Shown here one piece after another: positions 1-64,000 of a stretch of 64,000 bases of DNA. The notes beneath the pieces were generated by a model. That model did not search any database. It was not told the origin of the DNA and saw only the letters and a program-made list of their open reading frames with translations. Within the stretch, counting starts at the first letter, position 1. Each line of letters opens with the position of its first letter. A program made the position numbers and the translations under genes. Source of the stretch: Ancylostoma caninum (taxonomy: Eukaryota > Nematoda > Chromadorea > Rhabditida > Ancylostomatidae); the NCBI GenBank assembly GCA_037903475.1, contig JBAJFG010000004.1:248001-312000 (forward strand), read 5' to 3'.

Positions 1-545
1 CCTTCCAAGTTAGGAACAATCCATGATGGAAATCACTGAATATCATCGGGAAGACCCTGTGCTTCCAACGCATCACCAGTGGGCGAATTTCTATTAGGTT
101 GTCGGAAAAGTTTTCCACCACTATTTTAATCTTCTCACCAATTTTTCCGCAGTTGTTCAGGAACTTTCTATCCAAAACGTATGCGAAGGCCACGCAGTTG
201 TCTTCTTATAACAAATTTTCTTCCGCATTCCGTCACGGTTATGGCAGAGAAAATCGTCAATGACTGGAAGCATGTTCGACTGCTCCTGCTTTGGAAACTC
301 ATAAAACAGGGTAACGAAAGCGATGCAGCAAAAAATGTATGTCATAAGGTAGGCCCGTCCGGCGGCTCTTACTACACTGTGAACGTTTGGTCCCACAGGT
401 GTGAAGGCGGCGATCCCCGCTTGAGATAGACTAGGATTTGGTCAACCGGTCAAGGTGGTTGGAGAGCGCCTCCTGGAGCTGTTTGGAGAAAGCCTTCGGC
501 GTGATGCCCATGAGCTAATGAGGGAACTTCAATGCTATCATAATA
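1..545. other. No recognisable feature
   Basis: No gene, RNA or repeat could be supported here. The short open frames on both strands have no recognisable domain and overlap each other. Confidence 0.5.
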
Positions 546-829
546 TTAGGTGCGTGCAAAAGTTCCGGGGCAGTTGCACCTAATTTTTCAAAACGCCATA
601 ACCTGACCCAAAGTCAGCAATTTTGTTCAAAACAAAAAGTATTAGCATCTGCATAATGGTGCCAAAATGGCATGGAAAATTTTTTTCCAGAAGCTAAAAA
701 TTTGAAAGATCTACACCTGTAATAGTGGCACACGTCGTTTTCCACTATGGTCTGTTCATTGGAAGTTTTACAGCGGAGGTAAAGCCATAGAAGCTTGAAA
801 TGGGGGTACTAGGTTAGAGTCAGGTATAG

Positions 830-1112
830 CAGTGGCGGACGCAGGGGGGGGGCGGGGGGGCGCCCCCCCCCGAGAATGGGTCGCCAAATTTTCGAAATTA
901 CTTTACAATACAAATAAAAATCTTGTGTTAGTTTATTTTTAATTGTTTATTTTTATTATTATTTTTAATATATTTTTTATTTATTGTTTATTATTATAAT
1001 TAATATTATTATTAATTTTATTTTCCGTCTGGGTCCCCAAAACGGCGGAGACCCCACTTTTCTTCCCACGCCCCCCTCCCCCCCTCCCGCCCACTTTCTG
1101 CGTCCGCCACTG
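830..1112. mobile_element. hAT-type MITE inserted in the mariner relic
   Basis: The element is 283 bp with 15-bp perfect inverted ends (CAGTGGCGGACGCAG and CTGCGTCCGCCACTG). It is flanked by an exact 8-bp target duplication, AGGTATAG, at 822-829 and 1113-1120. An 8-bp duplication and CAG-type ends are hallmarks of the hAT superfamily. The interior has G- and C-runs next to the ends and an AT-rich core with no coding capacity. Related copies lie at 2594, 19879 and 36781. Confidence 0.9.
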
Positions 1113-1406
1113 AGGTATAGGGAGTAAAATAAGTTAGGCGAGAATTTCGGAGTACGGGTGGCCAATTATTTACACGGTTGGCATTGCAACGCGCTGGTGC
1201 ACGTTATCCCACAGCCGGACCAGACCACATATTTCCGCCTGTGTCGACCCTATGCTTAAGAGGTTTCCCGTGATTACTTTAGGGAAAAGCAACTACTATA
1301 GGGCAATTACTGTGCATTCATTAAAAAACAAATTCATTGCAAATGAGTCACGTTGCTGACCATGAAAGGTCAAAAATTTTTTTAAAGGAAGGCAGTGATG
1401 GTCCGA

Positions 1407-1830
1407 TCATTTTTTAGGTGGGTGGCAGGAGCCCGGGCTTTGGGGCGACCTCTTCCTATTGTCGCACCTGACCCATTCTCTATCAACAATAACAATTCTT
1501 CCATGAAACGAATTGCTAGGAAATCTGAAGGTCGAATACTTGCATACTTGCCAGCGTGGACGTTGGTGCTCTTCGCTCAACTCACACAAAATCCATCTAC
1601 TCACCTTCCCCTTCCCACCGACTTCCTTCAGGTGACGAGGCATTGTTGACTAAATTCCCCGTAATGTCTTGGGCACTTTGCACAAGGTCTGTTTCAACCT
1701 GCTCTTTCCTGCCGCCTTTGCGATGACCAAATCTCTGACCAACTAGTGAAGCATTCTCCAGGCTCTCATCTCCGCTCACAATTCCTAGGAACCTTTGAAC
1801 ACCTGGCGTTTTAGAGAACATACTCTCCAC
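1407..1830 (-). pseudogene. Decayed mariner transposase
   Basis: Two overlapping minus-strand frames carry mariner-like sequence. The upstream one (1597-1830) resembles the helix-turn-helix region (VQSAQDITGNL). The downstream one (1407-1643) reads through a linker (RHLKEVGGKGKVSRWILCEL) to a region aligning with the first catalytic motif, where the usual CDEKW...DNRKRS appears as VDREW...DNRKRS. The cysteine and surrounding residues have changed, and frameshifts and stops break the reading frame. Known mariner transposases are about 340 residues with a DD34D triad; only the area around the first aspartate can be recognised. The product cannot be active. Confidence 0.7.
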
Positions 1831-2111
1831 AAATGCATTATTGATGCTATGGGTCGCTCCTCTTGTTCATCGTCTAGATTTGATTTCATAATGCGAAATT
1901 TCTCAAATTATTGCACAGCTCACAACATTGGTTTTACACCCAAAACAGAGCAACGCTGTGACGTAGGCCCAAGCTAAAAGTGATATAGGTAGCAGAGGGC
2001 TTGCTACCGGCACACATGAAAACCGTTCCAGGATATCCCAAACGCAAGGAGCAAAACGACGTTAAGCAGTGAAATACCACCAACTGCCCCGGAACTTTTG
2101 CACGCACCTAA

Positions 2112-2593
2112 TACAATAGCTGCTCATATACATCGCTTCAGAGAGACAAGAGAATACGACCCATGTATTCACCCTGATCTGAGCTGCCACAGCCTCAAGT
2201 GCTGAGAGACGTGTTTTTGAACTTTTTGACTTTTCCACAGACTTCCGCTTCGCTCGACGACTTGGTTACTAATGACGAGAAATGGGCTCCCCAGGTAAAT
2301 CACATATGAAAGTGCAGGTGGCTTGGTCGAGGGTGAGGTGGGATTCTAGTTGCAAAACGAGAACTCTATCCAGAGAAGGCAATGTTCATTATTTGTTGGA
2401 ATTAAAATGGAACCAATCACTGGTAGCTGCTGGTAATAAACCTCATTGCTACCACCGCAGTTCCTATCAATAATGATGCCACCTATACCGTGTAATTAGT
2501 GGTTGTGTTGAAAAGAACAATAAAAAGTTGAAAAAAATTGAAAGTACAGCTCAAAAGTGACGGGAAAGTTTTCCGAGAACCTAATACTAGAAC
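2112..2593. other. No recognisable feature
   Basis: Unique-looking spacer with only short shadow frames. Confidence 0.4.
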
Positions 2594-2840
2594 CAGTGCC
2601 GGACGCAGGAGTTGCTAGGGAGGAAGGCGTGGGAAAAAAGTGGCAGCTCCGCTGCTCCGTGGACTTAGATGTATTAATGAAATTACTGAAAATACAATTA
2701 ATTTCAATATCAAATAATCAAAACACTTCAAGAATGGTATTGAAGATAGGGAATAACAAATAAGCTTGCGTAATATTTTTATTTATTTTACAAAGTTTAT
2801 TTTTCAAAAATACCAGAAAACTGGCCCACTTCAAGCGAGG
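2594..2840. mobile_element. Fragment of the CAGTGGCGGACGCAG hAT MITE
   Basis: It begins CAGTGCCGGACGCAG, one mismatch from the family end, followed by the purine-rich then AT-rich interior typical of the family. No matching right end was found, so the copy is truncated or decayed. The right boundary is approximate. Confidence 0.6.
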
Positions 2841-3117
2841 GAGACGGCGAGAGTATTCTTGTGAACATCTAAGGATCCTGCTGCTGAAGATCTGCAGTGG
2901 ATCGTTTTATTAGCTTCTCCCATAAATAATGACCTTTTTTGAGCTGCGCATTCTAGGTTGCGCAATTCGTAAGACGTGAAACTGCGCGGACTCGCACATC
3001 CCGTCAGCAAAGCTGCAAATGCTTGGCTATCTGGGCAAATTTCCATCAAATCTCGAGGCTAAGGCTCAGAATGTAACGGTCAAAGTGTTCACTAAATGTT
3101 GCTTTTCGGTTGACCTA

Positions 3118-3315
3118 CAATACTGCTTACAGGATGTCAAGAATCGACGGGCGCTCTGCGGAGCCACCGTCGCTCACTGTCGCTTCGCTATGATTCACTT
3201 AGAACTGTCAAAACGACTTGGTCACCATTCGATTTGTCTCGGTGGGTCTTTCAGAATCCGATTGGCGGTACAATACTGCTCAAGGGACCGTGAACACCGA
3301 CGGTCGCTCGATTTC
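3118..3315 (-). repeat. Dispersed repeat, two minus-orientation copies
   Basis: Two degenerate copies (about 3118-3185 and 3275-3315) read, in reverse complement, as a sequence running from GCGACGGTG through CCGTCGGTTTTCACG to GGGCAGTATTG. The same sequence occurs in forward orientation at 5262-5325 and 5745-5815. No coding capacity or terminal structure was found. Confidence 0.55.
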
Positions 3316-3552
3316 ATTATAATATTTTGTTTATAAAATTTATAAGATTCATAAAATTTTCCTAGGAGATCCGTAGCTAATCACACTAGCGAACAGTAGC
3401 TTCCTCAACATCGAGGTTCTTACGAGGCCCAACGAAAGTTTGTATTTCGGGCAAGGCTAACACCGAGACTAGGAGGCCTGCAGCAACGGCACTTGCAAAT
3501 CACGAAGCTCGCAAAGAGTTGTTTTGAACCTGTTATTCTTTCTTGCTCAACC

Positions 3553-4905
3553 CTGGTGTTTGCACACCGGCGGTCTCCGCCTGAATTCCTAGGAAACTCC
3601 GTGTAAATGGTGTATTTTCGCGAAGTTCCGCCGGTTTCCGCGCAAATTCCGGCTAAATCTCGTGTAAATCGTGCATTTTCAGAACCACTGGCGGATTTCC
3701 CCTAAATTCCGGGTAAATTCCGGTTAAATCTGGTTGACCGCCGGTTTCCGTTTAAATTCCGCCTAAATTCCGGGTAAATTCGAACAATAGTAAATCACAC
3801 CAAGGCTATTCCACCTCCTAAATCTTGATTTATTCCCTCTGTTTTCTTCATAAATCATCAAAGTTGGTTTCCAAGTTGGGTTTTTCCGCGATGTATGTTA
3901 GTTCTGCTTGGAAAAAGAGCATTCTTAGGTGATTTCTTGAGGAAAGGGAGAAAACCTAGACATATTCATTATTTCCACTGCAAAAACATTTCACTCATCT
4001 CAAAAAAAAAACAATGGCAAATATCACATTGCGCCCCTCTGGGTAAAATTGCTGGCTGAATGCAATGGTGTGTGTATTTTGGTGTAGTTTGTATTTTGTT
4101 TTTCTATTGCTGCCGAATTGTATTCTCTTCATTACGTGTTGTTTTTTGTTGATGATTGATTTGTTGTTAGGCAAATGTTATCTTATTTTGTTGAGGTTAT
4201 ACTACTGTTCTTCTCATTCGATCTATGTAGAAAGTAAGATCTGTGAATAAAGAAATGTTGGCTGTTTCCTGTGTTTTCTCTTAAAACTGCACTCTTATAG
4301 TCGAATAGAACGAGCAGGTAGGGTAATAGGAACCTAAAATAGGTCATCGGGCGAAAATCAGGTAAGTCGGACTCGGAATAGGCGAAAAAACGGAGGAGAA
4401 AGGTAAGAGAGGGACTGGGAATTATCTTAATACCGTAGTCCGCTATTTTCCGCCTGAATTCCAGTGGTAAGTACGCGCGGTTATGCGAGCGTAGTCAAAG
4501 GTTCGATTCCCGTGATGTTATGGGTGTTTGCATTGTTCTATATAACCCTATGGTTAAAGATGAACATCGTTTAATAACAGAAACGTGCGCACTGTGGTTC
4601 AAAGGTTGTGATGCCAGATTGTAGGCCAGCGGCCGAGTGATCAGTTCCCCATGAAAGCGAGTGATTTGAACTTGATATTTCGGGTTATATGTGTGACGAT
4701 TACCTGTTAATTTCCTCCAGATCAGAAATGTTAAGTCGGACATAGATGCCATTTAAAGTTACCTATTAATTTCCACTTTCGACCAAATTACTACCACCCC
4801 TGTAAATTCCGCCTAAACTCCTGGGGGATTACTCACACTTTTCGGAGGAATTTAGGCGGAGTTTCTCAGGAATTCAGGCGGAAACCGCCGGTGTACGAGT
4901 ACCAG
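3553..4905. mobile_element. 1.35-kb inverted-repeat element, superfamily unknown
   Basis: The left end starts CTGGTGTTTGCACACCGGCG and the right end, in reverse complement, starts CTGGTACTCGTACACCGGCG. The match continues for about 50 bp through GCCTGAATTCCT. Inside the left end, short motifs such as CTAAATTCCGG recur many times (about 3600-3790), a subterminal-repeat pattern seen in transposons that bind their transposase there. The interior shows no transposase motif, so the element is non-autonomous. No convincing target duplication was found, so the superfamily is open. Confidence 0.65.
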
Positions 4906-5261
4906 AGAAGTTTGCTCGGTCTGTTGCAGTAGTGTGCGCTACTAGCAACTTCGTCATAAGATGGGTTTTCTTGAATTAGTGTGGAATTTGCCAAGATCAG
5001 CTCCCAGATGCTTGACTTTGGAGGATTCTGCTTTAATTCACAATCTGAAATCGGATCTAAGCTTGAAATCCAGTTCATAGCCGCATGTTTGAGCTACTAC
5101 TAGCCCTATCCATTACACGGCATCAATCGATATATCGATTACTTGGACAAAACCAGTAAAGGTAAAGTTTTCCTCGACAGTAAGTAGGTCATATGAAAGA
5201 TCTCTTTGAGATAAATTGAATGGTGACCAAATCATTTGGATTGGTGCAGCGAAAGCTATGG

Positions 5262-5815
5262 CGGCGGTGACTCAGTGGAGCGACCGTCGGTTTTCACGAT
5301 CCCGTGGGCAGTATTGTAGGCAAGCCTCTGTTTTAAAGGTTTCCTCCACGTAATCGTAATCTGCTGCAATGGCAGTTGCAGGGCGAGAAGTTCAGAAATA
5401 TTGCTTCTTACCGTTGTCCAAGATACAGACTTTTGTTGTGTCCGTAAAAATCTCGATGTTGAAGAAGCTACAGTTCACTAGAGAGATGAGCTACCGGTCG
5501 ACCGGTCATGGATATCTAATGCATATAATGATACAAAATGCAAGAGAAAGTACTCGTAATTAATCGAAATGTTCATGAGTTTGCCAAAATAAAGACTTTT
5601 TCAAACGAATCAGACTGTGCAGAAAGAATCCCCCGGGCAGGCATTGAACCTGGGAGCCACCATAAACGCGAGGTGCTTCCAAACTCAGGGTATAGTGGTG
5701 AACGAATCGCTCTGATTGGGGCAGTTCTAAGGAAGTTATAGCAAAGCGACGATGAGCGACGGTGACTCCGCGGAGAGCCCGTCGGTTTTCGCCGACCCGT
5801 GGACAGTATTGTAGC
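5262..5815 (+). repeat. Dispersed repeat, two plus-orientation copies
   Basis: Copies at about 5262-5325 and 5745-5815 share GGTGACTC, then a GTCGGTTTTC core, then CCCGTGG-CAGTATTGTAG. They match the minus-orientation copies near 3.1-3.3 kb. The sequence between them has no recognisable gene. Confidence 0.55.
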
Positions 5816-6527
5816 TGCTGCCGAGCGGCTCCAGCGACAGCTCACTAATAAATAAAATCCGGCTCTTTTGATAAGTCTGAATTTGTGGAACATGTCCACA
5901 TTTGTCTCAGCCACACAAACTAAGCAATGCCTAATCTCATCACTTCACCATCCACCATAAGTGATCTGCTGAACATTTCGTTGTATTGGTTGTTATAGAG
6001 ATTAGAGTAAATAGCGTCGCTTGTTATGCCCTGATCTGTAGCACTTCTCTTCAGAGTCCACTTCGCCTGCTTGTTCGACGTACGTGCTTCAATGGTTCAG
6101 TTATGCTCAGCCTGACTGCAACTATTTTCATAGACAGTTTCACAGACAGAAATCTCATTCAGGTTCTTGGACTATGCTCCTGTTCCAAGCACGTTTCACG
6201 ACCATCACCTGCTTCAATGTTAGAACTATTGGAAAACGGCAAAAGGTCTCTGAATGGTTCTAACCAAGAACTGCGTTTTGCTTCATGTCCTCAATGTCAA
6301 CTGCAAAGCCAGAAAAAGATAGAAATGACGTAAATCTTCCAGATTTCAAACAGCACAGGTCTTGCTCTTCATAATGATTCAACATTTGTCCACCTAACTC
6401 CTGAAATAGCGAAGCAATGGGTTTCCAAATGTTCATTACTAGGTTGAGGCCATTTCTTTGGAATAACCTAATATGTATGTGTGAAATGGAGGGAAATATT
6501 GTACTGTAGTTATTCCCAGCACTGACA
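5816..6527. other. No recognisable feature
   Basis: No domain, RNA or repeat structure was recognised. Confidence 0.4.
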
Positions 6528-6655
6528 ATTATATAATACTTATACATATTTATTTGTTTATATATATTTATTATAATATTATTTTAATTATATAATACTT
6601 ATACATATTTATTTGTTTATACATATTTATTTATTTATTATAATATTATTTTCCT
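6528..6655. repeat. AT-rich tandem repeat, two units of about 60 bp
   Basis: The unit containing TATAATACTTATACATATTT followed by ATTTGTTTATA and ending TTATAATATTATTTT occurs twice in direct orientation, about 59 bp apart. Confidence 0.85.
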
Positions 6656-7498
6656 CTTTAGCATAGGTTCGAAAGCACAAGAGGCTTCACTGGACAGGAT
6701 CCACTTGCCACGTCATACCGCAAGGTTCATCGAGAATAGGGATGTTGATATCGATGGAATATGTAGATACGGAGGCAATCAGAGTGTCGAAAGGGAGGTG
6801 ATGCGGCGCGAAGAGCGGCTGTGAACTACTGGAAGTTTTGTAAAGGGGTAAATAAATAAGCAAATAATTAAATGAATGGATGGACAAGAGAGCGAATAAA
6901 TAAACTTTCGCTTGCGATAGGTGAGGAAAAAAACTTGACGAGCACCTTGTGTGCATGTAGTGAAGGCACAGGGGAAAACTGTAGGCAAGCAGTTCAGGTT
7001 GTAGGGAAAAGGTCGATAAATGCATCCATTTTTGTCGCATATGCGTCAGAGGACGGGAAAGCACGGAAGGGAGTGAAATGCATTTCCTGTTTCAGGCAAA
7101 AGTGTTTCACAATGGATGCTCGTACACTTCTGAGAAGTACGTCAAAAGCAGAGCAAAATAGCCGTATTAATACAGCGAGATGAGACCTACGATGGGACCT
7201 TTTCTCTCAGTACATATCTGTTACATGAAAAATAATGGGTATGAACGGAAGATCACAAAGATTACTAAGACTATTAAGGAATAATTTAGGAGGGGAATAT
7301 GGATTTACACTGTGCGCGATCTGTTCCAACATATAAAGTGTTTAAGACAGAGCCATGCCGCTAACGGTCAATCTAATATAACACTTGTGTGATCTGCCTG
7401 ATCTCGAACATGACGTCATTTGCTCCAGTAAAATCCAAAAAGCCGTACGAAATCGGAATTTTTTGCAAGTTGCTCTCATCTATTAGGTGTTAACATAA
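6656..7498. other. No recognisable feature
   Basis: Several frames of 70-125 codons overlap on both strands here. None contains a recognisable domain, and the base composition is that of the surrounding spacer. Confidence 0.4.
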
Positions 7499-7661
7499 CT
7501 ACGGTTTCCGTAGCCGGTCCCAAGCCCGGATAGAGGAGGAGGGTTGATCCCCCGCCGAGGGATCGTAAAACTAGGTGTGAACCCATATGGACATTGCTGT
7601 GGCACCTACAGCAGCGTCACCCATGTGCGCGAGCTAGGGAGGATAAATAAGTAAGTAAGTA
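7499..7661 (+). mobile_element. 5'-truncated LINE (RTE-like) 3' tail
   Basis: A 163-bp insert is flanked by an exact 14-bp duplication, AGGTGTTAACATAA, at 7485-7498 and 7662-7675. The insert contains the segment CCGGTCCCAAGCCCGGATAGAGGAGGAGGG, which I recognise from memory as common near 3' ends of nematode LINEs. It ends in a short AAGT tandem tail. Long target duplication plus a simple-repeat tail indicates target-primed reverse transcription. (Motif is described in two parts: CCGGTCCCAAGCCCGG, then AGGAGGAGGG.). Confidence 0.75.
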
Positions 7662-7943
7662 AGGTGTTAACATAAGTACTTGCGCTTTTTTTCGGATGCA
7701 CTTTTCTCCACTAATCACTTATTTTTTAGGTACAATTCATGTACGATTCTAAAGCACTAATCATGCTCTATAAGAGCGTTGCAAAAAGTTTTCCTCAAAC
7801 CGACAGCTTGCTAAAGTTTCATACCTGCGAAGTGGAGCAATGAGTCATTAAAAACGGTGCTACCGACAGCTACCTATCCTGGCACACAGTTAAAGCCTGA
7901 AAGGCCATCGAAACTAGCAACAACAAACACTCGACCTGTGCTA

Positions 7944-8584
7944 ACAAGGGAAGTGCACGAACTTCAGCTGCCATCCCAGGACGAGACTTATTTGGTAAGA
8001 ATGCCTGTCCAATATGATGTTACAGGCTATACTTGAAATCTGCTAAAAGGTTTGCAGAAGCTCAGAATCACAGAATACCGAGAAAAATTGCCGATTTCGG
8101 CAGGAAAATGGCAGATGATGTCCATGTTTGTGCAAAATGATGTTGATAACCGTGATCAGCGTCTGAAATTACCCCTATGTACAGAAATTGGGGAAATATC
8201 GCGAGAGCTCGTAACTACCCTATTTCCATTGCTGCGTTCTACTGCGCCCTACACGTACACTGCCCCGTGTATGCGCGTGCGAAAAAAACAGACGTAACTT
8301 CTGATAGAGATAAGATTTGGGGAAGGCAAAAACTGATTTGAAATCAGCGTCGCGAGCTGCATAAGGCAGACTACAATTCGCTCAGGAAGGTACGGAAGGT
8401 ATACTACACAGCCGGAATATCCTTCAATTATCAGCATGGTTTGAGGTCACTGACGTGGAACTCTGGGCTTCTGTAAACCATTTAGCAGATTTCAAGTATG
8501 GTATCTAACATCACGTTGGACATGCTCTCTAACTATATAGGTCTCGTCTTGGATTAGCAGCTTAATTTCGTGTACTTCTCTTGT
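7944..8584. mobile_element. Inverted-repeat element, ACAAGGGAAGTGCACGAACT family, copy 1
   Basis: The left end ACAAGGGAAGTGCACGAACT is matched by the inverted right end ACAAGAGAAGTACACGAAAT. Similarity continues inward for roughly 130 bp (the GACGAGACTTAT and CATTTAGCAGATTTCAAGTA regions). A second, longer copy lies at 57641-58670. No coding region was recognised. Confidence 0.7.
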
Positions 8585-9154
8585 AAATATGAAAGAGATG
8601 CCTTGCTTGAAATGACTGGTTATCAGCAATTTTCTAATTGTAAGCTCAAGGAAGTCATATTTGGTCTCAATGACATCAACTAGTTCGACCGAATCGACGT
8701 CATTCAAGAAGACTTGGGAATTGCTCCAAAGGAATCATGTGGTATAGATGGACATCAAACTTCCCAAAGCTACCAAATAACCGGTTTAACCCTGCTGAAA
8801 GGATCCAGTCATAACGTCGCACATCACCTTGCCAGGACCGCCAGTTTGGCCCTCCAACAGTTCCGTTGATAACGTTCTTAAATGTATGCGTTCTACGGAT
8901 CTTCCACGTTCGAACAGTATCGGATGCTTTCTGGTCCCTATTGAATACAAGGAGGTAGAATAGTTCTTCCTCAAAATGGCGTTTTTCTTTCTAAACCTAA
9001 AAATTAAGTACGTAATTAATAGTGCTACGAAAAATCGTCATGATAGGGCAGTAGGGAAAGAGAAGCGCTTTCAGAAAATGTAGAGCATGCTACGGAAAAA
9101 TGCTAATGTGACGGAAAATATCGCAACCGGAAAAAGAAGCGAGGACTTATGTTA
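8585..9154. other. No recognisable feature
   Basis: Spacer between two transposons with no supported gene or repeat. Confidence 0.4.
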
Positions 9155-10399
9155 TTAGGTTGTGCACAAATTAATTGCGTTTTTTGACGCGTAACTTTAA
9201 ACGTTCACAACTCGGCTCAAACTAAAGTTTATTAGATAAAATACGAAGCATTAGAATCTACGTATTTTTGCCAACGTTTCACAAGAACATAAATTCCCTT
9301 GCGGTAGAAGTCCGAACTTCTGGAGGCTATGAACTCGTTGAAGGCATTTTCAGCATCGGTCTGACTTTTGAATACTCTTCCCTTGATGAAGTTGTCGAGG
9401 TTCTTGAAGAAGTGATAATCGGTTGGCGAAAGGTCTGGTGAGTATGCCGGATGAGGCAGTACTTCGTAGCCAAGGTCCTTTAACTTCTGCAGCGTTTTTC
9501 TTGGCTATGAGGTCTGGCATTATCGTGGAGAAGAATCGGACCTTCTCTGTTCACCACTGCTGGGTTCGCATGCCAGTTTCTCATGCATTTTGTCTATTTG
9601 GTGGCAGTAGTTGTCCGCATTGATGGTTTCATCTGGTTTTAGGAACTCGTGATGTAAAATTCCTGCGTAATTCCACCAAACTGTGACCATAGTCTTCTTT
9701 TGGTGCAACTTCTGCTTCGGAAAAGTTTTGGGGGTCCATCTTTGTCCAACCACTGCGAAGAACGTTTCCGATTATTGTAAAGAATCCATTTCTCATCGCA
9801 GGTTACGACTCGATCAAGGAAAGGCTCGTTTTTGTTCCGTAAAAGCAGCTCCGATGAGATCTGATAACGCCTGAGCATCTGTTCAGCGTCCAATTCATGT
9901 GGCACCCACTGATCCATTTTCTTCACTTTTCCAATCTCTTCCAAACGCTTGGCGACGGTGGAAAATGATACTGGAAGATCTTCTGCTATCTCACGAACAG
10001 TTTTTTGTGGATCCGACTCCACCACAGACTTCAGGACGTTGTCGTCAAGTTCACGGATGCGACCTCGACCTGGTTCATCTTCAAGGCTCATGTTTCCTGA
10101 TCGGAATTTTCGGAACCAGAGTTGAGTGGTGCGAATTGAAGCGACATCTGCTCCCCATGCTTACACGATATTTTCGTGAGCCTCCACTGCTTTACGTCCA
10201 AGCTTGAACTCATGAAGCAAAATGATACGAACCAAGCCAATAGTGAGCTTCGAAACAAATGAACATCAAGAAATGAATGAGCGAAAGATAAGCTTCTAAA
10301 TGGTTTACAACATTGGGAACGTTACATGAACAATACACGAAAACCAGTAGGTCAAAAACTGGTTTGCAAAAAAACGCAATTAATTTGTACACAACATAA
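9155..10399 (-). mobile_element. Mariner element, bandit-like, full length but mutated
   Basis: The left end TTAGGTTGTGCACAAATTAA and the right end, in reverse complement TTATGTTGTGTACAAATTAA, are inverted repeats of about 31 bp. Each is bordered by TA (9153-9154, 10400-10401). The length of 1245 bp and a minus-strand transposase identify a mariner. Ends and coding similarity recall the hookworm element bandit; that match is from memory and would need an alignment. Frameshifts show it is inactive. Confidence 0.92.
9270..10215 (-). pseudogene. Mariner transposase with stop and two frameshifts
   Basis: Reading on the minus strand from about 10215, a helix-turn-helix region (FKLGRKAVEAHENIV, then an in-frame TAA, then AWGADVASIRTTQLWFRKF) leads into RELDDNVLKSVVES and the second helix-turn-helix. 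The first catalytic aspartate is in VVTCDEKWILYNNRKR. The frame shifts near 9745 and continues as KQKLHQKKTMVTVWWNYAG. It shifts back near 9560 to give the second aspartate in LLHDNARPHS (about 9527) and the third in HPAYSPDLSPTDYHFF. The motif order matches a mariner DD34D transposase of about 340 residues. All three catalytic residues survive; the frame does not. Confidence 0.9.
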
Positions 10400-12443
10400 T
10401 AACACTTAATATAGATCATCCCGAACACTTTTTTCAGAAATCAACGCAGTGCTCCAAAAGTGATGCAGGATTGAGAGCATATCTTGCTATTGACTGCTGA
10501 TTGTTCAGAGTCATTCGAAATGGTACTGTAGGAGTGTTGGTTCCGAGTTTCGACTTCCGCTTTGCACATTTCACAGATAACCATTTCTCCAGAGACCGAT
10601 ATTGAGGCTTGGTGGTCATGCATAGAGCGCAACTTTAATGAAGTCGAGAATAACTAGACATCTCTCCGTTGCTAATGTTGATATTGGCACAAATCCATGC
10701 AAATCTGACAGAAGTTCTTTTCGAGTCAGTTTTAGAAAACTCCAGTGGAGTAAAGATGCAGATTATGCAGCGATCTGAACTTGGATCTTAGAAAGCGAGC
10801 GTTTCATTCTGCATTGAATAAGCTGAAAAGCTGAGAAGCTAAAATCGCCAGTAGCCTTAAAAAATGAATAAAAAGGAGAGGAATTTGTTCTAAGGTATTC
10901 AAAATTTCAAAAGTTCCTCTTTCGTGTTCCCGGGGACCGAAGGCTGGAGATTTGCTGCCAATTTACCTGCGGGACGAAGAAGAGACTCAGCAACAACAAA
11001 AAACCACTCACAATTCGTCGGACGAGCAGTGAAAACTTAACAAAACGAATTTGAAACGAATTGCTTCGACGAAAAACACTCGCCAGATAGAGGGATATGA
11101 AGAGAGTCTCGTGGCAATTTGAAACTGCTCGCAGTGGTGTGCGTACGGCAGCAAAAGTTTGGGGTAGTCCAATATAAAAAAGTCATCTCATGCTTGTATC
11201 TCCGGGACTATTAATTTTTATTTTTGATACAAAAGGCAAATGATCATGTTCGCGCAAACATCATTCCCAATTTTATAGTCGTCGCTAGTTTAATTATAGT
11301 TAGCTTAAGTCGGTTTCAGAAATGTATTTTGGCAGAGAAAATCGAAGACAACGAATTTCTGTAGTTCTACCCATGCCGCCTTGTAATGTACAAACGATCT
11401 CGTTGCTGCAAAAGTACTATAAATGGTCAACAAAGATGGTGCATTGCATCAGAAATATTGCCACCATGTCATTCAGAGAACAAATGGTTCGGGATCGACT
11501 ATGGCTCTCGAGTTTTGACTTATGGAAGTGAATCTCAGTCATTAATTTCCATAAGGTCGAAGTCGGTTAATTTCCATAAGGTCATGAATGAAAACTATGG
11601 CGTGGTAAAGGTCACGAAGGTTGTCTGAAAGTCGATACTGGACATGATTTTCATTTCATACATCTCAGAAGCAAACGTCTCACAACGTCCAACTTCGTGT
11701 TGGAGACCGAAGTGTAGCTCGTTGCCAAGCATCCAGTTGAAAGGCAAAATATCAGAGGAAGTCACTCAAGCAATGAGTGTATAGCAGTTTCACGGGGAAC
11801 CGTAGTTGCGCAGAAATTAGAGAATGGGAGAACGAGAGAGATAGTGCGGTATTCGGAGAGGCAGACGACAAATGCATGCCACTGGCACGAACATTCAACT
11901 ATCTTCGTTTCTTGAACGGACTATAGCAGCACTTGGAAGGTCAGTGCAATGCCTGATTGGAAAGGAGATCAAACATCAAAAGAAATTAGAAAGAAATTGG
12001 TAGCGCTTGCATGCATGCTCAGGAAGCTTGCTCACTTAGAAACATTTGCAGTAGCATAGACAAAAAAGAGCCGGGATGTGATTTCAACCTGAATTCCTCC
12101 TACGTCATTTATCCCTTCTGCAAGTTCATCCGAGTATGAGACGCGGTGCAATTTCGAATTTTCCCCGGGTTACTCCTTCCGGGTTACGTCGCCCAGTTTC
12201 GAATTTTACTCACGTCCAATATAATCACTAATATAAGAACAGAACAAGTTACTGGCTCCGCACTTACGCTTCGGAATCAGTTAACTTCAAAAGTAACTTC
12301 AGGATTGTCTCGTTTCCGAAAAAAGAATGTATGTACAATATATTATTTCTACAGTTCTACGGCTGTAGTTATTTAGATATCATAGCAAGCATTTCGGACT
12401 GAAATGGAGTCTGAACATCTGATAGAAACATCGATGCAGACAG
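10400..12443. other. No recognisable feature
   Basis: About 2 kb with no supported gene, RNA or repeat. Short frames near 11.3-11.6 kb have no known domain. Confidence 0.4.
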
Positions 12444-12482
12444 CGTTTTCAAAAGCGCAAAGTGTCTGCGCTTTTGAAAACG
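12444..12482. repeat. Perfect 16-bp hairpin
   Basis: CGTTTTCAAAAGCGCA is followed by a 7-nt loop and its exact reverse complement. There is no U-tract after it and no adjacent gene, so no function is assigned. Confidence 0.85.
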
Positions 12483-15400
12483 TCTAGACAATAGCAATTC
12501 CGGCTAGGGGAATTCCGACTTTGAATTTTTCTATGGAAACACGAAAACTACAATTCATCGCCATTAAAAATAAGCGCAGTTTGCATGACGTGAATGAATT
12601 CTTCACACAAAGTTTGGAAAATTTAAGGAAAGTCTTTGCATAAGAGCGTAGACAGGAAAATGCTTCAAATGATAAACGCAATCACTGAAGTTCGGAAAAA
12701 AAAAGCAGAAAAACTGGCAGAATGCGAGAGGGCAAGCAACTAGCGGGCCATGGATGTGCCGTCGCAAGGCCGCAGTTGATCTATATCAAGAAGATATATG
12801 GGAGCAGACAGAGGTACGCTAGGCTAGGGTTCATGAACGCATAACCGAGCGAAATCAGGTTAACAAACCAAAACCATACCAAATTTTGTGCCCCCCCCCC
12901 CACCGCTACCCCGCTTACTAACGTTACCTAGTCTATAGGGTAGCCAATCACGCTAGCTATCGCTGATTTGCGAGGTTGATACTTCCCGAATTAAAGCTAT
13001 GGAGGTATCACGTAATGGTGGACAGCTTAGGAGAGTCTGAGTGACAGACTAACAAAAATGGCTCAATGTCAAATCGCAGCTCAAACTGGGTTTCATTAAG
13101 ACTCTTTCAAGACATGACTTCCCTATTGACCCAGGAAGCTAAAGAGCTCTTCTTCGATTACGAGTTGTCAGCTATGCACCTGCCTTCCGAATACTGAGCC
13201 GAAGTTGACCTGTGATCATCCACATCTACCATCAACACTAGACCAATTGAAACTCTCGAACAAGGTTCCATCTCCAAATTCCCATAATTTACCAAACAAA
13301 AGGCGCACAATCTATCCAAAAAAGGTTACAATCTACCTACAAAGTGCTATTTTCTACTAAACCTACTAGTTACAACATTGTTTCTTACATATTACATAAC
13401 ACACATTTATTGTTTCTTCTTGCTTTTAGTGCTACCTGAAATAACATTCCGAATACATATGTTCGAACGGTGAGCAAGGAATAAAAATTTCTGTTACTTA
13501 TGCGGAATCGTTTCCGACACCGTGTACCAGAGAAATCACATCAGAGTCTTCATTCATCATTGAGACGATCAAGGGAATACGTGTTAACATCCCCCCCCCC
13601 ATATTCACCCATCTTTAACAAGGGCGTCAACACCTTTACCCTGGGTAATCCCAATGATGGATAGAGGAGCAGGACATCAAATGGGAACATTGTATACGGC
13701 AGAATGAGTATTCAGAGAACAATATTTATATGAGCTCCTCTCTAGTTCCAGTAGTCAATCACAATATGAAAAATTACAAATTTGTCCTTCTTGACTATAA
13801 CAGTGTTCCCATTAGGGGCGAGTCAGATTAAATGCGTGATGGTATAGTCCTCTGAACGCCACTTCTTCAGCGTTAGGCATGAGTAAGACATCAACACCTT
13901 CGCGACAATGTGCTCAACCGGTTGACGCGCATGGTGCGACGCGTGGGACCGCGTGCTCAAACGGGTGTGCACGCTCTTTTCAGAGTTATATTTCTGTGAA
14001 GCAGTCATAATTAGCAAACTTCTATATAGTGTTCTACTAACAAATATTCAAACTTTCTATACATGCACTGGGCAGAGCAGATCTTCACTCAAACTTTCTT
14101 TAATATGTGGTTGAAACATACACCAGAGAGAACGATACATATGAAAAAGAAACTGCAATCAGTATCAAGTGAATGGACGGCAAACATTTGGAAACACTCT
14201 TGACGATCACAAAAGAGAAAAAGATCGGGTTCAGATCTGCGCAAATCTTGGGCATTACGCAGCGGAGGAAAAATTCCTACCACGTTAGACCACGTGTTCA
14301 AGCGGTTGAGCACGAGTCCCACTTGTGCAAAAGCCCCATGTGACACACCATGCCAAAAGCGTAACGTCGCGAATGTGTTAAGCAACTGCATGCGTGTTGA
14401 CCTGCAAAGATGAACAAGAAAGGAGATTTAGGAATAACAAGTAGCTACGAGATTGCAGTATTTAGCCCACACTTCTGCAAATGCAAATAAGGCTAAAACC
14501 AGAGTTGACTGGGGAGGCGCGGGCGAGCTCCTCGCTCGTGGCCTCGCGGTATGCCTTCTCTTTTCCGATGAAGGATCCTTTACATGATTGCGTAGCTCCA
14601 AAGAAGGCGCTAAGGAAGAGAAATGACTCAGACTTCACTTCGAGGTAGGAAACATTGTAGCGGCCGTTCCAGACGAGGAGTATAGAGTGCAGGGCAATAA
14701 TGAAAAACGAATGAGGAAGAGATGGCAGCTCAGTAACGAGCAATGTTTCTGCTTGAGCGAGAACGAGTCGGAATCAGCATAGTTGAATCCGTTATAATGA
14801 GTGCAATGACATGTGGATTACGGTAGTTTCGCACAATACTGTGGAGTAAAACAAACGATCAGAAGTGTGTGTTGACGTTGATGCACTGTGACCTCTAAGA
14901 CTTTTTGTTATAGCTGAAGATACGGAATAAACAGGAAGTTTTCAAGAACTCAATGAAACAAGCGGAGAATTGCAGTGACATCCAGTGCCAATGCCAGCTG
15001 TCCATGGGATTAACCGAAGGACTAAAAAAAGTGAGTATATGTGCATGTTTGTAGAGTTACGGCAAAATTTAGTACACGGAGGACATAGCAGAATTATTCG
15101 TAAAGTGCAGTGACATAACATATACACAGTTCATGGGTTGCTTTGAAGAACAGAGGAAAAATAGACGAGAAGAACGAATTGGAATTGCATGGTTCAGTAA
15201 AAACGAGTGCGCCTGGACAGGGTGCGGTAGAAATATTGTGTCAAAGTTATTTGCTAAAACTCCCGTTACAGAACTCAAAACTGTTGTTAATCTCTAACAT
15301 TATTTACATTAGCTCTTGCAAACCACAATCATTGGGTATTGCCTAATCAGGGATCCTTCTGCCTTCGTAGCGGAGGTTAGATTTAAGAGATGCCAACTCC

Positions 15401-16136
15401 AAGAAATTTCCTTCTTGTTCTTCGTGATGAGCGACCCCAGATTCGAGGCAGCAGTGCGTCACTTAGGCATTTCCACACCTCCATGGTTCTTCATTGATAC
15501 ATCCATATGTATCATCGAGGCCGAACAATTTTGCACTCTTTGCTGTGCCAGGGTACGTTCGCGGAGCTGATGCAACTAGCGGTCACTCTGTGTTCTGCGC
15601 CTCGTTTCCTAAGCACTACTAACCTAGCAACCCCACTTCTTATGGGCGAATTGGTAGCTGCACTTGCTTCCCAAATCAGGTCACAGCGCGCAATGGTCAT
15701 TGACCAGCAGTACTTAGTAGGCGTTGAGCATATTCAGGAGAACCTTGTTCTGGGACGATGAGATGAGATCGATAGATTGGTTTTGTGGTTCATACTAGGT
15801 GTGGCTTGTTCATTGATAGCCATGGTTGCTACTCTCTCCGGCTTCTATATGATTGCCTTTGAAAGGCGGTCAACGCTATATGAATGCTCTGAATGAAAAT
15901 GCCGCAGAGCCGAGTCGAAGCCGCGTGCGTCTAATCTGCGTCTGAAACGCGTCAGAGCTGCGACTGGTTCTACCCTTCATGAAACATAGTGGTGCTTACC
16001 GAACACATCTAATGTGAACTGTACTGTAAGTCATTCTAAATCTGCTGTAAATCATTGTAAATGAAATCTGTGAATCAATTCATCCTTCCCTTGTACTCTG
16101 CAAAGCGCACTAAACGAAGAATTATCCCTTCAAGAC
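12483..16136. other. Mostly featureless spacer
   Basis: Contains C-runs near 12.9 and 13.6 kb and one unexplained minus-strand frame listed separately. No other gene or repeat could be supported. Confidence 0.4.
14462..14743 (-). CDS. Unidentified open frame, possible exon
   Basis: A 93-codon minus-strand frame begins MLVTELPSLPHSFFIIALHS. It has a hydrophobic N-terminal stretch (about residues 9-24) that could be a membrane segment or signal. The C-terminal half is charged (GKEKAYREATSEELARA). Its composition is more protein-like than neighbouring frames, but I recognise no family and see no flanking exons. It may be a chance frame or a remnant. Confidence 0.2.
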   Translation of the reverse strand: MLVTELPSLPHSFFIIALHSILLVWNGRYNVSYLEVKSESFLFLSAFFGATQSCKGSFIGKEKAYREATSEELARASPVNSGFSLICICRSVG

Positions 16137-16465
16137 GGCATCCTTCGTTTTTGGGAAAAAACCGTCATTAATGACCAACAAATAGTTTTTGACCATTATT
16201 TTTTTTCATCATTTTTGACGGTTTTTTTTTCAGAAACGAAGACGGTTTTTCAAGAACGAAGGGTGCCACTTTGGCGGAGAGCTGGCACCACAGACGCACA
16301 ACTTGGAGTTGAAAGGACATCAACACGCTCCTTTGAACCAGCGAAATTTCCTGGAAAATTTCAGGGGTTGGGATAAAGACGTGCTCCTCTGACAATTTTC
16401 CATCTCTGACAGGTAAATTAACAAGCTCGAACGAGTTCTAGCGGGTTCTTAACAGTTTCGTGTTA
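16137..16465 (+). repeat. Palindrome-containing repeat, copy 1
   Basis: A foldback core of about 140 bp (TTCGTTTTT, AACCGTCATTAATG, then inverted GACGG and AACGAAG blocks) is followed by about 185 bp including CAGCGAAATTTCCTGGAAA and ACGAGTTCTAGCGG. A second copy in opposite orientation is at 27846-28203, where both the core and the tail are conserved. No coding sequence. The structure suggests a foldback MITE; the ends are approximate. Confidence 0.75.
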
Positions 16466-16525
16466 TAATTAGTTGTTCGAGGATTCTAGCGTGGATTTGA
16501 GAGTTATACAGAGTTTATTACGGTA

Positions 16526-17068
16526 TCAATTCATATTCGAATGCCGTATCATAGCCTTATCAAATTCTTCTTCCGACATGCTCCACCAGTTTCGTCCGAT
16601 CTCGTTTGATAATTCGTCGCGCCACCGAGTGCAAGGGTGTCCTCTTCGTCTTCGGTTTACGTGGTCGTATGGTATCCATGTGGTTGCCAGTTTTGCCCAT
16701 TCGTTATCATCCATTTCTCGAATCTTTCCAGCCCATTGTAGTTTCTTCTTAGTGGCCTCTTTCGCCCAATCGTTGAGCTTTGTTAGTGCTCTCATTCTTT
16801 CACCGCTCCATCGGTCCAGTATCGTCAGTCGTAGAATCCGTCTCTCCATCTTCCTTTGTGTTACTTCCAACTTTCTTACATCCGATCTTCGCAATGCCCA
16901 CGTTTCAGCTCCATATAGCACTGATGGTGTCACACAGGAGTCGAATGCCCGTTTCTTGATAGGAAGGGGGACTGATTTGTTGCAAAAGATGTCCTCAAAC
17001 TTCTTGAAGGCATTCCAACCTGTGGATTTGAGAATAATTACGAATTTCCTGAAATTCTTAGACTTCAT
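16526..17068 (-). pseudogene. RTE-type LINE reverse transcriptase, C-terminal part
   Basis: A 180-codon uninterrupted minus-strand frame matches the C-terminal domain of RTE-clade LINE polyproteins. Features are NKSVPLPIKKRAFDSCVTP, the characteristic LYGAETWALR, the RRMERRILR-like segment (RKMERRILRL), and the terminal RRRRGHPCTRWRDEL and WW motifs before a natural stop. The endonuclease and polymerase palm are absent, so the copy is 5'-truncated. It lies about 60 bp downstream of the palindromic repeat. The surviving frame has no stops, which suggests fairly recent insertion. Confidence 0.88.
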
Positions 17069-17189
17069 TAGGAGCTATTGATGTCACTTTTCGTTTTAGT
17101 ACTTAGTATGATTCTTGTACTTAATTAATTTTTTTCCAAGAAAGAGCACTAATTTGTAGGTAATTAGTAACACATTTTTGAGACTGACT

Positions 17190-17240
17190 GGACTTACTAG
17201 TACCCGACCACTAATGACCAGATCGTGCTGTGCCCTGTCC
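17190..17240 (+). repeat. Diverged copy of the GACCACC palindromic repeat
   Basis: The run GACTTACTAGTACCCGACCA, then TAATGACCAGATCGTGCTGT and GCCCTGT, is a diverged copy of the repeat at 28441-28531. Confidence 0.5.
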
Positions 17241-17922
17241 CAGATCTATCCTTCTTCTTTGAGAAGGAACTGCTCTTTCATTTCTTATTCAGGACGAACC
17301 TCAAACCTGTGGTCGCTTCCAGAAATACGTGTCGGCTTCAATGATGATAAAGTTCAAATGTGATCTGCAAGAGGGACCCTTCCTACTGTATTTGATGTGT
17401 TGGAGAACCGCGCATGCTCTGAGCTATTTTCACTAGTGAAGCTTTGCCTAACGGTGAACAATACAGCATCTTTTCAGAGAGCATCGTCGGTGTCCATCAT
17501 TGGGCACTTCCAAGTAGCATTACCAGATTCTGCTTTCTCTCATGCTAACGCGCTTCGCTGTAGACATGCTATTTGTAGCACGTGCAGTGTTCTAGCCGGA
17601 CATACTCATCGACCGCTGTATTCGTCGCCCTGTGCAAAACTTGGCTCTGTTTGCTCCCAACCCCTTATCTGCAGTGGATTCATTTCTTGAACAATTTCGC
17701 TAACTTGGAACTGCCACATTCGTGTGGCATACAGATCGGGATGACCTTTCAACTGTAGAGCATCAGGATGCAAAATTTTCGGTGCAGCGATGTTGTTGTG
17801 AAACAATGCCAATCCCGAAACAAGATTGTATGGTTAGGCTTCGGAAGAAGACCCGGACCCTTTTCAAATTCGGAGATGCCACAACGTGGCACTTCGATGC
17901 TGACTTACGAGTAGAGTTTTAC
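17241..17922. other. No recognisable feature
   Basis: Short frames on both strands, none with a known domain. Confidence 0.4.
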
Positions 17923-18048
17923 ATTCGAAAATATTTTTCGAATATTCGAATTTTCGAATTTTCGAACTTTTGGGAACCCCCGAATTTTCGAGTGTTCGAA
18001 CTTTCGAATATTCGAATGTTCGAATATTTATTCGAATAACATTCCATT
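17923..18048. repeat. TTCGAA-rich array, copy 1
   Basis: About 125 bp built from TTCGAA separated by two-base AT or TT steps (ATTCGAATATTCGAA and variants), with a GGGAACCCCCG interruption. The array reads open in several frames only because its unit lacks stops in them. It gives GAAnnTTC pairs repeatedly. The second array at 19093-19280 shares the same words and a similar GGAACC interruption. Confidence 0.85.
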
Positions 18049-19092
18049 TGGTGAAAACATTTTGTACCCATGCATGTAGGCGAACAAGGCGACATGTTGC
18101 CAATCACAACGGGCATGAAACTTTTCGGGTAGTAAGTTTCATCTGCCGTTTTGGAATTCCTCACAACCTTCTCATGAGTGGAAGCTTGTGCTGCTGTGGA
18201 GTTGGTCCCTCATCCGGTTTAGAATTGCAACTGGTTGAAATTCCTAAGCTTAAGAACGCTTATCTCACTTGAGGTCTGTAACCATCATCAAAGGATCGTA
18301 AAGTGGATGAAACCCTTCGAACGTGAGAAGGCTTTCGCTTTAATATCTCTGTGTTGTAGTTTAACAAAACGAGCCATGGTAGTGAATGTAGAGGTAGAGG
18401 TTTTGACGCGGTAAAAATAATGTTGGGTACAGTGGTTCAGTTACCTTGCTCATGAATGAGTTTCCAGCTATCAACAAAAAAGCGTCAGCGACATAAAAAA
18501 CACTGCGTGTTATCCCGTTCCTCATTATTACTTCTGTTTATCGGGTCCAATTGCATTCTTGTACGTTGAATGTCAAAACCAACAGAACTTCTATAACAAG
18601 AAGTCGGAGTATGTTTGGACAGAAAGGTTAATAAGAGGATCTTAAGATTTTGTGTGAGCTTCCAATTCCATTACTGACGGTTATGCACTTAGAAAGAGTT
18701 TCAACGAAGCAGTAGTCGGAAATCAGCTAAATATAAGGAGGAATGCTGTGTAAAAGTTATCATTGTTGTTTGCAGTTCACTTACATAGTTCTGGAGGAAA
18801 GGCTTGAATAATTGGAAGTTTAGTTGAATCTGCTGGTTTCTCAAGTGTCTAGAAAAGTACATACATAGGTTTTACCGGAGAGATCATCGTCGTCAATGTC
18901 GTATACCTCGTAGGATTGCAGTTTCAAAGCTTTCAAATGCTGTTGGCGGCTTTCGAATGCGTGCAAAGATATGAGAAGGTTTCTGGGAAAATTGAGATTG
19001 AAATGAGAAATTGGACTGGAGTTTCAATGGGAATGGTTCTTCATCGAGAAAATGGAACTGAAATAACAGTTGCGAAGGAAAACAGTTGCAAA
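18049..19092. other. Spacer between the two TTCGAA arrays
   Basis: About 1 kb with no supported gene. Flanks of the two arrays share short words (TTCGGTGAAAAC-like, ACGAGCCATGG), so the arrays and this spacer may belong to one larger element. Confidence 0.35.
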
Positions 19093-19280
19093 TATTCGTA
19101 TTTTCGGCCTGAAATTTTCGAATATTCGAATTTTCGAATAATGCCGGACCCTCGAATTTTCGAATATTCGAACTTTCGAATATTGCAGGGCCATCGAATT
19201 TCCGAATATTCGAATTTTCGAACTTTTCGGAACCTCCAAATTTTCGAATATTCGAACATTCGAATAAATATTCGAATTTC
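19093..19280. repeat. TTCGAA-rich array, copy 2
   Basis: About 190 bp of TTCGAATATTCGAA-like units with higher-order periodicity: ATGCCGGACCCTCGAATTTT and GCAGGGCCATCGAATTTCCG are spaced about 45 bp apart and separate groups of TTCGAA words. Confidence 0.85.
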
Positions 19281-19878
19281 ATGCGATTCGGTCAAAACTC
19301 TACTTACGAGCCATGGAAGTAATACAGAGTAAAGGATGTCTATATTGATGACGAAATCTAGGGCGAAAAGCTCCGTCGTCGCAATGGAACTAGCAACAAA
19401 ATTTGACACAGTATTTATGCCGCACCCAGTAGTCTGAAACCACTAATGGCATACCCAGTTGCGGGGTAGATAACGAAAACAAAAAATGAGCAAATAGTCT
19501 CGACAGAGCCGCTCTGCTATTACCAGGTGGTAAACTGCTTTTTCCGGTGCACATTCAAGTGAGTGATCTATAGTATCCAATTTTCATTGAATTGATGAAT
19601 GCGGTGACGCATCAGGAAAAACTGGCATGGATGGATTCCATGGTCTCACACGCATAGAGTAGTTGTTACTAGGAATATGTGGTTCTACTCAAGAAGAGGA
19701 AGGAACCGAAAGAGTAGGATCAGCATAACCCAGGCAGGAAAAGGAGTAGGTAACGCTCCGAGAAAACAGCACAACCTACAAATAAGTGTACCTAGTAAAA
19801 TTGCTGATTCGCAACAAAATCTATATGGTTGTGAAACTCGTCTAAATTGATGTGTTAGCTTTCCTTCAACATAGAGAG
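19281..19878. other. No recognisable feature
   Basis: No gene or repeat supported. Confidence 0.4.
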
Positions 19879-20570
19879 CAGTGGAAGGCGCAGAAAGTGG
19901 GCGGGAAGTGGGGGAGGGAGGTTGGAAAAGGTGGGGTCTCTGCCACTTTGGAGACCCTGACGGGAAATGAAGTAAATGAAAATTTTAACCAGGATAATAA
20001 ACGGTTAATAGAAGTTGTTCAGAAAATATTAATGAAAATAAACAATTAGAGAGAACTCACACAAAGTTTTGAATTACTTTATATTTTGTTACAATACCCG
20101 CACTAAGTTTGTTAAAAATGAACGTTCAGAACGCGAATTTGCGTTCTTTTCGTTCCAGGACGATAACTAATCGTAATAAAGCGAGTCACAGAGCCAACCA
20201 GGGATCAGAAGCAGCAGTAGAGTGGGCTAACATATTTCATGAAACCAGCTCTAAATTTCGATTTTGAACGTTGAAATTCCAGACTCATTTATAGTGCTCG
20301 GATCATGCCGCGCATCAAAGTATGTCGCACGCTATGCGCTAGCCATAGCCCACTCCGTTGCCGTTTTTGACCCCTAGTTTGGCCTGCGAATCGCTTTGTT
20401 ACGATGAGCTATAACCCTAGAACGAAAATAACGCAAATCTGCGTTCTAGATGTTCATTTTCAACAAACTTAGTGCGGGTACTGTATGTTATTCCGAAAAT
20501 GTGGCAACCCATAAAGTGGGCAGGAAGTGGGGGATAGGGGGGTTAGAGCGCTCCACTGCGTTCGCCGCTG
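19879..20570. mobile_element. hAT-type MITE carrying a nested Tc1-like MITE
   Basis: The left end CAGTGGAAGGCGCAG and the right end CTGCGTTCGCCGCTG match the 15-bp ends of the MITE at 830-1112. Near each end is AAAGTGGGCGGGAAGTGGGG or a variant of it. The flanking octamers ATAGAGAG (19871-19878) and ATGGAAAG (20571-20578) agree at 6 of 8 positions, consistent with an aged hAT target duplication. Without the insert the element is about 300 bp. Confidence 0.82.
20092..20483. mobile_element. Tc1/mariner-type MITE, nested
   Basis: The element is 392 bp with inverted repeats of about 55 bp (left CAATACCCGCACTAAGTTTG, right in reverse complement CAGTACCCGCACTAAGTTTG). It is flanked by TA at 20090-20091 and 20484-20485. 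CAGT-type ends and TA duplication fit Tc1-like elements. No transposase is present. Confidence 0.9.
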
Positions 20571-23500
20571 ATGGAAAGAGATCAAACCTTGGTTGAAACT
20601 TAGGTATTCGGTACAGTTTTAAGCTCCCAGACTTTGACGGGTGAGAATTTCTTAAGTTTTCCTGCTAAATGGAATAGGACATGGGGTCGAGTGGTGTGGA
20701 TAATGAAATGCTTTTTCCTAACACGGTTTGGTCACCCCAATAAGGTGTGCGCCTGCTTGCCTAGCAAAAGTTAGTCATATTTGACCCTCTGAGCCTCTGT
20801 GAAAGTGGCTTTCTTCATATTCTTTCAACATTTTAATATAAGCTTTCCGTTTTGAATTAACTCTCTTACAGATGGCGCGCTGTTTTTCTCATGGAATATC
20901 AAATAAATGAGTAAATGAACGAATAAATAAAAGTAAATAAATAAATCGATGGTGCTGCAGACTTATAAGCTTGAGTTCCAAGGTTCCACACGAATACGGT
21001 AGAAAATCGCCGCAGTGCGCTTCACATATTTTTCTCAGCTCCTGGAGACCAGAAGATTTCGAGGGACCAACACCATTTACGGTCAAGGCTGATAAAAACC
21101 TCTATTCGACTTTGCTATTGCTTCGCATGTAGTTGACAGTACAGTAAGGAACTGCATGATGAAAAAAGACTCGCCGTTGTCACTGTGTTCCCTTAAAGGA
21201 ACTGAGCATGAAAAATCGAAGTTAACATCGTTCAACTAGTGATTTACGCGTTCATCAAATTTTATGCTTGCCCTTTCCTATACATCCCACAGTGGCGGCT
21301 CAGATGAGGTCTCTCCTCTCTGATTTGGCTGGTTTGTTGACGCGTTTTTGCTTCGGCTCCCATGGCGCGATAGCATGACTGCAACGTTCTCACACAGCTT
21401 CCATTCTGGAGCGACTACTGAGCATTCACGAGTGCACGCCTTCTTTTCCATGTATTTACAGGCGAGGAAGAATGCATGTAGTCAGGAAGACACTTGTGGG
21501 TGTCGCCGCGGTAGAAGGGTCAATAGCCAAGCGCTGCGCTATTTGGCGGAAATGTTGACGGCTTTGAACAGGGCGCGTCGTTGGTCTCGTATCATATGCG
21601 ACCATGCTTCTAAGAGCAATCTCTTCGCGGATAAGTGACCATTCTATTTGTTCTTCTCATAGCCGCGAGACCTTATATTTGAGTTGGAGCTTCGGAATTA
21701 GTTCCTCGGTTCTGGGTAAGTCGCAACACCCCCCCACGGTCCAGCAGAATTTATTCATGTATCTCTGTTTACTGCAGCGTTGCTGAGGTGAATACGAAGG
21801 AGCACGCGTTGCAACTGCCCCAAACCACCCACACCCATCATTCGACGCTGCGCGTCAAGCAGAATGGAGTTGATAAAAACTCAACCAACATTCCTGGGTT
21901 AGGGTTCATGAAGACTAGGGAAACCAGAATAGCAGAGCAACTTTATGCAATGCACTGCACCTATCGTTAGCCAGTCAGCTTAACCATCATTGTTTTGCGT
22001 GATCAGCATTTTATGAATCTCCAATCCTGTAAGCTTGTCGCATAATTAGCGCTGCTGACGATAGACGACAGTAATGTCCATGTTTACCCGCTAGAAGTTA
22101 TGTAAGTAAACCAGATGACAAAGTCAAATTTCGAAGATATATACTTGAAAACCCTCGGAATTCAGGTAGACCTGAATAATTAGAGGCTTCCAAAAGTAAT
22201 TGCAAAATCCACCTCCGGGGCACCGCTGGTAGATGGTGTCGTTTCCAGCTACCTGGTAGGCGAGGTCCAATTAGATGAGAGGAGGAAGGACCGCTATGTT
22301 ACTGGAGGCTTGGCTCACTCCCAACCTAATGAAGAGTAAGACAACACATCAAGTCGACCACAGTTTTTGAAACCAAGGCCACTGGATCAATTTGTAAAGG
22401 AAACCACGTGCTTTCTGATATGAGCTTAGTGTTGGGCGAACAAGACGTCCATACCAACATAGCCATTGTTTGGTGGTTATTCTCAATTTTTCCCCGGTTG
22501 AATTTCTCCCATTTGTGCATGTGCTGCTGTTTCACCAAGTTCTTAGCAAGGAAATGAATAAATGGCCTCGTACTGTAAGAGTTTTATAAACTGGAAGTCT
22601 GGTGGAGGGTGAAGGAACGAGGTGTAAAGATGACGCTGTCATTTCCAGGCGATGTCAATATCTTCGCCTATGTATGGCTGGACACCATAGATTGGATGTG
22701 TGTGAGCGCATCACACTTCTTTTTGTTCCCTATTCGATTACGAACGCACTAGTTGGGAAGTTTCTGAAACACAAAAAAGGTGTGGCTGGGTACGAAAGGG
22801 TCGCGAACACAAACTGCGTTATTAGAAAGGCTTTGGTGGAAGGTGGAACTTCAGCTGCTTCTGCTGACCCACCTCTCCATCGTAATTTCGTTTTCGGCGC
22901 GGCAGTTCCTTGTGGCATCATAAGAATAGCGGTTATCATCAGATTTCTAGGTTGAAAAAAGTTCTCAAGGAAGCACAGACTGAAGGGTGGCATAGCAAGA
23001 TCATGTACGTTTTGCTGCCACAAATGTAGTAACATATCCATACAGGCCATATTCTCATAATTACTATTCGCCTCCTCTAGGTTGAAATAGTCTCGCCATG
23101 GACGTGTAGTGCTTTTAAGCGAGAACAAAGCCAAGAACATCCTACACATTTTGTCGCGAAAATGCTGCGCAACCCTCTGAATTGCTGACGGCGGAGGATT
23201 TGCGTCGAAATTTCTACAACAATCAAATACGCCTTCCGAGGATCAATCCATGTTAAGGTATATGTATTTCCCAAACTGTTACGTACTTGAACTAATTATT
23301 CATGCAAACTAATCAAAACTCAGAAAATTTTCCAAAAGAAAACACTGAGTGTATCCCGACAATGACATTTCCACAAAATCACTCGGCACAATGGACTTTG
23401 AAGGGCAATTCTGGCCAGAATCCAACGCAGTCTATCCAATCATATAGACTACGTTGGACACTGACCACACTAAGGAATTTGCAGGTATGCTGGGGCTATA

Positions 23501-23645
23501 CCGCTGTCCCATAGGAATCTATCCGCGGATATGCGCATTCAGTCGATACACCGCAGAGCATATTAATGCACTTGATTTCTGCCTATCTATTGCATATATT
23601 TAGCGGGGTAGGAAAAACACATTGAATACATACCCGTTCTCATTG
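20571..23645. other. Spacer with no supported gene
   Basis: About 3 kb. Frames at 21.3-21.6, 22.6-22.95 and 22.7-23.15 kb overlap on both strands and have no recognisable domain. Confidence 0.35.
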
Positions 23646-23699
23646 GTTCTGGAAATAAGTAAATAATCGATTGTTCTGGAAATAAGTAAACAATCGATT
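23646..23699. repeat. 27-bp direct tandem duplication
   Basis: Two adjacent 27-bp units begin GTTCTGGAAATAAGTAAA and end CAATCGATT or TAATCGATT, with one mismatch. Confidence 0.9.
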
Positions 23700-26195
23700 A
23701 TGTCGCAGATAAATAGTCAATCAGAAGGAAAAACACATGATGCTGTGTACCGCACAAAACGTATGTAAGTACATTGGAAAATTCATGAGGCGACGAAAGC
23801 CCACTTCAAAAAACAAAACTGAAGATGACTGAAGACAACTACGACAATTAGTGCTGTGTACAAAAGCAATAAGTAATGGGCATCGTCATACGTCGATTTA
23901 ACTACTACAATGTTCCGTTCCAGTGCGAAAAAGATGTCGCAGGGAAGCCATGCTCAATTTGAAAAAAAATGATGCATCTTATTGCAAAGTAAACATCGGC
24001 AATCTACATATCATATAGACGTCTGCACTGCTTGCTCTTGCGTCAGAATGGCTGCTCACGGGCATACGAAAAACGCGCAACAATCCGTTCCCGGTAAAAT
24101 GGCAGAAGGCTCTAATCAGAGATTTTTCTTTCATATGTGGTTTTCAATCAACTGACATATTCTCCCATTGGTTGTTAAGAATCTGTATTAGAATTCAACA
24201 TGTTTACAGTGGGAAGTCAACCACTTTGCCTCGGGTATTTTGGTGATATACGTATTCAAAAGCATAATGGGAAAGAACACATTGTTGGGAAGCACTAATT
24301 GTTATTGATCCTGAAGAACGTCTCCAAAAATAAAAAAGAAGGTTCCATCTTTTCCTGCCAGAAGAATGCAGGAACCTAATCTGCCACATTTCAAATTGTG
24401 GAGGCTTCGGTGGCCAGGGTTTGGGACGACATCTTTAGCTAATCATTATAGAGAACTTACATCTTGTCTATGTCCAAGCGAAGACTGCTTCTCTAGAGAA
24501 ATTTTCGATTTTGTTCGCGCGTAGGAACGCTGAATTACAAGTACTTCTTTCCCACTTGTGGATTTGACAGGTTATTAGAGCACAACTTTGAGCTAAGTGC
24601 TCGTTAACGCGACGCGAGAACTTGTTTTTTATTGGGCTAGGGCAGAAAGAGGTATGTGTTTTTTTCACTTCCTCATTTCAGTGACAGACCTCTTGCCCAC
24701 CTACAGCTTCTTCAAGCGTTTCCACGATTTCATACGGGACAATTTCTTCAAAAACTAAGAGCCTGTCAAAAATGCTTTTGGTCGGCCCCAGGAGAATGTA
24801 TTTCTATTCCACGGGAACAACTGCCCTATTGTCAGAAGTTTGTGGGTTCCAATAGTTTTTTATTCCGATCAAGAAAGATGGTTTCAAGAAAAGTGGTAGA
24901 ATCTTTACGTAAACGTTTGGAAGCGCACCAATCCAAATGTTTGCTGATTACTGACTCGATTAACTGAAAAGACTGCCACAAGGCTTCCACCGGCTCTACA
25001 GGTAGGATTGCGGCCTGTCTCAAAGGGACAAATTTGCGTCTCGATGTCCATTCCACGTGTATATCGTTCCCACTTATTCGATCTTACCTTAATCCAAGTG
25101 GGCTTATCTGTTTTTAGTTGGATTTTATAAACTAGCCAGTTTCAGTCCAGGGTACATGTATAGAATATTTCCCGTACGCCAAAACCGGCCGTCTCGAACA
25201 AGACGGTGCGGTGTGTAGTATGCTGGCCGGTAAGACACCATGAGTGGGAAATTCTGTCCAGCGTGAGGAACTCTATTTCTTTTGAAAACTCAGCCTACTG
25301 TACTAGGTTATATTCAAAGAAATCGCCTTAATGGCTCCAATTCTATTGGAAGAAACTTGAGAAGGAAGATAAATTCAGAGCGGATGTGTCAGAAGATCAG
25401 CAGGAACAACAACAATAACCAATACTACGAAATGAAAAAAATGGAAGGATGTCAGGAACTCCATGCATGTAGTGGACCGGCCTTCCTTCTTCGTATAGTT
25501 GTTTCAACTACTTCAAAAACAGTTTTTTCTGCTTTTATCTGGAAAGTAAAAGTTTCCTTAAGTTTGCAAACTGCCGTAGCTATCGCTGATTATTTTTGTC
25601 CTCTGTAGGCATTCTTAATAACGAAATGTAGCATAGACTTAGAATGAAAGACCAAATGAAGGACTGCAGTAGTATTTAGTGGTGCTTTCCCTTCCATGTT
25701 TGATGCCCTGAATCCTCACAAGCTGAGCAAGATATTACACGGGCAAATGCTACACACGACTCTGAAACCCACCTTCATGGTTCGTCTGACAGCTGGCCTA
25801 CAAACAGAGTTTACCTGCAATTAGAAGGAAGTGTTAACGACTGCGGAACGCATGACGTTGAGTAATGTCATGCGATTGCGGCGAGGGGCCCTAATGAAGC
25901 AAACCAAGTGAGAACACCCGGAAAATGACCAGAGTTTCCAGTTTTTCCGCGGGCTCGGGTCCGTTTCACCCATGAGCGTTAATTTATTCGCCATGAATTA
26001 AACAGGACGTTCTTATTCGTGTAATTTGATTGCTCACGCCTTACTTTCTCACGCAGCGCAAACCATTCGGCACTAATGACACTATTAAACGAGAGAGCGA
26101 TAGGATATGTGCAACACTAAAACATCTGACACATAGATTGGCTTCACGTTCACTTCTTCAACTGATCGTGAATTTGTACAAAAAGAGCATAACTA
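23700..26195. other. Spacer with no supported gene
   Basis: No recognisable domain, RNA gene or repeat. Confidence 0.35.
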
Positions 26196-27845
26196 CAGGG
26201 TGGTTCAAAATTACGGTGATGAAAAATGGCACACAGGAAGATAATGATAGTGCCATGCAGAACGATGTGATAAGATTCATATTTATTGCCTCACATTGAA
26301 GACAAGTTTGCACTTCATTACCTTGTATTATTTCCGGCCACTATAACCCATGCATGCGTTTTGTGTTCGTTTAGAAAAATTTCAGCTTGGAACCATTACC
26401 TTTCCTGGACTGACTTTGCACTGGCTAGTCAACTCTTTCATTACCATCTCGGGACATAGTACGAATCCAGGGTTACAGTCACTTGGACCGAGAAACATGA
26501 AGCCATGTTGTTGAGAAGTTTGAGTTCTGAATTTTTAACTTATTATTGTGGTCCTTTGTTCGTTCTTCCTTGACTACATACTTATGAGATATTAAATCGC
26601 ACATCCGTGGGCAGTATTGAATAAATAACATGAAATAAAAATAAATATCCTCTATCAGTTCTGATGAAGACAGTGAGAAGAGAAGCGAAGTCGAAGACCG
26701 TGCCCCGCAGGTGGATCAGGGGTGTGCGTAATTACGATTTACGATCTACGAATTACGATTTACGGCCATTTTTTGCGATTTTCTTACGATTTACGATTTA
26801 CGAAAAAGTGGCCTAAATTTCGTAACAGAATCGTAAATAACTACAAGAAAGGAATCTTGCCATAGCTGTTGTGGTCCGTGTGCAAATATGCCCCATTTGT
26901 TTACGTCTGCATTCCACAGCGATATTAAGAGCGGATTCTTTCAGTTATACCAGTAACCTAAATCATTTGTAAACGTGGTCTCGTCCCGGACTAGCTTCCA
27001 GTTCTCTGTTGAGAAGATTTGCTAGAACCATGGAGATGATATGGAAGGCCACAAGAAGTTCGAGTATCGTCTTCTTTCAGATCTTTTTCCGGAGAGTGAT
27101 AAGCTCTTGCAGGAAGATCGCGCTGCCCACCGAGTCCCCGTCGTTTGTCAATAAGTTTCACATTATTTCCGGTACTAGCTGTGGCATTCTGCAGTGCGTG
27201 GTTTTTTCTTCCTTAGTGACGGAGCTCATACGAACCTATTGATGATAAATGATTCCTTTTGGTATTCGCATCACATTCAACTTGATTTTAGAAGTGGCAT
27301 TGAATGCTCATATGATCAATGCCTTGCAGTGGCATCTGATAAATCGCATAAGCGTTTCGTCTTATTAGACCTCTCTGGAACCAGTCTCCCGACTTATTTG
27401 GAATGTTTGGTTGTTCTGGGAACAGAACCATCTATTGTGTTCATTTTAAAAGCACTGGTCAGAATAAAAAGAATTCTCTCAACCTCAGTGAATAATATTT
27501 AGCTCAGAACTGGATTGCCCTCAAAAACAACAAAAGGAAAGTTGTTCCCTCTTCACAATACCATCAATCTCAGGAGAAGATAAGGAATTGGCTGAGGAGT
27601 AGTTTCGCAGCAACAGGGCGCAGCACTAGGTGGTCAGTGTCGGTTGGGGAGTACTAAGTCCAGTCGGATTCCGAAATGGGCTACTAAGTACCTACACACT
27701 AGGGTTCTTTTAGGAAAAGCAGATAGCACTAAAAAAGTGACTTAAATAAGCGTTAGTGAGACTACGAATGATGTTTCAGCAAGAAATGCGTACCATTTGG
27801 CGAAGACAGCCTAAATCATCTCAAATTCTAGCTAAAATCCTCGAA

Positions 27846-28203
27846 AAACCGATCTCAGTACGGAACTGTTTGATGCCGCTAGAACTCGTTGAAACTTGTT
27901 ATAGGACCTGTCAGATACAAGAAATTGTCATTGGAGCGTGGTTTTTTCTCTCAAACCCGGAACTTTCCCAGGAAATTTCTCTCGTTTCAGGAAGTGTTCC
28001 GATACGCTGTCAACTTCAAGATATGCGCCTAGGTGGTATCAACTCTCCCCCATAGTGGCATCTTTCGTTTTTGAGAAATCGTCTTCGTTTTTGAAAAAAA
28101 CCGTCATTAATGGTCAAAAAATGGTCAAAAACCACTTTTTGACCATTAATGACGGTTTTTCTCAAAAACGAAGACGGTTTCTCAAAAACGAACGGTGCCA
28201 CTT
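27846..28203 (-). repeat. Palindrome-containing repeat, copy 2
   Basis: The near-perfect foldback core (28057-28203) has arms of about 65 bp, with AAACCGTCATTAATGGTCAA and its inverted partner. It is preceded by the tail segment (GGAAATTTCTCTCGTTTCAG, CTAGAACTCGTTG) seen inverted in the copy at 16137-16465. Confidence 0.8.
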
Positions 28204-28440
28204 TGGAGGGATACTCGTTGGTATAGTGCGCATCTACAGTCAAAATTCCAACATGATACGTCTCCTACAGGTTGAGCAACACCTGATTATCACTGGAGCG
28301 CACCAGAGTGCAGGGTAGGGATGTAGCAACTGGTTGAACAACGGTGGTCTTCAGCCACAAGTTTGATGATTCTCCAGAAGTGCCTCTCTGAAATCTGCTT
28401 GTCTCTAACATCAGTAGACGGTTAGCGGTTGGCTACGCCC

Positions 28441-28531
28441 CGGACATTGGTGCTAGGCCCCCTGAAGCTGCAGGACGCTACTAAGTCCTGGTGGTCAATG
28501 ACCACCTCGTGCTGCGCCCTGCGCAGCAATA
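28441..28531 (+). repeat. GGTGGTCAATGACCACC palindromic repeat
   Basis: The 17-bp palindrome GGTGGTCAATGACCACC sits between CAGGACGCTACTAAGTCCT and TCGTGCTGCGCCCTGCGCAG. Inverted or diverged copies are at 44572-44663, 17190-17240 and, truncated, 27613-27662. The fragment upstream (27613) is inverted relative to this one. Confidence 0.75.
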
Positions 28532-29017
28532 ACTCTAGATGCTGTAAGCATGATTTTGCTTCAAACAATCAAGATTTTTTGGATCCTACCAGTGGTTTCC
28601 AGTTTCTTTAGTTACGATTTACGATTTACGTCGTTTTTGGGGAGTTTACGATTTACGATTTACGAAAATCAAAATTTTTATTACGCACATCCTTAAGGTG
28701 GATGGACTCCAACTAATCAATGGTTTCTGGATTTTCGATCAATCCAGATTTCAACGAAGTATTGAGCAGGCTCACGCCTCGTGTACTGCGAAAAACTACT
28801 AAAAAATTGACTGACATGTGAGATCTGTACGATTGGGTGGTCACCCGATAAAGCCACTAAATCATAGTTCCCCAAATCATGAATCAAACATGACTTGGGG
28901 ATGGGAGCGCTACCTTGGTAAAATGTCCGTTAACGACTTTTCGAATGGTTTTGGCTCGAAAACATGTTACTATAAAGGCAAAACGCCTGTTGTTACCGTG
29001 ATTTGGGCCACGCTGTA

Positions 29018-32000
29018 GGTGACAGAGCAATGAAGAGGCACGTGGAGGAAGAGAAGAGATTTTCCACGAACAGTTCACATGAGGGCTTTTGGCCAAGTAT
29101 TTTTAGCGAGTTCGCAGTTGTTCAAAATAAATAATGATGTCTGCACCTACGAAGTAGATATTCACCTCTGAGACGGTTCCAGCCCGTTCTTCAAAAGAAA
29201 AAAATTCAATTATGATGGAGGTTGGAATGAGTCTATTTTTTAACATGAATGCATGGCACCTACGAGGTACATAATATGTATGCATGATGGATACATTTTC
29301 CAAACATCTTTATAGAGTATGTAGAGGGTAATCACGGAAACATGATGAACCCCTTATGATCTCAATGAACCTCCTAAATTTTTTTGTATGTACGTAGTTT
29401 TCGTAACTCAAGGAAGAGGACACGCAACTGTACGAGACACATTTCCGTTGAAGACCAAAACCGGACCAGAATCCCCGATCCGTCAAGAGAATGAGGCAGA
29501 TTGGCTCTTTTGCTTAGGCCGAGTGCTGCAGTATCTATTTATGTATCTGTTCATTTACTGATTCTCTCATTCATTTGCACTCTATGTGAGTCAATCACGG
29601 GATGAATCCGGAAAAAGTCTCGGAATAAGTATGAGAGAAGTATTTGAGGTGTATGGACGCTACTTCAGGGAAAGAGCACAAAGTTGTCCTTCATTTACGA
29701 GGAAAAAAACTTTTCGATTGCTTCGACACAAACACTTTGGAGATGTCTAGTGCAGTTTGGGGAGTAGGCGAATGAATCACAGAGCTAATGCAGAAAAAGC
29801 TACCCATATTTTCCTGCCCGAGATTCATTGAAGGTATCTTGAAAATCTAGGTATCTGGAGTCAGTATGTATGAGGACGGAAAATCAAACAACCAGCGCTA
29901 CTATAGTATATAAAAACAGGATTCTACACTAAAAAAACTTTCAAGCTATGAAACTTCCATTTCATTTCATGTGAAGTGGCGAGAACACAATATTTGAGCC
30001 CTTCACCCGTATATGGAACAGAGAACGAAACGGGCAAACAGGCAACATTCCTGCATAATTTCTCTATAGTCTTTAACAAAACTTTACATAATAGTAGTTT
30101 CATTAGTTCTATTTATGTGGAATCCTCAGAATGTTACAGAAGTCTCTTCCAAGTCATAGGATGAAAGCTGGGAATAACAAGAGAAGTCAAAAATTGGAAA
30201 AGAAAACGTAGTAATTTTTTGCATATTGTGGAGGAAGGTAAATGATTTCCTGTAAACAACAACGGCAACATCTCGCAACATTCCTGAAATAGAAATCCAG
30301 AAGAGATCGCAGAGGTAAACAAAAGCATCTGCAGGCGGTCGCTCCAAACCGAACGCCGAGACCTGGAGAGTCCGACGTTCCAGGAGAGGAAGGAGAGCTT
30401 GGCTCTGCTGGAAAAGCGCCATCGGCTCGTGGCAGATGACAAGTTTCGCCTTGTACCTATCACGGTCCAGAAGAACTACTCGGGAAATTACAGACTCTAT
30501 GATAACGTTGCCATGGAGGCGAAATAATAATAGTATCTGACGAATGTCGACAAGAGACAGCGGAAATCATCGCAGCGGAAAGTGATGCTCAAAACAGTAA
30601 AATTACCGAACAGTAAAATTACTTCTTGAATAAAGATAAAGAATAATAATAGAAAAATTCGATCTATTCTGGGCAGAAGATACACAGTAACAACCATATG
30701 GTTACTGTAGCACATCAACCGTGGCACACTATCCATCTAACCAAACCGTACGTCCAATCGAGCATGTCACCCCGGAGAAGTTTCTGAGCGAGACGCTTCG
30801 CCGATGCGATAAGAGGGGATTATGCCGAGCTTCGGTTTCCACGACCAATCAAACCGGGGCTTCACGCTTCGGCGCTCCGCTTATTACTATAGCTACTTTA
30901 AAGGGAAATAATGCTAGTGTCCGTAGACCAGCAGCGACCATAGCTCAGATGAGTCTCAGAAACCCGTTGAGGTTGTCTAGGAGTCAGTCTGCAATCTCTT
31001 GAGGGGCAACCCTGTTCAACAGTTTGATTAGAAGCCGATACGATGAGATGAAGTGTTGCTTTTCTGCCCTCAGCACTCTAGCCTATTCTTTCTGGATCTT
31101 TTTGACCTAGATTGACATCTGAATAGCTCATTCCAGTGGTGCATCATAGGCTCGGAAATTCAATGTTTTCTTCATCACGAGCGGCAATTACCCAATGTTA
31201 CCTTTTACCCAGTGTTCACTCTAGTAGTAAATGTCCTATGTTATCAACAAATTTTGGGTTAAGTGGACCTTCTGAGACAGGTAACCAACTTGGAATCTCA
31301 CTTCATAGTAGTGTCACACCTTTCGAAAATCGGTGTTTTCCAGGCGCACCAATTGTGTTGGTGTATCCAATGAAAATAAAAATAAATGAGTGAATAATAA
31401 GCAGCAGAGTATAAGAAGCAAAAAACGAAGCATGCAAAATGACACAATACATGGTGTTCTTAAAAAAGGAGATAGAAACAGTGATTCTTCAACTACTTAA
31501 TCCTTGACGTATACGGAAGTGTGTCTCAACTGGTGGACTGGATAACATGTGTCCTATGCACAGCTATGTAGCACAATTTTCTCCACTTCCATTCTTTAGA
31601 CACAACATCAGCGATAGATTTAAAGCGCAATATTTTAATTCTCGGAGTCTCAACGATGGTCCCAATAATTCTACGAAAAATGCGCAGTCAGAGGCGTCTA
31701 TACTGTGAAGGTACAAGAGATTAGGTGTGTTTCAAAGTATCAAATGGATGAGCTGTAGCGCAGAGCGAACAGGTGTTTTCGTTTGCAACCACTGTCCTTA
31801 TAACCGAACAGGTTTTTCCCCACCTCTTCCCAGTTGCTACCACGTGTAACTCACAATTTTGTCAGAAATTCCTTCCTGAAGGACCAAGCTGGAACAAATT
31901 TAAAGGCAGCCGCCACGGAACCACAGAACTATTCGGTCTCGAAATTCTTTAGCAATGTTAGGTAGTATTTGAGCGAAAGGAACACAACTGATTCTCTTTA

Positions 32001-32734
32001 ATTTGTCAAAACTTAGAAAGCTTTGTTCTGTACATGCCTCCTATACACTTCTTCGACAGAGGTTGGTTCGAGTTGACGGATTTATGCCAGAGAATCGAGA
32101 ACACTCAAAAGCTCAGAGACATAGTTTATCATTAGTGCTGCTTCGAACTGCATTCTCCGTAGGAGTCGAGAAAATTGGTCACAGCATCCGCTCTCATCTT
32201 AGAACACTTTAGTACCGAGTACTGGGATTATGTAGAGAGCAAAGAGCAATGCCTTGGAGCTTTTGGACTTTTTGCAACGCTTGAAGACAATACCAACGGA
32301 AACTTTCGGGAGTAACAACTGCAATTATCAGCCTCTTACCACGCGAGCGTGTCAGGCCAAGGTAAGACAATGTATGAGAGGTAGATATCTTGGTATTCTC
32401 TCAGGCAAGCAGGACAGGTCAAATTCAACCTTAGATAACTATTGGGCCGTCAAGTATGAAATGTCTAATTTTGAATGAAAAGATTTTGAGTTTTGTTTTT
32501 AAAGCCGGATGCGGTATGAGACATCCAAACATGCACCTATACTATTGGCATAGCCTTGCCTCCGTAATGGTGGCTTGGTTGCGCCAGCAACTTAGAAGCG
32601 TGGAAAGTTAGTGGCAATCAAGTGGCCACGAGCGTTTCCAACATCATGTTGAAAAATGAACATTTTTTCAGCAAGAACTGGCCAAATCCCTGAAAGCGGT
32701 GGTGGTTGAATAGAACAAGGTTTAGCCAGTACGG
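29018..32734. other. Spacer with no supported gene
   Basis: About 3.7 kb. A 93-codon frame at 30721-31002 (starts MAHYPSNQTVRPIEH) has no known domain. No repeats with clear ends were seen. Confidence 0.35.
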
Positions 32735-33305
32735 GAGGCGGACATCTTGAACACCAGTGCCTTACATTCTCCAGAATATAGGGCATGACTGGATCACTGC
32801 CCCAGATTCATGCGTCGTTGCCCTAATTTCGTTGGCTGCTTCGCTAATTATAGTGCAGCACAGTGGGGCAGCCAAAAGGCCATCGCCACAGCCGGGGCTC
32901 GCCTCACTCCAAAAATCTTGTCGAAATCTGACTAGCAAGAACGAAGGTTGCGCTGCATAGTACATATCACCTATCAGCGTGATCTAAAATGAGTCATTTT
33001 AACGCTGCCAAATGCGAACCGCTACATGTATACATCTGCCACATTTGAAAGCACGAAAACGGTAGCTTTCTTGTTGCACAAACCAAATATACAACACAAT
33101 CCTTGCTCTCGCTGGCCAGATCTTGACAAGATTCTTGCAGTCAAGCGAGCCTTGGATGTGGCGGTGACCTCTTAACAGCCCCGCTGTAATTAACGGAGCA
33201 GGTAGGACAACGACGCATGAATCTGCCGCAGTGATCCAGTCATGCCCTATATTCTAGAGAATGTAGGACATTGGTGTTCAAGATGTCACGCTCCCGCCCA
33301 ATACA
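32735..33305. repeat. Inverted repeat, arms of about 93-130 bp
   Basis: The left arm (about 32735-32865) and right arm (about 33178-33305) are inverted and similar over GACATCTTGAACACC, ACATTCT-AGAATATAGGG and CATGACTGGATCACTG. The loop is about 310 bp. On the minus strand just left of it (32592-32786), a short frame contains AEKMFIFQHDVGNARGHL, which is faintly like the FQQDNAPAH region of Tc1/mariner transposases. That resemblance is too weak to name a family. Confidence 0.65.
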
Positions 33306-33809
33306 TTGAGTGGCAGGTGGGTCCTCACTCCTGCTCCTCTGGCTTGAGCAGCGTGGATTTGTGAAAAATGGTCGAAAATTGGCACCAATTTTTGAGGGTC
33401 AGACTGGGAGAAATTCGTTTACCGAACCACTTTTAATGGTCGTATTGCATTGAGTACCTAAATATTACTGGATTTTAAAGGACACACCCTGCTGCTTGCG
33501 CTGACCTGGTTTGACTCCTATTCGCTTCGGCTACGGTTTCCAGTTCATCGATATCCAGGTTCATCATAAGGCTCACTTTGGAGCTTTATGTCACCTGAAC
33601 GGAAGTTCCCAAGCAAACGTTGTTCAGTGCATTCGCTAGCCAATTGTCTCTTGACACTGCCCTAATGTTTCCAGCTTTCTCTGCTCCAATGCCTGGAAAA
33701 TGGAACCTATGTAACAAAATGACACGATTTTTCGTTCTCGAGTAGGTGTACGGAGAATGCTTCTGAACAAAAATTTTAAAATTGATCAAAAACCAAGGAA
33801 TTGATTTTA

Positions 33810-34334
33810 CAAGGTGGGCCATAAATACGGTAACACAGAAAGGTGTACGCAGAAAAAGCATTTATATGTAATTTGAAACATAGTTGTAAGATTCATGTTC
33901 ATTAGGTCACATCTAACATAAGCCAACCCTTCACCTCGGGATATCCCCTTTCAGTTCCGATAGGGGCCCCAACGTGCTGAACGAAGTCGTTGACCGCGGC
34001 GTGCAAGTGGTGGTGGTTCAGCTCAGCGGATATTTTTTAGAGTGCTTCCTCAACTAATCCAAATTTTGGATAGGTTATGAACAAGCCCTGGTTTCACGTA
34101 TCACCGGAGTAACCCTACTGATTGGGATCCAAGCAAATGGGTAGTCAATCAATGAAACCAATAGGACCTAAAACATTATTTAGGCTGAGTCCTGGATCAA
34201 ACATGACCTGTGAGCCGGAGCACTGCTCCAGTAAAACGATACGGAAGGCCATCCCAACTGAGTTTAACTTCAAGGCAAAACAATTTTCTTCAGAGGAGAA
34301 ACGAGCGTTGTTACCGTATTTATGGCCCACCCTG
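33810..34334. mobile_element. Mariner-like MITE, 525 bp
   Basis: The ends CAAGGTGGGCCATAAATACG and (reverse complement) CAGGGTGGGCCATAAATACG continue to GGTAACA and are bordered by TA (33808-33809, 34335-34336). There is no transposase frame. It is the unsplit relative of the element at 26196-29015. Confidence 0.88.
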
Positions 34335-34467
34335 TAAAAGAGGGAAGATATACTTTTATAATGAAAACAAAGGTGAGAAGTGATCTAGTAAATAGAGACT
34401 GTCAGACTGACCGCTCATAAAGTCAGACATTTCATACTTGACGACCTAATCTGTATATGTAAAAGTT

Positions 34468-35391
34468 TGTGTGTGTGTGTTTGTTTGTTTGTACGTTTGT
34501 ATGTTTCTTACAGAAATCGCGGAGAGTGAACCGATCTGGACCAAATTTTACGTGTGGACTCTCCAAGGTTCGGTGGAGGTTATTTATTTATGAATACACT
34601 TAGGGTGCGCAGCCAGAGAAAGGCGTGATGCATCAAGAAATAGAGATAGATAAATGAAGATGGAAGAAAGGCGAAAAAAATGGCGAAAAAGTGGCGAAAA
34701 CATTCCGAAGAAAAATATTTGCAATGACAGATAACTACTTTAAGCGGAAAAAACTTCTTTTCGTTCGCAGACTCCCAGAGTTGCATAGATTTTTTTGGAG
34801 AAGCTGCATATGCTATGACTATCCTGAGGCTGCAACCAAAGCTTGGGAATACATAGTCATGCGGAAAATCCACCTAATTTCTGTCACAAAACTCGGAATC
34901 CACAAAACTTCCAAAAAAAAGTTATAGGCTATTTAGCACACGGGATTGTCGATTCATTTATCCACTACATCGATTTTATTCATTTTCCGTTGCTTTTGCC
35001 CAGGAGTCGGTGGAGTCATGTTTTCTGGGGTTTCTCAATGCGCTGAATACGAATATGACAACCATTTTTACGAGATATCGACCTACCGATTTTACTGATT
35101 TTTGGCTCTTCTGCCCCAATGAAGCGGTGAGGACATCTCTCCTGGGGTTCCTCGATACGCTGAATATTAATATGACAACAACTTTGTACGAATACATCGA
35201 ATCAATGTCACCGAAACAGCTTTGCTAACTTTTCGCCCACAAGTCGATGGGAAAGGGTCGCCTGGGCTTTGCTAACATGCTGACCATCAAAATTAAGGAG
35301 ATTTTAATGAATTTATCGGTGATAGTAATTGGCCTCAGCAGTGTGATGTAGCACACGGTAGTGAAACACCCGAGCGAAGCCGGGTACAGCA
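34468..35391 (+). mobile_element. Non-autonomous element ending in a CCCG-CGGG hairpin, Helitron-like
   Basis: Starts near a GTGTGTGTGT then TTTG/TTTGTA microsatellite, passes ACCGATCTGGACCAAATTTT, contains three diverged direct repeats of about 116 bp (CTGGGGTTTCTCAATGCGCT at about 35030, variants at about 35146 and 35261), and ends near CACCCGAGCGAAGCCGGGTA. Layouts of this kind with a terminal GC hairpin are common in Helitron-derived sequences. I could not confirm a CTRR 3' end or an insertion between A and T, so the class is tentative. A related 3' block lies inverted in a GRASP intron (46088-46235). Confidence 0.45.
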
Positions 35392-36780
35392 GTTAATATT
35401 TAATAAGATTTGGGATGAGTTCGTTGGGGCACCTTTTGAGCCACGTTCGATTGCTTCCTCCCAAGTTCATAAAGGCAGAACGGCCCAACGCTACCTATTT
35501 GGGTGGTAAGACGCTACGCGTCTGCTTACTTTCCTTCTCTATCTATCTATCTTCTCTATCCACATATCTCTCTCTCACTCTGCACTTGCATTGTTGTAAC
35601 TGAAGTGAGCTTTTTAGGGGACCACAGAAGGGTACACCTTGGCGAAGCGAAAGATGAGGTTATCGTAAACATGTTGCCTCAGGAAGCATCAAAAATCATC
35701 TTGCAAAACCTCGCGTGCGGATGTGTAAACTTGAAAATTAATCCCTAGAAAGGGCACTTCTTCATCGTCACAACGCTCGCGTCTGCTCTTTTGATCCAGA
35801 GAAGGCATCCGAGACATGCGCTCGTGTGGTGAGCAACTGTTGCTGCTATCGCGACAGCTCAGTTTGCTTACCATAGTGTGGATGTTTAGCCTGACACCAG
35901 ATCTGTCAATTGAAGCATAAGCCAAAACTCTTGTTTCTCTGAGAACGCGCCTCTAAAGACAAGGTTCTCAAAAGATTAGAGGGGATAGGAATCAAGGTGA
36001 CCAACTTTCTTCAAATTTCTTTTTCCAACCCCTAAAAAGGTGACTCGCTGAGGTGTAGGCCCAGATGAACCAGTTACCTTCTTCCTGTGGAGCTCAAAAG
36101 TTATCCGCACCCCGCTTAGAGAAACTCGCAAATTGCGCTCTTCTTACTTTCAGCCCCTGCCCCCCCCCCTCCAATCCCTCTCCCTCCCCTGATTATGTAA
36201 ACATGGATGACATCGATAATTCTCAAAAAAAAAAAGAAATAGGGAGCGTGGAGTTTCGGCAAAAATCTCTTAAACACAGAGAGAAATCTTTCAAGTAGTG
36301 CCACCCAGGCTTCGTGGAAGAAACCCGAAAGAAAGGAAGGAAAGGATAGAATGAATGCAGGGATTGTGCGGCATTACAAGAGAAAGGCCCGGAAGAAAGA
36401 GGCCCCCCCCCCTAAAAAAAATTCTCGCATATGCAGTCAGCGGTGATATGAGTTGATAGTTATAAGGCCGTTATCGTCCCAGCTCCCGGAAAGAAAACTT
36501 CTTAGGATGGTTACTCAAAGACATCGTCTCGGCTCATAGTCATTTCCGAGATTTTTATGTAGCTAGAGCAGCAAGGTGACACTTATTACGATGATACGAA
36601 TCCTCGTAAAAGGTGGCGAAACCTCTTTCCCTGAGTCCTTATTTTAGGGAGAGTTAAGGAATCCATGTTACACCCACAAGATGCACCCTTGCGTTGACCA
36701 CTCAGCGAGCTCGCCGTCGCAAAACCAGCCAATGAGCGAGGCATGTGTGCCAGATGTAATGGGCTCCAACGGGTGTGCTG
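35392..36780. other. Spacer with C-runs, no supported gene
   Basis: Contains runs of C near 36.16 and 36.41 kb. No gene recognised. Confidence 0.35.
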
Positions 36781-37044
36781 CAGTGGTGGGCGCAGAAAGT
36801 GGAAAAGGAAGTGAGGAAAAACGTAAGGTCTCCGCCACTTTGGGAACCAGGATGGAAAACAAAATTAATAAAAACATCAGTTATAATAACAAATAATCAT
36901 AAAATCATCTGGAAATAATAAACAGCGATAAAATGAAAATTAGAAATAAATTTACACGAAGTATTTACTTATTTTGTAAATTTCGTAAAGCAAATTCAAA
37001 ACTTTTGTGACCCATGCTCGGGTAGCCCCCCGCGTCCGGCAGTA
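36781..37044. mobile_element. hAT-type MITE, degenerate copy
   Basis: The left end CAGTGGTGGGCGCAG and the right end CCGCGTCCGGCAGTA are diverged versions of the 15-bp family ends. Subterminal AAAGTGGAAAAGGAAGTGAGG and an AT-rich core of about 200 bp match the other copies. The flanking octamers are only partly alike. Confidence 0.7.
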
Positions 37045-40000
37045 GTGGTGTGCCCCCTCCCCAGCTCATTCAAAAATAATTGGTTGGAAAAGAAGTTGTT
37101 TGGCACTTTCGCAGGAAATCGTGTACATCGATGTGATCGGCTTCTCAATGAGATTCTATTTGTGTGGGAAGCTCAATAATTCATCAGGCAGTGCATGTGA
37201 ACTGCTACAGGTTGCAGGTGGCTTCAGGAGAAGACTGTTGGCAGAAATATAATTAGGTAAAGGCACTCGCTATGCTGCTGTTACTTATCAACAGAATGAT
37301 GTTCGATCCTACAGGAAAGAAACCTCTGTTGCTGAATTAGACGAACTATAATGGTAAAAGTGTACCGTAGCGGGATAAAGAAAAAACTTCTAAAAAGACT
37401 AAGAAAAATATTGTTCCAAAATGTTAGGGCAGAACTAGTCGAATAGTGCTGATCGTTCACTTTCTAAACCTAAAAAGAACTCTTCGATCATTTTGGGCTA
37501 ATGTGTCCAATTTTTATTCCATCCTCCTTCAATTTTTATCCCCTCCAGAAATACACGCAAATCTCCAGAAAATAAGCGAAATCTGCTCGAATTTTCCATC
37601 TGATTGTGAGAGGCGCCAGTACATGGTTCCTACATACATAGTCCCAGCCAATCTCCCAATTATTGCAACACTAGGGATTTCCCTGAAAACCACATTTCTA
37701 TGGAAGGGACATGATAAAACCAAGAGAAGATTGTTGAATACATTGAGCTTCGAAACGTTGAGGGGCAAACAATGAAACATTCGAGTCAGCTGTTCGGAAG
37801 GTTCCGAGAATTATTCAAGTCACTTCTCCCTTGAAACGACAACCAAACCTCAGCGAGAAAGGAAATGTCCTAGGAAAATGAGGTCGGAAAGTTGAGCAAA
37901 TGCAAAGGTAGCAAAAGTATGCAGAAGCAGTGACCACTCCGGGAGTGATGCGGCACTCCGCAAGTGCGGCCGAGAAAGTAATCCCCTTCCGGATGCGCAG
38001 GAGTAGATTTAATTATTCCCTAAAATATAATAGCACTAGCAACTCGCAGCATTTGTACCAAGCTAGCACCTCTCGGAAGCGCGCCTGGATACTGGATGCC
38101 TGGTGCGAATGGGTGGGAAGTGTCAGGGACTGGACAAAAAGTTAGTGAAAATGTATGACCTTTTTGCACCGTGTAAGAACTTAGAAAGCGCCCTTCTCAT
38201 CACCAATTGTCATAACAAAGAGATAAAGAGCAGAAGAGGGATTGATAATGAATGAGAAGGCGCTGGTCATATTCCAGAAACACATAGTTTTTTTTTCTTC
38301 TTAAAATGATGAGTTTGATGAATGAGGTGACTGTGGTTAGCGGCACAATCTTCGTCTCCAGTCAATCACCCAGAAAGTCTGACAGTCCGTAGAGCTAAAA
38401 GTCCGAAGGGAGCAATTTTTTCATACAGAGCACCTTCAGTTCATAAATGATGAGGCTTGTACGAACGATGAATGTTGGTGGAGAACGTTCCCAAGGGATC
38501 CCAAAAAGCTATGGAAGCTAGCGATGAGAGGGACTCCTGACCACAAGCGGCTTGTTCCCAGGAGCGAAATTCGTCCTGAAGCGTCTCCGCTCCGGAAGCA
38601 CATCGAACTTCAACCTCATCATCGTCTTTGTGAGCGATGTGGGCTGCTTTAAAATGTCGAAAGAATTAAGTGGCTTTCATACATTTGCCGCGGCGGCAGT
38701 CGCGTCGCCCATGGTTAAGCATAGGCCGGCGACGTCGCGGCGGCGGCGCCGCGCCGCGCGCGCCGGGATCAGTGTCGTCACCTGCGGAATGCTATTTCTA
38801 GGGTCTTTTCTCCCCAAGTTGCTCGAAAATCCTTAGAATCGAGTAGAAAAGCTGTAAAAAATTGCATAACAGCAGCAGAATACATAGGTTACAGCGCGCG
38901 CGGCGCGGTTGCGCGACGTCCTTCTCAACGCCGCAGATGGGCCAACGCCATTGACGTCTACTGTACTACTTCATGGAACAACCAATAACTCTGCATTTGC
39001 TTGTTTTCAACTCTTCATTTTATCATTGTTTCTTTAAATACCTATTTTGGTCTGCTGCTGTTCTCCACGATAAGTGTAGTAGTTCCGATGGGCGTTACAC
39101 TGGATATAGTACGTATCGATCGGCGGCAGCCGATAGCGAGGACGGCGCCGCCCACAATCGATACGCACCAAAACCCGTATCGCCACGGTCGCGGCGGCAA
39201 AAAACGCGATACCTCGTGAAGAGTACAGCAGCTGGCTTATCCGTTTGGAAATTGAGCCGAGTCTATGGAAACCACCAATCAGATGTGATGATGGCTGCAA
39301 ATTAGGCAAGAGTATTGTATTCAGGACAGTCGTTCGGAGAAAAGCTAGATGCGCAAACGAATACAACAGAAAACCCGTTAGCTGAGCATTCATCAGCATT
39401 TAATGGCAAAGGAAGTGAAGCTGCTCACAGCTTCATGTTGCATGCACAAGTGCACGCATACTTGCCACTGGATTCGCCTGAGTTAACCTGACTCGATGCA
39501 CGAGCCTTTTTTATCTCTTCAAGACTTGCCAATGGAGCAGCACATAAGCAACCCACCGTGCACTGCTCTAGGAAAAAGGTAGTTTTTCCGGAAGCAAAGG
39601 TGAGAAAGCCGTTGCTTGGTGTAACAAGTATTTTTTATGCTCAGTGCTCGTGACTAGGTCGGTTGTGCGTTAGGTTCTACAGGCATACTGGACTGATTTC
39701 TATGAATTCAGAAACTTTTTTGCTCATAAAACGTGAGTTTGAATCAACTCGTGTCAAACCCTAGCATACCAGGGTTAATGCGCTACCAAGTAAGACTCAT
39801 GAACATACGTTTCTGCTCAATGGGTTGAGCACGCTCTTCCAAGGAGTACACCTCTCTTGCCAAAATTGTTGAAGACGACACGTTGTCGCCGAGCTGTTTT
39901 ACAATCTGGTCAACAATTCATTTAAAAAAGTCCTGCAAGAGATCTGCTGCGCGACTACGCTATTCATACCCGACTCACACAGCTCTGCCCTGCGCAAACG

Positions 40001-42129
40001 TCATGCAACCTGAACCAGGTGGTATGAGAAGTAAGCAGGTGGTATGAGAAGTGCGTAGCCTTAACAAACTTTGACCCTCTCACAGACTCTGACACCCTCG
40101 AATGAAGCCAAATAAGCTTATTGCTCATACTATGATAGCAGTTATGACGGTCGAGTGTGAGTATAGAGTCAGATCTTGCGGAAATCTTCGTGCCGTACAT
40201 TTCTCCACATTTTCCTATCCATGCGCCACCGAAACAAACTTTTGTGGGGTCAAACATGAAAAATAGGTCGATGTGTGTGCAAGGATCGCGAAATACCCCT
40301 AGATATGTGCAGAGTTTTAACGTTTTGGATCTTTCAAATACGGAGCGACCATCCTCGGTGATGTGGATGATGTGAAGGAACCAAAGTGTTGAGCGCCATG
40401 TCGTGTCATCGCATCATTTTATGTAATTTTTATTTACTTTCACTAATTTTTATTTATTTTCATTTTCAAGCATAAAGAAGTAAACTGCAAAATGTAAGCA
40501 AGGTACGTAGACTGCGCATCCAAATGCATAGGCGGGGGAGTAGTGGCCTGGCTCGAAGATGAGCTCGAGAACGTGACAATATTCCGCGGTTTCTAATGTC
40601 ACAGAACTCAAATCTCAAATCTAACGACAAAATGTGAAAAAGTGAGAGGTGGAGTGCTGCTTCCCACAGTTGGATGGGGAGTGCTTGACATTCGTAGCTC
40701 CCGCCACGAGAATGTTAGGTGCGCATGTCACCAAACCGGCGTAAGCTGGCGCCCGCAGACACCGAAAAAGCAACAGTAACATCATCACTCGCGGCAACAT
40801 CTGCCCAGGTAGACAATTCTTGCTGTTCCACTAATTGTTGCAATTTTTTTGCAACAGATTAAGTACATGGTAAACGACATACTTCAAAAAGGTGGAAATC
40901 TCCGTGATTGATGTCTTAACGGCATGTAAACATTTTTCTAACATAAGCGTCAGATTCCTCTCCATTACGTCATACACGCGTTTGAAAATGTCCCGTGTCA
41001 ACGCTCGCATCCGGCCATAACTGCGATTTCCCCATGCTGTCCATGCAGTTTTAGATATTATTCGAGGTGCTCAACAGTTCCAGGAACTTTCAAGAACATC
41101 AATAGTGCATTGCTGGTGTCCAAGCAATGAGGCCTGTATCATCGTGGGGAGAAATGGGGCGTGACCAAGCTACTGTGATTGACGCATCCAGTCAAAGCGC
41201 AAATCAGTGATACACATTAATACCCTGAGCAGTGAAATGAAGCACCAGAGGGTGAATGGTAGAGTGGAACAGAAGTTGTCGGCTAATCAGTAGCATAATT
41301 CGGCTTATGGGAGTGCAAGACCAAAAATCGGTGAAGCAAACGAGCAGAAATATCTGGATTGGAACACGAAGAGGCAAAAGCCTAAAGTTTTGTGGGTCGG
41401 ATCGCTCATTCTAAAGTGCCTACACCGGGTTTCGTAAGAGTTTCGAGACATCTGCGCTTTTGCAAGGCGGTGTAGTCTTTCCAAAACTCTATCAACTTGA
41501 AGCAACGGTTTCATAGAACCACAGACGCAGTAACAGCGTGAGATAAGTGTGTGGTATGAAAGGAAGCCAGCGTTTCTTCCCGAGATTTACAACCTCGCCA
41601 TAGCTGATCGAATACGTTGCTTCGTCTCATTGAGCAAATGGCTTCGTGTTTGTGTCTATAACGCTTATGATAGTGGTACGTATGCCGGAAAGCGATGTTT
41701 TCTCTCGTCTATGCCAGTTGGTTATCTAGTTGGCCTGAATTCTTTTGCCTTAAATGATTCTGCAATTAACTGTAACTCCGGAAGCAAGCCAGAAAGGACT
41801 CTCCCTGTTGTTTGAATTTACAAAACATCTCTCAATGTCAGCATGAAAAAAACCCATTGCTAGGTGAAGGAAGAGCTGCAATTCTTTACAAATGCGTAAC
41901 CTTCGCATATGTATGTTTATTACATAGGCAACCCTATGTCCGTTATAGAACAAAAAATAAAAAAGAACTGTGGTGCAGAACGTGTAGAAATAATACCAGA
42001 TTAACATTTAACGACAAATACATCCGTACCATTATTAACAACAGAGTTATACGACATAAGACGTCTGAGCATCAGGATGTAAGACATTTCCAAACAGAAT
42101 TTTTGAACGCCCTGCTACCTAACGGTACC
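37045..42129. other. Spacer with no supported gene
   Basis: About 5 kb without a recognisable gene. A GC-rich foldback is listed separately. A second GC-rich foldback lies at about 39105-39175 (GTATCGATCGGCGGC with inverted GCCGCC and ATCGATACG). Confidence 0.35.
38725..38925. repeat. GC-rich foldback
   Basis: GACGTCGCGGCGG followed by GCCGCGCCGCGCGCGC (about 38731-38763) is inverted at 38895-38921 as GCGCGCGGCGCGG then GCGCGACGTC. The AT-richer loop is about 130 bp. GC content is far above the surroundings. Confidence 0.6.
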
Positions 42130-43174
42130 GAATGTTTTTTCACTAATCTTTCCAAACATGGGAAGAGTTCGATTTACGAAGAAAAAGCACCTGCAATTCA
42201 CCTTGGCTGTTTTTATGTGGTTTGTTTGCTCTACCCCTGGTAGTTGAGGGCCTCATTGTAACGAATTCCTCAGGTTTCAAACCCCAATGCCCATAAAGCA
42301 CTTTGAGGAGCAAAAGGAGATCATTAACTTTCTTTCTTATGGAGAGCTTCTCTAAGCGAAAGTTCGCATTCCTTTCAGAACCTGAAGGTATCTGATCATA
42401 ATTGAAACCCAATGCCCTAATTTCTAGTTCCCTTGTAAAGTTATTTTGAACCTTCTCTATTTCGTCTATACTCTTTTTCTTGTATGGGTTATACACTGGA
42501 GTACCGTACTCTTAGATTGGTCTAACATAGGTTTTATAGGCCTTCGCCAACACTGCTATGTTTTGAGTTGATAGTGCCCTAAAAAGATTATTAACAACCG
42601 TCGCTGCCTTATTGGAAATTACTTCACAGTGAGCATCGAAGCTGAGGTCCTTGGTAACCAAAAATCCTGGATCTGTAATTTGTTCTACACTACTTATTGG
42701 TGAGTCCCCGACTGTATAGGTACGATTGCTAAAGCGGCAGCCTAATTGGAGCATTTTAGTCTTTTCTTTGGACAAAGGTAAGTCCCATTTTTGAGACCAC
42801 TTGACGGTTAAGTCAACCATGGCTTGAAGGAAAGCCCTATCACAATCGGAATTCATCGTGCTGTAGATTTTGAGGTCGTCAGCAAATGCATTGCATCCCA
42901 CGTTATGATCATAAAGCGTTCGGTGCAGATCGTACGTATAGAATGGAGAAAGAACGCCGTCCTGTGGAACGCCGCTAGAGACAGAAAAGGTCCTACAAGT
43001 AAGAAACGATCCAAGCCATGAAATAATTCGGGGATGAATTCCAACCACACCCAGCTTCTGCAAAAGTTTCTGGTGGAGTACTTTGTCAAAGGCTCTGGAA
43101 AAGTCAAAATAAACGACGTCAGTTTCCTTCCACTCTTCCATGTCTGTTGTCCATTCATTAAAGGCAGCACTCAC
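42130..43174 (-). pseudogene. CR1-like LINE reverse transcriptase, palm to C-terminus
   Basis: The minus-strand frame starts in the fingers (AAFNEWTTDMEEW). It then has the palm A box VVYFDFSRAFDKVLH, the B box SGVPQDGVLSP and the catalytic C box AFADDLKI, followed by the thumb (WDLPLSKEKTKMLQLG). An in-frame TAA at about 42511 interrupts TYVRPI-EYGTPVYNPY, and the same frame continues with VQNNFTRELEIRALG. Near 42185 the frame shifts and a short LINE-like tail (FFVNRTLPMFGKI) follows. Both catalytic aspartates are present, but the stop, the frameshift and the 5' truncation make this a pseudogene. Clade assignment (CR1/L3-like) is by motif style. Confidence 0.88.
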
Positions 43175-44571
43175 GCTGAAAAAAGTTTCTTCGCTTCTGT
43201 GCTAGTCCTAAGGGTCCCATCAATTGGAGTGTAACTGCCAAAGGAATCACTCCAAATCTTCCAGTTACTCGAGTTATTAAACTCGTACCCATGTTCAAAT
43301 TCGCCCACCTTGCTCAACCCCGCCCCATTCTCTCTGATCGTGCGCGGCGTGGTTATCTTTGATACGCTTAGGGCATGTTGCATTTGTCCGCTGGCGTATT
43401 GTACACCAATATTACAAACATATGTTTTGTGAGGCTCGCATGCCACTTTCTTCGTATTTCTCCGAGTTTGTTCATATTTTGTACATTTTTGAAGTTGGTA
43501 TGATTTACAGGCCATATCTTCAATAAATGTATCACATCTGAATCACGCGACTCTTGTTCGTTGTGTTATTCAACTGAGCTGTCCTCTGATTACCTATTTT
43601 CGAGAGTTTCTCACTGATGTAACTGAAAAGCTTCTTTGTTCAGATCCCGAAATTCTACCTCAACACATATGGGCAGCCCGCCAAATCCTCTTTGTGACTT
43701 TTGTGGGTTTGTTAATGGCAGCTGTTTTCGAACGGAGTACTTCACTCTGCGGAGAATTCGCTGTGGTGGTGACACAGTCCATTCCTTTGTTGTTTTTTCC
43801 GTCTCTAACCTAATTTTCATATCGGTGAGTCAGTTTATACTTTTCCAAAATGGACTCCAGCACTTTGCTTTCCCCTTCAGGCATGATGTCAAAGGTTTGA
43901 AGAACATGCGACTGTTTCGCCGATATTCACCTTGACAATTATTGTCAGCGTGCTCACTGTAATGTGCATGGCGATTTCGTTTCCTGTTACTCTGCTCACA
44001 AGGTTCCACTTGGATCCTGTCCTGCTTATCGAGTATGGGGTTTTGGCTTTCATTTGGAGGATTTTTGCTTCTTTGTGGACATATTCGAAAAGTTGCAAAG
44101 GTATGTTGGATTGTTGGATTGATTGAATTCTGACGTCTTTCTTATTTATTCGAAGTCGCGGGATACATCACTCGTTCTTTCATCGTTCTTTCATCCTTTA
44201 ACCGTTTCTTAGTGGCAAGCTAAGTGTTTTTTTGTGTTTTTGAGGCTGCTTATTTTAGTTAGAATATTATCGTTGCGGCCGAGTAGAGGCCGTTCTTTTT
44301 TCTCTAATTTCTTCATGTCTCCTTTGGTGAAACGAGATGTAAACTGCACCCGCTGCTTTGCAGTGTTTGCAGCATCGTGAGAAAATGAAGGGTTTATCAC
44401 GATTTGAAAGTTTGGCTTAGAGCCAGTGCTCTGATTCAGTACAGATTTCGTTTTATGACTATTAAAATAGCCTTTTGTGGCTCCTCTTTGTCGATAACAA
44501 ATTTTTGAAAGCTAGCATTGCCCGTTGATGCCTGTGGTCTTGTAGAAATGAGCGTACCGATTTGCGCAACG
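43175..44571. other. No supported gene; possible GRASP intron sequence
   Basis: Exons encoding the first PDZ domain of GRASP would be expected upstream on the plus strand, but none could be recognised here. A minus-strand frame at 43171-43515 has no known domain. Confidence 0.35.
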
Positions 44572-44663
44572 CGTCCGCGCCTTGCTGCTGCTACAGGAGG
44601 TGGTCATTGACCACGAGGACTTAGTAGCGTCCTGCAGATTCAGGGGGCTTAGCACCAATGTCC
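44572..44663 (-). repeat. GGTGGTCAATGACCACC-type repeat next to a GRASP exon
   Basis: This is an inverted copy of the repeat at 28441-28531 (AGGTGGTCATTGACCACGAG, then GACTTAGTAGCGTCCTGCAG). It ends about 20 bp before the acceptor of the first recognised GRASP exon and so lies in that intron or replaces its upstream part. Confidence 0.7.
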
Positions 44664-44683
44664 TTTCTTTTCTGCTTTTCCAG

Positions 44684-46837
44684 GCAAATGAGGGGAAACC
44701 CTTGAAGCTCTACGTGTATAATGTCGATACTGATGTTGTAAGAGAGGTAATTGTTTTATTCGGTAGTTTTCCCACCAAACGGAGTTCTACGGAATCGTAA
44801 TTGTGAATCAAAATTGTTCCAGGTCAGCTTAACACCAAACTCGGCTTGGGGAGGTGAAGGTTGCTTGGGATGCGATATTGGCTATGGTTATCTTCATAGG
44901 GTCTCCCATACCTCCACCGGTATGCACACGCTCTAGTCTCTACGTTTTTTCTTACTCTTTCGAACATCTCCAAATAATTTTCCCATATGTCCGCTAGGTC
45001 AAAGTGTTGATTCAAATTCATCAAGTTCCTCATAATTTTTGTCCAAAAACTTCAGGTCATTGCTACTCAGCCTGCGAAGTTGCCGCAGCCAGGCAATACA
45101 GGAATCCGACAGATTGACCAGGTATTATTGGCCTAAATAATTCCTACCTTTTTCCACACTATGTAATGTTTGAAATACATGGGCTCCACTTGGTTTCTGT
45201 ATTGAAAAAGTGATTACATTCTGAACTGTACATTCAACAGTGGTGAGAAGGCTATGGTATGTTTAAAATTTCAGGTGAGCAAGCCTCCGGCGCCATCTTC
45301 CTTCCCTGATCCGAGCCAGTTTGCTGCTCCTGTCAATATTCCACCACCAAGTAGCTTCGCTCCACCACCAGCGACGTTCCCTCCTGCTCCACCACCTGCC
45401 TTCACACCACAATCCACATCGACTCCAATGGTTCAGCCTCAGCCCTCTAACGGCTCTACCGATGGACATTCTCACACTCATGATGGTCATGGTCACAGCC
45501 ACAACCATGATAGCCACAGCCATTCACACACTCCATCTCCAGCGCCAGCTCCAGCACAGGCTTCCCAGGCTCCACAGCAGAGTGTAAGTTCATGTGTTCC
45601 TTTGACCTAGGCCTTCAACTTCCATGTTAAATAGGTTTTTTTCTGTTTTCATCGGAGTTTACCATAATTGTTGCAGTACCAATCTCCTCCAATGCCGCCC
45701 CAGCCAACTTCCAATGATTATTACACACAGCAGCAACAACAACAGCAACAACATCAGCATCAACAACAGCAACAACCCCAACAATATCAGGTGGAGACAT
45801 ATTTCTGACATCTTCTTACTGACACAGAGATGTTATGTAAGCACACATTTTCTTCAGATGTACCAGCCACCAGTTACTACCATGCCACAATATTCTGCAG
45901 CACAGCAAGTCACTGGAGTTCCATCTTCAGTGCCCTATACTTCTGCAGCGTATTCGATGCCACCTGCGACGAGGTTCGCTATTCTAGAAATTCTATTTTT
46001 TGTCAATTAATTATTTCTGTGCAGGCTGATTTTCCTAACCATAATTTTATTCTTGCCGGAAATGTACGAAGGAAGTCAAACGGTCATTTTCCATGTCTTG
46101 GATAACCATACCCGGCTTCGCTCGGGCGTTTCACTAATCCGGCTTTCTCACACTGATGAGGGCAATTGCCATTGCCGATAAATCCATTGCAAATGCCCAT
46201 AATTTTGGTCATGAGCATATTCGCGAGGCTAAAGTAACCTTTCTTCATATCAACCCTTCTTCCCACCGATTCGTAACCGAAACGTCAACAAAGATAGTTC
46301 GATGACGAAAAAGTTTCCATATTCGTACTTAGGAGTTTAGCGAGTTTGATTCATCCAGTATGTATAGTGTTTTCGATCTGCGGTAGCTTGCATGTGCACC
46401 GCCCACGCTTCGTCCGTATCGTTATCATTGTCTGCGCATCATAGCCACATCATAGCCAACCTTTACCTCTACCTATCAGTGACGTGTCTGGCTTGCTAGA
46501 GATAACTAAGAAAAGGAGAGGCTAGCGGTGTGGATGCAAGCCATCCCAGATCATACCTTCTTATCAGTCCCTTTCGAGAAGCGGGAAAAGATCAGAGGAA
46601 ATCACCGATCTTGCAATAATTGTTTATGCTTTATGCTTTCTTTCTTTCTTTTTTCTTGGAACCCTCTCTACCCTACTGATGAGCCCCGGAGAGGGTTTTT
46701 TTTTGTTTACAGTGATTTGGTGTCTAGGGTTTAGGGGCGAAACACCTGTTTTTTTCCGGGTGTGTTTTTTTTCTTTCAGGAATTCGATCGTGGAGCTCGC
46801 GAATGGAGAAGAAATTGTGAGGATGGAGTGCAGATGA
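44684..46837 (+). CDS. GRASP55/65 (Golgi reassembly-stacking protein) homologue, 3' part
   Basis: GRASP proteins tether Golgi cisternae through paired N-terminal PDZ-like domains and a Pro/Ser-rich tail. Exons I infer: 44684-44746, 44823-44900, 45056-45121, 45275-45583, 45677-45790, 45858-45973, 46780-46837 (stop TGA). The first two encode the end of the second PDZ domain ([40 protein letters not shown]), the family signature. The rest is a Pro-rich tail with a His-rich stretch ([19 protein letters not shown]) and a poly-Gln run. All junctions keep frame. The donor after exon 2 (GTCTCC) is non-consensus. The start and first PDZ domain were not found upstream. Nematodes have a single GRASP gene, so this is probably the orthologue of C. 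elegans grasp-1. Confidence 0.88.
46088..46235 (-). repeat. Helitron-like 3' block inside the last coding intron of GRASP
   Basis: Read on the minus strand it contains GGATTTATCGGCAATGGCAA, then CAGTGTGAGAAAGCCGG, then GTGAAACGCCCGAGCGAAGC. This matches 35315-35391 over about 90 bp. It is only the end of the element. Confidence 0.6.
46660..46763 (+). ncRNA. Hammerhead-like motif, permuted order, copy 1
   Basis: Boxes in order: ACCCTA (46670-46675), CTGATGAG (46676-46683), CCCC (46684-46687), GGTGTC (46719-46724), TAGGGT (46725-46730), GGGG (46734-46737), CGAAA (46738-46742), CACC (46743-46746). ACCCTA pairs with TAGGGT (stem I), GCCCC with GGGGC (stem II) and CACC with GGTG (stem III), giving a GUC cleavage site after 46724. 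All hammerhead core nucleotides are present, but the CUGAUGA strand precedes the substrate strand, making the fold a pseudoknot. An outer hairpin AACCCTCTC/GAGAGGGTT encloses the first part, and ACACCTG/CGGGTGT follows the last. Activity is untested. Confidence 0.5.
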
Positions 46838-46948
46838 GCAGGTATAATTCAATTCCATACTAATCCAGCGTGTGCAAGATTCTAGAGCACACTAAACATC
46901 TTTTTCTTTGTTTTATTATCACTTTTATCACATCATTAGCACTAGAGG

Positions 46949-47047
46949 GCCCTCCCTACCCTACTGATGAGCCCCGGGGAGGGCTTTTTTTGTTACAGTG
47001 ATTTAGTGTCTAGGGTTTAGGGGCGAAACACCTCGTTTCTCAGGTGT
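46949..47047 (+). ncRNA. Hammerhead-like motif, permuted order, copy 2
   Basis: Same layout as copy 1: an identical 20-nt loop TACCCTACTGATGAGCCCCG (46957-46976), then AGTGTC-TAGGGT-TTA-GGGG-CGAAAC (47005-47029). The enclosing hairpin is GCCCTCCC/GGGAGGGC instead of ACCCTCTC/GAGAGGGT, which means two compensatory base-pair changes relative to copy 1. The 3' hairpin is ACACCT/AGGTGT. Stem III is shorter here (CAC/GTG). The block ends at TTTCTTTCAG, a 3' splice site. Confidence 0.5.
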
Positions 47048-47061
47048 GGGTTTTCTTTCAG

Positions 47062-47118
47062 GAGTTTGTGATCGTTGTACATTGTAGCCGATGTTTGTTT
47101 AATAAACATTTTTTTTTG
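47062..47118 (+). other. Probable last (non-coding) exon and poly(A) signal of GRASP
   Basis: After the TGA at 46835-46837, a donor-like CAG|GTATAA (46841) and the acceptor TTTCTTTCAG (ending 47061) define a 3'-UTR intron. The exon that follows carries AATAAA at 47101-47106, and transcripts would end shortly after. Confidence 0.5.
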
Positions 47119-47213
47119 ATTGTATTGTTCATAGCCCATGTGAAAACACCAGAATACATGTGAAGTTTTGTTGCTAAACTAAAAACAAATAGGGTGGATG
47201 AGAACATGACAAC

Positions 47214-47223
47214 GAAATTGCAG
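47214..47223 (+). promoter_or_regulatory. Candidate trans-splice acceptor of the downstream gene
   Basis: GAAATTGCAG lies about 115 bp after the GRASP poly(A) signal and 22 bp before the next gene's ATG. This spacing is that of nematode operons, where downstream genes receive a spliced leader. Inference only. Confidence 0.3.
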
Positions 47224-47245
47224 CGTGTTTGAACAGGCCGTCATC

Positions 47246-50062
47246 ATGTCTCCCACTGCGCAATGCTGCTTTTGTGGAAAATATGTGAAGACAGCCGATA
47301 TGCGTTGGGCCCCTCAGTCAGGATTGCGACTTGCCGTATTGCTCAGCCCTTTCCTAGTCTTTGTTCCGACTCTGGTGGACGTTGTAAGGAAAACCTTCCA
47401 GACCAGCATACAGTCTAGGAAACGAATTTGCATTCAACACTTCGTGGAAGCAGTAAGAAATTCTACTAATTCTTCTTTATATACCGAGTACCCAGTAAAC
47501 ATTAGGCCCAACATCTGATCTCGGAAATGGCAGCAGCAGGCAAAGCGTTGTCCAGATTCAGTGATCCATGTCAAAATGGAAACACAGCTTATGTCAATGA
47601 AGGAGATCTGCCCTCACACATCGTTTCACGTATGAATGAGGAGTGGAGCGCTATTGATGTGTGATATCAGCCAAGATTTTTTTCATGTAGCCACTATGGT
47701 TGCTCTAGTATGTATCATTCTCAGGAGGCAGTGAGGATCGATGGAAGAGCTGTCACCAACTTCCTCAATGAATGCTTGCATAAGTATTCATCTGACCTGG
47801 GATGGTCTATCGTGTCTGTTGGAGCAGGTTTGGCTAGTGTACGCTCGGAAGTGAAGCCTGAAGAACAGCTTTTGCCTATGAAAGAGGTTACTGGACTAAA
47901 AATTTCACTTCTATTCGTTGTTCTTAGTTTGGCCTTCATGAGTAGAGTAGGGATTTCAGATGAAGAAAGAACCGGTACAAGCAACTGGCGAATGTGCAGA
48001 TGTAAGGCAGCGTGACATGAATAATAATGAGGCTGATAGCGAATCCGACCTTGAATGGATCGGTTCAGGGTGTCCTAGAAGTCGGCAATCACCAGATACT
48101 ATAATGGTTTGCCAGTGTTTGATAACCTCTATTTTGACAGTTTCATAAGTGATGGTTTAGGATGAGTCCCTCTTTTCTCCACGAACCATCACTCCAGAAG
48201 TGCCGCCCTATGTTAGGAAGGTAGGAGAAACCAAGGAAGAGCATCTCCGGCAGTACTTTTTGGTGGAAGGAGAGCAGCTTCTGCGTTTGTTCCGTTTTTG
48301 TCCCGAATGCGGGCATAAGTTGTCGAAGGTGGAGCTGACACCTGTTGGGACCGCACCTGTAGTCCGCTTCCTCTGTCCATCGTGCTCATTACGAGCACCG
48401 TACGTGAACAGATGGGAGGGACAGAAGCGAGCCGTTCATCACAGCCGTGAAAGGATGTTTAAAGGCAACCTGGAAGCTTGTGTGTCGCTGATTACCACGG
48501 GTGTTCGCTTTGTTGTGAGTAGTCCTCGAATTACGTATCATTGCCATCGACTCCTTCTCAACACATTTTCAGGAGCTGAACCGATTCGCGGAACAGATGC
48601 GCATGTCGCTCTTCAGCAGCACATTCTTCTGGAAGATATTTTCTATAGCTAAACCAGCTATAGAAACTGTTTACTGCCGACATGAGGACCATATAATGGA
48701 AGTCGTGCGCAGCCACTACGAGGTTTTCTTGCCATCCTGGTCATATTGCCATGCAATATGATTAATTTCGCTTCAGGGTGAAAGCGGACTTCAGTTGGCC
48801 GCGGATGGGGCTTACGACAGCAGAGGGTACTCGGCATTGATAGGGAAAGTGGTCCTCAGTGACACGCTGACCAAGCTCATCCTCCGCACCGAAGTGTTGC
48901 ATCGCTCTGAGACTGGTGAAAACGACATACTTCAGAAATACAGAGTTTCTTTCAGAGAGGCTATGTTGTAGATGGGATAAGTCAACGGATGGAAATCGAA
49001 GGCCTACGTCGCCTTCTGCGCTGGATTTCTGCCGAAGGGTTGACAGTAGCCTCGCTCACTACAGATCGCAGCAGATCTGTTGGGAAGCTTCTTAGGGAGA
49101 TGGAGGAGGAAACGGGGGTCATTCAACACTACTACGACGGATGGCACCTCGTGAAGTGGCTTGGAAACGAGCTTCTGAAGGTCATCTTGGATAGGTTCCG
49201 GCATTATGAAGGCTAAATATCTAATTTTAGGTGTCGAAAAAACGTGGTTGCGCTCCGGTTTCATGGTGGATAGAAAATACCAAAACCCACTGCTGGAACG
49301 CCATCGCCGTGGGAGCTCGTTCTCAGCTGGACATACCTCCTATATTCAACACATGCCTAATGCATGTTCGCGATGTTCATGAATGGCAAGAGGTGTCGAG
49401 ATTGTGGACATAATAGGTCATTTACTCGAGTTGAGTTTGTCAATTGATGAATTTAGGAGGACATCACGGGCCCGTATAACTGCTGTTCTCATGGCGAACT
49501 AGTGGGACCTCGGCCGGAAACGCTACCTCTGGACAGCGATGCGTATCAGGCATTTCGCAACATCGTTTTAACTAAGTCATTCCAGAGAGATTTAGCTAAG
49601 GCGAGCCCATATGGAGGTACATCTATATGCGAAACTAAACACGCTCTGGATCGGTTGTACTGCCGCAAAGAAATATTCTAGTGAGTGTTAATAGCTTCGA
49701 TGAGGTTTCATAGAAGCTTCATTGCTTTCATGTTTAGTCCAGTGTCCACCTACCACCTCTACGCGAAGCTAGCGACCATGCACATCAACACCTTACGATT
49801 AGCTGAGATGGCAGGTGAAAGGAACGTTTTGAGAGTGATGCAGATCCAGAGGAAGTACAACAGGAGGAAGTCTACCATCGTATTCAAGTCGCCCGTTCCA
49901 CATAAGTGGAGAGACGATGTTTTGGCTGAGGTATTAAGTGCTCGAATTAGGATGCTGGACGTGCATGAGGATTGCCTGGACACCGACCAACTGCCGGATG
50001 AAATCGGTGAAATGATGATGGCGGAGGAGGCATCAGAGTCCGGTTATAGTGTTGAGCTATAG
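47246..50062 (+). CDS. THAP-like finger plus DDE (DxxH) transposase, Kolobok-like, intact frame
   Basis: Inferred exons: 47246-47452, 47506-47658, 47725-47886, 47960-48106, 48161-48514, 48573-48722, 48777-48915, 48960-49180, 49231-49392, 49457-49680, 49738-50062. They join to 747 codons without a stop. Residues 7-65 form a C2CH finger (CCFC...CIQH), THAP-like or LIN-15B-like. A zinc ribbon uses C270, C273, C295 and C298. The catalytic core shows D401 (LAADGAYDSRGYS), D473 (TTDRSRSVG), the DGWH motif 497-500 (the C/DxxH signature shared by Kolobok, hAT, P and Mutator transposases) and E624 (TSICETKHALDRLY) as the likely third acid. The core layout matches THAP-linked transposase-like proteins of fish and cnidarians that I associate with Kolobok. 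It could be mobile or domesticated. Confidence 0.8.
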
Positions 50063-50289
50063 CATTGTAGTTTAGGATGTTATTGTTTCTTTTCTAACAT
50101 CTAACCATACGTGTTGCTAACAACTACATTAACACTGAAGACACGTACTAATAAACATATTATTAACATATTAGTAACATATTAACATATTATTAGAAAT
50201 CTACTTCTCTCCACTCCTCACCGTCTTCGTACTCGCATTCACGCGACGCCTGAATACATGCGGTCACATGCGGATAATTACGGGCTTCT

Positions 50290-51090
50290 TTAGAGTAATT
50301 TGTTCACCTGGAACCCCACGTAGTCACCACTCTGTGAGGGGTAAGCCTCCATAATTTTCTTGCGAACGCAAGCTGGAATTTCGAAACGTTTCGATAAGCC
50401 TAACCGTCCGTATGCCCATATAACAAACGACCTGTAGGCGTAGTACCGGAACGTTCTTAAAAAAGATAATCTACTAATGCCTTTTTAGCTTTTACACCAA
50501 ACAACTTGCCTATTTTCATCTTTTAAGGTCTTCCGTTTGCTACTATACTCATATTTCTTGTTTTCCACCCATATAGACAGAACCTGAAGCTTGTATCGAA
50601 AACCAAAGAAAAAACCCGATCTTTACCCGAAAGTCTCACCTCGCGATCCAGTACTACCTTTCCAAAAGACGGGTGATCGGTGATGCACTTAGCTGGACAT
50701 TCTTTTAGTTTCACTGCTAAACTGTCCATTACATCTGCTCCCAACTGAGTGCCATCACCTCGGAGTCCGTCGGCGAAGCCTTCCCGACAACAGACATTCT
50801 CCCTCACTGTGGGTAGGTTCCCGCACGCCCCGCAAACACACCAATTGGTGTTTTCAAGTCTGCCATGGTCCAGTGTCTTTCCGAGAAGACGGCAGTAACT
50901 AAACCTATCATAAAAATATTTTGAAGACAATTAAAACTATCATATCGAACCTGAGGTCCCGATCAGGGTTCCTCTCCACTTGGCTGATGTTCATTCTTCT
51001 CATCGAAGATAACACAGCATCGCTATCGGGATTGCCAATAGGCACAGGACATGGCACTCTCGCTCTGCTCATTTCTATTAAAAATGGCAT
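50290..51090 (-). CDS. P2X7-ballast-like cysteine-rich protein, convergent with the transposase
   Basis: Three inferred minus-strand exons: 51090-50951, 50904-50627 and 50480-50290, giving about 202 residues. Residues 65-88 read NTNWCVCGACGNLPTVREN then VCCRE, and 116-125 CPAKCITDHP; these are the cysteine/histidine zinc-binding signature of the P2X7 receptor cytoplasmic ballast domain. Exon 3 supplies the family C-terminus (FRYYAYRSFVIWAYGRLG, IPACVRKKIMEAYPSQSG). No channel part is present. Stand-alone ballast-domain proteins occur in invertebrate genomes, often as multicopy genes near transposons. The second intron's acceptor (AAAAAG) is weak, so its boundary is uncertain. Only 227 bp separate its stop from that of the transposase. 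Confidence 0.72.
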
Positions 51091-51769
51091 AATTTAATGC
51101 AAGCAATGGATGTTTTAAGCTTCTCGCCGACTCCGAAGCGGGGGTGGCGGGCGACGCGAGCGGAGATAACAGATGCCCCGCACACTTCGGAATCTGTTAG
51201 AAGCCTTTGATAACACTAATATTTGCAACGATGTGTCACGATGTCGTGGTAAGATAAGAAAGAGGTTATGAAAAAAAGAACACTCATGATAACGATTAGA
51301 TTATGATTAGATTTCTGTGAAGTGTGCGGAGATCAGAGTACGTCAGTATTTACTAAACAATAGTATGAAAGTATGAGGTTTTTTCAAAGACATAATCCAT
51401 TTTATAGACATAATTCTGCTTGAATTCAAAAAACTGGGGCAAAAGTGTGAAAAAAGAAGAAGTCTACTCTTTATGTTTATGCCGAGGGGTTAGCATGTGA
51501 ATATGAATAAGAGTGCGCTGAAATAAATGCTCCGTTTGTTGAAAATTGCCTCGAGAAGCATGCAAATATGGCTGAGATTGCGCCGGCTATGTTTATCAGC
51601 TGATACGGCATCGATCAGGATTTTCCGATAACGGTGATCCGTGCCGCACCTCGGCGGCCACACCCATCTACGGCAATAGATCTCGTCCGAATGGCCTCGT
51701 CTAGGCAATATACAACTTGGTAATTCTCGGAAACTTGACCCTTTCAGATGGTTTCTTCTCTAGTAAGGG
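51091..51769. other. No recognisable feature
   Basis: Upstream side of the ballast-like gene, which may hold its promoter. No terminal inverted repeat matching the left side near 47.1 kb was found. Confidence 0.35.
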
Positions 51770-52474
51770 CACAACTATACCCTCAAGAGTCGAATTTCAT
51801 GAAAAAGTCGATGACGTTTTTTATCGTGAGTGCTGTCTTTAAGGCCACGAATCATAGCTGTTACTGTCGATTTCCCCTTTTGAAAACCGTGTTGACTCAG
51901 TGAGATGACAGAATTTTCTTCAAGGTGGGCAACAATTCGCTTTTCTAGAATTTTTTCGAACAGACGAGAAAAAAATTGATGTAATGCTAACTGGTCTGTA
52001 ATTCGAAGGTACCGTCGAAAGGGATTTCTTCAGAATTGGTGTAACATAGGAAGGTTTCCACATAGTAGGTACTTCTGACCTCATAAAACTTAAATTGAAT
52101 ATGTATTCTAAGGGCAAGGCAATAATGTCCGAAATCTTTTTGATGAAATCTAGACGCACGCCATCAGGAGTAATGGATCGAGACGCAGGCCATTGTAAAA
52201 GTAGAGTGAGTATTTCTTCCCTATAGAACCAAACAGAATCTTCCATAACAGGTGAAGTAAGATCCGACGAGAGATATGGTGGGTGGCGGTCAAGACGTAC
52301 GCCGCGACGCGACAGCGCCACAAGCACACGCTTTTTAAGTTCAGGTTGTTTCTTCGAATTCGACGCACTAAATGACATCGGTGGCCACCTTCTCACAGTT
52401 TGCGGGTTCCGAAAACACTCATCTGTCCCAATAAAGCTTAGAAACGTTGTCCATATCCACGCAGAACTGCTCAT
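51770..52474 (-). pseudogene. CR1-like LINE reverse transcriptase, N-terminal fragment
   Basis: From 52474 downward the frame reads a pre-RT linker, then SITPDGVRLDFIKKI, ALPLEYIFNLSF, WKPSYVTPILKK and SNYRPVSITSIF, the fingers of a CR1/jockey-type reverse transcriptase. Around 51965 the frame shifts to LFEKILEKRIVAHLEENS, then SQHGFQKGKSTVTAMIRGL. A second shift near 51810 is needed to read a palm A-box remnant (DFFMKFDS). A stop follows and the rest is missing. It is an inactive copy, distinct from the one at 42.1-43.2 kb. Confidence 0.85.
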
Positions 52475-53640
52475 ACCCTAGAAGGCTGTAGCCGCGACGC
52501 GCACATGAATTGTCCAATCACAGACCAGCAGCGTACCTCTTGTCACGCAGCCAGATATGGTTCTCTTCCCAACAATAAAAGAGATTCTTCAAAGAAGTTA
52601 CAATACCAGGAGTATTTTTAGACGACGATAATCACAACTGTATACAACTCCTGCCAAATTGTCAAAAAACCTCTATTTGAAGTCCTTGGTGTATGAGGTG
52701 CCCACTGCGACAGCTATCACAAAGAATTGCACTCCCAGCACCTTCTGTTACAGCTGAAGATATCATGACTGCCAAGGTATGATGTAACTTCGTAACTCCT
52801 TGTGCTAGTTGTCGCAATGAGCAGCGAAATCTCCGTAAAAAGGGTTCAAAACGTGGTCTCGATGCGCTCTTGTGCGGGAATGCGTATACCATTGTGATCG
52901 GCGTGGCCTGTAGACTGTTCCGGTGGAGAAATGTCAAAATCCGTTCCAAGATTCGACACAGCTCTAAATATATCAAAATGTATCGAAGTAAAACGATTAG
53001 GCAGCAGTAGCTTGGCAACAGATTCTAATTTTCAGGATGGTAACATAATGCAGGTAGCAAGCCTCAGACAACAGCGCGATAAAAGCCCTATCAAATCCAT
53101 GAAGGGTCAAAACACTGCTCATGAAGTGGTAGAGAATACAAATTGGCAACTAATTGACGTTGTCAGGAAGAAGTTTTGCACAGCAAACAGCCAGATCCAT
53201 GAGGAAGACATATTTGGGTATGCTCACAAGATTGCTCTATGTGAATTTCATTATGGTTCACGACAGTAAAGTTGGTAATATAACTCGATCGACTACTGGT
53301 TTCAATCTTGGTTGTGTTTCATTACCTTTGTGGGACCGCTTTTCAGATGCATCAATGCAGAAACGCGAGGTTACGGATGTCACGGACTCAGATGTTGCTC
53401 CGCTCGCTTGAAACATTTCATAGCATGCTTCGGGACATTCAGGAGATGGCGCTCCTGTGAAATCGCCTCCGTTTCCATCCCAGCGGCAGTGTTAAGTTAT
53501 GCCTGTGTAGTGTCTGCCACAATTAAATCTGATGCTAGAAATACAATGACAGCACATGCAATGAGCGTCCGTGGCGGCGCGTTTTTCGCACACTCTGGAA
53601 GCACACGACGCGGCCGCGTTGTTCGCGCGTCAGGGTTTCC
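52475..53640. other. No recognisable feature
   Basis: Short frames on both strands, none with a known domain. Confidence 0.35.
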
Positions 53641-53644
53641 TTAA

Positions 53645-54107
53645 AGGCAGCAGGAGCTGAAATTCTCGACTCTGAGCTGAGCTGCGGGTGGTGAAGTACA
53701 GACTCAGCACATCATAAATGTGAAACGAACATAGACACTGATGGCTTACCTGCAGAGAAAGTGGAACATTCGTCGCGAACACGCCTGGCCGTGTTCGTGC
53801 GCGGACGAGTTTTCCCCGGCGCGAAAGCCATTGCGGCGCGTGGTTTTGGCCGAGTCCCGCCATGAAACCCCGTGAATTGAATGCATTTCGTTTTCCCTTT
53901 GCGCCAAACCACGCACCGCAATGGCCTTTACGCCGGGGAAAACTCGTCCGCGCGAGAACGCGGCCAGGCGTGTTCGCGACGAACGTTCCATTTCCTCTGC
54001 AGGTAAGCCATCATTGTCCGTGTTCGTTTCACATTTATGATGTGCTGAGTCTGTACTCCATCACCCACAGCTCAGCTCGGAGTCGAGGATTTCAGCTCCT
54101 GCTGCCT
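53645..54107. mobile_element. Foldback MITE with TTAA flanks
   Basis: Two arms of about 220-230 bp, nearly 90 percent alike by eye, are inverted around a short centre (about 53870-53893). The ends read AGGCAGCAGGAGCTGAAAT and its complement. Both sides are bordered by TTAA (53641-53644 and 54108-54111), the duplication produced by piggyBac and Kolobok transposases. No coding frame of its own is recognised; the long frames are arm shadows. Confidence 0.85.
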
Positions 54108-54111
54108 TTAA

Positions 54112-55697
54112 TAGCTATCCATCATAAAACCAAACTATTTGCACTGAGACCCATCCCATTTGGCAGAGCTAGGAGAACATAATTCCTCCTCGAAACGTGC
54201 TTGAAACATGTGGCATTGGGAAAGAATCACTGCAAAAAATGATTGGGTGGTGGTTTTCGGTGCCGTTTTGCCGGCAACGAAGCTAAGGAAACAGCGTTTC
54301 ACAAATACTATACGAAACCGAGCAGAAATATGTAACATCCATTACAGGAAAAATGGCACTCTCTCAAACATGGCCTGTTAACGAAGTGAGCCCTTCTTAA
54401 CGACAACACTAAACCTTGACTAAACTTGGTCAACAGCTTACAAATGTAGTCGCAGTACCTTGGCTGAGTTCTTAGATCACTGTCCTATTTCCTAGGAGAA
54501 AAGTTGGCGCACTCTCTTCACCTTCTGGATAACTCAAACAAGAAGCCTCTCTCAAAGATGCGATTAATCTTGGAAGTCAAGATATTATGCGGAGCCGTAT
54601 TTTTTTCTTTCAAGATGTTCGAAGAAATAATCCAGAAAACTCCCAGCATATGACCACCCTCTTGGTGAACATTGAGTAAAAATGTACCTAACCTTGATGA
54701 TTTTTATTCTTTTTCGTAGCAGGTACGTAGGAGCAAATACGTTGAACTGAACTGAGAAATCTCAACACACCAAGGTTTCCTTTTGTTGATCACTTTCGAT
54801 TAACACTGTGCATATGCTGTGCCATTACTTGTTTATTTAGATATTTGTTTGTTTGATACACCTGATTGGCCATAATTGCTGTTGACATCACCAGTGATTA
54901 ACTAAACCTGGAAAAAATTAATGTGAAAAAGTGCACCTTGGCTCCACTGTGCACAAGCAGCTGTTCACCAAAGTCGTAACAATTGGTCCAATAACACTGC
55001 ACGAACCACCATCAGTCGAATAAGGAAGAATATTTTTACAGTGGCAGGATATAGAGCGCTCGAAGAAAAGGTTATCAATATTTACTTGTACCAGGCACCC
55101 TCGTACCATCTGGAAATTCGCTTTCAGAGCGTGTTGGAGCTTCAGAACGCAGGTATACTGGCTGAAGTACCCTGCGGAATCAACACACTGAGCAACCAGC
55201 TAACGTTGTAATAGGACAGGTCAAATGTGAGAGTGATAGAGTATAATGATGAGCGCATTGCTCAGAAAGAAGAAATTGGCGGGTGATAAGTTTGGAGTAT
55301 AGTCAGCCCAGAAACGCAAGAAGAAATAATAATGGACCCCATGTAAAACGGCCCATGAATGTTAGAAAATATTATGAGAATTCCCTTCATTTTACATCCA
55401 TGAAGCCTTTGCAGATCCTCAGGTTTTGTTCTTCAGGCTCATTTCTCCCGATATTGATTAAGAGATCCTAAAAAAACTGTGAACGAAATCGTGAATGTTC
55501 GATACTCTGGTGGTCTCCACTATAAATGGCTCTTCATTTCCCGTTGTGGAAATTGTAATTCGTATCTTTAATAATACCTTATTATTATCATTCTTGCTAG
55601 ACAAGCTCACAATACGTAGTTATCTGTATCAGCGAGCTGTAATAGCTTCCATGAGGACAGAAGCAGTTCTATCACAGCCTAAATTTTTCAGCAGTTC
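54112..55697. other. No recognisable feature
   Basis: About 1.6 kb with no supported gene or repeat. Confidence 0.35.
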
Positions 55698-56470
55698 TCA
55701 GAACAAATTCGCGAGAACCACACAGGCCCCGGCATAGACCTTCCCGAAGGCAAGCTGAGCTTCGTAAATGGATCGAAAAGCAAAGGCTCCGGTACATGAA
55801 TGTCGCTTTAGGTTGCTATAACTCTCGTCGTCACGGATGCTGAGCAACAATACCCCGATGGCAGCATCAAAGACCAGAACTATGTATGTATGGTCTGGTT
55901 CACCCACTGGTACTGCCTACAAAAAGCGAATTTGAATTCTAATCGAGCGAAGTATCACATGCGTGCCTTCAAGGAAATGTTAATGTTTACATCTACTTTT
56001 GTCTTCTAACAATGTGCGACAGCGTGAAAGCTCCAGTAACGAATAGAGCTTCGATAATGAAACAAGAGGCCATAAGGAAAAAGACGATGTAAGTGGATCC
56101 ACTGATGCCAGCGGAAAGTGGCCCACCGACAATCCAAGCCACAGAAGAATAACGACTCCTGACAGCAAATATGTAAGTCCACCAACTTCACCAAGACCCA
56201 CACGACGATCCAGTTGTGGTGCTACTCGGGAGACGTAGGTGGACTGCCACCTACATATCATAAAGCAAGAGAAAGAGGCGTCTAGTAGACAGAACACGTA
56301 AGAGAATAGAGAAGCTAAAACAAGAATTTACTACAAAATTATGTAATGAACGGATGAGTAGAGCATGGTGACAAACAGTACCACGTAATTACACGCCGTG
56401 TCAATGTAGAAATCAAATGCATTGAAACCGAAAGTGAAATTGGATATCACAAGAAATTTGAACACTTGAA
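55698..56470 (-). CDS. Possible exons of an unidentified membrane protein
   Basis: Three minus-strand blocks look protein-like. Near 56345-56465: FTFGFNAFDFYIDTACNYVV, then LFVTMLYSSVHYI. Behind an acceptor-like TAG, from 56250: STYVSRVAPQLDRRVGLGEV, then a hydrophobic segment GGLTYLLSGVVILLWL. From about 56130 in another frame: SGSTYIVFFLMASCFIIEAL. A final block begins at 55916 after TTTTTGTAG and ends in a stop at 55698. The middle block changes frame, so this is either a decayed gene or I have the exon limits wrong. I recognise no family; the hydrophobic stretches suggest several membrane passes. Confidence 0.3.
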
Positions 56471-57640
56471 AGCAACCAGCTTCTACATGCTCTTATTTCT
56501 CACAAAAAGTAATTCGGTCCAAATGGAGCCGTCAGGCCGATTAGTCCATCGGCCTGCTCTGGTTGCCTCTATGCTATTCTCAGTGAAGGATACCCTATGT
56601 AAGGGGAGTGGTCGCGATAAAAAAAAACGTTCTTCAACATGGTACCGCATGTTATTATACGTATATTGAAGACATTTAAAAGATCAAATACTCGGATAGA
56701 GGAAAAAAGTAAGAGATGAATTCTCCACGCTATTCGAGTCGACAGCACTTATTATCATGGAATTAATAAGTGCCCCACACTGCTCCACCTCATTTTTCTG
56801 CGTATTAGCCAAATTCGTCTGGCGAAATTTCCATTTTCATCCATCTGCCCATTAACCTTGGTCGAAGAAGGCTTCCCTTTAGAACTGATGTTGGATAGAC
56901 TTTTTTGTTTGGATTAGCTCTCGTTCGTAAGATACACATCACATAATGTGATGAATCCAGATAGTGTTGCATGTCACCGTAGCCGCAGAAAATTAGAACA
57001 CTTTACAGAATTGATGCAGATTTCCTCGATACTGCATGGGCTTTAAGCCTGGCTATGTTCTGGTAGAGTTTCAACGAGTTTTTACTTTCTAACAAAAAAG
57101 TGTAGCACGCAAACCTTCAGATGTAAGTGAAGCGATATACTTTTTCCTTCTTTAACTTCACTAATGTGTGCTATTTATTGGGTTATTTCAAAATTTTATT
57201 TTTTTTTCTCGATTCGGAATTTCTTTGTCTTAAATTGGAACTCTATGGCATCACAACGGGGTAAAATGTTCTACTACTTCCAAACTATGAAAAATGCCAG
57301 ACCAGGTATTGCTCGAAAATGATGTAAATTTCGGTGCAAGACTTTCGGAAAACCTTACAGATATGTATAGAATAAAACTATAGCGTAATGATACTCAAAT
57401 TTCGAAGAAAAAAAAAACATTAAACATGACACACATATGAAGCAATCAAAGCAACTTGGAAAATTAGGATGCAGATATTGAAAGAGTAAAAAAAACGAGG
57501 AAGTAACGAACGAAGAACGAAAAAAATAGGAGCATATAGCTCGTTACATTCTTCTTCTCAGCACATCATGTACTCGTATAAGGTTTTTCCAGTGAGAAAT
57601 AGTTCTATCAGCAAAGAAGTACATAAGTACTTTTACTCTT
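56471..57640. other. No recognisable feature
   Basis: AT-rich spacer without supported genes. Confidence 0.35.
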
Positions 57641-57811
57641 ACAAGGGAAGTGCACGAACTTAAGGTTCGCCTTCGGAACGAGACATATATGGTTGCAAAG
57701 CCTATCTCAAATGATGTAACAGATTATATTTGAAACTTGCTAAATGGTTAATACAAGCTCAAAATTCATTTCCTGCCATATTGACATATACCTCCCTCAA
57801 TCATGGTTTGG

Positions 57812-57880
57812 CATCTGGATAGCCGAGTGGATAGTGATGCTGACACTGAGGATGGAGGTGGAGGGTTTGTATCCTTCCCA
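57812..57880 (+). other. tRNA-like segment with A and B boxes
   Basis: TAGCCGAGTGG (57820-57830) fits the internal RNA polymerase III A-box consensus exactly. GGTTTGTATCC (57864-57874) is a B box with two deviations. No complete cloverleaf could be drawn, so this is a tRNA-derived relic and not a tRNA gene. Confidence 0.5.
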
Positions 57881-58443
57881 ATTTGGTTTTGCAAACTTCA
57901 ATTGCTGACCTTTGACAGGAGCTGTGAGTGAGGAGCTGTTCAGGAGATTGCTGATTATTGATGCTACACTATGAAAACTACAGGAAGAACGGCGAACCAC
58001 GAGTTCCAGTGCTCACACAGTTCATATCCCAGTCGGCGTTCATTTTCTTGTCGTTGCTTACTTCAAGATCCTCCTCAACTTCTATCGCCAGGTCACAGTA
58101 AGCGGCATCACGTAGAACCCTCTCAAAAACTTCCAAAATTTTGTGCTCTTTACGAGTTGCTTTTGGGGCTATCACCCTGACCAAATTTAGCCAGCAAAAG
58201 CGCAACCACGCGTGAGCAGTCGAATATCTAAGGCGGTTATAAAATGAGAAAGAGACCGAATAGGTTATATGGCACATCAGAATACTTGGTCTTTGCAGCG
58301 ACATTGCATTAATGCCCAGTATAGAGCAATTTTTCCTTATTTTCAAAGCAGCACTCGTAGCCATTGCTCACTTATCTCCTGAACAGTTCCGCACTCTGTC
58401 AAAGATTAGCTATTAAAGTTTGCAAAGCCTTAGTGGGGGACAA

Positions 58444-58508
58444 GATGCAAACCCTCAACCTCCATCCTATGTATCAGCATCACTATCCACTCGGCTATCC
58501 AGCTGCCG
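58444..58508 (-). other. tRNA-like segment, inverted partner
   Basis: In reverse complement it reads TAGCCGAGTGG (58497-58487) and, downstream, GGGTTTGCATC (58454-58444). It is the mirror of the copy in the left arm of the same element. Confidence 0.5.
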
Positions 58509-58974
58509 AGACATGATTCAGGGAAGTATACGTCAATATGGCGGGAAATGGAATTTTGAGCTTGTATTAACCATTTAGCAAATTTCAAATATAACCTGTT
58601 ACATCATTTGAAATAAGCTTTCCAATCATGTATGCCTCGTTCCGAAAGTGCAGCTTAAGTTCGTGCACGTTAGTACCACGATATTTCACTCTGTAGCCTC
58701 ACTATGATATTATGTTATTCCGCTTCTACTCGAATCACGAATTTGGTCTAAAATATTGAAATAAAGATGCTTATTGTGTAATTTTTTGGTAATTATTTAT
58801 TGTGTTTTCTTAGGCGGAATCTTCCGATTGAGATAAAAATATTCTTTTAGGATAACAGAATATTAATATTTATTTCAGGAATAATGACAAATGATCTCTA
58901 ATTTCTTTCTCCACTTCAAATGCTTTTGACACAAACTTGTAAGACTGTAGAAAACTGCAAAGAAATAATTCTCG

Positions 58975-59730
58975 AACTTGAACCCTCTAGCCGTCTGGTA
59001 TGAAGAGTTGAAGACGCACATGTGGCAGGCAATAGAAGTTGGGAAAGGAGAGAAGATTCGGCATATTTTCAACAATTGTCTCAAACACGTACAGAATGTG
59101 CATGTTTGGGCAAAGGCGAGTTTTGTTTCAGATATGCTTCAAAGCGGTCTACCACACTGCTTTCATAGGAGGAAGCAACGGGCCGATACACCAGGTACGA
59201 TCATGGACGGTGTTGTGGGACCGGAATCAGAGACCATCACGGAGGGACTCCTGCGTTTGAGAAGCTGAGGAAGCTGGTGCCCAACAAGACGTTGCGAAAG
59301 GACTTGGCCAAGGCTAGCCCGCGAGGAGGAACCTCTTTATGCGAGTCGAAGAATGCGCTGGATAGGCTTTATTGCCGGAAAGAAGTATACTATTGGGTAC
59401 TACTTGTTTAATTATGGCTTGTAATATGACTCAAATTGTTGGTTTAGCCCTCTCTTCACCTTCAAGCTGTACGCAATGCTGTCTACGATGCGTTTCAACA
59501 CCTTTACTCTTGCGGAGATGGCTGGTGAAAGGAGGGTACAACGAATTGTTGAGGTCCAGCGCAAATACTTCACAAGAATACCTCGGATGGTCTTCAAGTC
59601 TCCGGTCGAACACCTGTGGCGAGATCAGATCACACAAGCTGTTCTGAACGCTCGTCGAGAACAACACGAGGACCTGATAAAGTTGACATCCATCCCTCAG
59701 TTCAGACGAGGACGAAAGTGTGGAAGAGTT
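58975..59730 (+). pseudogene. Second, broken copy of the Kolobok-like transposase (3' half)
   Basis: It matches exons 9-11 of the gene at 47246-50062. Shared sequence includes WYEELKTHMWQAIEVG with FNNCLKHVQNVHVW, then LRKDLAKASPRGGTSLCESK with NALDRLYCRKEV, and FNTFTLAEMAGERRV with FKSPVEHLWRDQI. The position of the likely catalytic glutamate is kept (SLCESK). A one-base frameshift near 59260 breaks exon 10, and exon 9 ends in AAG|GCGAGT where the full copy has GT. Everything upstream of exon 9, including both aspartates, is absent. Confidence 0.82.
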
Positions 59731-60188
59731 TTCAGAAGAATTTTGATTGCTGTATATATCACAACTTCAGATGAATTTTCTTATCAATGTTCGTGTCCAT
59801 TCATCTGTAATGCACAGTAAGGAAGATTCATCTTACCGTTTTGCAGTAGTTCACAGTCAAATCTTCCAATTCTTGCTTTTTGCCTCCTGAAACATTTACC
59901 TTAGCCCAAAGCGTAAGTTTTCATTGATCTTCTCTTCTTTGTACCATTAGCATCACCAGCAAAAATCTTTTTGCGCCAAATTCCCTCGCATCCATTTGTC
60001 GTGATTGTCGCACGACTTCCATTCCCAGGACTCCTTCGACCGACGACGTTTCCTTCCGGTCTGAACGCCAGCAAGCTGGGATGCATTGAGCCGACGTCCT
60101 CTACCGGTTCAAATCCCCTTGCGTGGCCAGCGCGCCCTTCCACCAGCGCGCTCTCATGGGTTACGGTACTTTCCCACGCCGGCAGCAC

Positions 60189-60225
60189 TATATAAAGAGC
60201 CCTCGCGTTCGATCGAGTTCAGTCG
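60189..60225 (+). promoter_or_regulatory. TATA box plus initiator
   Basis: TATATAAAGAG at about 60188-60198 is followed about 25-30 bp later by GTTCAGTCGCAG, a TCAGT-type initiator. The block around it is GC-rich, unlike the flanks. The only ATG just downstream opens a tiny frame, so the transcript is more likely retroelement-derived (an LTR) than a host mRNA. Confidence 0.45.
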
Positions 60226-60299
60226 CAGTCCTCACCGTCACTCTCGTCACTCGCTCCATCGATCGCTCCGCTGCCGCAATGGCCCAGAAGTCCTGCCGA

Positions 60300-61694
60300 C
60301 GAAGATGATGATGCAATCCGCTGTTCGAAGATGTCCACCGCCTCCAGACGACGCCAATCCAAGTCCATGTCGAGCCGCTGAAGATCCTGTAGTGCCGCGC
60401 GTGTCCATCAGGCCGGTTATGACTTAACCCATTCCATCTTGTGGTTATAGCTCTTTTATTGTATTGATGTCATATTTGATGGGGATCATGAAGGTGGCTA
60501 TTTACCTTGTGTTAAGACCTTGGAAAGATATGATAGAGACATTGAATATCTCGGGATGTCCGATTGATGAAACTAGTTGTGTTGTGTTGGGAAAGGACAG
60601 AATCCAGCAATGGTCGGATCGTTTGGATCTTAGAGAAGTCGCAATACGCTAAGTCCGCTAAGCTTGCCCGCGCCCGCTTGCCGCTCGCCTAGGGTAGTAG
60701 GCCTTCACCACTTCGCCCGCCGGCTTGCGAGCCCACTGCTTCAACGCGCCGCGGTACTACCCTCACGTAGCCTTGTGGGTTCAGGTAAAACCCTCTTTTG
60801 TCGTATCCGGTTCGGGTGCTACCACCGACGCCCGGACCGGGTGCGACACCATTCATAACATCACTACTGGAACTGTCCACTCGAATCCTCAAATTTTCCT
60901 CAACCGGGCTGGATCTCAATGGTAAGCGACCGTCACATTCATGATCGACGAGCGGTACAACTCATCTCTGCAAAATTTGGAGGAAATCCGTGTTGTGTGA
61001 ATTTTCTACAGTTTTTCTACCGTAACCCTACAAATATGTGCTACATACTGTCCATCGATTGATGCTTCTCAAAATCAGTCCAACTGTCGCCGTGGCAAAA
61101 GCGGAGAATCTTGAGAAAAACAAAACAAACAAGACATCTCGCCACATCCCCCAATCAGCTGATAACATGCGGCGGCATCGATCATGTCGACACCGCAAAG
61201 AGTGGATCACTCGTCCGATGCCTCTCGTCTGCCCAAAGTTGGAGCTCCTTAAACAGCTCCATTTACTTATTTTTGGCGGAGCGGATTTCATAATAAGATT
61301 GGGGCTCAGCGTACCAAAATAGTCAGAAAAATGTGAAAATCTCTGTGGTGAAAATTTCCGTGGGTGCTGCCTTTCAATAATAAGCCTGACCACTACTTCC
61401 TCAAGCGAGTTTGATGTTAAACAAACAAGAATAAAAGAACATGACTACCTCAAGGTGAGAGTGTGCTTGCTGCTGTACACCAAGAGCGCAAAACTGGATT
61501 TTGGACCAAAGAGCCTACAAAAAAAACTATTTTTTGACCATGAATTTTCTTGTGATCTTTCGCAGGACTATAATTGGGGGATTTTGTATAAATGAAGAAG
61601 CTAGCATCGAATCCATCATCGTTAAGACATAGATTTTGTGAGGAGAATGCTAGAATGTTCTAATACATGATTTCCCAGAGAAGAAGAACAAAAC
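60300..61694. other. GC-rich block and spacer, possible LTR remainder
   Basis: At 60660-60925 the sequence is GC-rich and ends CTGGATCTCA followed after one base by TGGTAAGCGACC, which would suit an LTR end plus primer-binding site. No matching second LTR was seen in the window. Nothing else was recognised. Confidence 0.3.
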
Positions 61695-62161
61695 AATGGT
61701 GGATAGAATAGAAAAAAACCAAGCTACTGCACAAAGCGGCGATGGACATGTTCCAAAGAGATGTCAAAGTCCCAGGAAAACAGCAATAACTTTGAGATCT
61801 GTCGGTAAAGGAGGTCCAATGAGAATCCGAATCGCAACAGCTTAGAAATTCCGCCATCCGAAGGTGAAGCCCAACCTGGTCGATGCGGACGAGCGTATTT
61901 TCGAGCAAAAACAGAAAAGTCGGCAACGAGTTAGACGAAAACATCTTCGTGCCATCAACAATGAGAATTAAAGGTCAGCCAAAGGCATGCGTAGTAAGCA
62001 GTGTTGATTCGCGTGCGTATTCTGGAATTGGAAGCTCGACCGTCTCGGATTCTCCCAATCTAACCACAGAAAGCTTTGAGATTTCGTGCGATGTCGAAAG
62101 CAGTTCGTGCCAACTGGTGGTGAGATCTTCGGTTGCCTTCTTGAAACGTGCTCGGAATTAA
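61695..62161 (+). pseudogene. Coding-like stretch, possible retroelement gag remnant
   Basis: Starting at ATG 61695 the frame reads MVDRIEKNQATAQSGDG..., a basic Arg/Lys-rich region, then a TAG at about 61843. The same frame resumes with KPNLVDADERIFEQKQKS and ends at 61971. From 61883 to 62161 another frame gives a Ser-rich segment. The composition is protein-like but no family is recognised. Position 0.8 kb downstream of the LTR-like block suggests a gag relic. Confidence 0.25.
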
Positions 62162-64000
62162 TTTTCTAACCGGATTTCGGGTGGCTCGCGGATTACAGGA
62201 GATTAGAGAGGGTCGCCGAATCGGAAAATGAGGCGAGCACCGGAGAAGCTGGGCCTCAGGACCGCTAGCACACTGGACCTGATTCAAGGAAAACTCGGTG
62301 ACTGGCTTGACAAGTGACTGCGTATTTAGGCCATTTCAAGCGCTTGAGAGCTCCTACAGCCACCTCGTGCCAGAGGTGTCAATGTCGGCGTTCGTGAGAA
62401 GATGACGGCGAATGACATCGGATACATTTGTTTCGATGCTCCACATGTGTTCAAGGAGCCCAACGAGCTCCTGGCTGGTGAATATCCATTTTCGTGGACC
62501 CAATTTCCTTCCGCTAAAAAGAGTTTCCCGTGTAATTTCATACGATCACGAGCTCTGAGTTCTTTGAAAACAAATTTGGCGGCTTCCGGTTGAGGGACCA
62601 CTCTTGTGACTTGTTATTATAATACCAAATAATTGTTGAAGCGACTAGGATGCTGCAGCTGATGAAAAAATGAGTACTTTGCAATGCTTTGAGAAAGTCA
62701 GAACAGCATGATAAATGTTAATATAAATTTAAATATAAATAGCAAGCTGGAAACTACACATATATTGCTTCAGGCTTCTGGAAACTTTAGTTTGGTTTGA
62801 TAATTCGGGATCGAAGGTCTCAAACACCATCTCAAAGACTTCCATTAGTTTTTACACAGAAAATTTGGAGTTGTTTCGGTAAACACCAGTGCTTCCATGC
62901 GTAGGCCGTAACAGCAGTATTTCTACAACTGGCGACGGACTGGACCAAAAGACTTTTGAATATTCGGGGGTTATATCCAAAACTGCGAAGCAATCTTAGC
63001 CATCAAAGAAGAAACTTTCTCCCACGTTCGGGAAGTGTGAGACAAATGAGCACAGCGAACGACCGCAAAAAGGCCTTCGTTTCTTTGGTCCTACGTCGCC
63101 TTCACTTGTGCCTCGCGCTTTGAACGAGAGTTCAGCGCAGAACACTAATCGCGGTTGCCAACGACCTTACTGGCGGTTAAAAAAATCCGAATGTTCGGAA
63201 AACGCCAGTGTTTTTAGAAGCACTGAAAAAAGCTTCGCATTTCACTGCGATAGTGAAAAGTATTCAGACCTTTTGTTGGAATTCGAGAGGGCCATTCAGC
63301 ATTACCGGTTTAGGATGTTTTTGCCTCTTTCTTCAATGTGCAGCTACTGAAGAAAGTGTCTAATTAGTATAATTAACAAGAAGTGCGCACATTGCGCACT
63401 TCTTCACCCTGAGCCCATTTCCAAGTTGCTAAGTGCGTCAGTCAGTGTCCTCCTCACAGCTCATTCTTAGCTTTCAGTGGAATTCTCACAATCTCAACTG
63501 CCTTCCATGCATTATGCTCGGTCATTTCAGCTGCCCTCCATGTACGATGACCACCCCTAGAAAAATCCAGGCAATAAATTCTCAATAAGGATAACAAGGA
63601 ATCCAAGGCATATTGCTTCGCCGTTGCAAAAACTGAGCGGAGCCGGTGCCGCCGCACATGCGCAAAACTATTTTCGCCTTCTTGTGACAGTTAGGGCGTA
63701 TTGTCTGGATAACTGATGTTTCCGCTGGAGCAGCGCCAGTTTGGCTAGGAACGGCCACAGTTACCAGTATTTACAAACGCTGGAACTGACAGCTGCGCAG
63801 TGCTCGTCGCAGGGCGGAAGAGATGTTGGACGGCAGAAGCTGCGCAGTCCATGGAGGAGCGTTCAGCTTCTCGCAGTCGGAGTTGATCAAACTTCATCGA
63901 AACAACGTATATTAAGCCGCCAACTCACCCTTAGCTGGTCTCGCGCTATTGAACCGTGCGAAAACAAACTTTTACCATTGAGGAGGTACTAGAAATGACA
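62162..64000. other. No supported gene
   Basis: Frames on both strands lack known domains. A hairpin at 63378-63404 is listed separately. Confidence 0.35.
63378..63404. repeat. Perfect 12-bp hairpin with 3-nt loop
   Basis: AAGAAGTGCGCA, loop CAT, then the exact reverse complement. No adjacent gene. Confidence 0.85.

Follow-up and report, generated by a model that had tools for sequence, protein, structure and literature searches.

Putative type-CSG hammerhead ribozymes carried by a Kolobok DNA transposon in a nematode genome

Why would a DNA transposon, which needs no RNA processing to move, retain ribozymes? The question is raised by a 64,000-nucleotide stretch of nematode DNA (hereafter the window), in which a first-pass annotation had described two hammerhead cores with their parts permuted and pseudoknotted. 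That description is borne out here, with all core nucleotides and stems I to III located in both copies. We consider it likely, at a probability of roughly 80%, that the two are cis-acting hammerhead ribozymes of type CSG and belong to a genome-wide family that resides in the Kolobok DNA transposons of a nematode with the SL1 leader, cleavage being judged from sequence likeness. The transposon carrier and the dozens of genomic relatives lie beyond what the annotation had seen.

Results

Two permuted hammerhead cores in tandem

A block scan of the sequence gave the extent of both copies and their individual blocks and strands; the cleavage sites are predicted by homology with type CSG (PMC10085705).

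46660-46746, + strand: ribozyme copy 1, type-CSG order; 109.2 bits under covariance model R1, a score that is not independent, as both window copies are in the alignment behind the model
46660-46669 with 46688-46697, + strand: copy 1 I-II clamp helix, enclosing block C
46670-46675, + strand: copy 1 stem I strand Ib, ACCCUA
46676-46682, + strand: copy 1 CUGAUGA
46683-46687, + strand: copy 1 stem II strand IIa, GCCCC
46719-46723, + strand: copy 1 stem III strand IIIb, GGUGU
46724, + strand: copy 1 C17
46724/46725, + strand: copy 1 predicted cleavage site, following C17
46725-46730, + strand: copy 1 stem I strand Ia, UAGGGU
46731-46733, + strand: copy 1 bridge, UUA
46734-46738, + strand: copy 1 stem II strand IIb, GGGGC
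46739-46741, + strand: copy 1 GAA
46742-46746, + strand: copy 1 stem III strand IIIa, ACACC
46948-47032, + strand: ribozyme copy 2; 102 bits under model R1, likewise not independent
46948-46957 with 46976-46985, + strand: copy 2 clamp arms
46958-46963 and 47011-47016, + strand: copy 2 stem I, Ib and Ia
46964-46970, + strand: copy 2 CUGAUGA
46971-46975 and 47020-47024, + strand: copy 2 stem II, IIa and IIb
47005-47009 and 47028-47032, + strand: copy 2 stem III, IIIb and IIIa
47010, + strand: copy 2 C17
47010/47011, + strand: predicted cleavage site of copy 2
47017-47019, + strand: copy 2 bridge, UUA
47025-47027, + strand: copy 2 GAA
46742-46763, + strand: hairpin competing with stem III, pairing the ACACC strand (46742-46748) with 46757-46763

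The blocks run in the order C-S-G in both copies, and the three strands come together in the core through crossing pairs. All invariant hammerhead nucleotides are present, and each copy has CUGANGA, GAA, the pairs G10.1-C11.1 and A15.1-U16.1, and H at position 17. Stem I has 6 bp and stem II 5 bp in both copies, while stem III has 5 bp in copy 1 and 4 bp in copy 2, where it is shorter by one pair, as the annotation had noted. Its permuted order with a UUA bridge also holds up, agreeing with type CSG in block order, core and clamp helix and with type SGC in the bridge; the canonical types I, II and III (orders SCG, GSC and CGS, non-crossing) are not found within one copy. In the folded RNA, strand C would be clamped by the helix of about 10 pairs that joins both ends of the CUGAUGA block, strands S and G, linked by UUA, would come next, and all three would cross-pair into the core. 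Cleavage is predicted after C17 (46724 and 47010) by homology with type CSG and would leave a 2',3'-cyclic phosphate and a 5'-OH.

The hairpin at 46742-46763 is locally stronger than the stem III duplex (-9.4 versus -5.2 kcal/mol) and may act as an off-switch or be a fold of the product. For copy 2, the minimum-energy fold of 46944-47070, computed among nested folds only, prefers another structure in which the drawn clamp is lost. Both results count against the ribozyme reading. The linker between clamp and stem III (46698-46718 and 46986-47004) contains ACAGTGATTT, identical in both window copies and unpaired in the model.

A strict scan of the window in any block order returned only the two copies, block sets mixed between them and one weaker set reusing copy 1 blocks. 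When the window was shuffled 600 times with dinucleotides preserved, 326 matches combined a complete core with stems of 3 bp or more, all six block orders being allowed, and 8 of the 326 reached at least 16 total stem pairs, as against the two window copies with 16 and 15, in a count that takes neither the short bridge nor the clamp helix into account. The window copies differ from each other in 1 of 46 core columns, compared with 11 substitutions in 80 columns and 14 gap columns outside the core (Fisher p = 3e-4 for core versus non-core). A chance origin is rejected by the window shuffles together with the genomic relatives and the covariation statistics described below.

No Rfam family reached its gathering score in the window, and around the site a search up to E 5 gave four matches, none of them a hammerhead, at E 0.5-1.6 and far below the cut-offs. 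A loose pattern matched 12 stretches in viral_contigs, none with stems I and II, and tighter patterns matched nothing in viral_contigs or genome_contigs. A box C/D snoRNA seems unlikely: CUGAUGAG resembles box C, but no box D was seen by eye.

A genomic family with covarying helices

The genome from which the window comes (638 contigs, 348 Mb) was searched at the DNA level with three queries, and all counts from these searches are lower bounds. With copy 1 as the query the best 40 of 49 candidates were scored, with the second query the best 40 of 72 (eight at new places), and with the third all 20 of 20 (one new place), giving at least 49 places in the genome, the two window copies and a near-identical pair on contig C169 included. 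Once exact duplicates were removed, such as the C169 copies that match the window letter for letter, 31 copies remained; a 29-row alignment omits two chance matches (L023:2155 and L030:2921) and the degraded L035:1852 and adds L043. The covariance model built from these 29 copies was found in all 16 newly fetched places, which had been preselected by DNA similarity. The 47-row alignment used below consists of 48 model matches minus L073, which is the same as L044 (46 are distinct); it retains the degraded copies L042, L035:1852 and L029:1325, and the ends of L034:1171 and L043:1497 differ slightly from the model match.

Standard pairs fill 91.2% of the 1190 pair cells in the 47 copies. Double-sided changes occur at 13 of 26 pairs, in 55 cells, of which a few stem from degraded copies and which are not independent events because the copies are related by descent. 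No shuffle out of 500 came up to even one of five pairing measures, counts that are not probabilities because many copies share descent, and slid controls were at most 61.7% paired. By helix, double changes affect 2 of 6 pairs in stem I, 3 of 5 in stem II, 1 of 5 in stem III and 7 of 10 in the clamp. Stem I varies little among the copies, with A-U replaced by G-C in five (two of them core-broken) and C-G by U-A in one, while one stem II pair changes from C-G to U-A in 19 copies and the outer pair of stem III has G-C in place of U-A in four cases. Covariation among these related copies supports stems I, II and III and the I-II helix. The compensatory changes that the annotation had seen between the flanking hairpins of the window copies are real: they are the paired differences between the two clamps, and among the genomic copies, too, this helix shows compensated variation.

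A conserved RNA structure need not cleave, and the family might instead represent, say, an element next to a 3' splice site that serves in binding or in the control of splicing. This reading draws on the conserved structure, to which cleavage is added by inference, and on a splice-site signal near 28 of the 47 copies (see below). Set against it, the unpaired core positions are among the best conserved: the nine invariant ones and a non-G at position 17 are intact in 38 of the 47 copies and broken in nine, and position 7, which is free in hammerheads, differs in three copies that are each otherwise intact. Furthermore, two loop segments and the downstream strand, as read from the sequence, pair in parallel rather than antiparallel, and a parallel strand order makes one continuous kissing duplex impossible. 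We regard a non-cleaving element as very unlikely.

Self-contained cleavage has a second competitor in the annotation's own fallback, in which block S of one tandem copy pairs with C and G of the other to restore canonical orders. The strands are interchangeable, as the mixed block sets from the scans illustrate, and vertebrate retrozyme hammerheads are described as needing dimeric action for higher rates (PMC7229834). However, 14 of the 20 fetched regions (7.2-9.9 kb each) contain one copy, and 9 of those 14 copies have all nine invariant core positions. Self-contained permuted ribozymes are, moreover, characterised by the clamp helix and the 3-nt S-to-G bridge, and the bridge argues against a dimer because so short a link matters only when one copy folds by itself. 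We likewise regard the dimer as very unlikely.

Further close pairs occur in L045, L046, L050, L057 and L058. L050 (G000:C179) holds four ribozyme matches, two on the + strand (1572-1664 and 1864-1957) and two on the - strand (5694-5788 and 6043-6134), in pairs that face each other, and at L055 8140-8414 an intact ribozyme (- strand) and a degraded one (+ strand) lie 90 nt apart. Minus-strand matches of a fuzzy pattern near 3.0-3.3 kb in L049 and L055 proved false and are not inverted ribozymes.

The putative ribozymes lie inside a Kol0-like transposon

The window copies fall within a larger mobile element, listed here with its genes and with another transposase fragment from elsewhere in the window.

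43158-51842, + strand: Kolobok (Kol0-like) DNA transposon carrying the ribozymes, 8.7 kb, with TTAA at 43158-43161 and 51839-51842
44669-44903, + strand: GRASP55/65 gene piece, inside the transposon and upstream of the ribozymes
47246-50059, + strand: transposase gene pieces, ATG at 47246, with N-terminal Lin-15B-like (THAP-like) and Mutator-like Pfam matches
50308-50858, - strand: KolX-like gene (P2RX7_C, PF20478)
9642-10160, - strand: Mariner-like transposase fragment with a Mos1-type HTH, below the Pfam cut-off

The transposon termini, AGGCAGCACTCACG...GTGAGTGCTGTCT, form aligned inverted repeats that adjoin TTAA. In-silico excision of 43158-51842 leaves a single TTAA and rejoins a flanking LINE reverse-transcriptase frame, and the same right end is followed by other flanks after TTAA in L045, L046 and L047. 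Position 46609 had been taken as the left end; this was wrong, as it is an internal junction, and in L045 the sequence left of it differs from the window. Kol0 Koloboks are described by TTAA, 5'-RR/YY-3' termini and a P2X7-like KolX protein (PMC9587614, PMC6004289). The element has the TTAA target duplication and RR/YY termini, and PF20478 scores above its cut-off both in the window and in L054; the carrier is assigned to Kol0 Kolobok because of these three marks. As to the DDE transposase with a THAP-like domain that a Kolobok should also have, the matches (PF25375 and PF20700) are weak and below cut-off, and a protein search with a transposase piece gave no match.

A second copy of the element, in L046 (G000:C169:145600-155500), is 99.985% identical over 45136-51845, where 45136 is the start of the fetched piece, and has a different right flank; it reflects a recent transposition or duplication. 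The GRASP55/65 piece is a probable gene capture, and its protein search returned only two unnamed short proteins. Three short elements, each about 430 bp long and with ends of the TTAAAGGCAGCAC type (L049 3227-3656, L055 7206-7640 and L063 363-795), are probably Kolobok-family MITEs.

The carrier bears on a retrozyme-like reading, in which paired copies would release the 286-nt unit between their cuts (46725-47010) for ligation into a circle. That spacing is near the units of about 300 bp reported for metazoan non-LTR retrozymes (PMC7229834), and the other close pairs fit it as well. Yet most fetched regions have one copy, the homology between the window copies extends over about 125 bp rather than the whole unit, and the element moves as DNA with a TTAA duplication, which together leave the circle improbable.

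Candidate splice and poly(A) signals downstream of the putative ribozymes

The nearest recognised transposon gene downstream of the ribozyme is in sense in 13 of the 20 fetched regions. By tblastn the transposase lies sense-downstream in 11 (L045, L046, L047, L048, L049, L052, L053, L058, L061, L062 and L064), at distances of 0.3 to 3.3 kb and in some as the N-terminal piece only. L054 and L056 have a KolX-like gene sense-downstream, with an antisense transposase beyond it, and the remaining seven (L050, L051, L055, L057, L059, L060 and L063) are without such a gene assignment. In the window, four signals lie between the copies and the transposase start or between the copies themselves.

46774-46779, + strand: TTTCAG, likely 3' splice site, ending 55 nt past the predicted copy 1 cut
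47056-47061, + strand: TTTCAG, likely 3' splice site, ending 51 nt past the predicted copy 2 cut
47101-47106, + strand: AATAAA, between ribozyme and transposase start in 6 of 6 aligned family-1 elements
47218-47223, + strand: TTGCAG, likely acceptor 22 nt before the transposase ATG (47246), in 6 of 6 aligned family-1 elements

T[TC]CAG occurs 40-90 nt past the predicted cut in 28 of the 47 copies, whereas nine control stretches gave 2-10 of 29-42; in this comparison the pattern was picked after inspecting the copies, and the counts, from related copies, are not independent. Of the 28, 24 have it at 47-59 nt. Clustering of the downstream flanks into independent groups gave four clusters, one with 44 of the 47 copies, and one of the 30 rows in an earlier splice-signal tally (L056, minus) was a false match. 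The pattern is absent at 40-90 nt in the other 19 copies, which weakens the idea of an acceptor after every copy. Among them is a subfamily (L065, L066, L074, L075, L077 and L078) with no T[TC]CAG in that interval and AATAAA 100-120 nt past the cut.

The poly(A) signals point to what we consider the main rival for the role of the ribozymes, namely that they sit close to where a transcription unit upstream of them ends, so that cleavage would strip the poly(A) tail and restrain expression. AATAAA stands 60-260 nt past the cut in 12 of 32 copies, eight control stretches having it in 1-6 of 27-32, and both the six family-1 elements and the six copies of the acceptor-less subfamily carry it. The enrichment is gone once further poly(A) signals are admitted (16 of 32 versus 4-16 of 27-32 in controls), no + strand Pfam domain lies within 1.2-1.6 kb upstream in L045, L048 or L058, and wherever a gene is recognised the nearest one is downstream and in sense. 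We judge a 3'-end role possible but rather unlikely.

Discussion

The most likely role of these ribozymes, which we propose tentatively and at odds clearly short of even, is processing of the transposon transcript. Since the predicted cut falls some 50 nt ahead of a 3' splice site, with the transposase or KolX gene further downstream, it would split upstream RNA from the transposon message; RNA of captured or host-derived origin would be severed from the transposase or KolX message, and the released downstream piece could gain a new cap by SL trans-splicing in a nematode. Some 50 nt of AU-rich outron is enough for SL trans-splicing. A synthetic outron has been reported to turn a pre-mRNA into an SL1 substrate (PMC5737717). 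The genome contains 29 exact copies of the SL1 leader followed by GGTAA, and none of a reversed-pattern control, in agreement with a nematode host. Counting against a processing role are the published type-CSG rates, perhaps slower than splicing, and the order ribozyme, acceptor, AATAAA, TTGCAG in all six aligned family-1 elements, in which a poly(A) signal and a second acceptor precede the transposase ATG and which suits a 3'-end role as well. Also to be set against the overall reading are the 19 copies that lack T[TC]CAG at 40-90 nt, the antisense transposase in L054 and L056, and the nine copies with a broken core.

More speculatively still, an acceptor-linked ribozyme might free the transposon message from any transcript into which the element has landed, SL trans-splicing then recapping it for expression from any host promoter, an idea that we hold as rather doubtful. 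If true, it would give ribozymes a role in DNA transposons and place a ribozyme in direct partnership with trans-splicing.

Several known systems share parts of this arrangement. Among the papers listed by literature searches, titles and abstract openings gave no account of hammerheads in a DNA transposon like this one and no further work on type CSG beyond PMC10085705. Metazoan non-LTR retrozymes (PMC7229834) likewise have tandem hammerheads about 300 bp apart in animal genomes, but those are type I hammerheads of a retroelement, whereas the ribozymes here are permuted, often single and carried by a TTAA DNA transposon. Described Kol0 Koloboks (PMC9587614, PMC6004289) share with the carrier the TTAA duplication, the 5'-RR/YY-3' termini and a KolX related to the P2X7 ballast; the carrier differs in holding ribozymes, a word absent from the main text of PMC9587614. 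Type SGC (HRIMA-1, PMC10085705) resembles the window copies in a I-II bridge of typically three nucleotides, a clamp helix and a strongly conserved stem I, but has block C last rather than first and comes from metatranscriptomes.

The closest relative is type CSG itself, a non-circular permutation published in 2023 (Eckert et al., PMC10085705) for two natural sequences known from metagenomic DNA only, which cleave in vitro at the predicted sites at 0.004 and 0.026 per min and whose biological relevance was rated there as less well evidenced than that of type SGC. As described, it shares with the window copies the C-S-G order, the core nucleotides, the crossing stems I to III and a helix that brings stems I and II together. 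The topology was already known; what is added here, as far as titles and abstract openings tell, is an animal as host, a DNA transposon as carrier, a large number of covarying copies and an association with splice signals, which follow 28 of 47 copies here, in difference from the published pair. In place of two metagenomic sequences, type CSG now has dozens of copies in an animal, carried by a mobile element and with compensatory changes in each of the helices, so that its activity, its evolution and what it is for can be tested in a living animal.
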